A stretch of DNA of 38,833 nucleotides from Spirochaetales bacterium (GTDB lineage: Bacteria > Spirochaetota > Spirochaetia > Treponematales > Treponemataceae), in the NCBI GenBank assembly GCA_028725265.1, contig JAQYSN010000205.1:1-38833 (forward strand), written 5' to 3'. Below are positions 1-38,833 of the stretch, in pieces. The notes below the pieces were generated by a model. That model searched no databases, was not told the DNA's origin, and saw only the letters and a program-made list of their open reading frames with translations. A program made the position numbers and the translations under genes. How positions within the stretch are numbered: the stretch's first letter is position 1; every line of letters begins with the position of its first letter.

Positions 1-525
1 GAAGGTTCTACTTCACCTTTCGAATTTGCTAACCTTTCAAAAGCCGAAATCATGTACTTCTTTGACTGGAACTCTTTAGTTTTGAGCGCAAACGCAATTT
101 ACGTAACAGACAAGTTCACAACAATCACCGAGACAGATGCCACAATCGATTCAATGGCTTACAATGCAATGTTTAAAACAGGTGTTTCAACGGCCGCTAA
201 ATTCATCGATGTAATCAAACTTTCGCTCGGTTTGGACGCAATTTTTGATTCAGACTTTGCTTATACCGGTCTTCAGTATAATATTTCATTCATCTATCAG
301 ATTTTGGATGACTTGCAGCTAAACATCTATGCCGCACAGTTCTTTTACAATAACACACCAATTTCAGATTCGTACTTGACCGCTAAAGTTTCTATACGAA
401 TTGCATTCTACACTCAAGGAGAAAGTTATGAAAAAATTGATCGTTGTACTTTCACTTTTAAGCACACTTTTTGCAACGTCATTTGCACAGGGCATGACTG
501 CTACAGTTTTGACTGTTGTAGGTAA
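1..525 (+). CDS. C-terminal part of a putative outer-membrane/surface protein (5' end outside window)
   Basis: The frame is open from base 1, so the N-terminus is missing. The visible protein alternates hydrophobic and polar residues in short strands (for example SLVLSANAIYV and LQLNIYAAQFFY), as in a beta-barrel or beta-rich surface protein; no family is recognised. The natural end of such a protein would be an aromatic residue, and the frame reaches IRIAF at codon 406-408. Instead of a stop there, it continues with TAC and runs 98 bases into the FecR-domain gene in another frame, ending at 523-525 in a Cys/His-rich tail that is only the out-of-frame reading of that gene. Either the native stop was lost or there is a base error at 409-411. 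The same-strand FecR-domain gene follows and may share the transcript. Confidence 0.5.
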   Translation, partial: EGSTSPFEFANLSKAEIMYFFDWNSLVLSANAIYVTDKFTTITETDATIDSMAYNAMFKTGVSTAAKFIDVIKLSLGLDAIFDSDFAYTGLQYNISFIYQILDDLQLNIYAAQFFYNNTPISDSYLTAKVSIRIAFYTQGESYEKIDRCTFTFKHTFCNVICTGHDCYSFDCCR

Positions 526-1171
526 AGTAGAAAGACAAAGCGGCGATTCATGGATTCCGCTTTCCGTAGGCGATAAGCTTACGACAGGCTCGCTTGTTTC
601 AACAGGCTTCAAATCAAGCGCTACAATCAAATTTGACGGATCAGTTCTTGAACTGGCTCCTCTTTCACGACTTACGCTTTCTCAGCTTGCCGAGCAGGAA
701 GGTTCACGTGATTCAAGCGTTTATCTTGATGCTGGAAAAATCAATGCAAACATCAAGTCATCAGATAATAAACGAGTTAATTTTAGGGTAAATACTCCGG
801 TTGCAACCGCTTCCGTTCGAGGTACTGCCGGAGAAATTGACGTTTTCGGTTCAGTAAAGAGTACAGATAGTGTTTGGTCAGTTCAGGCTGTAAACTCAAA
901 AGGAGAAACAGTAGGAAATGTTGTGCCTGTTTCAAAAGGAATGACAACTCAAGTTACAGAGACAGGAACTGTTGAAAACACAGTTAGCAAAACATTGTCA
1001 TCAAGTTCTGCTAGCACAGTACTTTTCGAGGCAGTTGCTGCTGATTCAAGTGACTTTGTTGCTACAACAAGCTTTGTTTCAGATTCAATCAAGGCCGAAG
1101 CAGACACTGGTTCCTCAGCACCTTCTGCACCTGCAACTGGAACACTTAGCATATCAATTACTATCGAATAA
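428..1171 (+). CDS. FecR-domain exported protein
   Basis: This is a 247-residue protein with an N-terminal signal peptide (MKKLIVVLSLLSTLFATSFA, cleavage likely before Gln21). After it comes a FecR-type beta domain, roughly residues 24-150: a GKVERQSG opening, the GDKLTTGSLVSTG turn, an LELAPLSRL strand and TPVATASVRGTAGEI. FecR domains in spirochaetes commonly occur in periplasmic proteins of unknown partner; they are not necessarily linked to iron signalling. The C-terminal 90 residues are rich in Ser, Thr and Ala and probably form a flexible tail. The start at 428 is chosen because AAGGAG lies about 5-10 bases upstream and the signal peptide begins there; an upstream in-frame ATG at 401 would put nine extra residues before it. 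It overlaps the end of the preceding frame and lies 16 bases before ychF. Confidence 0.8.
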   Translation: MKKLIVVLSLLSTLFATSFAQGMTATVLTVVGKVERQSGDSWIPLSVGDKLTTGSLVSTGFKSSATIKFDGSVLELAPLSRLTLSQLAEQEGSRDSSVYLDAGKINANIKSSDNKRVNFRVNTPVATASVRGTAGEIDVFGSVKSTDSVWSVQAVNSKGETVGNVVPVSKGMTTQVTETGTVENTVSKTLSSSSASTVLFEAVAADSSDFVATTSFVSDSIKAEADTGSSAPSAPATGTLSISITIE

Positions 1172-1187
1172 TTATATAGGGGAAATT

Positions 1188-2297
1188 ATGGCAATTAATT
1201 GTGGTATCGTTGGCCTTCCGAACGTAGGAAAGTCTACTATTTTTTCAGCTTTGACTTCTGCTCCAGCAGAAGCCGCTAACTATCCGTTCTGCACAATAAA
1301 CCCTAACATCGGAATTGTAGATTTGCCGGATTCTCGATTAGATTTTTTGGCAAGAACGTTTCAACCACAGCGAAAAATTCCAGCAACAGTTGAATTTGTT
1401 GATATCGCTGGCCTTGTAAAAGGTGCCTCGAAAGGCGAAGGTTTGGGAAATCAGTTTTTAGGACACATCCGAGAAGTAGGTGTTATAGCACATGTTGTTC
1501 GATGTTTCGAAGATGCTGATATCGTCCACGTAAACAACAAAATCGATCCTGCTGATGATATCGCAACAATCAACATGGAGCTGGCTTTTGCTGATTTGGA
1601 CACGGTTGAAAAACGCCTCGAAAAAGCTCAGCGAAATGCCCGCGTAATGGGAAAAGACGAACAGAAAAAGGCAGCCGTCGTAATCAGTGCAATTGAAAAA
1701 ATCAAACCGCTTTTGGAAAACGGAGAAGGTGCACGAAAAGCCGATTTGACTGATGACGAAAAGCTTGCTATGTATGACTGTCATCTTATCACGATGAAAC
1801 CACAACTTTACGTTTGCAATGTCGATGAAGACGGAATCAAAAACGGCAATCAATACATCGATACTGTTAAAAAGATTGCAGCTGAAGAAAACTCAGACTG
1901 CGTCGTTATATGCGGAAAATTCGAAGCAGAACTTGCTGATATGGACAATCCAGAAGATCGACTCGCATTCCTTGAAGAGCTTGGTCTTAAAGAATCTGGA
2001 CTTGCAGTACTTGCCCGAGCCGCTTACAAGCTGATGGGACTTCAGACGTTCTTTACGGCCGGAAGCGACGAGTGCCGAGCTTGGACAATCCATGCTGGGG
2101 ACACCGCACCTAAAGCAGCCGGCGTAATCCATACAGACTTTGAGAAAGGTTTTATCAAGGCCGAAGCTTATTCTTTCGAAGATTTGGTCAAATACGGAAG
2201 CGAGGCAGAAATTAAGGCCGCCGGCCGCTACCGAATCGAAGGCAAGGAATACGTGGTCCAAGACGGCGACGTTCTTTTCTTCAAGTTCAACGTTTAG
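1188..2297 (+). CDS. ychF: Redox-regulated ATPase/GTPase YchF (OLA1 family)
   Basis: The 369-residue product is the usual YchF length. The start at 1188 gives MAINCGIVGLPNVGKST, with the P-loop GLPNVGKS at residues 7-14, followed by FVDIAGLVKGASKGEGLGNQFL (G3/switch region) and the C-terminal TGS-like domain, whose end (KEYVVQDGDVLFFKFNV) is characteristic. YchF is a universally conserved TRAFAC-class P-loop NTPase that prefers ATP and binds ribosomes; its role in translation and oxidative stress is only partly understood. A strong AGGGGAAA site (1178-1185) precedes this ATG, which rules out a much earlier in-frame ATG inside the FecR gene. A hairpin terminator follows the stop. It may be cotranscribed with the FecR gene. 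Confidence 0.95.
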   Translation: MAINCGIVGLPNVGKSTIFSALTSAPAEAANYPFCTINPNIGIVDLPDSRLDFLARTFQPQRKIPATVEFVDIAGLVKGASKGEGLGNQFLGHIREVGVIAHVVRCFEDADIVHVNNKIDPADDIATINMELAFADLDTVEKRLEKAQRNARVMGKDEQKKAAVVISAIEKIKPLLENGEGARKADLTDDEKLAMYDCHLITMKPQLYVCNVDEDGIKNGNQYIDTVKKIAAEENSDCVVICGKFEAELADMDNPEDRLAFLEELGLKESGLAVLARAAYKLMGLQTFFTAGSDECRAWTIHAGDTAPKAAGVIHTDFEKGFIKAEAYSFEDLVKYGSEAEIKAAGRYRIEGKEYVVQDGDVLFFKFNV

Positions 2298-2365
2298 GAT
2301 TGAAATTCTTAAGCCTGTCGACTAGAGCTTGATATAATCTAAAAAATGCTAAGCTGTAAAATATG

Positions 2366-2428
2366 AAAACACGACGAATTTTGGAATGCACTTAAGCACT
2401 GAATTTCAATTTTCGCCGTGTTTTTTTT
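2366..2428 (+). terminator. Rho-independent terminator downstream of ychF
   Basis: AAAACACGACGAA at 2366-2378 pairs with TTCGCCGTGTTTT at 2412-2424 with one mismatch, and a run of eight T follows the arm at 2421-2428. An imperfect inner extension around the GTGC/GCAC bases lengthens the stem. Placement 70 bases after the ychF stop supports termination of that operon. Confidence 0.75.
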
Positions 2429-2500
2429 GCCAATTTTGGCATCTTTCACATCAAAAATAAAATTTTACTTTAAAAAGATGTCTATATGTAAAAATAGTGT

Positions 2501-2506
2501 TATACT
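2501..2506 (+). promoter_or_regulatory. Candidate -10 box of the chemoreceptor gene
   Basis: TATACT sits 37 bases before the chemoreceptor ATG in an AT-rich stretch; the -35 region is weak. A GGAG ribosome-binding site at 2529-2532 precedes the start. Together with the terminators on both sides this suggests a single-gene transcript. Confidence 0.45.
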
Positions 2507-2542
2507 GTTAATGACATCATTATTAATTGGAGTAACAAGAAA

Positions 2543-4651
2543 ATGAAACCCAACACCGAAAAACGTCAATTAAAATTGGCAGCTGTAATTATTATAGTTC
2601 TTGCTTTTACGATTATCGTTTTAAACACCCTGCAAATTCTATTTATATCAACTAACATCAGAAAAGCAAACACAAAAAGTTATGAAGAGGAATGTTCTGA
2701 AATAACTTTGGCTTATGCAGAATTAATGGCCGCAAAATTTTCGGAATACTATTCGCTTCTCTATACCTACACAAATTCTGATATCGCTCGTACAGGTACA
2801 GATGCACAGATTGTCGCGTGGCTACAAAATAACGCCTCAATAAGACCAAAGGATTTTGACTATGTCGCATATGTCGATGCAAAGGGAAATTTTGATAGTG
2901 ATATTAAATCACATACATCCGTAAAAGATCGCGGATATTTCAAAGAAATAATGGAATTAGGCTGGGAAACCACCATCGATAATCCCGTTACATCAAAAAT
3001 AACAGGAAAGACCGTAATACATGTTTGCCGAGCATTGAAGCGAAACGGAAAAACAATAGGTTTCTTCTGTGCCGGAATGGAAATGCATTCATTTAACAAT
3101 ATTGTTTCTGAAATTAAACTGGGAGATACAGGTATCGGGGTTCTCATCACACAGGATGGAAAGATAATTTCAACTTCCGGCAATCCTGAAATTGTAGAAA
3201 AAGATCTTGCCGCAATAAATAATGATAAACGTGCAATGGAAATTGTAGAAAAGCATTCTAGAGAAAATCCTAATGAGCTTTTTTCATTTTGGGTAAAAAA
3301 CTCGCGCGGCTCAGAAAGTCTTAATATTTCAAAAAATGTAAGCGGCACTCCATGGGTTTTTAGTTTTCTGATTGATAAACGTCAAGTACAAGAAGCATCA
3401 AATATGCTTCGTAAACAAATGGCAATTGCAAGTGCTTTTGTAATACTAATTATTTCGACAATCGTTGGCGTGATTGTTTATTTCTTCTTGAAGCCATTGA
3501 ACGTTGTTCAGACAACAATAAGAGGCATTGCAAAAGGTGATGCTGATTTAACAAAGCGAATCTCAATCAATACAAAAATAAAAAGTGAGATTTCGGGTGT
3601 AGTAAAAAGTTTCAATGATTTTACTGAAAAGATGCAAGAAATAATGAAAGAACTGAAATCTTCCAAAAATGAATTAGTTTCTTCAGGAAAATCCCTTGAT
3701 GAAGTTACTCAAAGCACAACAAGCGCCATTATCCAAATCTCTGCAAATATCAAAAGCGTTACAAATGGTATGAATCAGCAGGCCACAAGCGTTACACAAA
3801 CGGCAGGTGCTGTAAATGAAATCGCTGCTAACATCCGTGCTCTAAATCATATGATTGAAGGTCAGGTAGAAAGTGTAAGCGTTGCCGCTTCGGCAGTTGA
3901 AGAAATGATAGGAAATATCTCATCAGTTACGGACTCTGTTGAAAAAATGGCAGAATCATTCGTCAGACTTGAAAATACGGCCCACATCGGAATGAAAAAA
4001 CAAGATGATGTAAATGTTCTTCTCCAAGAAATCCAAAGTGAATCACAGACTTTGCAGGATGCAAACGTCGTCATTTCAAGTATAGCCAGCCAGACAAACT
4101 TGCTTGCAATGAACGCAGCAATTGAAGCCGCCCATGCAGGTGATGCAGGAAAAGGTTTTGCCGTCGTTGCTGATGAAATCCGAAAATTGAGTGAAAACTC
4201 AACAGAGCAGTCAAAACGAATCGGTGAAGAACTTACAAAAATTGCACAAGCAATTACGAATGTCGTTCAAACTTCGCAAGCTGCCGGGGAAAGTTTTAGC
4301 AGTATTTCAACTAGCATTCAAGAAACAGACATGCTTGTCCAGCAAATTAAAGGTGCCATGCAGGAACAGGGTGAAGGTTCAAAGCAAATCACGAGTGCTC
4401 TCAGTAGCATGAATGACAGTAGTGCCGAAGTTAAAAATGCATCATCCGAAATGGAAGATGGAAACAAAGCAATTCTTTCGGAAATTCAGAATTTGCAGAA
4501 TATTTCACTTACTTTGAAGCAGGCAATGGACGAAATCAACGCCGGTGCAAAAGCAATCAATGAAACAGGTTCTCTCCTTTCAACAATAACCTCAACTGTA
4601 AAAGAGGAAATCACTACAATCGGCAATCAGGTTGATTTGTTCAAAGTATGA
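2543..4651 (+). CDS. Methyl-accepting chemotaxis protein (Cache-type sensor)
   Basis: This 702-residue inner-membrane chemoreceptor has transmembrane helix 1 at about 13-35 and a periplasmic Cache-like domain at about 37-290 with the DRGYFKEI signature and the IGFFCAGMEM strand. Transmembrane helix 2 lies at about 294-316, then a HAMP linker to about 370 and a long cytoplasmic coiled-coil signalling domain. The hairpin tip IASQTNLLAMNAAIEAAHAG begins at residue 514 and is canonical for binding CheA and CheW. There is no CheR-tethering pentapeptide at the C-terminus. dCache receptors usually bind amino acids, carboxylates or amines, but the ligand cannot be read here. The gene stands alone between two terminators. 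Confidence 0.95.
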   Translation: MKPNTEKRQLKLAAVIIIVLAFTIIVLNTLQILFISTNIRKANTKSYEEECSEITLAYAELMAAKFSEYYSLLYTYTNSDIARTGTDAQIVAWLQNNASIRPKDFDYVAYVDAKGNFDSDIKSHTSVKDRGYFKEIMELGWETTIDNPVTSKITGKTVIHVCRALKRNGKTIGFFCAGMEMHSFNNIVSEIKLGDTGIGVLITQDGKIISTSGNPEIVEKDLAAINNDKRAMEIVEKHSRENPNELFSFWVKNSRGSESLNISKNVSGTPWVFSFLIDKRQVQEASNMLRKQMAIASAFVILIISTIVGVIVYFFLKPLNVVQTTIRGIAKGDADLTKRISINTKIKSEISGVVKSFNDFTEKMQEIMKELKSSKNELVSSGKSLDEVTQSTTSAIIQISANIKSVTNGMNQQATSVTQTAGAVNEIAANIRALNHMIEGQVESVSVAASAVEEMIGNISSVTDSVEKMAESFVRLENTAHIGMKKQDDVNVLLQEIQSESQTLQDANVVISSIASQTNLLAMNAAIEAAHAGDAGKGFAVVADEIRKLSENSTEQSKRIGEELTKIAQAITNVVQTSQAAGESFSSISTSIQETDMLVQQIKGAMQEQGEGSKQITSALSSMNDSSAEVKNASSEMEDGNKAILSEIQNLQNISLTLKQAMDEINAGAKAINETGSLLSTITSTVKEEITTIGNQVDLFKV

Positions 4652-4679
4652 TCAAAAAATTTTGATTCAACAAAAAATC

Positions 4680-4718
4680 AGTAGCACAAACACTAAGAAT
4701 GTGCTACTATTTTTTTTT
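4680..4718 (+). terminator. Rho-independent terminator of the chemoreceptor gene
   Basis: A perfect 9-bp stem, AGTAGCACA (4680-4688) with TGTGCTACT (4700-4708), has an 11-base loop and is followed by a nine-T run (4710-4718). It lies 28 bases after the stop. Confidence 0.9.
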
Positions 4719-4720
4719 AC

Positions 4721-4738
4721 TTAGTTAGCAGTAACTAA
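4721..4738. repeat. Short inverted repeat TTAGTTA-GCAG-TAACTAA
   Basis: Seven-base perfect arms around GCAG sit directly after the T-run of the chemoreceptor terminator and before the methyltransferase remnant. It could be an operator of the vanished gene or chance; nothing else supports a function. Confidence 0.35.
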
Positions 4739-4751
4739 CTAAATTTATTAT

Positions 4752-4876
4752 AAAGAAGGAATTTCACCGTCAGAAATGCTTGAAATTGGCTGTGGCGGCG
4801 GACGAAAAAAATGCTTGCTGATGAAATTTCAAAAACTGGCTATAGGGTTCTTTCGATTGAATCAACGACAAAATAA
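4752..4876 (+). pseudogene. Frameshifted remnant of a class I SAM-dependent methyltransferase
   Basis: The first part (to about 4810) reads ISPSEMLEIGCGGGRK, which is methyltransferase motif I (the SAM-binding E-x-G-x-G-x-G loop). After a run of seven A (4805-4811) the sense reading jumps frame and continues as MLADEISKTGYRVLSIES, the expected helix and beta-2 strand (acidic SAM-ribose region) of the same fold, ending in TAA at 4874-4876. No start codon with a ribosome-binding site and no remaining catalytic domain are present, so only a fragment of about 40 codons survives. The rest of the 299-base gap holds the chemoreceptor terminator and an AT-rich stretch before the next gene. Confidence 0.55.
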
Positions 4877-4950
4877 ATTTTAAGTCAGGCAACTAGAAAA
4901 TTTTTCCCCATTTTTAACTCATTTTTAAAAACTCAGACAATAATTAAGGT

Positions 4951-6006
4951 ATGAAGAACTTATATTTTCATGTTTTTTTATTTTTTGTCTGCTCATTTTT
5001 TTCCTGCAAGTTTTCTGGGCCGCTTCCCCCTGCAAACAACACATTTAACAACTTGAACCACTGGAATGACTCCGCACTTTCTAAAAACACAAGGATAAAA
5101 ATTGCAAACTGGAATCTTCAAACATTTTTCGATGCCTCTCCAAGTGGCAATGAATACAGTGGATTTACAGATAAGGACAAAAATTGGAACCAAGAAAAAT
5201 ATCTTCAGCGCTTGGAAAGATTATGTAATGTGATACAACAAATTGATGCTGATATCATCGCCTTTGAAGAAATCGAAAATAAAGGCATCATTTACGACAT
5301 CATAAACAACTATCTTCTTCAGGGACGCCGAGATAAATCATATAAATATGCCATTTTTGCAGGTGAAAGCAATCAGGCCTTTGGAATAGCACTTGTGAGC
5401 AGGTATCCCATTTTGGACTATTCAGTTCATCAAATTAATGTGGTGGGAGAAAAAAATGAACAACCTAGGATGCGCCCGATAGCAAAAGCACTGGTTCAAA
5501 TCGACGACAAGACCCTGTCCGTTTATGTCTGCCATTGGAAAAGCAAGTCTAATGGCGAAGAAGAAAGCGAGATATGGCGAAACTATTCCGAAATGCAACT
5601 TGCAAGACTCATCTCAACAGATACAAATCCTGTTTTCGTCACAGGTGATTTTAACCGCGATCTAAAAGAGTTCCAAATTTCAAGCACGATTCTTTCAAAT
5701 GATTTTTCAAGCTCGATAAAATTGCGGACATTCGACAATTTCAGTAGCGCTGATGTTTACCTGAATTCTGCATGGCTTTATCGTCCAATAGAATCAGTTT
5801 ATAAAAACGAAGGCAGCTATTTTTTTCAGGGAAAATGGGAAAAAATTGATCATTTTATGTTTTCAAGGGAAGTTGTTTTTAGAAGCTTTTCAACAGTGAA
5901 ATATGCAGAAAACGTAACTGAAAGCGGCACTCCAGACCGCTATTCAGTTTGGAGTGGCAAAGGATTTTCGGATCATCTGCCACTCGAATGTATAATTGAA
6001 TTATAA
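4951..6006 (+). CDS. Secreted endonuclease/exonuclease/phosphatase-family lipoprotein
   Basis: The 351-residue protein has a hydrophobic signal sequence and a lipobox-like FFSC, so Cys20 is the probable lipidation site. The EEP (DNase I-like) fold follows from about residue 50: KIANWNLQTF (first strand with metal-binding Asn), FEEIEN (metal-binding Glu), the VCHWKSK strand with the catalytic-type His, GDFN (catalytic Asp and Asn) and the terminal SDHLPL (catalytic Asp-His). The catalytic set appears complete, so it is probably an active Mg-dependent nuclease or phosphodiesterase outside the cytoplasm, perhaps scavenging nucleic acid. EEP enzymes also include phospholipases, and the substrate cannot be decided. 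AAGG lies just before the ATG. Its 3' end overlaps the convergent Mrp gene by six bases. Confidence 0.88.
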   Translation: MKNLYFHVFLFFVCSFFSCKFSGPLPPANNTFNNLNHWNDSALSKNTRIKIANWNLQTFFDASPSGNEYSGFTDKDKNWNQEKYLQRLERLCNVIQQIDADIIAFEEIENKGIIYDIINNYLLQGRRDKSYKYAIFAGESNQAFGIALVSRYPILDYSVHQINVVGEKNEQPRMRPIAKALVQIDDKTLSVYVCHWKSKSNGEEESEIWRNYSEMQLARLISTDTNPVFVTGDFNRDLKEFQISSTILSNDFSSSIKLRTFDNFSSADVYLNSAWLYRPIESVYKNEGSYFFQGKWEKIDHFMFSREVVFRSFSTVKYAENVTESGTPDRYSVWSGKGFSDHLPLECIIEL

Positions 6007-6819
6007 GGCTTCAATCATGTCCATCATGTTGTCGAGCCAATTACTGTTGAAATCTTCGATTTTTCCAGCATCAACAAGCTTGGCAAGTTCTGGATTGATT
6101 GGCAAAGCAGATGTTGTTTTGATTCCGAATTTTTTAGCAACGGCTTCAACCTTGCTTTCGCCAAAAACAGGAACTTTTTTGCCACAGTCAGGACACTCAA
6201 AATAGCTCATGTTTTCAACAAGTCCCAAAACAGGGATGTTCATCATGTTGGCCATGTTAACAGCCTTTTCGACAATCATGCTAACGAGTTCCTGAGGGCT
6301 TGTTACGATGATAATTCCATCGATTCGAATCGTCTGGAAAACCGTAAGTGGTACGTCACCTGTTCCAGGTGGCATATCAATGAACATGTAATCAACATCT
6401 TGCCAAATAACATCTGTCCAAAACTGTTTTACGGCGCCGGCAATTACCGGACCTCGCCAAACAACAGGGTCAGACTCGTTTTCAAGGAGCATGTTAATAG
6501 ACATGACCTGTATACCTGTTTTTGTGTAGGCTGGAATCAATCCGTCGCCTTCTTCTGTTCCCAAAGCCTTTTCGTGAATGTTAAATCCTTTCGGAATGGA
6601 AGGACCAGTTATATCAGCATCGAGAATTGCCGTATTATGATTTCGTCGTTCACTCAATACAGAAAGCATTGATGTAACAATAGATTTTCCAACTCCACCT
6701 TTTCCGCTTACAACTCCGATAACTTTTTTTATGCTGCTTTTTGGATGTGGATTTTCATGAAAATCTCGTTCGCCGCATTCTTTACCACATGAAGAACAAT
6801 CGTGAGAACAGTCGCTCAT
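6001..6819 (-). CDS. mrp: Mrp/NBP35-family P-loop ATPase, iron-sulfur carrier
   Basis: The 272-residue cytoplasmic protein carries the deviant Walker A motif GKGGVGKS near residue 39, the DADITGPSIPK switch, VVWRGPV, and the IDMPPGTGD motif typical of Mrp/ApbC ATPases. Two cysteine groups are visible: an N-terminal CX3CX2CX3C cluster (Cys4, 8, 11, 15) and a C-terminal CPDC, the latter being the conserved pair that holds a bridging 4Fe-4S cluster at the dimer interface. The family transfers Fe-S clusters to apoproteins. The ATG has a GAGG site about 8 bases upstream. It diverges from the MATE gene and converges with the nuclease gene. No Fe-S assembly operon is present in the window. Confidence 0.92.
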   Translation of the reverse strand: MSDCSHDCSSCGKECGERDFHENPHPKSSIKKVIGVVSGKGGVGKSIVTSMLSVLSERRNHNTAILDADITGPSIPKGFNIHEKALGTEEGDGLIPAYTKTGIQVMSINMLLENESDPVVWRGPVIAGAVKQFWTDVIWQDVDYMFIDMPPGTGDVPLTVFQTIRIDGIIIVTSPQELVSMIVEKAVNMANMMNIPVLGLVENMSYFECPDCGKKVPVFGESKVEAVAKKFGIKTTSALPINPELAKLVDAGKIEDFNSNWLDNMMDMIEAL

Positions 6820-6884
6820 ATTTTAACCTCGTTTGATTTTGATGTTTCCGTGCAATTCGTTATATATACATCAATTACACTCTA

Positions 6885-6890
6885 TATAAT
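6885..6890 (+). promoter_or_regulatory. -10 box TATAAT of the MATE gene
   Basis: A consensus TATAAT is centred 40 bases before the ATG at 6927. Transcription would begin near 6897, leaving only about six bases before the alternative TTG at 6903, so this box favours the ATG as the start. The -35 region is not convincing. Confidence 0.5.
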
Positions 6891-6926
6891 ATAGCATATT
6901 TTTTGATAAAAGACTATCTTGGAACT

Positions 6927-8270
6927 ATGGTTTTGAGCAATTCGTTTCTGCTTAAATTTCTTCTTCCTCTGGTCGCCGAACAGTTACTGGCAATTTTAGT
7001 AGGGCTAGCCGATACGCTGATGGCATCGAGCATCTGCGAAAGTGCCGTTGATGCAATCTCGATTGTCGATCAAGTCTTTATTTTCATTAATATTCTGCTT
7101 TCAAGTTTCGCAAGTGGCGGCGTAATTCTGGTTTCAAGATTCTTTGGTGCAAAAAATTTTCCGACCCTAAAAAAAACCGTGCATCTCCTTTTTATCCTTC
7201 TGATAATTTACGCAGCCATCCTGATGATAATCGCTTTTGCTTTTAAAATCCCACTGATGAACTTTTTGTTTCCTGCAATTGATGAAGAAATTCGAAATCT
7301 TGCAAATCCATATTTTTATACTCTAGTTTTTTCTATTCCATGCGTTGCGCTTTTTAACTGTTCATGTGCAATTTTCCGTGGACTTGGAAAAACAAGCACT
7401 TCTATGTGGATAAGCCTGTTGATGAACATATTGAACATTGTCGGAAATTTCATTACTGTCCAATTTTTTGATCTCGGCATTTCAGGTATAGCAGCGTCCA
7501 CATTTATTTCTAGATTTTGTGCCGGATTCGTAGGCATCGTAATAATAGCCGTTTTTATGAATCACACAACTAATAAAAACAAACAAGAAAACTATTCAAC
7601 TGCACCTGAAAATTCAAGTTTCGCACTCGCTGGCAAAATTTGCTCCCTCGCACTACCTAGTTCGCTTGAAAATGGCCTTTATCAGCTCGGCAAGCTTTTG
7701 GTGATGACTTTCATCGGAAAAATGGGCTCTCTCGCAATTGCCGCAAACGCTGCCTGCAACGTAGTTTCTTCAGTCGGAGTCGTCACAGGCTTTGCCGCAA
7801 GCAATGCCTTGCTTAGTCTTGTTGCAGTAGCCTATGGAGAAAAAAATCCTGCATCAATCCGCAATTCCATCCGAAAAATCATGACATTTGTCTACGCAAG
7901 TTTTGCCATCATCAATATCCCGATTTTTATCTTTGCTCCACAAATCGCTTTGCTTTTCCGATACTCGCCAGAAAGTACAGTCCTTGCCGTCCAGCTCATC
8001 CGCTACCACGCGCTTTTCTGCACATTTTTTTGGCCGACATCATCTGCATTTCCAAGTGCACTTCGGGCATTGGGAGATGTCAAATTCACTCTGCTCGTTT
8101 CATCAGTTTCAATGTGGATAATCCGAATCGGAATATGTTACATCCTTTCGTTCACATTCAATCTTGGAGTTTTGGGCGTTTGGATTGCCATGTCGATTGA
8201 ATGGATTGTAAAATCAGCTTGTTTTCTTTTACGATACCGAAAAATTTATAAAAAATTTACATTTGCATAG
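6927..8270 (+). CDS. MATE-family multidrug/toxic-compound efflux transporter
   Basis: The 447-residue membrane protein has about twelve hydrophobic helices in two six-helix halves, each opening with the MatE signature style (LLPLVAEQLLAILVGLADTLM, then LPSSLENGLYQLGKLLVM). MATE proteins export cationic drugs or metabolites using a Na+ or H+ gradient; the substrate is not predictable. The start at 6927 is preferred to an in-frame TTG at 6903: a TATAAT at 6885-6890 leaves too short a leader for the TTG, and GGA lies six bases before this ATG. The last codons contain the -35 box of the next gene. Divergent from mrp. Confidence 0.9.
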   Translation: MVLSNSFLLKFLLPLVAEQLLAILVGLADTLMASSICESAVDAISIVDQVFIFINILLSSFASGGVILVSRFFGAKNFPTLKKTVHLLFILLIIYAAILMIIAFAFKIPLMNFLFPAIDEEIRNLANPYFYTLVFSIPCVALFNCSCAIFRGLGKTSTSMWISLLMNILNIVGNFITVQFFDLGISGIAASTFISRFCAGFVGIVIIAVFMNHTTNKNKQENYSTAPENSSFALAGKICSLALPSSLENGLYQLGKLLVMTFIGKMGSLAIAANAACNVVSSVGVVTGFAASNALLSLVAVAYGEKNPASIRNSIRKIMTFVYASFAIINIPIFIFAPQIALLFRYSPESTVLAVQLIRYHALFCTFFWPTSSAFPSALRALGDVKFTLLVSSVSMWIIRIGICYILSFTFNLGVLGVWIAMSIEWIVKSACFLLRYRKIYKKFTFA

Positions 8271-8291
8271 CATAAAGAATTGAAGTAAAAT
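8263..8291 (+). promoter_or_regulatory. Promoter of the CBS-pyrophosphatase gene, apparently leaderless
   Basis: TTGCAT (8263-8268), a 17-base spacer, and TAAAAT (8286-8291) stand seven bases before the ATG at 8299. The -35 box overlaps the end of the MATE gene. No Shine-Dalgarno sequence is present, so transcription would start at or next to the start codon. Confidence 0.55.
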
Positions 8292-8298
8292 ATTTTTT

Positions 8299-9963
8299 AT
8301 GAATAACAATGAAAAAACAGTTTACATTTTTGGACATAAAAATCCAGACACTGACTCAGGCGTTGCAGCTGCAGCTTACGCAAAATTAAAAGAACTTCAA
8401 GGCTTTACCAATTTCAAAGCCGCTCGAGCAGGACATTTTAATCCTCAAACTGAATTTATTTTTAAGAAATTTAATGTTCCTTATCCAAAATACATTCCAG
8501 ACCTCGTACCAAGAGTTCAGTATTACATGACTCAAAATTGCGAAACCCTCAAAGGCTCCCAGCCTGTTTGGGATGCTTTGGAAAAACTCGATGATGCACG
8601 TGGAAAAGCAATCCCAGTAGTTGATGACAACGGAAAATATCTTTCTCTTTTCCACTACTCCAGTTTCGCTCAGAACATCCTCACAATCATGAATCCTGAA
8701 AGCAAGACCTCAATTTCGACTAGCGTCGCCTTGGTCACAAAGACGACTAAATCTCAGCTTTTGGTCGGTTCAAATATCGATGAAATTTTCAAGGCGACTG
8801 TTCTCGTAGGAGCGTCCACTGAGAACACCTTCAAGGACCTTTTGGAAGAACATGCCAGCGAAAACGTTATCGTAATCACAAGTGACCGCGAAGATATTTA
8901 CGAAGCCTGCGTTTCAAGAAACGTAAAACTGTTGATTATCACAAATGGGTTCCTTTTGAACAAAAACCTCCAGGAACAAGCTGCTAAAAATGGCGTTTCA
9001 GTAATTTCAAGCCCTCATGCAACTGCTCCTACGGTCATGTTGATTGCCTATTCTTCGCCTCTTTATCTGATGGCTGATAAAGAAGTTCCGGCCGTTCATC
9101 CTACAGACACAATTTCCAAAATCAAGCCGATTTTGCAAAGTTCTCCTTGCCGTTGTCTTCCTGTAATCGATGAAAACGAACAAGTTGCCGGAATCATCAC
9201 CGAAACAGATTTGACAAACGAGCCTAACATTGAACTCGTTCTTGTTGACCATAACGAAATACGTCAGGCCGTTGATGGAATTGAAAACTACAAAATCAAA
9301 GAAGTCATTGATCACCACAGACTTGGAACTTTGAGCACAACTTATCCGATTACGTTTATCAATAAACCAGTCGGAGCAACCTCTACTTTGATTACAGGTC
9401 TTTATCAAGAAGCTAAAATTCCGATTCCAAAGGACATAGCAAGCATCCTTTTGTGTGGCATCCTTTCTGACACACTGATTTTACAGTCTGCAACCACGAC
9501 TGACATAGACCGACAGACAGCCGATTATCTTTCATGCATAACCGGTCTTGAAATAAACGAAATCGGTAAAGAAATCCTTACCGCCGGAAGCCATATCGAA
9601 GGCCGCTCAGTAAGCGAACTCATCCATCAGGATATGAAAGAATATACAGAAACCAAATCCGTATTTACTGTCAGCCAGATTGAAGTTGGAAACATGGATG
9701 AAGTTATGCAGCGCAAAGATGATTTCCTCAAGGAACTTGAAATTGAACGCCGAAGTCGAAAAGCAATCTTTTCTGCCCTTCTTGCAACCGACATCACCAA
9801 ACTCAGCAGTATGCTGTTGATGCCATGCGACGAAAAATTCAAGCCGTTCGTCACATTCCCTCGCCAAGAAGAAGGAATCTATTTCTTGAAGGATGTTGTT
9901 AGCCGAAAAAAACAGCTTATTCCGTTGATTACAGAGCAAGTTGAAAATTTTGAGCGTATGTAG
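8299..9963 (+). CDS. ppaC: Manganese-dependent (family II) inorganic pyrophosphatase with CBS and DRTGG regulatory domains
   Basis: This 554-residue soluble enzyme splits pyrophosphate into two phosphates. The DHH-type N-terminal motif HKNPDTDS (residues 13-20) binds Mn, and the metal-binding DHN (Asp317) and DHH (Asp338-His340) motifs appear only after an insertion of roughly 240 residues. That insertion contains two CBS motifs (one around residues 75-125, one ending near 305 with DENEQVAGIITETDL) and between them a DRTGG-like domain. This is the architecture of adenine-nucleotide-regulated CBS-PPases; plain family II enzymes are about 310 residues. The DHHA2 domain follows at the C-terminus with ending RRSRKAIFSALLATDI. 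AMP/ADP inhibition and ApnA activation are family knowledge, not seen here. Its promoter suggests a leaderless message. Confidence 0.93.
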   Translation: MNNNEKTVYIFGHKNPDTDSGVAAAAYAKLKELQGFTNFKAARAGHFNPQTEFIFKKFNVPYPKYIPDLVPRVQYYMTQNCETLKGSQPVWDALEKLDDARGKAIPVVDDNGKYLSLFHYSSFAQNILTIMNPESKTSISTSVALVTKTTKSQLLVGSNIDEIFKATVLVGASTENTFKDLLEEHASENVIVITSDREDIYEACVSRNVKLLIITNGFLLNKNLQEQAAKNGVSVISSPHATAPTVMLIAYSSPLYLMADKEVPAVHPTDTISKIKPILQSSPCRCLPVIDENEQVAGIITETDLTNEPNIELVLVDHNEIRQAVDGIENYKIKEVIDHHRLGTLSTTYPITFINKPVGATSTLITGLYQEAKIPIPKDIASILLCGILSDTLILQSATTTDIDRQTADYLSCITGLEINEIGKEILTAGSHIEGRSVSELIHQDMKEYTETKSVFTVSQIEVGNMDEVMQRKDDFLKELEIERRSRKAIFSALLATDITKLSSMLLMPCDEKFKPFVTFPRQEEGIYFLKDVVSRKKQLIPLITEQVENFERM

Positions 9964-9969
9964 TACAAT
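9941..9969 (+). promoter_or_regulatory. Promoter of the small cysteine protein-nnr operon
   Basis: TTGAAA (9941-9946), a 17-base spacer and TACAAT (9964-9969) form a good sigma-70-type promoter. The -35 box lies inside the last codons of the pyrophosphatase gene. The expected start near 9976 gives a leader of about 43 bases. Confidence 0.6.
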
Positions 9970-9987
9970 CTTTTATGCTATTTAATA

Positions 9988-10018
9988 AAGTGAAATTTTT
10001 GTATATGAGGTTTCACTT
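9988..10018 (+). promoter_or_regulatory. Leader hairpin presenting the ribosome-binding site
   Basis: AAGTGAAA (9988-9995) pairs perfectly with TTTCACTT (10011-10018), the right arm abutting the ATG at 10019. The loop carries the GAGG ribosome-binding site (10007-10010). It could modulate initiation of the small protein; no ligand-binding fold is evident. Confidence 0.4.
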
Positions 10019-10255
10019 ATGACTACTTGTTCTAGACTTGAAAAATGCCCTTTCTATAGGAATCAACTGATTATAGACATGGGCGTTGGTGATTTTCTTA
10101 AAAAAGAATTTTGCCTCTCTGGGAACCATGTTAATTGTGCCCGACTGTTGGTCGCAAGCACAGTCGGCTCAGAATATGTTGATGATACACTTTTCCCAAA
10201 CAACATAGAAAAGGCCAACCAGATAATCGCAAAAGTAAAGCAAGGCAAAAAATAA
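10019..10255 (+). CDS. Small four-cysteine protein of unknown function
   Basis: The 78-residue product has Cys at positions 4, 10, 32 and 40, in the arrangement C-x5-CPFY ... FC ... NCAR. It ends with FPNNIEKANQIIAKVKQG, a likely amphipathic helix. The pattern resembles short metal- or iron-sulfur-binding modules seen as stand-alone proteins or as domains of larger bacterial proteins, but I cannot name a family with confidence. It has a clear GAGG site, its own promoter, and ends three bases before nnr, so the two genes are almost certainly cotranscribed. There is no signal peptide. Four spaced cysteines in a cytoplasmic protein favour a metal site over disulfides (inference). Confidence 0.75.
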   Translation: MTTCSRLEKCPFYRNQLIIDMGVGDFLKKEFCLSGNHVNCARLLVASTVGSEYVDDTLFPNNIEKANQIIAKVKQGKK

Positions 10256-10258
10256 CGC

Positions 10259-11785
10259 ATGAAATCAATCTACAATAATCCTTCAGAACTGGAAAAATCA
10301 GCAAAAGAGAAATATTGTTTTCCTGATTATATCATGATGGAAAACGCAGCTTCTGCCATGGAAATTGTAGTTGATAGCGTTATACAAGATTGCAAACAAA
10401 AAATATTGCAAATCATGATAGTCTGTGGCGCCGGAAATAATGGCGCTGATGGACTTGCCCTTGCCAGGCGACTTCATTCAAAATACGAAGTCCAGGTATT
10501 GCTTCTCGCTCAACCAAAAACCAACGAAGGAAAAACTCAATATTTGATGTCGCAAAAAGTCGGTGTTAATTTTTTGACACAGGATGATTTTTCGGATTTT
10601 AGAGCAGAATCTGATTGCTTCATCATCATAGACTGCATTTTCGGAACTGGATTTCATGGTAACCTTCCTGCCGATATAGCAAAAATCATCGAAAAACTTA
10701 ATTCTTTCCCAAATGCAATTCGAATCGCTTGCGATATTTCAAGCGGATTAAAATTCAATTCTGACATTACCGTAACGATGGGCTCCCTCAAAACAAGTCT
10801 TTTTTCTGATGAGGCAAAGAACGTTAGTGGCAAAATTTTTATTGCCGATTTAGGAATTAGCCACGCTGATTTTGAAAAATGCCTTTCTACAGATACTTTT
10901 TTACTTGAACAGTGCGACACAAATCTTCCGTTCAGGAAAGAAAAATCAAGCCACAAGGGAAAATTCGGCCACGCATGCATTTTTGCAGGCGAAAAATCAG
11001 GAGCCGCCATTTTGGCCGCCGAGGCCGCGCTCGCTTTTGGTGCAGGTCTTGTATCCTTAATAAAATCCGAAAATTCAAATTTGGCTCAGTTTAAGATTTC
11101 ACCATACCTCATGGTCAGTAAGGAAATTCCTGCTAAGACAACTGCGATTCTGCTTGGAAGCGGCCTCGGCCCAGAACAAGCATGCGAAAATGCCGCTAAC
11201 TTTCTCACGAGTTGGTTTACAAGCAATAAGCAAAACGCCAATCCAAAAGGACCTGCATGCGTGCTCGATGCCGATATGATGAGTTACCCAAAGCTAAAAG
11301 AACTGCTTACAAAACTCAATTCCATTGAAAACGCACGTATCATTATCACGCCACATTTGAAAGAGCTTTCGTCGTTTTGCTCCATCTGTGGACTCGGGAC
11401 TTATTCAGTTTCAGAACTTTCATCTATCGAAACTCGTCGCCAAATCGGATTAAAAGCCGCAGAACTTTTTCCTCGCACAGCCATCATCATGAAAAGTGCT
11501 AACAGCCTCATTTCTGTGCCAACTTTCAATTCGGAATCAACTAATTCATTCTGTGAGTTTTTTGTGTGTGCCGACGGAAATCAAAGCCTGGCAAAAGCAG
11601 GTAGCGGAGACGTTCTTGCAGGCCTATGCGTCTCGCTTCTGGCACAAGGGTATGACATAAAAAAAGCCGCTATCGCGGCCTGCGAATCGCACGCACTCGC
11701 AAGTGAATACGATTCAAACGGAAATACTCTGTGCAGCGAAGATTTTTCTCTCACAGCACAGAGCCTGATAAAAAATTTGCTTTAA
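10259..11785 (+). CDS. nnr: Bifunctional NAD(P)H-hydrate epimerase / ADP-dependent NAD(P)H-hydrate dehydratase
   Basis: The 508-residue enzyme repairs hydrated NADH and NADPH. The N-terminal YjeF_N epimerase domain (about 1-215) shows GAGNNGADGLALARRL and ACDISSG (the usual form is DIPSG). The C-terminal ribokinase-like dehydratase domain (about 225-508) shows HKGKFGHACIFAGEKSGAA, LLGSGLGPE, VLDADMMS, TPHLKELSSF and the catalytic AGSGDVLAG loop near residue 440. The TPH loop normally reads TPHPGE, so the region is slightly divergent, but the catalytic Asp is present. It follows the small cysteine protein by three bases and its stop overlaps the convergent ftsH stop by four. Confidence 0.93.
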   Translation: MKSIYNNPSELEKSAKEKYCFPDYIMMENAASAMEIVVDSVIQDCKQKILQIMIVCGAGNNGADGLALARRLHSKYEVQVLLLAQPKTNEGKTQYLMSQKVGVNFLTQDDFSDFRAESDCFIIIDCIFGTGFHGNLPADIAKIIEKLNSFPNAIRIACDISSGLKFNSDITVTMGSLKTSLFSDEAKNVSGKIFIADLGISHADFEKCLSTDTFLLEQCDTNLPFRKEKSSHKGKFGHACIFAGEKSGAAILAAEAALAFGAGLVSLIKSENSNLAQFKISPYLMVSKEIPAKTTAILLGSGLGPEQACENAANFLTSWFTSNKQNANPKGPACVLDADMMSYPKLKELLTKLNSIENARIIITPHLKELSSFCSICGLGTYSVSELSSIETRRQIGLKAAELFPRTAIIMKSANSLISVPTFNSESTNSFCEFFVCADGNQSLAKAGSGDVLAGLCVSLLAQGYDIKKAAIAACESHALASEYDSNGNTLCSEDFSLTAQSLIKNLL

Positions 11786-13896
11786 GACTCTTTTTTCCCT
11801 TCGTCGCTAGACGCTTCCTCAGAATTAGCCTTTTCTGCACTATCTCTGTTTTCTCCGTTTTTTTCCTCCGACTTTTCGGAGTTCTGATCATCCTTAGCTT
11901 CAATCATCAATTTTTCACATCGTTTTGCATTTTCAACAATTTCGTAGAATTCCTTTCCTTCCATTGTTTCGATTTCAAGAAGCCTTTTTGCGATATATTC
12001 CAGCAAATCCTTATGACCTTCCAAAACTGACAGAACATGCTGATATCTTTCATCCATTACGCGGGCAATTTCTTCATCAATAAATTTCTGCGTTTCTTCA
12101 CTAAACTCTCGGATAAGATTAGGCTCACCGCCCCTGCTTCCAAGAACACCCTTTCCAAGCGTCATGTTTTTGAACTTGTCGCTCATACCGAAATCTACAA
12201 TCATACTTTTGAGAATATCGGTTGCTCGTGCAATATCGTTTGAAGCACCTGTTGAAATTTCGCCCAAAATAATCTGTTCTGCAGCTCGTCCACCAAGCAA
12301 AGTATCGATTTCATCAAGCATATCTTGCTTTGTCTGAAAATTCTTTTCTTCCTGTTCTCGGTACTGCGTAAATCCGCCAACACCATGACTTCGGGGAACA
12401 ACCGTAATCTTGTTTACAGGTGGATAATTAGGTGTAAATGCACCTACCAAAGCATGTCCTGTTTCGTGAACAGAAACAAGTCGCATTTCCTTTTCATTTT
12501 CTTTTCGGGTCTTTTTCTTCAAACCGATGCTGACTTTATCAATTGCATCATTGAAATCTGCCATCGTTACCTTTTTACGACCATTGCGAACTGCCAAAAG
12601 TGCAGCTTCGTTAACGACGTTTGCAAGATCTGCTCCAGCAAATCCTGTTGTACCATGTGCAATAGACTCAAAATTAACATCTGAATCAAGTTTAACGTTC
12701 TTTGCGTGGATTCTAAGAATTTCTTCTCGGCCCTTAACATCAGGCTTTTCGACTGGAACATGTCGGTCAAATCGACCAGGTCGCAAAAGAGCAGGGTCCA
12801 AAATATCGGCACGGTTTGTTGCTGCCAAAATGATAAGCCCCTTTTCGTTATCAAATCCATCCATTTCTACCAAAAGCTGGTTTAACGTCTGTTCTCGTTC
12901 ATCGTTTCCACCGCCATAGCCACTCATTCGGTTTTTACCGAGCGCATCAATTTCATCGATGAACACAATACACGGAGCCTTTTCGCGAGCCTGCTTGAAC
13001 AAATCCCTTACTCGGCTGGCACCTACACCAACAAACATCTCGACAAAATCTGAACCACTTATTCTGAAAAACGGAACTCCTGCTTCACCAGCAACTGCTC
13101 GTGCAAGCAAAGTCTTACCTGTTCCCGGCGGTCCTACGAGCAAAACACCTTTTGGAATTTTTCCTCCGATATCCGTGTATTTTTTTGGTTCTTTCAAAAA
13201 GTCTACGACCTCAACCAATTCTTCCTTAGCTTCATCAACTCCGGCAACATCAGAAAAGCGAGTCTTAACCTTACCTTCTTCAACTGCGGCATTCTTACTC
13301 TGGCCTGCGTTGAAAATAGAACCGAATCCAGCTCCACCGCCTCCCACCTTCCGCATGATGAAAAACCACATCAGATAAATCAATGCGAACGGCAATACCC
13401 ATTCCAAAACAAGTCTCAAAAAATAATTGTTCTGCTTAGCCTGAGCTTTATAAACTACATTGTGCTCATCCAAAAATTCAATAAAATCGTTGGTCCATAT
13501 TGCAGCAGTTTTATAAACCGTCTTCTGTCCAGCTTTTTCGCTTTTTACAACACCTTTCAAATCGTCGTAGCTTGAATTTTCATCGATTATCGTCGTATAT
13601 CCGATAAAATAATCATCTTGAAGAACTACCTGAACGATTACTCCGTCTTCAATAAATTTTTTGAATTCAGAAAATTCTATTGTCCTGTCGTTTTTTACCA
13701 TAGAAAAAACGTTGAACACCACGATTCCTATAAAAAGCATGAGCGCTACTATCCAAAACGGAAGTCGCTTTTTAGGACCTTTTGGATTACGTCCCTTTTT
13801 ATCTTTGTCATCAGGATTATCTATTGAAAGCTTGAAGAAATCAAAAGGATCTTTGTCTTTCTTATCTTTCTCGTCGTTATTTTGGTTTTCAGCCAC
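11782..13896 (-). CDS. ftsH: ATP-dependent zinc metalloprotease FtsH
   Basis: This 704-residue membrane-anchored AAA+ protease degrades unassembled membrane proteins and selected cytoplasmic regulators. It begins with a highly charged stretch of about 45 residues, longer than in many FtsH proteins. Transmembrane helix 1 is at about 47-66, a periplasmic region to about 158, and helix 2 at about 160-182. The AAA module has Walker A GPPGTGKT at 255-262, Walker B FIDEID and the SRH region [20 protein letters not shown]. The protease site HETGH starts at His477. The tail is long and acidic, rich in Lys, Glu and Ser. The start is GTG, supported by AAGGAG seven bases upstream. It lies 63 bases downstream of the ABC exporter pair on the same strand. 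Confidence 0.97.
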
Positions 13897-13914
13897 GATA
13901 AACTCCTTTTTCTT

Positions 13915-13942
13915 ACAATATAATATACGATAATTTTTTCAA
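13915..13942 (-). promoter_or_regulatory. Candidate promoter of ftsH
   Basis: On the minus strand TTGAAA (13942-13937), a 16-base spacer and TATTGT (13920-13915) precede the AAGGAG ribosome-binding site (13908-13903). The predicted start falls very close to the ribosome-binding site, which lowers confidence; read-through from the exporter genes is also possible. Confidence 0.35.
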
Positions 13943-13959
13943 TTAGACTAGGGAGATTC

Positions 13960-15834
13960 TCAATTACGACTGCATAGCTGAAAATATTTACCTTTTTGTG
14001 CCATCAATTCTTCGTGATTTCCCTGCTCGATAATCCGACCATTTTCCAAAACAAGAATCACATCTGCATTTCGAACCGTACTAAGTCTATGTGCTATAAC
14101 AAATACCGTGTGTCCATGCATAAGTGAATCCATTCCGTCCTGAATCAATTTTTCTGTCCTCGTATCGATTGATGAAGTCGCCTCGTCCAAAATCAAAACA
14201 GGCGGATTTGCGATTGCGGCTCGGGCGATAGCAAGAAGCTGTCTTTGTCCAGCACTCAAATTTTCTCCATCTCCAGAAATCTGCGTATCGTACTTTTCCG
14301 GCAGAAGATTGATAAAATAATCGGCATTTGCAATTTTTGCAGCTCTCTCGATTTCATTCATAGAAGCATCCGATTTTCCAAACCTGATGTTTTCTGCAAT
14401 CGTTCCCGTAAAAAGATGCGTGTCTTGCAAAACCATCGCAAGGGAGCGACGTAAATCATCCTTTTTGATTTTGTTGATGTTGATGCCGTCGTATCGGATT
14501 TTTCCGTCCGGCACATCGTAAAAACGATTAATCAAGTTCGTAATCGTAGTTTTTCCGCTACCAGTTGAACCGACAAGCGCAATTTTTTGGCCGGCCTTTG
14601 CATTCAAAGTAATGTTGTGCAAAACTGTTTTTTCATCCGTGTATCCAAAAGTAACGTTGTCAAACTCAATTTCACCTCTTAAAGGCGTGTAAGTTATGCT
14701 ACCATCAGCCTGATGAGGATGTTTCCAAGCCCACTCTCCTGTATACATAAAACTTTCTGTAACCGTCCCATCCGGCAAGATATTCGCATTAACCAAAGTG
14801 ACGTAACCTTGGTCACTTTCCGGCTGCTCATCGATGATATCAAAAATACGTTCAGCTCCCGCAAGTGCGTTCAAAACAGCATTAAAAAGTTGAGCAAGTT
14901 GCGTAACCGGCTGGGTAAAATTCTTGGCATATTGGGAGAAAGCTACAACCTGTCCGATAGTCATAATGTCTTTGATTACAAGAAGCACTCCTACGATAGC
15001 AACGAGCGCTTCCGAAATATGACCCATATTGTTCATTAAAGGGCCGAGAATATTTGCAAGCGTATTTGCCCTGGTTCCGCTTTTACAAAGCTCATCATTT
15101 AAAAGGGCAAATTCTTCCTTGGCATTCTCTTCGTGGCAGAAAACTTTTACGACTTTTTGCCCTTCAATCATTTCTTCGATGTACCCGTTGACCTTTCCAA
15201 GATTTTTTTGCTGTTCACGGAAAGCCTTACTTGAAAACTTCCCGATGATTCCAACAAGTGCGACCATCGCAATTATGCAGATTACAACAATTATCGTGAG
15301 TTGCCAGCTTAGCAAAATCATCATAACAAAGGTTGCACTGATATTTAAAATTGATGAGAAAAACTGCGGAACTACCTGCGTCATCATCTCACGCAATGTA
15401 TCCGTATCGTTCGTAAAGCGACTCATCAGTTCGCCATGAGTTTTGGAATCGAAAAATTTTATCGGAAGTTTTTCGAGTTTTTCGAAAAGATCCACGCGAA
15501 TCTTATAAAGAGTTTTTGTCGAAATATGCAGCATGATGCGGTTGTTTAGCCAAGATGCAAGTGCCCCGACAATGTAGACTCCAATCATCAAAATGATAAG
15601 ATAAATAAATCGGCTCAAATCAGGATTTTTTTGTCCAATGAACGGCGTGATAAATTTATCCAACACCGGTTGCAAAAGACTGATTCCTGCTACCATTGCG
15701 GCTGTTGAAAAAAGCACGCAGAACAAGGAGAGAATAAGAAGATATTTGTATTGCGCAATGTATTTCAGCAAGCGCAAAATAGTTTTTCCGATATTTTTTG
15801 GCTTTTGACCAGATTTCATTTTTCTAGGCGGCAT
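13960..15834 (-). CDS. ABC exporter subunit with consensus catalytic site (heterodimer partner B)
   Basis: The 624-residue half-transporter has a six-helix ABC exporter membrane domain (about 30-330) and a C-terminal nucleotide-binding domain. Walker A is GSTGSGKTT, the signature is LSAGQ, and Walker B LILDEATSSID has the catalytic Glu, followed by an H-loop in FVIAHRLSTV. Between the membrane and ATPase domains lies an extra segment of about 40 residues containing WAWKHPHQADGSITYTPLRG, an insertion known in some Firmicutes and spirochaete exporters of this type. LSAGQ in place of LSGGQ is usual for the partner whose signature faces the degenerate site. The ATG overlaps the stop of the upstream gene by one base, so translation is probably coupled. 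The cargo, a drug or lipid-like compound, is unknown. Confidence 0.93.
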   Translation of the reverse strand: MPPRKMKSGQKPKNIGKTILRLLKYIAQYKYLLILSLFCVLFSTAAMVAGISLLQPVLDKFITPFIGQKNPDLSRFIYLIILMIGVYIVGALASWLNNRIMLHISTKTLYKIRVDLFEKLEKLPIKFFDSKTHGELMSRFTNDTDTLREMMTQVVPQFFSSILNISATFVMMILLSWQLTIIVVICIIAMVALVGIIGKFSSKAFREQQKNLGKVNGYIEEMIEGQKVVKVFCHEENAKEEFALLNDELCKSGTRANTLANILGPLMNNMGHISEALVAIVGVLLVIKDIMTIGQVVAFSQYAKNFTQPVTQLAQLFNAVLNALAGAERIFDIIDEQPESDQGYVTLVNANILPDGTVTESFMYTGEWAWKHPHQADGSITYTPLRGEIEFDNVTFGYTDEKTVLHNITLNAKAGQKIALVGSTGSGKTTITNLINRFYDVPDGKIRYDGININKIKKDDLRRSLAMVLQDTHLFTGTIAENIRFGKSDASMNEIERAAKIANADYFINLLPEKYDTQISGDGENLSAGQRQLLAIARAAIANPPVLILDEATSSIDTRTEKLIQDGMDSLMHGHTVFVIAHRLSTVRNADVILVLENGRIIEQGNHEELMAQKGKYFQLCSRN

Positions 15835-17624
15835 CAGTTTGCCTCCAAATCGCAGTCCTGGTCTTGAATCTGCATTTCATAAGTTTCTTGATAAATCTGA
15901 CAGGTTTTCAAAAGCGTTTCGTGATTTCCTTCTGCCACGATTCTTCCGTGATCCAACACGAGAATTTTGTCGGCATCCATGATTGATGAAAGTCTTTGTG
16001 CTATGATGATTTTTGTAGTACCCGGTAACGCCGTTTTCAGACCGGCACGAATTTTTGCATCAGTGGCAGTATCAACTGCGCTGGTACTATCATCCAAAAT
16101 AAGGATTTTAGGTCGTTTTATAAGAGCCCGTGCAATACAAAGCCTTTGTTTTTGACCGCCAGAAAGATTTACTCCACCTTGGCCAAGTTCAGTTTCGTAG
16201 CCATCAGAAAACGACTCGATAAAATCATGAGCACATGCAATCCGGCAAAACTGCTCGATATCAACTTGCGAGTCAACCGTAGTCTCTCCTGAAGTTTCCG
16301 ACAAGCCCCAAAGCAAATTCTTGCGAATCGTTCCGGAAAAAAGGACGTTGTTCTGCAGTACCATCGCAACCTGGGAGCGAAGCGTTTTCAAGGCATATTG
16401 TTTGACGTCATTTCCTCCCACAATTACATGGCCAGAAAAAGCATCATAAAGACGTGGTATCAACTGAACAAGAGATGATTTACCACTTCCCGTTGAGCCT
16501 ACGATTCCAACAGTAGAGCCACTTTCAATTTCAAAATTGATGTCGTTAAGAACACAATCTTCTAATTTATTGTCATAACTAAAACAAACATTTTCGAACC
16601 TGATGCTGCCATCAGCCAATTCCGGAGCTTCCCGAGCCGTTTCACTTATAGCACCATCCTTCAAATCGATTTCCGTATCCAAGACTTCTACGATTCTCTT
16701 AATCGAAGCCTGCGAAATTACCATCATTACGAAAATCGCCGCAATCATCATCAGAGAAAATAAAATCTGCAAAAGATACGTGATAAAACTTACAAGTTCG
16801 CCCGTTTGCAAGGAGCCTGCAATAATCATGTTTCCGCCGAACCACAACATCGCAATTATTCCAAGATAGGTTACAAGCTGCATCAAAGGCATTGCCACGA
16901 TGATAATTCGTTCGGCTTTAAATTGCGCCTTCCTGAGTTCATCCGCAGAGTGTGAAAATTTTTCGTTTTCGGACTTTTCGCGCACGAATGCTTTTACGGC
17001 CCGAATACCAATCAAATTTTCCTGAACTGATGCATTAAGCAAATCATACTTTTTCATCAGCTCCTTGAATCGCGGAAAAGCTGCTTTCAAAATAAAAAAC
17101 GCCGGAAGTGCAATAATCGGAATCAAGACTAGAAAAATCAGAGACAGGCGTGCATTTATCAAAAAACTCATCACTATCGCACTGATAAACATGAATGGGC
17201 TTCGTATGCACATCCTAATTATCATCTGATATGTGTTTTGCGTGTTCGTGACATCTGTCGTAAGCCTTGTAACCAGCGAACTCGTCGAAAAATGGTCGAT
17301 GTTTGCAAACGAAAAATCCTGCACCTTTGCAAAAAGATTCCGTCGCAAATTTCGGCCAAAGCCTAGAGACGCAACAGAAGCAAATCGAGCCGCTATCACG
17401 CCAAAAAACAAAGATGCCATCGAAGAAGCAATCATCAAAAGTCCGACTTTCACAACGTAGTCGACATCCTTATTTTGGATTCCGACATCAATCACGTTTG
17501 CCATGATTTTAGGAATCAAAACTTCCATGATTACTTCAAAAGCTATCGTAAAAATAGCCAGGAACGTAGCGAGTTTATATTTTGTTTCCAGACCTTTAGT
17601 CAATTTTTGCATTGTCGACATCAA
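15834..17624 (-). CDS. ABC exporter subunit with degenerate catalytic site (heterodimer partner A)
   Basis: The 596-residue half-transporter has a six-helix membrane domain (about 18-310) followed by an ATPase domain with Walker A GSTGSGKSS, an ordinary LSGGQ signature, and Walker B LILDDSTSAVD. The residue after the Walker B Asp is Asp, where the catalytic Glu is expected, and the H-loop position reads IIAQRLSSI with Gln instead of His. Both changes mark the non-hydrolysing half of heterodimeric exporters such as TM287/288 or LmrCD (family knowledge). It is the first gene of the pair, overlapping the next by one base, and lies 113 bases from the divergent metal ABC ATPase gene. Confidence 0.93.
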   Translation of the reverse strand: MMSTMQKLTKGLETKYKLATFLAIFTIAFEVIMEVLIPKIMANVIDVGIQNKDVDYVVKVGLLMIASSMASLFFGVIAARFASVASLGFGRNLRRNLFAKVQDFSFANIDHFSTSSLVTRLTTDVTNTQNTYQMIIRMCIRSPFMFISAIVMSFLINARLSLIFLVLIPIIALPAFFILKAAFPRFKELMKKYDLLNASVQENLIGIRAVKAFVREKSENEKFSHSADELRKAQFKAERIIIVAMPLMQLVTYLGIIAMLWFGGNMIIAGSLQTGELVSFITYLLQILFSLMMIAAIFVMMVISQASIKRIVEVLDTEIDLKDGAISETAREAPELADGSIRFENVCFSYDNKLEDCVLNDINFEIESGSTVGIVGSTGSGKSSLVQLIPRLYDAFSGHVIVGGNDVKQYALKTLRSQVAMVLQNNVLFSGTIRKNLLWGLSETSGETTVDSQVDIEQFCRIACAHDFIESFSDGYETELGQGGVNLSGGQKQRLCIARALIKRPKILILDDSTSAVDTATDAKIRAGLKTALPGTTKIIIAQRLSSIMDADKILVLDHGRIVAEGNHETLLKTCQIYQETYEMQIQDQDCDLEAN

Positions 17625-17725
17625 CTTAATTTAAGAAGAAGTCAACAATAATGCAAGTGTTTAAAACCAAAACAAAATCTATCAAGTTATTTGATTTTTC
17701 ACCTATCAACTATTTAAAAAATATG

Positions 17726-17731
17726 TATAAT
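17726..17731 (+). promoter_or_regulatory. -10 box TATAAT of the metal ABC operon, six bases before the ATG
   Basis: A consensus TATAAT is followed by six bases and then the ATG at 17738. No ribosome-binding site lies between, so the message would start at the start codon. The -35 region is weak. No clear Zur- or Fur-type palindrome was recognised nearby. Confidence 0.45.
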
Positions 17732-17737
17732 TGAATT

Positions 17738-18526
17738 ATGTCTGAAGAAACACTGATTAAATGCTCCAATCTCGAATGTAGATATGGAAATTATATCGCT
17801 GCATCAAACATAAATTTCCAACTTAACCGCGGAGACTATCTTTGCGTCGTCGGAGCAAATGGCTCTGGTAAATCAACTTTAGTAAAAACGCTGTTAGGTC
17901 TGCAGAAAAGCTATAGCGGCAAAATCGAAAAGGCAAAAAACTGCCGAATCGGATATCTACCGCAGCAAAAAGCCGTTCAAAAAGATTTTCCGGCAAGCGT
18001 TTTCGAAGTCGTTCTTTCAGGAAATCTTGCCAATAAAAAGTTCTTTTCGTTTTACACAAAGGCTGATAAAGAATTAGCCATGAACAACATCGAAAAACTC
18101 GGTATCCAGAGTTTTGTCAAAAAATCATTCCGCGAGCTTTCAGGCGGACAACAACAAAGAGTTCTCCTAGCCCGAGCTCTATGTGCCGCAAGCGATATGT
18201 TAGTAATGGACGAGCCTGTTACAGGTCTGGATCCAACAGTTACAGATGAACTTTACACCATCATCAGAAATTTGAATGCCGTAGATAAACTTACAATCAT
18301 CATGGTCAGCCATGACATTCATCGTGCGGTAAGCCAATCAAGCCTCATCCTCCACATGAATAAAGAACAACTCTTCTTTGGAACTTCCAAGGATTATATG
18401 AAAACAGAATATTACAAGCAGATGCAGAACGTGGAAACTTGCAGCACTCATTGCCAATGCGACTGTGACGAAACTTGCAAAGCAAGCCACATAATCATGA
18501 ATCATCATCACCATAAGAGCCAATAA
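17738..18526 (+). CDS. Zinc/manganese-type ABC transporter ATP-binding protein with Cys/His-rich tail
   Basis: The 262-residue ATPase belongs to the ZnuC/MntB-like group that powers metal import (MZT family). Walker A GANGSGKST is at 39-47, with the LPQQK Q-loop, the LSGGQQQRVLLARAL signature, LVMDEPVTGLDP and the H-loop VSHD. The last roughly 35 residues are unusual: a cluster CSTHCQCDCDETC followed by SHIIMNHHHHK, a probable metal-binding tail. The permease starts one base after its stop, so they form one operon, and the permease type supports a Zn, Mn or Fe role. No substrate-binding lipoprotein gene (ZnuA-like) is adjacent in this window. The ATG lacks a ribosome-binding site. Confidence 0.9.
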   Translation: MSEETLIKCSNLECRYGNYIAASNINFQLNRGDYLCVVGANGSGKSTLVKTLLGLQKSYSGKIEKAKNCRIGYLPQQKAVQKDFPASVFEVVLSGNLANKKFFSFYTKADKELAMNNIEKLGIQSFVKKSFRELSGGQQQRVLLARALCAASDMLVMDEPVTGLDPTVTDELYTIIRNLNAVDKLTIIMVSHDIHRAVSQSSLILHMNKEQLFFGTSKDYMKTEYYKQMQNVETCSTHCQCDCDETCKASHIIMNHHHHKSQ

Positions 18527-18527
18527 A

Positions 18528-19352
18528 ATGCAGTTTTTTTCAGAACTTTTTTCCTATTCATTTATAACTCGCGCCCTCATTGCAGGTAGCCTCATCGCAC
18601 TTTGCAGCGCCCTTCTTGGAATACCGCTCGTCCTAAAACGCTACTCAATGATTGGAGACGGATTAAGCCATGTCGGATTCGGCTCAATGGCAATAGCTTT
18701 GGCTTTAAACGCAAGCCCTCTTGTAATAGCAATTCCCGTTACGATTCTTGCCTCGTTTTTCCTTTTAAAAATCAGCTCAAATACCAAAATGAAAGGCGAT
18801 GCTTCAATAGCCGTAATTTCAACAAGCTCACTCGCCCTCGGTATTATGATAAGTTCCATGACATCCGGATTAAACACCGACGTAAACGCCTACCTCTTTG
18901 GTTCAATTCTTTCCATCGACAAAACCGATGTCATTACAAGCATCATTTTATCCGTAACCGTTATTGCCTTTTTCGCTGTATTTTATAATCAGATTTTTGC
19001 AGTTACCTTCGATGAAACCTTTTCTTCGACAAGCGGAACCAAAACGAATCTATTCAATGCACTGATTGCAATTTTCACTTCCCTTACAATCGTCATCGGA
19101 ATGAGATTGATGGGCGCAATGATGATTTCCAGCCTAATAATTTTCCCTGCACTAAGCAGCATGAGATTTTTCAAAAGTTTCAAAAGCGTAACGATTTCAA
19201 GCGTGTTAATCAGCGTAGTCTGTTTTTTTGCAGGAATAATGATGAGTTTTGCTTTTTCAAGTCCGGCTGGTGCCACAATCGTCATCAGTAACTTGATTGT
19301 CTTCATCGGATTTATCATCGCAGGCAAAATCCGAAACAAGATTGCATCGTAA
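18528..19352 (+). CDS. Zinc/manganese-type ABC transporter permease (ZnuB family)
   Basis: The 274-residue integral membrane protein has about eight or nine helices of the ABC-3 permease family. Recognisable landmarks are LLGIPLVLKRYSMIGDGLSHVGFGSMAIAL in the second and third helices (the D-x-L-SH motif) and the MRLMGAMMISSLIIFPALSS segment, the coupling region. It would form the membrane channel for the ATPase encoded one base upstream. The metal cannot be assigned from sequence; ZnuB, MntC and iron permeases share these motifs. It ends 23 bases before the convergent ECF gene, with no obvious terminator in between. Confidence 0.9.
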   Translation: MQFFSELFSYSFITRALIAGSLIALCSALLGIPLVLKRYSMIGDGLSHVGFGSMAIALALNASPLVIAIPVTILASFFLLKISSNTKMKGDASIAVISTSSLALGIMISSMTSGLNTDVNAYLFGSILSIDKTDVITSIILSVTVIAFFAVFYNQIFAVTFDETFSSTSGTKTNLFNALIAIFTSLTIVIGMRLMGAMMISSLIIFPALSSMRFFKSFKSVTISSVLISVVCFFAGIMMSFAFSSPAGATIVISNLIVFIGFIIAGKIRNKIAS

Positions 19353-19375
19353 TTAATCTGATATCCTAGACTTTT

Positions 19376-21634
19376 TTATTTCATTCCTCGCGCTTCAAGA
19401 GCTTCGGCAATTATAGAACTTCTTCTGATAGTTTGGATCATCAGCGGCACAATAATCGGCAAAATAGCCTTCACCTTGTTGAAAAAACCTCTCGTACTTT
19501 TTATTCCGTCACGGATAATCTGGGTCTTTACGATGTGACTCAATTCCTCGGTCAAAAGCGGAATGAATCTCAAAATCAGCATAAAAAAAACAACAACATT
19601 AATGTGGAAATATTTTTTCATGCCATCAAGAATTTCGGTAATTTCTGTTGAATAGACAAAAACCGAAAGTGTCGTCATAGCACCAAAAAAGTGCAACATC
19701 ATCCTGATAAGCGAAAATAAATTTGCATCCGTAAACTTCAAAAATTTCCAGCTCCACCAGATAGTATCGCCTTCATTTACAGGAAACAACAAAACTTGCC
19801 ATATAAAGAAAAATAAAATCCATGGAATAATTTTAATCATCCTAAAAAAAAGCTTTTTAGGACTGAATTTGGCAAGGAGTGCATAAAGTGCTGATGCAAG
19901 ACAAAATCCAATCAATACAGGAATCTGAGGCAACATAGTATTTCCAATGAACAAAATCAAAAAAATAATCGTTTTTGCAAGAATGTTCATTTTATGAATT
20001 GGTGTGTTTTTTGGAGTAAACTCACCAAGACTCGTATTTCTAAGCCCAGAAAGAAGGTTCGCATGTTCTTTGTAGCGAAGATTTTCTGTTTCTCCCTGAA
20101 AATTAGGTACTTCACAAGGATTCGTATCTGAAATTATCTTTCCTCGTTCGATGTGAATGGTTCTATCTGCTGCAAGAGCATCTTCGCTGTGATGTGTCGA
20201 AAAAATTATAGTCTTATTATGCTCGTCTGCAAGTTTTTGAATCAAACTGAAAAACTGCTCACGACTTTTCGGATCAAGACTGCTCGTAGGTTCGTCAAAA
20301 AAAATTATGTCAGAATCCATTGCTATAATGCCAGCCAAAGCGAGTTTTCGTTTCTCACCGCCAGAAAGCTCAAGAATCGAGCGATCCTTAAATTCCGTGA
20401 ATGGCAAATTGCAGATATCCATTGAATCTTTGACTCGTTTTAGAAGCTCCTTTCCCTTAAGCCCCTGATTTTCAGGTCCGAACGCCACGTCATCAGCGGC
20501 AACCGGTTTAAAAAGCGCGCTTTCCGCATCTTGAAGTGCAAGCGTCGTTTTACCGCTACAAAAAACCTTGCCTGATGTAGGTGCTAAAAGCGAAGCTCCC
20601 AGTTCAAACAAAGTTGATTTTCCGCTGCCGCTTTTTCCAAGCAAGGCCGTTATCGTGCCTTTTCTGAAAGCAAGGCTCACGTTGTCCACGGCCGGTGCGG
20701 CTGTATTCTCCTCTTGCGATGTCCTATTTTTGTCGTTTGTTTTTTTTGCCTCATAATCATAAGTAATTCCGTCAAATGCCAACGAAATATCCGTAAGATT
20801 AGCTTTCTCTGAAAAATTCGTAGCACCGGCCGGGTTGCCAGCAGCAGACTCAGCACTAGATTGGCTGCATGAGTGCGTATCTGTTTTCAGCAAGGCAGCT
20901 GCTTTCTTCGCGCTTTTTTCGGCGCGCCGGTACACGTCTGGGTTTGTTACACCGAACAACCTTTCGAATTCTTCGCCATTTTTTTCGAAGCTTTCAAGCG
21001 TGTCGTCAAATATCTTTTTTCCTTTTTCCAAAATGACTACTCTATTTGCCCGGCGCGCCTCTTCGATGTCGTGCGTTATATGAATTATCGTCTTGCCGTC
21101 TTGATGCAACTTATCAACGACATCAAGAATGCTTTTTCTAGTTTCTGGATCAATCATTGAAACCGCTTCATCCAAAATCAGAATATCAGTTTCAAGAGCT
21201 AGAATTCCTGCCAAAGCCAGCTTTTGAGTCTGCCCAAGCGAAAGACTGTTCGTATTTGCCTTTATTTTTTCGGTCAAATCGACCGTTTTGAGCGACTCTA
21301 TTGTTCTACGCTCGATTTCATCTTCCGAAAGACGTAGAACTTGTGGTCCAAATGCCGTATCTTTTTCTACAATCGTTGCAATAATCTGATATTTTGGATT
21401 TTGCTGAACAAATCCTATCGGTTTTCCAGTCTGCTGAACTTCAATTAAACCTTCCTGAAGTGGCAAAAAACCCACCATCAGTTTTGAAAAAGTTGATTTT
21501 CCGCTGCCATTAGTTCCCAAAATCGCAATATAATCGCCTTTGTAAACATCGAGGCTTACATCTTTCAATGCAGGGACTTCAGCATTTTCATATGAGAAAG
21601 AAACATTTTTTACCGAAATAAGATTTTGCGGCAT
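19376..21634 (-). CDS. Fused ECF transporter energising module (EcfA-EcfA'-EcfT in one polypeptide)
   Basis: This 752-residue protein joins three usually separate subunits of a vitamin-type ECF importer. ATPase 1 (about 6-235) has Walker A GTNGSGKS, Q-loop VQQNP, a non-consensus signature LSLGQ and Walker B LILDEAVSMIDP. A Lys/Ala/Ser-rich linker of about 50 residues leads to ATPase 2 (about 288-510), with GKSGSGKS, LSGGEKRKLALAG and FFDEPTSSLDP. The EcfT membrane part (about 555-752) has around five helices and ends in EALEARGMK, the second coupling motif; the first coupling motif is degenerate (IIRDG). The frame is unbroken, so the fusion is real in this sequence. It starts directly after the aminotransferase stop (TAAATG), implying cotranscription with lrp and that gene. 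A candidate S component lies at 27066-27704. Confidence 0.93.
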   Translation of the reverse strand: MPQNLISVKNVSFSYENAEVPALKDVSLDVYKGDYIAILGTNGSGKSTFSKLMVGFLPLQEGLIEVQQTGKPIGFVQQNPKYQIIATIVEKDTAFGPQVLRLSEDEIERRTIESLKTVDLTEKIKANTNSLSLGQTQKLALAGILALETDILILDEAVSMIDPETRKSILDVVDKLHQDGKTIIHITHDIEEARRANRVVILEKGKKIFDDTLESFEKNGEEFERLFGVTNPDVYRRAEKSAKKAAALLKTDTHSCSQSSAESAAGNPAGATNFSEKANLTDISLAFDGITYDYEAKKTNDKNRTSQEENTAAPAVDNVSLAFRKGTITALLGKSGSGKSTLFELGASLLAPTSGKVFCSGKTTLALQDAESALFKPVAADDVAFGPENQGLKGKELLKRVKDSMDICNLPFTEFKDRSILELSGGEKRKLALAGIIAMDSDIIFFDEPTSSLDPKSREQFFSLIQKLADEHNKTIIFSTHHSEDALAADRTIHIERGKIISDTNPCEVPNFQGETENLRYKEHANLLSGLRNTSLGEFTPKNTPIHKMNILAKTIIFLILFIGNTMLPQIPVLIGFCLASALYALLAKFSPKKLFFRMIKIIPWILFFFIWQVLLFPVNEGDTIWWSWKFLKFTDANLFSLIRMMLHFFGAMTTLSVFVYSTEITEILDGMKKYFHINVVVFFMLILRFIPLLTEELSHIVKTQIIRDGIKSTRGFFNKVKAILPIIVPLMIQTIRRSSIIAEALEARGMK

Positions 21635-22804
21635 TTATTTTTTATGCTCCGCAACTAGCTGAGACAATCGCTCCATGGCAGTATTTATTTTTTTGATATC
21701 CGTCGCATAACAACAACGAACAAAGCCTTCTCCGCATTTTCCAAAACAAGTTCCCGGAACCACTGCAACGCTATGTTTTTGGATAGCTTCAGTCGCAAAC
21801 TCTTCTGAAGTAAGCCCCGTCGAACGAATATCAACGAACATGTAGAACGCTCCCTCAGGCTCAATGCACTTTAGTCCCATCTTTTCAAAAGCATCCTGCA
21901 TTATGTTTCGTCGTTGCTGATAGCTGATTCTCATTTTTTCAACTTCATTCCAAGCCATTTTCAAGCCTTCGGTCGCTGCATACTGGCTAAAAATCGGCGG
22001 ACAAATCGTGTTATACGCATGCAACTTACAGCACTGCTTTAAAAGCTCGTTTGGAGCTACAATATATCCTATTCGCCAACCTGTCATCGCAAAGGACTTT
22101 GAAAATCCGTTAAAAATAATCGTATAGTCCTTCATTCCATCAAACTTACCGATGGAAACATGCTTGTTCTGATCGTAAATCAACTCGCAATAAATTTCGT
22201 CGCTCAAACACCAAATTTCATGTTTCTTTACAACCTCGGCAATCTTTTCGAGCTCTGCAGGCGGAATAATTCGCCCAGTCGGATTGCTCGGAGAACAAAA
22301 CATCACAGCCTTTGTCTTTTCAGTTATCAATTTTTCAAGCGACTCTGCCGTAGGATAAAAATTCGTCGTGCTCGTATCAAGATGAACGATTTTAGCACCG
22401 CACAAATCTGCAAGAGGATCATAACTTACATAACAAGGCTCACAGATGATAAGTTCGTCCCCTGGATTCAAAATCGTACGCAAAACCAAATCCAAGCCTT
22501 CGCTTGCTCCAACAGTCGGCAAAATTTCTGTCTTGGCATCATAGTGCAAATCGTATTTTTCAAGATATTTGGAAATTTCTTCCCTAAGTTCAATCAAGCC
22601 CCAATTTGAAGTATAAGATGTGTGGCCTTTTTCAAGATGATAGAATGCCTCTTCGCGGATAACCCACGGAGTAGCAAAGTCTGGTTCACCAACACCCAAG
22701 GAGATGATGTCGTCATGACCGATGCAGAGTTCGAAAAATCTTCGGATTCCAGAAGGCTGAATTTCCATTATCTTTGAACTAAATCTATCTTTTCTATTAT
22801 TCAA
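21635..22804 (-). CDS. PLP-dependent aminotransferase, class I/II (fold type I)
   Basis: The 389-residue cytosolic enzyme matches the AspC/PatA-like aminotransferase group: LGVGEPDFATPW near the N-terminus, PTVGASEGLDL (phosphate-cup region), SNPTGRI with the substrate-contacting Asn, LSDEIYCELIY with the PLP-binding Asp, and NGFSKSFAMTGWRIGY whose Lys forms the internal aldimine. The C-terminal VRCCYAT contains the carboxylate-binding Arg. The amino-acid substrate is uncertain. The start is a TTG, preferred because AAGGGA lies eight bases upstream. The position between an Lrp/AsnC regulator and the ECF module suggests an operon that answers to amino-acid status. Confidence 0.9.
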   Translation of the reverse strand: MNNRKDRFSSKIMEIQPSGIRRFFELCIGHDDIISLGVGEPDFATPWVIREEAFYHLEKGHTSYTSNWGLIELREEISKYLEKYDLHYDAKTEILPTVGASEGLDLVLRTILNPGDELIICEPCYVSYDPLADLCGAKIVHLDTSTTNFYPTAESLEKLITEKTKAVMFCSPSNPTGRIIPPAELEKIAEVVKKHEIWCLSDEIYCELIYDQNKHVSIGKFDGMKDYTIIFNGFSKSFAMTGWRIGYIVAPNELLKQCCKLHAYNTICPPIFSQYAATEGLKMAWNEVEKMRISYQQRRNIMQDAFEKMGLKCIEPEGAFYMFVDIRSTGLTSEEFATEAIQKHSVAVVPGTCFGKCGEGFVRCCYATDIKKINTAMERLSQLVAEHKK

Positions 22805-22831
22805 AATAAAAATCCCTTATTCAAAATAAAA
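22797..22831. repeat. Tandem 20-base duplication over the aminotransferase start
   Basis: TTATTCAAAATAAAA occurs at 22797-22811 and again at 22817-22831 (period 20). On the minus strand each copy contains TTTTGAATAA, and the copy nearer the gene includes the TTG start codon and its first codons. It looks like a local slippage duplication that created or displaced the start region. Confidence 0.6.
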
Positions 22832-22838
22832 TTTCTTA

Positions 22839-22928
22839 TTTCGTCGCGAATCTATTTCGCACGAAATATAAGTGTTCGAGTGATTAATGCCTCAAGTATT
22901 AATCAGTCGAACTACGCTTGTCGCAAGC
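22839..22928. repeat. Cluster of imperfect palindromes in the lrp-aminotransferase gap
   Basis: Three palindromes fill most of the gap. TTTCGT(C)GCGAA pairs with TTCGCACGAAA (22839-22866, one bulge). TTCGAGTGATTAAT (22875-22888) pairs with ATTAATCAGTCGAA (22898-22911, one mismatch, nine-base loop). GCAAGC-TTAT-GCTTGC (22923-22938) overlaps the lrp stop. They may act as mRNA stabilisers, attenuators or binding sites for the adjacent Lrp-type regulator; the sequence alone does not decide. Confidence 0.5.
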
Positions 22929-23414
22929 TTATGCTTGCAAGCCTTCTCGCCTGTCCTTTTCATCCTGAACATAAAGCACGTCGTTTTCCTTATATGTCTT
23001 TAAAATGAAAGTCGTTTTCGTAGAACGCACACCTTCCAAAGTCGAAAGTTTTTCACTTACAAACAAGGCAACTTCTTTCAAGTTCGAACCTTCAATTACA
23101 ACTTTCAAATCGTAACCGCCGCTCATCAAATACAGCGATTTAACCTGTGGAAAACGATAAATTCGGTCTGCAATCGCATCAAAACCATGTTCTCGCTGTG
23201 GCTGAACCTGAATCTGTATTTCGGCCTGCACCTTATCTTTATTTGCTTCGTCTTTTTCTGGATTTACGATGGCGGCATACTTAAGGATGATTCCATCATC
23301 TTCAAGTTTTTTCATAATGGAGCGAACTTCGTCTTCGCTTTTCTTTGTCATTATTGCTATTTCTTTTACGCTTAGCCGGGCATTATCTTTCAACAAATTC
23401 AGTATTTCTTCCAT
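22929..23414 (-). CDS. Lrp/AsnC-family transcriptional regulator
   Basis: The 161-residue protein has an N-terminal winged helix-turn-helix (about 1-50, with ARLSVKEIAIMTKKSEDEVRSIMKKLEDDGII) and a C-terminal RAM ligand-binding domain (about 62-140, with VKSLYLMSGGYDLKVVIEG, where the GGYD loop is the usual effector-pocket and oligomerisation signature). Such proteins assemble as dimers to octamers and sense amino acids. It lies 124 bases upstream of the aminotransferase on the same strand, the common pairing of an Lrp-like regulator with its target aminotransferase. An AGAGG site is about ten bases before the ATG. The 162-base gap to argC holds a terminator. Confidence 0.92.
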   Translation of the reverse strand: MEEILNLLKDNARLSVKEIAIMTKKSEDEVRSIMKKLEDDGIILKYAAIVNPEKDEANKDKVQAEIQIQVQPQREHGFDAIADRIYRFPQVKSLYLMSGGYDLKVVIEGSNLKEVALFVSEKLSTLEGVRSTKTTFILKTYKENDVLYVQDEKDRREGLQA

Positions 23415-23499
23415 AACTATCAGACCTCTTTATCCTATTGCGTTCAATCTTACCATAAATAAAATAGAGTTTCCACAGTATAAGTTATCAAAAAATTAA

Positions 23500-23542
23500 G
23501 GCTGCCGAGTAAATGAAGTGCACTTCAAAAAACTAGGCAGCC
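23500..23542 (-). terminator. Terminator downstream of argC
   Basis: GGCTGCC (23500-23506) pairs with GGCAGCC (23536-23542), enclosing the perfect 12-base palindrome GAAGTGCACTTC (23515-23526). On the minus strand the stem is followed by TTAATTTTTT; on the plus strand by TTTTT, so it can work both ways. It separates argC from lrp. Confidence 0.75.
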
Positions 23543-23576
23543 TTTTTCATCAGATTTATTTTATTACGTACAGCAC

Positions 23577-24587
23577 TTATAGCCCAATTCCTTCATCAAT
23601 ACCCATACTGATATTAAAACACTGGACGGCAGCACCCGAAGCACCTTTTCCCAAGTTATCAAATCGGGAAGTAACCGTCAGGCGATCGTCGTTTCCGTAA
23701 ACAATTATTTGCATGTTGTTAGTTCCCGCCATTGGATTCGATGCGATAAAAGGCTCTGTAAGAATATCGCCACCAAGGAAATCTGCTACTTTTACGAATC
23801 GACTTCCCTCATAGTGTTTTTTATACATCAATGTAAGAGCTTCGCCTGTATGCGTTCTATCAACGGAACCAAATTGTGCAAATGCATCGGTTCCAATCAT
23901 ATCCATCAATCTTGTATGAAGAGGAATCGAAACAGCCATTCCGGCAAAATAGTCACAGACGTATGGATTGAAAACCGGTTTGAAGTCCAAGCCGCTGATT
24001 TTCATCATTTCAGGAAGATGTTTATGCTCTTGTGTCAAAGCATAAAGTCGCGGACTTTTAAATTCGTCTATGGCATCCTTATCAATATTTGCTCTCTCTG
24101 GATTTTCGTACTGCGCGATGCCTTTTTTCCCGGCTCCACTGTAACCGCTTACAGCATGGCAACATACAGGATAGCATGGATCGATAAAGCCAAATTTCAC
24201 AAGCGGATAGACAATCGAAGCAAATCCACTTGCATAGCATCCTGGAACTGCAATTCGCTTGCTTGTCCTGATTTTTTCCCTATGTTCCGGCGAAAGTTCT
24301 GGGAATCCATAAGCCCAGTCTGGATTTGTTCTGTGTGCCGTCGAAGCATCAATGATTACTGTGTCAGGATTTTCGCAAAGGCTCACAGCCTCGACTGCAG
24401 CGGCATCTGGCAAACAAAGAAATGTATAATCAGATTCGTTGATAAGCCGCTTTCGTTCTGCTGAATCTTTTCGTTTTTCTTCATCAATCGAAAGAATTTC
24501 TATGTCCGTTCGATTTCCTAGCCGTTCAAAAATTTTAAGACCTGTTGTTCCTTCTCGACCATCGATAAAAATTTTTTTCTTTGCCAT
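23577..24587 (-). CDS. argC: N-acetyl-gamma-glutamyl-phosphate reductase (type 2)
   Basis: The 336-residue enzyme makes N-acetylglutamate semialdehyde, the third step of arginine synthesis. It opens with KIFIDGREGTTGLKIFERL (NADP-binding loop) and carries the catalytic cysteine in VPGCYASGF, preceded by TAHRTNPDWAYGFPEL. The variant loop order and length are nearer to type 2 ArgC than to the longer E. coli-type enzyme. An AGGTGG site sits four to nine bases before the ATG. It follows the phosphopantetheinyl transferase gene by 36 bases, probably in one transcript, and is ended by a hairpin. No other arginine genes occur in the window. Confidence 0.93.
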   Translation of the reverse strand: MAKKKIFIDGREGTTGLKIFERLGNRTDIEILSIDEEKRKDSAERKRLINESDYTFLCLPDAAAVEAVSLCENPDTVIIDASTAHRTNPDWAYGFPELSPEHREKIRTSKRIAVPGCYASGFASIVYPLVKFGFIDPCYPVCCHAVSGYSGAGKKGIAQYENPERANIDKDAIDEFKSPRLYALTQEHKHLPEMMKISGLDFKPVFNPYVCDYFAGMAVSIPLHTRLMDMIGTDAFAQFGSVDRTHTGEALTLMYKKHYEGSRFVKVADFLGGDILTEPFIASNPMAGTNNMQIIVYGNDDRLTVTSRFDNLGKGASGAAVQCFNISMGIDEGIGL

Positions 24588-24623
24588 TTTTCCACCTGAA
24601 GTTGATTTATATTATTCTACCTG

Positions 24624-25349
24624 TTATCCGAAAATTTCACAATCTATAATATCACTAGAATTTTGAAGAGAGCAAACAGCCATCATATAGCCCTCATCTG
24701 CTTTATCCAAAAGGATTTTTCCTACGTACAAACCACTTTGATTATCGTCAGCTTGATAGTCATATTTTAAATTTATTTCTTTTCCGCTATTGATTTTGGA
24801 CTCTTCGACAATCTCCACTCTAAAGCCTGACATTGCAAGTTTTCCTGCTAGCCCCGATGCCTTCAAAAAAGCCTCTTTTGCACACCAAACCATATAAAAC
24901 CTGACAACATCGGAATTTATCCACTCAGTTTCTTCTCTGGCAAAAAACCGATGTGCAAAATTTGAAATTTTATCTCCATCACGTTTTTTCATTTTTTCGA
25001 TGTCGATTCCGACTTGATAATCAGAAATCACCGAACAAGCATAGTCGCCAGAATGTGACAAACTAAAATAGGGATTGATGTCATATTTATTTTTAAATTC
25101 TGAAACAGTTTTGTCTGAAAAAATCGGACAGCCAGATTTGTCATGTTTTATATCCAATGGTAATGTCATATTTGGATATATTCTTGTCATAATTTGATTT
25201 AAGCTATATTCGGATGCAAGACTTAATTTGACATTTTTTTCCGATTTTTGTTTTGAAAACCTGACAGAATAATCCTGACGTGCCTTGCAGACACCATTAA
25301 ATAAGACATCTTTTTCATATTTTCTAATATCTGTCAGATTTATTATCAT
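24624..25349 (-). CDS. 4'-phosphopantetheinyl transferase (Sfp type)
   Basis: The 241-residue protein transfers phosphopantetheine from CoA to a carrier-protein serine. The two Sfp-family signatures are present: YFSLSHSGDYACSVISD with VGIDIEKM (Mg-binding Asp and Glu) and WCAKEAFLKASG (the W-x-x-KEA-x-K motif). The length of about 240 is of the Sfp class rather than the 125-residue AcpS class. No polyketide, nonribosomal peptide or acyl-carrier gene is nearby, so it may serve the primary acyl carrier protein or a distant cluster. No ribosome-binding site precedes the ATG, although an A-rich stretch does. It sits upstream of argC on the same strand. Confidence 0.88.
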   Translation of the reverse strand: MIINLTDIRKYEKDVLFNGVCKARQDYSVRFSKQKSEKNVKLSLASEYSLNQIMTRIYPNMTLPLDIKHDKSGCPIFSDKTVSEFKNKYDINPYFSLSHSGDYACSVISDYQVGIDIEKMKKRDGDKISNFAHRFFAREETEWINSDVVRFYMVWCAKEAFLKASGLAGKLAMSGFRVEIVEESKINSGKEINLKYDYQADDNQSGLYVGKILLDKADEGYMMAVCSLQNSSDIIDCEIFG

Positions 25350-25368
25350 ATTTTTTAATTACGGAACG

Positions 25369-25577
25369 AATGAATAGGTGCTCGCGTTGCTCCCATACAC
25401 TTTACTAATTTTGCACCGATACATAGCTTTAGTTTCTAAAACTAAGAATAATTGCTTGCGAGTTTGCAACGCAAACTCGTTATCGCCTATTCACAGTTTT
25501 AATTTCTAAACCTTTGTCTCAGAGCTTGCGAGAATTTTTGTTCATTTCTTTAGAAAAATCGAACAAAAAATTTCTCG
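25369..25577. repeat. Degenerate palindromic repeats between PPTase and UPF0210 genes
   Basis: The 246-base gap is packed with inverted repeats. CGAGTTTGC-AAC-GCAAACTCG (25459-25479) is perfect. CGAGAATTTTTGTTC (25529-25543) pairs with the near-complement at 25561-25577. Two units share the order TTTCTAAA ... GCTTGCGAG ... CTCGTT ... GC, suggesting diverged tandem copies of a palindromic element of about 90 bases. TGAATAGG near 25369 has its inverse at 25486-25493. No protein-coding gene is supported in this gap. Confidence 0.55.
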
Positions 25578-25579
25578 TT

Positions 25580-25622
25580 GCACCAATTCACTCCATTAGT
25601 TCCTAAAGGAGTGAATTGGTGC
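25580..25622 (-). terminator. Hairpin terminator overlapping the UPF0210 stop codon
   Basis: A perfect 15-bp stem joins GCACCAATTCACTCC (25580-25594) and GGAGTGAATTGGTGC (25608-25622) with a 13-base loop that contains the stop codon. On the minus strand it is followed by AACGAGAAATTTTTTG. The upstream arm codes for the protein's last residues. Confidence 0.7.
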
Positions 25623-26957
25623 TGGGATTCTTCCTCCACGATTTATAAAATCTGCACAACTGAATCGATTTACGCTCATAATTGGGGCACCACCGAGTAA
25701 TCCACCAAATTCAGCCCATTCCCCCTCTTTTTTGCCGATTACAGGAATAAGTCGTACAGCCGTCGTCTTGTTATTTACCATACCGATGGCAAACTCATCA
25801 GCCATGATTCCGCTAAGAGTTGTTGCTGGAGTGTCACCAGGAACAGCAATCATATCCAATCCGACCGAACAAACCGTCGTCATTGCTTCAAGTTTTTCAA
25901 GCGAGATAGATCCCTGTTTTACGGCATTAATCATACCTTCGTCTTCACTTACAGGGATGAAAGCTCCGCTAAGACCTCCGACATTTGTCGAAGCCATAAC
26001 TCCACCTTTTTTTACCATATCCGTAAGCATAGCAAGAGCTGCCGTAGTTCCAGGGCATCCTGCACCTTCAAGACCACATTCTTCAAGGATTCGGGCAACG
26101 CTATCTCCAACTGCCGGAGTAGGCGCAAGACTCAAATCGAGGATACCAAAATCTACACCAAGCCTAGATGCAGCTTCGCTTCCAACAAGCTGACCCATAC
26201 GAGTAATCTTAAAAGCCATCTTTTTGATACCATCAGCAAGGACGTTGATTGGCTGACCTTTATATTCACGAGCAGCGGCCAAAATTACGCCAGGGCCTGA
26301 AACACCAACGTTGATTACACAATCACCTTCTCCTGGACCATGAAAAGCACCTGCCATAAACGGATTATCCTCTGGAGCGTTGCAGAAAACAACGAGTTTC
26401 GAACAACCAAGACTATCACGGTCTGCAGTTGCTTCTGCAGTTTTCCTGATAGTTTCTCCCATCAATTTTACAGCATCCATATTGATTCCGCTTTTTGTAG
26501 AACCCACGTTCACGCTTGAACAAACAAAATCCGTGGTTGCAAGGGCTTCTGGAATTGAATCAATCAAAATCCTATCAGCAGGTGTAATTCCTTTTTGAAC
26601 TAGGGCACTAAAACCACCTATGAAATTCACACCCAATTCTTTTGCACATCTGTCGAGAGTTTTTATATAAGGAACATATGTTTTTGCTTCACTAGCACCG
26701 GCAACAAGAGCAATCGGAGTTACAGAAATACGTTTATTGATAATTGGAACACCAAATTCTTTTTCGATATCCTGCCCAACCTTAACAAGATTGCCGGCCT
26801 TTTTCATTATTTTATCGTAAATCTTATCGCAAGCCGTTTTGCTATCCGCACAGGCACAATCCAAAAGAGAAATCCCCATCGTAATGCATCGGATATCAAG
26901 CTTTTGGCTCATAAACATCTTTACTGTCTCTTGTACTTCAACCGGTGAAAAAATCAT
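25596..26957 (-). CDS. UPF0210 / PFL-family protein (DUF711)
   Basis: This 453-residue protein is typical of the widely conserved but uncharacterised UPF0210 family. It shows the standard opening ([13 protein letters not shown] then [15 protein letters not shown]), [47 protein letters not shown], and the [13 protein letters not shown] and [10 protein letters not shown] segments near the end. The fold is related to the glycyl-radical/PFL-like barrel group by annotation, but no biochemical activity is established. In many Firmicutes it is paired with a small ACT-domain protein; none is here. The start at 26957 is chosen for family length and for the GGAGTG site immediately upstream; an upstream in-frame ATG at 27023 is less likely. 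It diverges from the ECF S component. Confidence 0.92.
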
Positions 26958-27065
26958 AATCACTCCAAAAATTTTTATATTAACAGTATAGTCTTTTTTG
27001 TCGAGTTGTGCTAGATTGGTCAAGATTTTAGGTTTGACTCTATCAAGCCAATCGAGGTCTACTTA

Positions 27066-27704
27066 ATGAAAACAAACAAACAAAATTTAACTTTCAAAAT
27101 TGCCGTTACAGCAAGTCTTAGTGCACTCATCATCATCATGGGTCTTACTCACATCGGTTTTATTCCATGGTTCTCTGGAGCCGCTATAACAATTATTCAA
27201 ATTCCAGTTTTTCTCGTCGCAATGCTTTGTGGTTGGCTTCCTGGCCTTATTTCAGGCATCATTTTTGGTGTGTTCAGCTTAATTGTAGCAGCAACAGCCC
27301 CTACTGGCGGACTTGATGCTTTCTTTGTAAATCCGTTGATTTCAGTTCTCCCTCGTGCCTTAATGGGTATCTGCTCGGGATTTATTTTCCTCGGTTTTTC
27401 TAAAATTCCAAAATTTCCTAAAGTCGTGAATTTCGCAATTACAGGATTTCTTGGTTCCTTCCTCAACACTATCTTCGTTCTTGGGGCTTTGTGGATTGCA
27501 AAAGCCATCGATTTCAAATTGTTGCTCACAGTTACAGTTTCAAATGGTCTTTTGGAGGCAGCCGCAAGTGCAATCATCTGTACAGCCGTTATGTCATTGA
27601 TAATGATTCCAAAACGAAAATCAAAGTTCGCAGATGAAAAATTTGCAGATGAAAAAACTGATGAAACTGATGTAGTTGAAGAAGATACAGAAAAACAAGA
27701 TTAA
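27066..27704 (+). CDS. ECF transporter S component
   Basis: The 212-residue membrane protein has six predicted helices. The pattern LSALIIIMGLTHIGFIPWFSG, PVFLVAMLCGWLPGLISGIIFGVFSL and NPLISVLPRALMGICSG belongs to the ECF_trnsprt substrate-capture family (pantothenate/folate-like branch; the ligand is not certain). The tail after residue 185 is charged and contains a KFADEKFADEK repeat. The S component needs an EcfAA'T module, and the fused one at 19376-21634 is the only candidate seen. A GAGGT site precedes the ATG. It diverges from the UPF0210 gene. No riboswitch was recognised in the short leader. Confidence 0.88.
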   Translation: MKTNKQNLTFKIAVTASLSALIIIMGLTHIGFIPWFSGAAITIIQIPVFLVAMLCGWLPGLISGIIFGVFSLIVAATAPTGGLDAFFVNPLISVLPRALMGICSGFIFLGFSKIPKFPKVVNFAITGFLGSFLNTIFVLGALWIAKAIDFKLLLTVTVSNGLLEAAASAIICTAVMSLIMIPKRKSKFADEKFADEKTDETDVVEEDTEKQD

Positions 27705-27718
27705 TTATACCTTGCTAT

Positions 27719-27820
27719 GGGGATGACCAATAAGTTCAAAAAGTGTATTTAATTGCAATACAAGAGATTGCCGTGTCGAGCACGGCAATGACTCATACTT
27801 ATTGGACGGCCCCTTTTTTT
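27719..27820 (+). terminator. Branched inverted-repeat element ending in a T-run
   Basis: Outer arms GGGG (27719-27722) with CCCC (27810-27813) and CCAATAAGT (27727-27735) with ACTTATTGG (27797-27805) enclose two smaller hairpins. These are TGTATT/AATACA and the perfect ATTGCCGTG (27767-27775) with CACGGCAAT (27781-27789). Seven T follow at 27814-27820. The inner GATTGCCG...CGGCAATGAC core resembles dispersed REP-type palindromes found in many bacteria. It lies between convergent genes and likely ends the ECF S transcript. Confidence 0.6.
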
Positions 27821-27827
27821 ATGCGCT

Positions 27828-29261
27828 CTACTTTCCTACACAGAAATTAGCAAAAATATTTCCAAGGATGTCTTCAGGAGTTACCTCGCCTGTAATCTCG
27901 CTCAAAAAGGAAAGCGTGTCTTCAAGATCCTGAACAACAGCATCAAGCGAAATGTCTTCTCCAAAATCTAGACTTGTGCCATGCGCTACTTCCAACGCGT
28001 GATTTACAGAGTCAAGCGCATCGTCAACGGCTAGTTTTTGACGCTCGCTTCCAAGACCTGCCTGTTCCCGTTCTGTTGATGTCATATTTTCTGAAATCAA
28101 AACATTCTTTACGGTTTGAATTAATGCTGAAACGCCTTGTCCTGTTTTAGCACTAATTCTGACAAATTTGTCATATTTAGATATGTCATAATTGACATTA
28201 TCGTCATGATTTAATTCCATTTTGTCAACTTTATTCAAAACCTTGACAACAGGAACGGTTTTTTCTACCTGTTCGATGAATAACTCATCCTCTGAATTGT
28301 CAAAGTTTTTATCTGTAATGCTGCTTCCGTCCACAAGATAAATTATGACATCTGCATCTTTTGTCAAATCACGCGTCATTTCGACACCACGTTTTTCAAC
28401 GACATCATCCGTTTCACGAAGACCTGCCGTATCAAACAAGCGTGCAGGAATACCGTCAAAACTAACCCAGCTTTCAATCCAGTCTCGGGTCGTTCCCTCG
28501 ACGTCGCTGACAATTGCACGCTCTTCTTTTAAAAGTGCATTGAAAAGACTCGACTTTCCAGCATTGGTTTTACCGCACAAAATGACGCGTGCTCCATCCT
28601 GATAAAGCTTTTGACTCTTCCAGCTTTCAGAAAGAGCCTTCAGTTTTTCTTGGGCAAGACGGAGTTTTGAGTCATCAAAAGTATCCGAAAAGTTTTCCTC
28701 ATCTTCTGGATATTCGATTTCAACTTCGATGGCACCAATTGTTGAGATAATAAGTTCTTTTATATTGAAGATTTCTTGTGAAAGATTGCCGGCAAGACGA
28801 CCAAGGGCCAAGCCACGGCTAGCATCAGTTTTACTTTCGATGATTTCGCGAACAGCCTCTGCTTTGGTCAAATCGGTTTTGCCGTTAACAAAAGCACGGA
28901 AGGTGTATTCTCCGCGTTCAGCCTGCCTGAATCCGTTTTTCAAAAGCAAGCTAAACACGGAAGTAACAGGTTTTATACCGCCGTGGCAACTAATTTCAGC
29001 CATTTCTTCGCCAGTATAACTTTTAGGCTGGCGAAATACACTGACCAAAACCTCATCCACACGGACTTTTCCTGCGGGATCTACAATCCAGCCATAGACT
29101 ATTGTGTTTCCCTGGGCCTCATTCAAGGCTTTTGGACGAGAAAACACCTTGCTCAAAAGTTCGATGCATCCTTTTCCTGAAACACGAATGATTGCCAAAG
29201 CACTCGGTGCAATCGCCGTAGCAATAGCCGCGATAGGTTCTTCTGGATTGTAGCCTTTCAT
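27828..29261 (-). CDS. mnmE: tRNA modification GTPase MnmE
   Basis: The 477-residue GTPase, with MnmG, installs the (carboxymethyl)aminomethyl group on U34 of certain tRNAs. The N-terminal folate-binding domain starts EEPIAAIATAIAPSALAIIRVSG and has SCHGG and GEYTFRAFVNGKTDLTKAEAV. The inserted G domain has the P-loop GKTNAGKSS at 230-238, DTAGLR (G3) and NKVDKM (G4). The C-terminus is FCVGK with the conserved cysteine at 474. Its ATG abuts the stop of the PAP2 gene, so the two are co-expressed. mnmG is not in the window. Confidence 0.97.
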   Translation of the reverse strand: MKGYNPEEPIAAIATAIAPSALAIIRVSGKGCIELLSKVFSRPKALNEAQGNTIVYGWIVDPAGKVRVDEVLVSVFRQPKSYTGEEMAEISCHGGIKPVTSVFSLLLKNGFRQAERGEYTFRAFVNGKTDLTKAEAVREIIESKTDASRGLALGRLAGNLSQEIFNIKELIISTIGAIEVEIEYPEDEENFSDTFDDSKLRLAQEKLKALSESWKSQKLYQDGARVILCGKTNAGKSSLFNALLKEERAIVSDVEGTTRDWIESWVSFDGIPARLFDTAGLRETDDVVEKRGVEMTRDLTKDADVIIYLVDGSSITDKNFDNSEDELFIEQVEKTVPVVKVLNKVDKMELNHDDNVNYDISKYDKFVRISAKTGQGVSALIQTVKNVLISENMTSTEREQAGLGSERQKLAVDDALDSVNHALEVAHGTSLDFGEDISLDAVVQDLEDTLSFLSEITGEVTPEDILGNIFANFCVGK

Positions 29262-30257
29262 TTATTTGTTTTCCCCGTCTTCAGGTTCGCCAAGCTTACA
29301 AAGCCTGAAAAGCCATGGGCAAACAAACGTGATGAAAAATCCTGAAAGACCGTATCTTATGAATCGGCACAACTGTCCCCATGGTTCTTCTTTTCCAGGA
29401 AATACCATCTTTAATCCAAGATAAATAACTCCGATTACAAAAGCACCGAAACCAAGCCTAAGAAGTTTCTGCCACCATTTGCCTTTTGAAGCATCAAATT
29501 TTTTACCGTTATCCATCAAGATATAGCCAACTATAAAGCCGAAAAATGCACCCGCCATCGATGTATCTTCAGGGCACAAAAAGTTCAAAATCACCGTAAT
29601 TACTGCAATGACCAAGATTCTGTAGATTTTATTGAGCTTGTTGAAAAGTGCCGATATTTTGTTACTAAAAAGCAGGCATCCAATAGAAAAAATATAACCA
29701 ATTCCAAGACCCATCAATACATCAGTTGGATAATGAACACCAAGATAGTTCCTTGAAATAGCAACCAAACATGGAAGCAAAACTGCAAGAAGGATTTTCC
29801 AGATTTTTTTCCATTTCATATCGGCAGCAAACAAAGGCCAAAAGGCTGAAGCACACTGCGAATGTCCCGACGGAGTAGAATATCCGCTTTCTTCAACACG
29901 GAAAACCGGTGAATCGGCGTAAATAGATTTTCCAGTAGCAGGATCAATCATTTCACCTGGTTTGTAAGTAGCTGGATCGAAACTGCTCGAACTATACTGA
30001 TATGGCCTAGGAGCTTTCAAAACGCCCTTTATAGCACCATTGATTGAACAAGAAAGAAGGACCGTCGTTCCGATTTTCATACCCTTATGCATGTTGATGC
30101 ACCAACAATACAAAAGCAAAATGAAAAGATAAATTGGTGTATTAAAAACATAATGTAAAAGTAAAGCCAACCAATCCAATGGTTTACAACTGATTTTTTG
30201 CAATCCCTGAATAAAAGTAATTCCCCAATCCCAGATTGATGTCCATGCAGAATCCAT
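29262..30257 (-). CDS. PAP2-family membrane phosphatase
   Basis: The 331-residue protein has about eight hydrophobic helices and all three acid-phosphatase motifs: KGVLKAPRPY (K-x6-RP), STPSGHSQ (PSGH) and SRNYLGVHYPTDVLMG (SR-x5-H-x3-D with the catalytic His). The active site would face the periplasmic side. Substrates in this family include phosphatidate, undecaprenyl pyrophosphate and phosphatidylglycerol phosphate, and no choice is possible here. A GGGAG site precedes the ATG, and a clear promoter lies upstream. Translation of mnmE starts right after its stop. Confidence 0.92.
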   Translation of the reverse strand: MDSAWTSIWDWGITFIQGLQKISCKPLDWLALLLHYVFNTPIYLFILLLYCWCINMHKGMKIGTTVLLSCSINGAIKGVLKAPRPYQYSSSSFDPATYKPGEMIDPATGKSIYADSPVFRVEESGYSTPSGHSQCASAFWPLFAADMKWKKIWKILLAVLLPCLVAISRNYLGVHYPTDVLMGLGIGYIFSIGCLLFSNKISALFNKLNKIYRILVIAVITVILNFLCPEDTSMAGAFFGFIVGYILMDNGKKFDASKGKWWQKLLRLGFGAFVIGVIYLGLKMVFPGKEEPWGQLCRFIRYGLSGFFITFVCPWLFRLCKLGEPEDGENK

Positions 30258-30289
30258 AAAAACTCCCTATTTATTTGTAAATATTTTCT

Positions 30290-30318
30290 ATCTTATCACT
30301 TTTTTTGATTCACTGCAA
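30290..30318 (-). promoter_or_regulatory. Promoter of the PAP2-mnmE operon
   Basis: On the minus strand TTGCAG (30318-30313), a 17-base spacer and TAAGAT (30295-30290) form a good promoter. Its -35 box is part of the palindrome TGCAAATTTTTGCA (30314-30327), whose other half is TTGCAT (30323-30328). That TTGCAT could serve as -35 of the divergent oxidase gene with TAGTCT (30346-30351) as -10. Confidence 0.55.
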
Positions 30319-30370
30319 ATTTTTGCATGGTTACTCGACTATCCATAGTCTTTCATGCTAAATTTTATAT

Positions 30371-31264
30371 ATGAATTGTCACGCTTGCCCTATCTGCAAC
30401 GGATACGGCTGTATCGGAGAACTGCCGGGTATGGGCGGTTTTGCTAACAACATCAACTTTCAAAACAACGTCGAAGGCTGGAATCAGCTAGCCTATGAAA
30501 AAGGCTTTCCACAAAATGACCTTACCGATTATAAAGCAGGCATCGTTAACTTACCGAATCTGAAGGACTATCCTGTCCGACTTGGGCCTATGACAGGCGG
30601 AGTCGAAAATGTTGGCTATAGCAACGAAAAGCAATTTTATTTTGATATGATTTCATTTGCCTCATCAAAGGGCATCTCACTTTCAATAGGAGACGGATGT
30701 CCTGACTGCAAACTTCAATATGGAATCGAGGCTGTAAAAAACCTGACAACTTCTGCGTCAACCTCGCCTTCTGCTGCCGTTTTTATCAAACCATATCCAG
30801 ACGAAAAAATCCTTGAACGCGCAAACTGGGCAATGTCTGCCGGTATTGCAAGTCACATCGGAATTGACATAGATTCCTACAATATCTTAACAATGAGAAA
30901 TCAAGTAAAACTCGAAAGAAAATCTGACAAACAACTTGTCATGATTAAGGATGTCATAAATAAAAAATATGACAAACCTTTCATAATTAAAGGTGTTTTT
31001 ACAAAATATGACATCGATATTGTCAAGTTTGTAAAACCTGACATCGTTTTTATCTCAAATCATGGTGGAAGAGTTGAAAACAGAATCGGAAGCACCGCAG
31101 AATTTCTTGCCGAAAATGCTGACACCTTAAAAAATTATTGTAGCGAAATTTGGGTGGATGGCGGCATCCGTACCGAAAAAGATATCAAACTTGCACTAGC
31201 ACTCGGAGCAAGCCAAGTTTTGTTAGGAAGGCCTGTCATAACTGCAATGGCAAAAGAAATATAA
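30371..31264 (+). CDS. FMN-dependent alpha-hydroxy-acid oxidising family protein
   Basis: The 297-residue TIM-barrel flavoprotein belongs to the FMN_dh / lactate-oxidase-like family. The N-terminal CHACPICNGYGC cysteine-rich stretch leading to LPGMGG is typical of the anaerobe branch. Barrel motifs include RLGPMTGG, FIIKGVF, the active-site SNHGGR (catalytic His and the substrate-binding Arg) and EIWVDGGIRTEKDIKLALALGASQVLLGRPV (FMN phosphate site). It is shorter than plant glycolate oxidase (about 370), as usual for this branch. In an anaerobe the true electron acceptor and substrate are unclear. It lacks a ribosome-binding site. Directly downstream, an AAGGGGAG site leads into the chimeric pseudogene, which was therefore once the next gene of this operon. 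Confidence 0.87.
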   Translation: MNCHACPICNGYGCIGELPGMGGFANNINFQNNVEGWNQLAYEKGFPQNDLTDYKAGIVNLPNLKDYPVRLGPMTGGVENVGYSNEKQFYFDMISFASSKGISLSIGDGCPDCKLQYGIEAVKNLTTSASTSPSAAVFIKPYPDEKILERANWAMSAGIASHIGIDIDSYNILTMRNQVKLERKSDKQLVMIKDVINKKYDKPFIIKGVFTKYDIDIVKFVKPDIVFISNHGGRVENRIGSTAEFLAENADTLKNYCSEIWVDGGIRTEKDIKLALALGASQVLLGRPVITAMAKEI

Positions 31265-31280
31265 TTTTCAAGGGGAGTTC

Positions 31281-31397
31281 ATGGCTACAACAACAGACGA
31301 CAAAAAAATTATTTAGTCTATGGATCGCGTGTCGCGTTCATACGGCACAAAAACAGTCCTAAAAGACGTGAGCATTTCATAGTATTCTGGAGCAAAA
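31281..31397 (+). repeat. Direct partial duplication of the ettA 5' end (other copy 33998-34114)
   Basis: Identity starts exactly at the ATG and ends in the codons GGA-GCn-AAA; sequences upstream of the two ATGs are unrelated. Both copies are on the plus strand and bracket 2.7 kb holding the toxin-antitoxin pair, two unknown genes and an XRE regulator. Confidence 0.85.
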
Positions 31398-31700
31398 GCC
31401 GCCGTCAGCAATTTTACCGAATGACTTGCCGTTCACTTTGCGCCGAGCGGAATCAGGGTCAATGCAATTGCACCAGGATTTTTCGTAACTGACCAAAACC
31501 GTTCTCTTTTGTTTAATAGCGATGGAACGCCAACCGCCCGCACGGAAAAAATCCTCAAGGCAACCCCGATGGCTCGTTTCGGAAAAGTCGAAGAATTGCT
31601 CGGAGCCGTAAATCTGTTGATTGATGACAAGGCTGCAAGTTTTATAACTGGCGTCGTACTTCCGATAGACGGCGGCTTTAACGCATACAGCGGCGTGTGA
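31281..31700 (+). pseudogene. Chimeric pseudogene: ettA 5' end joined in frame to the 3' half of a short-chain dehydrogenase gene
   Basis: A good AAGGGGAG site precedes ATG 31281. The first 39 codons match the start of the intact ettA at 33998-34114, with about 15 differences in 117 bases, seven of them synonymous. From the shared motif Y-S-GAK at 31383-31397 the same frame becomes the C-terminal part of an SDR enzyme: AAVSNFTE, AVHFAPSGIRVNAIAPGFFV, ARTEKILKATPMARFG and FITGVVLPIDGGF, the type of D-mannonate/fructuronate oxidoreductases. Three in-frame stops kill it: TAG at 31314 and TAG at 31380 (both at ettA Tyr codons) and TGA at 31422 (a Trp position in the SDR). The frame ends at TGA 31698-31700. 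There is no intact SDR gene in the window. Confidence 0.85.
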
Positions 31701-31713
31701 AAAGGGTTAACTT

Positions 31714-31941
31714 TTAAGCAGCAGTTGCAAAATTAACAACAGAAAGTTCCTGCAAATGCTGTTTTGCAGAAGCAATAATTTCTTCAAGCTTTTTTACAAC
31801 ATTACCTGTAAAATGAATTTCATCACACGTTTCACATTTATAGCAAGGGATATTTCGAATTACAAGAACACCACCTTCTAATTCTATTGCTTCTGTAGTT
31901 GTACTTTCATAAGTTTCGTGACCACATCGTATACATTTCAT
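31714..31941 (-). CDS. YgiT/MqsA-type zinc-finger antitoxin
   Basis: The 75-residue protein begins MKCIRCGHETYES and continues to IPCYKCETCDEIHF, giving two CxxC pairs (Cys3/6 and a later CYKCETC group) that would bind one zinc ion, followed by a predicted helix (VVKKLEEIIASAKQHL). This is the YgiT-type zinc-finger module of MqsA antitoxins, here without a full C-terminal DNA-binding HTH domain. Its ATG overlaps the stop of the DUF4258 gene by four bases (ATGA). The order toxin then antitoxin matches MqsRA-like and DUF4258 pairs. Any autoregulation is inference. Confidence 0.82.
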   Translation of the reverse strand: MKCIRCGHETYESTTTEAIELEGGVLVIRNIPCYKCETCDEIHFTGNVVKKLEEIIASAKQHLQELSVVNFATAA

Positions 31942-32258
31942 TTTTCAGCCCCCTTTCGTGTTTTTAAATCTGCTTCCCATTTATCAGAAGTTGGAATATA
32001 CGCTGTTATCAAATATATTTTTTCTTCATTCATACTGACAACAACATGTATATATTCATTTTTAACAGAAATTCCCAATATTAGACAACTCGGAAACGGA
32101 AAATCGTCTGGATACTGTTCAATAATTTCGCCATTATCAATAGCATTCATTACATCATCAACTGAAATATTTCTTTCATTCAAACGAAGTTGACCATGTA
32201 AAGAAATAATGATGTTTTCACTTTTATTGTTTTTTCTAAAATCTTCGATTGTATACAA
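31938..32258 (-). CDS. DUF4258-domain toxin-like protein
   Basis: The 106-residue product (TTG start) reads MYTIEDFRKN, then HGQLRLNERNISVDDVMNAIDNGEIIEQYPDDFPFPSCLILG and HVVVSMNEEKIYLITAYIP...W, the DUF4258 pattern. DUF4258 proteins are paired with zinc-finger antitoxins and resemble RelE/MqsR-type RNases in fold predictions; RNase activity is not shown. The TTG at 32258 is chosen over a longer frame beginning at 32291 because a TATAAT box at 32282-32277 lies inside that extension and AGAGG (32268-32264) precedes the TTG by five bases. It overlaps the antitoxin by four bases. The gene opens the minus-strand pair, with weaker base composition than the housekeeping neighbours. Confidence 0.82.
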   Translation of the reverse strand: MYTIEDFRKNNKSENIIISLHGQLRLNERNISVDDVMNAIDNGEIIEQYPDDFPFPSCLILGISVKNEYIHVVVSMNEEKIYLITAYIPTSDKWEADLKTRKGAEK

Positions 32259-32276
32259 AGCAACCTCTTTAGTCTT

Positions 32277-32282
32277 ATTATA
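32277..32282 (-). promoter_or_regulatory. -10 box of the toxin-antitoxin operon
   Basis: TATAAT on the minus strand lies 18 bases before the proposed TTG start. The transcript would begin near 32270, just before the AGAGG site. The -35 box is not clear. An inverted repeat TTTTAGA/TCTAAAA (32347-32367) upstream overlaps the end of the preceding gene. Confidence 0.5.
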
Positions 32283-32361
32283 CCACAACAAATGGGAAAA
32301 ATCTAAACAATAAAGTCTTTCAGCTGTAAATCCATGGCGTGATCAATTTTAGATAGGGTTT

Positions 32362-32721
32362 CTAAAAATTATAGCGAATAGGATTTTGTCCCCAGTTTTG
32401 AAATTCGACTGGCAAAGCTTTATTGAGATAGTTTTCTTTTACACTGGCTGGAGCTTCTTCAAAATCAAAAGCTTTTCTAATCCCTTTGAAACCAGGATAA
32501 CAAGAACCATCATCAGATTCATCATTATATCCTTTTACTTTGTAAACACCTCTGACAATATCATCTATTATAGCAAAAGCGTAATCTGCAGATAATACTT
32601 TTTGTGCTGAAGCCACCCACCATTTCCTAGAAGCTTCTTTTATAGAACCTCGAGCTTTAACTACATCTTCATGTGTCCTAAACATTACAACGCTATCTTT
32701 GATTTCTTTAATTGTTTCCAT
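32362..32721 (-). CDS. Uncharacterised 119-residue protein
   Basis: The product is soluble, without a signal peptide. Its centre reads ASRKWWVASAQKVLSADYAFAIIDDIVRGVYKV, followed by a Gly-Phe-Lys-Gly segment and the ending NWGQNPIRYNF. That layout (a 'W...A..ADYAFAI..G/DIVRGVYKV' strand pair) recalls small beta-rich accessory domains found alone or attached to restriction-type and nuclease proteins, but I cannot name a family. A GAGGA site precedes its ATG. The gene overlaps the upstream lipoprotein gene by 14 bases, so both come from one transcript. It sits in the accessory pocket between the toxin gene and the XRE regulator. Confidence 0.65.
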   Translation of the reverse strand: METIKEIKDSVVMFRTHEDVVKARGSIKEASRKWWVASAQKVLSADYAFAIIDDIVRGVYKVKGYNDESDDGSCYPGFKGIRKAFDFEEAPASVKENYLNKALPVEFQNWGQNPIRYNF

Positions 32722-33574
32722 CCAAATCTTCCTCAGTTTCTACTTTAATAATTTTTCCATCTTTTACATGTGCACAAATTGTTATACCTTTTGTTGAATG
32801 TTCCAAATCATATCCATTGGCTTTGTAATAATTCCATAAATTATCAAATTCTTTTTGTGTTATAATTTCTTTCCTTTCGTTATAATAAATATCATATACA
32901 AATTTATAAGATAAATAATGTTTTTCAGTTTCACGTTCCTCTTTTTCAACAATATCAACGCTATACAAATTATAAGAACTTACAACTGCATTTCTATAAT
33001 TACGAAAACGCCCTCCTGTAGTAATTATATCTGGAAAAACAGTTTGCTTCGTTTTTATTGAAGCAAGTAAATATGTATCGCCAACTTTACTTTTAGAAAA
33101 AGCTATGTTTCTTTCATCAATATCATAACATCTTGAATTATTAACTAGTTTATAAAAATAATTTATATTATTATTTATTGAAGGATTGTCATTATTATGA
33201 TCTATAACATCATTGCCGAAAGCATCATAACGATGATGATAATGATCTTTATAACCTATACATTTACAACCATCCCCAAATTCAGTAAAAGAAAACGATA
33301 CAATATTACTCATTTGTTCTTGTTTATATTTAATAATGTTTGTTTTAGAAAATTCATAAACTATATATTCATTGCTACAAAAAAATGTAGAATCGTAGCC
33401 CTCTTCAGGTTCACAAATTTCGATTTCTGAAGATTGAAAATATTTATATAAATCAGAAACCTTTCTTCCTTCGAAATAATAAGCGCCTTTCGATGCAACT
33501 CCTAAAGAAACACAACTAAAAGAATTAAATACTAAAAAAAACAAAAGTATTAGAAACGAAATTTTTTTAGACAA
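32708..33574 (-). CDS. Predicted lipoprotein of unknown function
   Basis: Using the TTG at 33574, seven bases after GGAGG, the 288-residue protein starts MSKKISFLILLFFLVFNSFSC, a lipoprotein signal with lipobox FSC and lipidated Cys at about 21. A longer frame beginning with a TTG at 33598 has no supporting ribosome-binding site and would bury the GGAGG in codons. The mature part is rich in Tyr, Asn, Asp and Lys, with an HYHHRYDAFGND stretch and an ending acidic tail. No family is recognised. Base composition is AT-rich, unlike the flanking core genes, suggesting acquisition. It has its own promoter divergent from the XRE gene and overlaps the 119-residue gene. Confidence 0.7.
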   Translation of the reverse strand: MSKKISFLILLFFLVFNSFSCVSLGVASKGAYYFEGRKVSDLYKYFQSSEIEICEPEEGYDSTFFCSNEYIVYEFSKTNIIKYKQEQMSNIVSFSFTEFGDGCKCIGYKDHYHHRYDAFGNDVIDHNNDNPSINNNINYFYKLVNNSRCYDIDERNIAFSKSKVGDTYLLASIKTKQTVFPDIITTGGRFRNYRNAVVSSYNLYSVDIVEKEERETEKHYLSYKFVYDIYYNERKEIITQKEFDNLWNYYKANGYDLEHSTKGITICAHVKDGKIIKVETEEDLDGNN

Positions 33575-33603
33575 TCTTCTTCCTCCGTTCTTAGTCAAAT
33601 TTT

Positions 33604-33631
33604 ATTGTACTTTGTATTTTTAACAAGTCAA
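33604..33631 (-). promoter_or_regulatory. Promoter of the lipoprotein gene
   Basis: On the minus strand TTGACT (33631-33626), a 16-base spacer and TACAAT (33609-33604) precede the GGAGG site. The region is shared with the divergent XRE gene, whose -10 TATACA is at 33640-33645. Confidence 0.6.
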
Positions 33632-33646
33632 GCACTTTTTATACAA

Positions 33647-33665
33647 TGTCAAATATCAATTGACA
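33647..33665. promoter_or_regulatory. Candidate operator TGTCAA-N7-TTGACA
   Basis: A perfect six-base inverted repeat lies between the -10 box TATACA and the AAGGA site of the XRE gene and next to the divergent lipoprotein promoter. Position and symmetry fit an autoregulatory site for the XRE repressor; binding is inference. Confidence 0.45.
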
Positions 33666-33675
33666 AGAAGGATTT

Positions 33676-33954
33676 ATGTTTGGAGACCAAATAAAAAATT
33701 TGAGAATGAGTAAATGTCTTAATCAAGTTGAAATGGCAAAAATCTTGGGCGTAACAAAACAAAGCGTTTCTAACTGGGAAAACGAAAATATCATGCCTTC
33801 GGTAGACATGCTCATCAAACTTTCTCAATTCTTTAATGTTTCTACTGATTATCTTCTTGGCTTAACAGAAAAACATGCTTTAAATACAGAAGGACTTTCA
33901 GAAATTCAAATAGCACATATTCAGAACATAATAAATGATATAAGAGAATCCTAA
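33676..33954 (+). CDS. XRE-family HTH transcriptional regulator
   Basis: The 92-residue protein is a Cro/CI-like helix-turn-helix domain (about 5-60): FGDQIKNLRMSKCLNQVEMAKILGVTKQSVSNWENENIMPS, then LIKLSQFFNVSTDYLLGL, the usual fifth helix. A short C-terminal helix (SEIQIAHIQNIINDI) may dimerise. AAGGA lies five bases before the ATG. It is divergent from the lipoprotein gene with a candidate operator in between, so it may regulate that gene and itself. It ends 43 bases before ettA, whose own promoter is in that gap. Confidence 0.88.
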   Translation: MFGDQIKNLRMSKCLNQVEMAKILGVTKQSVSNWENENIMPSVDMLIKLSQFFNVSTDYLLGLTEKHALNTEGLSEIQIAHIQNIINDIRES

Positions 33955-33962
33955 ACCCCCAT

Positions 33963-33991
33963 TTGCACATTTGACCTGTTTCCCTTATACT
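33963..33991 (+). promoter_or_regulatory. Promoter of ettA, apparently leaderless
   Basis: TTGCAC (33963-33968), a 17-base spacer, and TATACT (33986-33991) are followed by six bases and the ATG at 33998. No ribosome-binding site exists between them, so the message would start at the start codon. Confidence 0.65.
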
Positions 33992-33997
33992 TAACTT

Positions 33998-35731
33998 ATG
34001 GCAACAACAACAGACGACAAAAAAATCATTTACACGATGGACCGCGTGTCGCGTTCATACGGCACAAAAACAGTCCTCAAGGACATCAGCATTTCGTATT
34101 ATTACGGAGCTAAAATCGGTGTTATCGGTGCAAACGGCGCCGGAAAATCAAGCCTTTTTAAGATACTAGCAGGACGTGATACAGAATACACCGGAGAGAC
34201 GACCCTTGCACCTGGATACAAAATCGGATATCTCGAACAGGAACCATATTTGGAACCAGGAAAAACTGTACGAGAAATCGTTGAAGAGGGTGTTAAAGAT
34301 ATAACAGATTTGCTTGCTGAATTTGATAAAGTGAACGAAGCCTTTGGCGATCCTGATGCCGATTTCGATAAACTTTGTGCGCGACAAGCTGAAATACAGG
34401 AAAAACTCGATTTGCTGGATGCCTGGAACTTAGACGCAAACCTTGAACTTGCAATGGACGCCCTCCGATGCCCGCCACCAGATCAGGTAGTTGATGTGCT
34501 GTCTGGAGGAGAACGCAGACGAGTAGCACTGTGCCGGCTTTTACTTCAAAAACCGGACATCCTTCTTTTGGACGAACCGACTAACCACTTGGATGCAGAA
34601 ACAGTTGCCTGGCTAGAACGCCACCTTCAAAATTACGCCGGAACAATCATCGCTATCACGCACGACCGATACTTTTTGGATAATGTTGCAGGCTGGATTC
34701 TCGAACTGGACCGAGGAGAGGGAATTCCTTTCAAGGGTAATTACTCAAGCTGGCTTGAACAAAAACAGCGACGACTTGCTCAGGAAGAAAAGAACGAAAG
34801 CGAACGCCAGAAAGAGCTCAAACGAGAACTTGAATGGATTCACATGAGTGCAAAAGGCCGACAAGCCAAACATAAGGAACACATTACAAAATATGAACAG
34901 CTTCTCGCACAGACAGGAAAAGGCCAGATTAAAGATACAAAAATTACGATTCCGGCTGGTCCTCGACTTGGCGGTGTCGTAATCGAAGCCCAGGACCTTA
35001 CAAAATCTTACGGCGATAAGCTTTTGTTTGAAAACTTGAATTTCAACGTTCAGCCAGGATCGGTAATCGGAATTGTTGGTCCAAACGGCGCCGGTAAAAC
35101 AACCTTGTTCAAACTTATTGCAAATGCCTGTGGCCAAGGAGATGAAAAACCAGATTCTGGCTCATTAAAAGTCGGCTCAACGGTAAAGCTTACCTACGTT
35201 GACCAAATGAGGTCTTTGCTAGATCCAAACAAAACCGTATGGGAGCAGCTTTCCGATGGATTGGACATTATCAAGCTAGGCGCCGTGGATGAAAAAGGAC
35301 GAGCAATAAATGGCTCAATCAGAGAAGTAAATTCTCGTGCCTATTGTTCTTGGTTTAATTTCAGTGGGGCTGACCAGCAGAAAAAAGTTGGTGTTCTTTC
35401 GGGTGGAGAACGAAATCGTCTCAACCTTGGAATGATGCTCAAACAAGCTGCAAACGTACTTCTGTTGGACGAACCTACGAATGACCTCGACGTAGAAACA
35501 ATCCGAGCGCTCGAAGATGCAATTGAAGATTTTGCAGGATGCGTTCTTGTTGTAAGCCACGACAGATGGTTCCTAGACCGTATCTGTACGCACATTCTCG
35601 CATTTGAAAATAATTCTGTCGTAAGGTTCTTTGAAGGAAACTGGTCTGACTATGTTGAATGGAAAAAGAAAGAACTTGGTGAAGACAGTGAACGTCCTCA
35701 TAAAACAATCTACAGAAAACTCGAACGCTAA
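33998..35731 (+). CDS. ettA: ABC-F protein EttA, energy-dependent translational throttle
   Basis: The 577-residue cytosolic protein has two ABC ATPase domains and no membrane part. The first has Walker A GANGAGKSS at 44-52, signature LSGGERRRVAL from 168 and LLLDEPTNHLD. A charged linker follows (about 245-300, with QKQRRLAQEEKNESERQ). The second has Walker A GPNGAGKTT from 361, LSGGERNRL and LLLDEPTNDLD. The arm segment and the start region (YTMDRVSRSYG, GAKIGV) are EttA-like. EttA binds the ribosomal E site and gates translation according to ATP/ADP ratio (E. coli knowledge). Both Walker B glutamates are present. A diverged copy of its first 39 codons lies 2.7 kb upstream. It converges with the HD-GYP gene. 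Confidence 0.95.
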   Translation: MATTTDDKKIIYTMDRVSRSYGTKTVLKDISISYYYGAKIGVIGANGAGKSSLFKILAGRDTEYTGETTLAPGYKIGYLEQEPYLEPGKTVREIVEEGVKDITDLLAEFDKVNEAFGDPDADFDKLCARQAEIQEKLDLLDAWNLDANLELAMDALRCPPPDQVVDVLSGGERRRVALCRLLLQKPDILLLDEPTNHLDAETVAWLERHLQNYAGTIIAITHDRYFLDNVAGWILELDRGEGIPFKGNYSSWLEQKQRRLAQEEKNESERQKELKRELEWIHMSAKGRQAKHKEHITKYEQLLAQTGKGQIKDTKITIPAGPRLGGVVIEAQDLTKSYGDKLLFENLNFNVQPGSVIGIVGPNGAGKTTLFKLIANACGQGDEKPDSGSLKVGSTVKLTYVDQMRSLLDPNKTVWEQLSDGLDIIKLGAVDEKGRAINGSIREVNSRAYCSWFNFSGADQQKKVGVLSGGERNRLNLGMMLKQAANVLLLDEPTNDLDVETIRALEDAIEDFAGCVLVVSHDRWFLDRICTHILAFENNSVVRFFEGNWSDYVEWKKKELGEDSERPHKTIYRKLER

Positions 35732-35757
35732 AAATATGGCGAAAGCCAATTCTTGAT

Positions 35758-35786
35758 ACATGCCGAATTTTAAAGGTTCGGCATGT
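35758..35786. terminator. Hairpin between convergent ettA and HD-GYP genes
   Basis: ACATGCCGAA (35758-35767) pairs perfectly with TTCGGCATGT (35777-35786) around a nine-base loop that holds the HD-GYP stop codon. A smaller TGGC-GAAA-GCCA hairpin lies at 35737-35748 and on the minus strand runs into ATATTTTT. The first hairpin lacks a strong T-run on either side. Confidence 0.45.
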
Positions 35787-37188
35787 CTTGAGTATCGTTC
35801 AAAACTTCGGTTATTTCCTCAATAACAAATTGTTCATCTTTTGCAATTGAAGAAACCTTGTCTTTGATATTATCTAAGATTAAAATAATTTCTGGATCAA
35901 ACTGACTTCCGGACTGCTTTTTTATGATTGTATATGCACTTTCTATATCGAAAGCTTTTTTATATGGTCGCTCAGACAAAAGACTATCCAACACATCAGC
36001 AACACTTGTTATGCGAGCACAAAGTGGAATATCATTTTCTTTAAGACCATAAGGATATCCCTTTCCGTTCCACCATTCATGATGTGAACGCGCTATTTCT
36101 TTTGCATAACAAATGAATTTTTTATCAGTGTAATATTTTTCAAGATAACGTTCGATTATTTGCGAACCTGCCAGAGGATGCTGTTTAATTACGCTATATT
36201 CCTGTGCCGTTAAAATTGTTTTTTTGGTCAAAATCGTATCTGGAACAACAATCTTTCCCAAGTCATGAAGCTTAGCAGCCTCTGAAATCAATTTGATATC
36301 CTCTTCTGTAAGACAATTACGGTATTTTTCGTAGCAAATCACAAGTTCTTCACAGATAATCTGAACGTAGGAAGCAACTCTTTGTAAATGGTAGCCTGTC
36401 GAGGATTCCTTAAAATCAACCATTGCCGCCATACCTTTTATCAATCCAATCTGAAGTTCCTTAATGTTCTTTTCGCGCGATGAATTTGCTTCAACAATTC
36501 TGGATGCTTTTTTTATCAGCAGCATTTGAATCATAATGAAAATAGAAAACTCTATCGTCATGCAAATAATACTGTAATGACACCATTGATCCACGGTCGT
36601 AATGTTTGAAATCAATCCATAAGGTATTCCTTCTGGTGTTTCAAAATAATTAGGAACGTTGCCGGTCTTTGAGCGAATGATTATAGAAAAGAGCATTGTA
36701 AAATAGGCAATCACATTGGTTATCAACATGAAACGGAGATCAAAATAAAGACAAGCAATTAAAGGAATTACTAGATATCCTAATTTGATGTCGATACCCT
36801 TGCAAAAACTCAGAACAAAAATATCAATCGTAAAGATAGCGATATAGAAATATTTCATCCATCCTTTTGATGAAAGCGTTTTGGTAAAAAAAGTAAGACA
36901 AAAAACAATAAGATAAAGAACAATCGTAAAGACACTGTAAATTCCAAGAGAGGCATATTCGATATTATGAAAGGCGCTCGGTATTTTCGAATTTGGTGCA
37001 TTTAAGCTTTCCCCAATCAACTTTAAAAGCATAAGAGTCGGGCCCAAAAGACATACGCAACCAATCATTTTAGTAAGACGCCTGTTAGTGCTTCTTTCTT
37101 CGCGAGAAAATATTTTAGTACTTTCAGGGTCTGTATCGGTTTCCTTAAAAAACCTCTTAAAAAATGATTTTCCTTCGTCTTTCGTCAT
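35770..37188 (-). CDS. Membrane-bound HD-GYP domain protein, probable c-di-GMP phosphodiesterase
   Basis: The 472-residue protein has an N-terminal cytoplasmic stretch (about 1-38), roughly six transmembrane helices (about 39-235) and a cytoplasmic HD-GYP domain (about 245-470). Visible motifs are AKLHDLGKI (His308-Asp309), IKQHPLAGSQI, SHHEWWNGKGYPYGL (Gly377-Tyr378-Pro379) and ITSVADVLDSLLSERPYKKAF. The HHE and HD metal residues are intact, so it is likely active in hydrolysing c-di-GMP; the membrane region could sense an unknown signal. Its promoter appears leaderless, and the ATG lacks a ribosome-binding site. It follows the permease gene on the same strand by 48 bases. Confidence 0.92.
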   Translation of the reverse strand: MTKDEGKSFFKRFFKETDTDPESTKIFSREERSTNRRLTKMIGCVCLLGPTLMLLKLIGESLNAPNSKIPSAFHNIEYASLGIYSVFTIVLYLIVFCLTFFTKTLSSKGWMKYFYIAIFTIDIFVLSFCKGIDIKLGYLVIPLIACLYFDLRFMLITNVIAYFTMLFSIIIRSKTGNVPNYFETPEGIPYGLISNITTVDQWCHYSIICMTIEFSIFIMIQMLLIKKASRIVEANSSREKNIKELQIGLIKGMAAMVDFKESSTGYHLQRVASYVQIICEELVICYEKYRNCLTEEDIKLISEAAKLHDLGKIVVPDTILTKKTILTAQEYSVIKQHPLAGSQIIERYLEKYYTDKKFICYAKEIARSHHEWWNGKGYPYGLKENDIPLCARITSVADVLDSLLSERPYKKAFDIESAYTIIKKQSGSQFDPEIILILDNIKDKVSSIAKDEQFVIEEITEVLNDTQDMPNL

Positions 37189-37194
37189 ATCAAA

Positions 37195-37223
37195 ATATTA
37201 TAACACATCAGGATAATTGACAA
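37195..37223 (-). promoter_or_regulatory. Promoter of the HD-GYP gene, apparently leaderless
   Basis: On the minus strand TTGTCA (37223-37218), a 17-base spacer and TAATAT (37200-37195) end six bases before the ATG. An overlapping TATAAT (37202-37197) gives a 15-base spacer instead. No ribosome-binding site is present. Confidence 0.55.
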
Positions 37224-37236
37224 CCTGATTCGCGCA

Positions 37237-38190
37237 TTACCTATCCTCGCGGAAATAACCGCTTCCCAGGGAAGCTGGCGGCTGATTTTCCGGCTTAAAC
37301 CTAAGCCCCATAAAAATAAGCACAATGATTGTCGCAACATAGGGAACCATATCAAGAATTTGGCCTGGAATAATTTTTCCAAAAAATGTTACGCTCTGAC
37401 ATTTCATTGCAAGACCGCTAAGCGCACCAAAAGCCCATGAAAACAAAATGGCTTTGAGAGGATTCCACGTACAGAAGATAACAAACGCAACGGCTATCCA
37501 TCCTGCACCAGCCGTGATGTTTTCTTGCCACTGTGGTACAAAAACAAGCGAAAGATATGCACCACCAAGTCCGCACAAAAAGCCACCAATAATTACGTGA
37601 ACATATTTATAAAGAGTTACGTTGATTCCGCTAGCATCTGCAGAAGCAGGATTTTCACCGACGGCACGAACATTCAATCCCCAGCGGGTATATTTATAGT
37701 AGCAATAAAGCAACACTGCCAAAAGAAGCGAAATATAAACATAGATGCTTTGATGAAAAATCATCGGGCCGATAATCGGGATTTTAGAAAGGCCTGGAAT
37801 TGCTTTTGCTGCAAAAGCCTGCCTGATGTTGTCTGGCATCGCAGTTGATGTCAAAAATTTTCCCATGTAACTTGCAACTCCAGTTCCGAAAGTCGTCAGA
37901 ACAAGACCTGTTACAATCTGATTTCCCTGAAGCGTTATCGTAATGAAAGCATAGATTAATGCGCCTGCACTTCCAGCAAGACCTGCACAAAGCATTGCGA
38001 CTGCAGGATTTCCACTCGCACTACCTGCAAGATATCCAAAGGCAGCACCTAAAAGCATCATACCTTCTGTTCCAAGATTCGACTGGCCTGATTTCTCAAA
38101 AAGGATACCACCCAAAATTCCAAACAAAATATGTGTTCCAGTCTGAACTGAAACTTGCAGAAAGAGTCCCAAACTTGCTATTACACTCAT
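37237..38190 (-). CDS. ABC transporter permease, BPD_transp_2 family (second of pair)
   Basis: The 317-residue protein has about eight to nine helices and family landmarks: ILFEKSGQSNLGTEGMMLLGA near residues 30-50, RAVGENPASADASGINV (the cytoplasmic loop that contacts the ATPase) and GAGWIAVAFVIFCTWNP. This branch pairs two such permeases with a fused double ATPase and a BmpA-type lipoprotein to import nucleosides; in treponemes a related set (RfuABCD) imports riboflavin. Either is possible. The ATG overlaps the stop of the upstream permease by four bases. The ATPase and binding protein must lie beyond the window. Confidence 0.9.
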   Translation of the reverse strand: MSVIASLGLFLQVSVQTGTHILFGILGGILFEKSGQSNLGTEGMMLLGAAFGYLAGSASGNPAVAMLCAGLAGSAGALIYAFITITLQGNQIVTGLVLTTFGTGVASYMGKFLTSTAMPDNIRQAFAAKAIPGLSKIPIIGPMIFHQSIYVYISLLLAVLLYCYYKYTRWGLNVRAVGENPASADASGINVTLYKYVHVIIGGFLCGLGGAYLSLVFVPQWQENITAGAGWIAVAFVIFCTWNPLKAILFSWAFGALSGLAMKCQSVTFFGKIIPGQILDMVPYVATIIVLIFMGLRFKPENQPPASLGSGYFREDR

Positions 38191-38833
38191 TTTTCTTCTC
38201 CCTTTCCAATTTTTACCTTAATTTTATTAATCACTTTATTTGTCACTTTACTTGTAGCCATCGAAACCTTTTCAAAAGGATTTACGATAACAATCTTTTC
38301 GCCATTTTTGCCCGTAATATCAAAAACAAGTTTATAGCGAACAAAAAATTCACTTCCCAATACAAAGAAGATAATGATAGTTTGAATGATGTTTCCCATA
38401 CTTGCAGGAATGTTCATAGATGTCTGCAAGAAGCTACCACCCTGAAGAAGCATACTGAAAAGGAAAGAAACGACCAGATTAACAATCGGATTCAGTTGAC
38501 TTAACCACGTCGTAATGACTGCCATAAAGCCCATCCCATTTGACATATTATCCGTCAGCGAATGCTCAATGGCACTAGCCTGTATCATACCTGCAAGTCC
38601 GCATAGACCACCGCTTATTAGGATGGCAAAAATCATCGTACGATTCACGTTGATTCCAGCATATTTCGCAGTCTGGATACTTTCCCCTATTACGCTCATT
38701 TCGTAACCAAATTTTGTCCTTTTAAGAACTAGAAAAATTATTACAACAAGCACAAGCGCTATTATCCAGCCCATGTGAATACCAAAAACATTAGGCATAA
38801 TCGCGTTACTTCCGAAATTCGCTATCTTTGGAG
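38187..38833 (-). CDS. ABC transporter permease, BPD_transp_2 family (first of pair, 5' end outside window)
   Basis: The frame stays open to the last base, so the N-terminal half is missing. The visible 215 residues show GYEMSVIGESIQTAKYAGINVNR, the counterpart of the cytoplasmic coupling loop in the partner permease, followed by ISGGLCGLAGMIQASAIEH and FMAVITTWLSQLNPIVNL. The C-terminal 45 residues are basic (VSMATSKVTNKVINKIKVK), an unusually long cytoplasmic tail. It overlaps the partner by four bases, giving translational coupling. The substrate is a nucleoside or riboflavin-like compound by family inference only. Confidence 0.88.
   Translation of the reverse strand, partial: PKIANFGSNAIMPNVFGIHMGWIIALVLVVIIFLVLKRTKFGYEMSVIGESIQTAKYAGINVNRTMIFAILISGGLCGLAGMIQASAIEHSLTDNMSNGMGFMAVITTWLSQLNPIVNLVVSFLFSMLLQGGSFLQTSMNIPASMGNIIQTIIIFFVLGSEFFVRYKLVFDITGKNGEKIVIVNPFEKVSMATSKVTNKVINKIKVKIGKGEEK

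Follow-up and report, generated by a model that had tools for sequence, protein, structure and literature searches.

ECF transporters have been studied as machines of three-plus-one subunits, and which subunits swap with which is an open issue. In the energising modules whose structures have been solved, separate A, A' and T subunits already assemble 1:1:1, and in the transport cycle hydrolysis of ATP resets the ATPase pair. The closest described systems are the group II EcfA-EcfA'-EcfT modules of Lactobacillus (PDB 4huq, 8bms and 6zg3), which consist of three separate chains. Their EcfT is built of five membrane helices plus three coupling helices (PMC4820897). When ATP is bound at both sites, the ATPases close, the coupling helices shift and the empty S protein is driven out (PMC10368641). 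Two departures from this plan are stated in PMC6828968. One is the fusion of the A1 and A2 ATPases in some ECF systems, for which Rodionov 2009 and Eitinger 2011 are cited; the T protein is separate there. The other is the group I protein BioN, a T protein with only four membrane helices. BioN is a chain of its own that acts together with BioM and BioY.

The window analysed here is a stretch of 38,833 nucleotides from a Spirochaetales bacterium (contig JAQYSN010000205.1). On its minus strand, positions 19376..21634 form one frame of 752 codons that starts with ATG, ends in a stop codon and contains no internal stop. Along the 752-residue chain, an ECF-type ATPase is followed by a second one and then by an EcfT/CbiQ domain, in agreement with the sequence-only reading, which had proposed that A, A' and T lie in this order in a single unbroken frame. 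Two ABC_tran stretches and a CbiQ domain (PF02361, residues 543-750) were found with Pfam, all above cut-off, and the NCBIfam model TIGR04520 (ECF_ATPase_1) also matched above cut-off, its best stretch covering residues 6-243. By sequence, the nearest PDB chains are those of EcfA1 for residues 1-218 and of EcfT for residues 541-751. Both arginines that end coupling helices in EcfT are present. Arg708 is invariant in 15/15 fusions and in all 35 rows of the T alignment, and Arg749 is invariant in the same 15 fusions and found in at least 90% of the 35 rows. The chain thus holds what makes up an ECF energising module: two EcfA-type ATPases, an EcfT/CbiQ domain, both coupling-helix arginines and the catalytic residues. 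It shares with the group II modules the two unlike ECF ATPases, the two arginines and, probably, a PanT-like S partner, and differs from them in being a single chain with a four-helix T. It resembles the ECF systems with fused A1-A2 in having two ATPase domains per chain, to which it adds T as a third domain. The features are listed in Table 1.

Table 1. Features of the fused module and of two genes discussed with it (positions in the window; motif residues taken from alignment columns).
Feature	Position	Strand	Details
ATPase 1 (EcfA-like)	20915..21634	-	residues 1-240; Pfam ABC_tran 23-158, TIGR04520 above cut-off
Motifs of ATPase 1			Walker A GTNGSGKS 40-47, Q78, LSLGQ 131-135, Walker B ILILDE 151-156, D-loop Asp162, H188 (alignment)
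ABC signature LSLGQ of ATPase 1	21230..21244	-	translation
Linker 1	20789..20914	-	residues 241-282; mostly low confidence in model (pLDDT <50 at residues 233-279); length differs among relatives
ATPase 2 (EcfA'-like)	20105..20788	-	residues 283-510; second ABC_tran stretch
Motifs of ATPase 2			Walker A GKSGSGKS 333-340, Q368, LSGGE 423-427, Walker B IIFFDE 443-448, D-loop Asp454, H481 (alignment)
ABC signature LSGGE of ATPase 2	20354..20368	-	translation
Linker 2	20009..20104	-	residues 511-542; pLDDT <50 at residues 510-552
EcfT/CbiQ domain	19379..20008	-	residues 543-752; TMH1-4 and coupling helices 1-3, no TMH5
Arg708	19511..19513	-	end of coupling helix 2 (X-R-X motif)
Arg749	19388..19390	-	end of coupling helix 3 (A-R-G)
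PanT-like S component, likely partner	27066..27704	+	212 aa; Pfam ECF_trnsprt above cut-off
PLP aminotransferase gene, conserved neighbour just upstream of fusion	21635..22804	-	stop codon touches the ATG of the fusion

To place the module among its relatives, the ATPase 1, ATPase 2 and T segments were aligned separately and then joined, and a tree of 83 rows was calculated by a quick method with SH-aLRT only. Left out were S1_L146, which is truncated by the end of its contig, repeated entries from one genome, unfused loci below L023 and all loci in which T is not preceded by exactly two ABC domains; in the split rows L023, L026 and L047, ATPase 1 is cut by the locus end. The window sits in a lineage of 43 rows that holds split, AA'-fused and AA'T-fused forms. 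A, A' and T are separate in three rows from the same phylum. A fused AA' with a separate T occurs in six rows of families f3 and f4, plus L073 from a Chloroflexi-titled record. The full AA'T fusion is found in five rows of family f5 and 28 rows of f1, the family of the window. The more distant relatives thus show the steps before full fusion: separate A, A' and T, then fused AA' beside T.

AA'T rows also occur outside this lineage, namely three rows of family f13 (L052-L054) and the Actinobacteria-titled L118 and L120. Since AA' or split rows lie between, the A-A'-T fusion seems to have more than one origin; on the tree, no fewer than five switches between fused and unfused states are needed. 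The f13 proteins represent a different A-A'-T fusion of 871-906 aa, which retains TMH5, has LSYGQ in ATPase 2 and is apparently independent of that in the window. L118 (Nesterenkonia-titled, 904 aa) and L120 (Actinomycetaceae-titled, 897 aa) came from a contig scan based on common ABC motifs; it gives at least two A-A'-T frames in Actinobacteria-titled records and is no census of other phyla.

The T domain is short at its C-terminus. It aligns to residues 11-228 of the 266 residues of EcfT and ends there. An AF2 model of residues 526-752, calculated with the alignment of 35 rows, has a mean pLDDT of 86.8 and consists of four membrane helices and three coupling helices, after which the chain ends; the five transmembrane helices of group II EcfT are not all present. 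The best structural match is 8bms_C, residues 3-228 of 263, with a Z-score of 14.5 and an r.m.s.d. of 3.5 over 217 aligned residues, and all nine Foldseek matches at E <= 0.001 are EcfT/CbiQ chains. The full-length AF2 model is poor over the T domain and is no guide to the docking of the ATPases on T within one chain. A split-off TMH5 was not convincingly found at 22 loci when the 240 nt after the stop codon were searched in three forward frames with a tail profile from 96 T proteins, which recovers 95 of these 96 seeds; the best E-values (0.05 to 0.2) were obtained in L058-L060, where the S gene begins.

In the tree, TMH5 is absent from 26 of the 38 fused rows (21/28 in f1 and 5/5 in f5) and from none of the 45 unfused rows, a distribution that takes only two changes. 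Outside the tree, some separate T proteins likewise stop shortly after coupling helix 3 (L122, L123, L131 and L132, with tails of 3-4 residues, and L142, with a tail of 15). The idea that loss of TMH5 only follows fusion was considered and dropped: no causal link is claimed, because there are only two changes on the tree and tail-less separate T proteins occur elsewhere. As a four-helix T is known from BioN, the short T of the window is a variant and not a first.

The most likely partner of the module, judged by homology and gene order, is the PanT-like S protein encoded at 27066..27704. No PF12822 match other than its gene was found in the genome, and the only PDB sequence matches of the protein are 4rfs_S (E 1.2e-10) and 6zg3_C (E 1.6e-9), both given as PanT structures in PMC7755397. 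Its first helix carries the AxxxA pattern (A16-S-L-S-A20, residues 16-20), the docking motif of S components according to PMC4820897. In the relatives, the gene immediately after the module, in the same orientation, encodes an S homologue at 6/6 loci with AA' plus T, 3/3 fully split loci and 3/5 fused loci of f5. In all 12 of these, the S gene is followed by coaX, for type III pantothenate kinase, recognised by similarity to the CoaX of the window's genome and to that of L158; the latter was confirmed with Pfam and NCBIfam, and some of the 12 coaX genes are cut by the locus end. The operon of module, PanT-like S and coaX is conserved in L023, L026, L047, L058-L060 and L153-L158. The arrangement is looser in the fused forms nearer to the window. 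In the sister clade, in which the module is fused and TMH5 kept, the S gene is divergent and 1.0-2.5 kb away in 6/7 loci, and in the window it is divergent and 5.4 kb away. In the other 16 of the 17 fused loci of the window's clade, no S gene was found within the fetched flank (about 1 to 5 kb; more flank was available for the window). That the S gene is not in the operon of the module in this clade counts against the PanT partnership.

Pantothenate is the best-supported candidate cargo. Pantoate ligase (pantothenate synthetase, PanC) was found in 0/39 genomes of the order, the 87.7% complete genome of the window included, in a search that was positive for 9 of 14 control genomes, and CoaX is encoded in the window's genome. 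We consider it probable that the frame encodes a one-polypeptide ECF energising module, that its main S partner is the PanT-like protein, and that it imports pantothenate into a cell seemingly unable to make it. With this main partner, the system would be an importer of vitamin B5.

By comparison with the described transporters, we infer the following cycle for this S partner and substrate. The two ABC ATPase domains of one chain would pair with each other, and the two coupling-helix arginines of the EcfT domain would be seated in the grooves of the ATPase pair. The long low-confidence linkers (about residues 233-279 and 510-552) would let the ATPases of one chain pair below their own T; pairing between chains is the alternative. 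Binding of ATP would close the ATPase pair and pry off the empty S component, and hydrolysis would reopen the pair for a loaded one. The imported pantothenate would then be taken by CoaX to start the synthesis of coenzyme A.

It is also quite possible, if not the reading that we favour, that the fused module is shared as in group II systems and serves BioY (biotin), a carrier of B6 or another vitamin and PanT, pantothenate being only one cargo. The module has left the S-coaX operon in the window's family, and BioY is encoded in the genome and may share the module. BioY may work alone. The aminotransferase gene touching the module encodes a PLP enzyme; L066-L069 and L159 have a homologue no more than 30 nt upstream of their module, and in L160 the distance is about 1 kb. 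A pyridoxal-kinase/ThiD-like gene flanks the module in 9/15 sister-clade genomes (L163, L164, L165, L166, L180, L181, L185, L186 and L197) and stands beside it at two loci of the window's clade (L071 and L013), the family assignment having been made for three of these genes. Such neighbours could point to a connection with B6 or to sharing of the module, and with both kinds of gene beside the module in the window's clade, other substrates are possible. On the other side, the single PF12822 S gene found in the genome is PanT-like, and no S component for B6 was identified. A search for PF09605 (Trep_Strep) gave no match, but gave none in the controls either. On the other flank of the fusion, window positions 17738-19352 (plus strand) encode what resembles, by eye, the ATPase and permease pair of a zinc/manganese ABC importer; this pair is convergent with the fusion and ends 23 nt away.

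The preferred reading, that of a pantothenate module in one chain, leaves the state of its two ATP sites to be considered. The sequence-only reading had pointed out LSLGQ instead of LSGGQ in ATPase 1, which is indeed what residues 131-135 read, and had taken it to imply one weakened site. The catalytic motifs were compared by alignment columns. In the window protein, the first Gly of this signature is the sole departure among the catalytic residues. The position is variable: the 21 rows of the window's clade read LS[LQPTA]GQ (L 15, Q 2, P 2, T 1, A 1), with the Ser, the second Gly and the Gln kept in 21/21. Three further loci of the clade have LSGGQ (L199 and L202) or LSSGQ (L200), and six AA'-fused relatives with a separate T have LSAGQ (four), LSVGQ (one) or LSGGQ (one). 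Both Walker A motifs, the Walker B Glu, the D-loop Asp, the Q-loops and the H-loop His are kept in all 21 rows, and the ATPase 2 signature is LSGGE in 19 of them. LSLGQ is poor evidence of a weak site because it amounts to one letter at a variable position, and the claim of weakening finds no support for the window protein.

Degeneration is found in the sister clade. All 15 distinct genomes of this clade (L163-L169, L180-L186 and L197) have one degenerate composite ATP site; of 30 loci added later, seven are repeats of L163-L169 and fifteen fall in the window's clade. In 15/15, ATPase 1 has lost its D-loop Asp and its signature differs from LSGGQ, the first Gly being the sole difference in L163, L167 and L168. 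ATPase 2, again in 15/15, has Asn, Ser, Thr or Gly in place of the H-loop His; in L166 and L167 its Walker B Glu has given way to Asn and Asp, respectively. At the opposite site, ATPase 1 retains Walker A, the Q-loop residue, the Walker B Glu and the H-loop residue, and ATPase 2 retains LSGGE and the D-loop Asp. In composite ABC sites, the Walker side of ATPase 2 pairs with the signature side of ATPase 1, and it is to this one site that the losses read from the alignment all map.

One degenerate site is known from the heterodimeric ABC proteins CFTR, TAP and TM287/288. Their pattern is matched by the sister clade and not by the window, which keeps two intact-looking sites, and they are not ECF importers. 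No account of a degenerate ECF site was found in the portions of the open literature that were searched. The most surprising element, an ECF motor with one degenerate site, belongs to the sister clade rather than to the window. The first reading had therefore singled out the right site, which is degenerate in the sister clade, although not weakened in the window protein. A functional weakness of that site through LSLGQ is unlikely: its full decay in the sister clade suggests that it may be under weaker constraint, but its remaining residues are intact in 21/21 rows, and AA'-fused relatives whose sites are otherwise intact show variation at the first Gly as well.

That the frame encodes an ABC exporter, or a soluble two-domain ATPase with an unrelated membrane tail, is very improbable; Foldseek, given the whole model, does rank two-ATPase proteins such as OppD/DppD and ABCB1 highest, but the membrane part matches EcfT/CbiQ structures and carries the two coupling arginines, and the PDB chains closest in sequence to ATPase 1 are those of EcfA1.

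The spread of the fusion bears on whether it is real. In the two other genomes of the genus, the module is a single frame of 799 aa (G001) or 714 aa (G002). A fused-module model built from seven fused proteins matches 150 of the 245 genomes of the family at E <= 1e-60, and 82/128 among good assemblies. Most of the rows listed in this census consist of a single frame, about 690-920 aa long. The shorter frames, of about 320-490 aa, match the model only in part, and some of them lie at the end of a contig. As 95/245 genomes are without a match at this threshold, the fused module is common in the family and not universal. The search for proteins covering both ATPase and CbiQ/EcfT domains, which the first reading had called for, hence returns single-frame fusions in close relatives and in many other genera of the family, a recurrence well in excess of chance, and not the separate genes in close relatives that would have spoken for an artefact. 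A sequencing or assembly error joining three genes, for which nothing was found to speak except that the genome is an 87.7% complete assembly of 257 contigs, is ruled out for practical purposes, because the same A-A'-T frame recurs in 21 rows of the window's clade and in many other genera. The one-frame A-A'-T is a real and conserved ECF energising module in one chain.

No description of an A-A'-T fusion was found in the open literature as far as it was covered by the search, which does not establish its absence in print. With the fused A-A' already in print, the chain in the window is an unusual variant of a known machine and not a new one. The proposal that fusion would fix a 1:1:1 stoichiometry is a fair inference, but this stoichiometry is already usual for separate subunits. 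What the fusion fixes is rather the choice of partners among A, A' and T, in a genome that holds a second, separate ECF set as well, with CbiQ and an ATPase (L152) on contig C210 and CbiM on C68.

A natural one-chain motor has its A, A' and T pairing fixed, and either ATP site could be mutated alone without mixed assemblies. It would also be a compact construct for structural work. As a tentative history, which we regard as somewhat unlikely in its entirety, the ECF motor for vitamin B5 may have become a single chain and then been pared down, the branch of the window dropping TMH5 and the sister branch letting one ATP site decay, with fusion enabling the asymmetry. If this is true and both branches still transport, the ECF motor would need neither TMH5 nor two hydrolysing sites. 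The natural variants of this family let one ask whether TMH5 and two-site hydrolysis are needed for the toppling of the S component.
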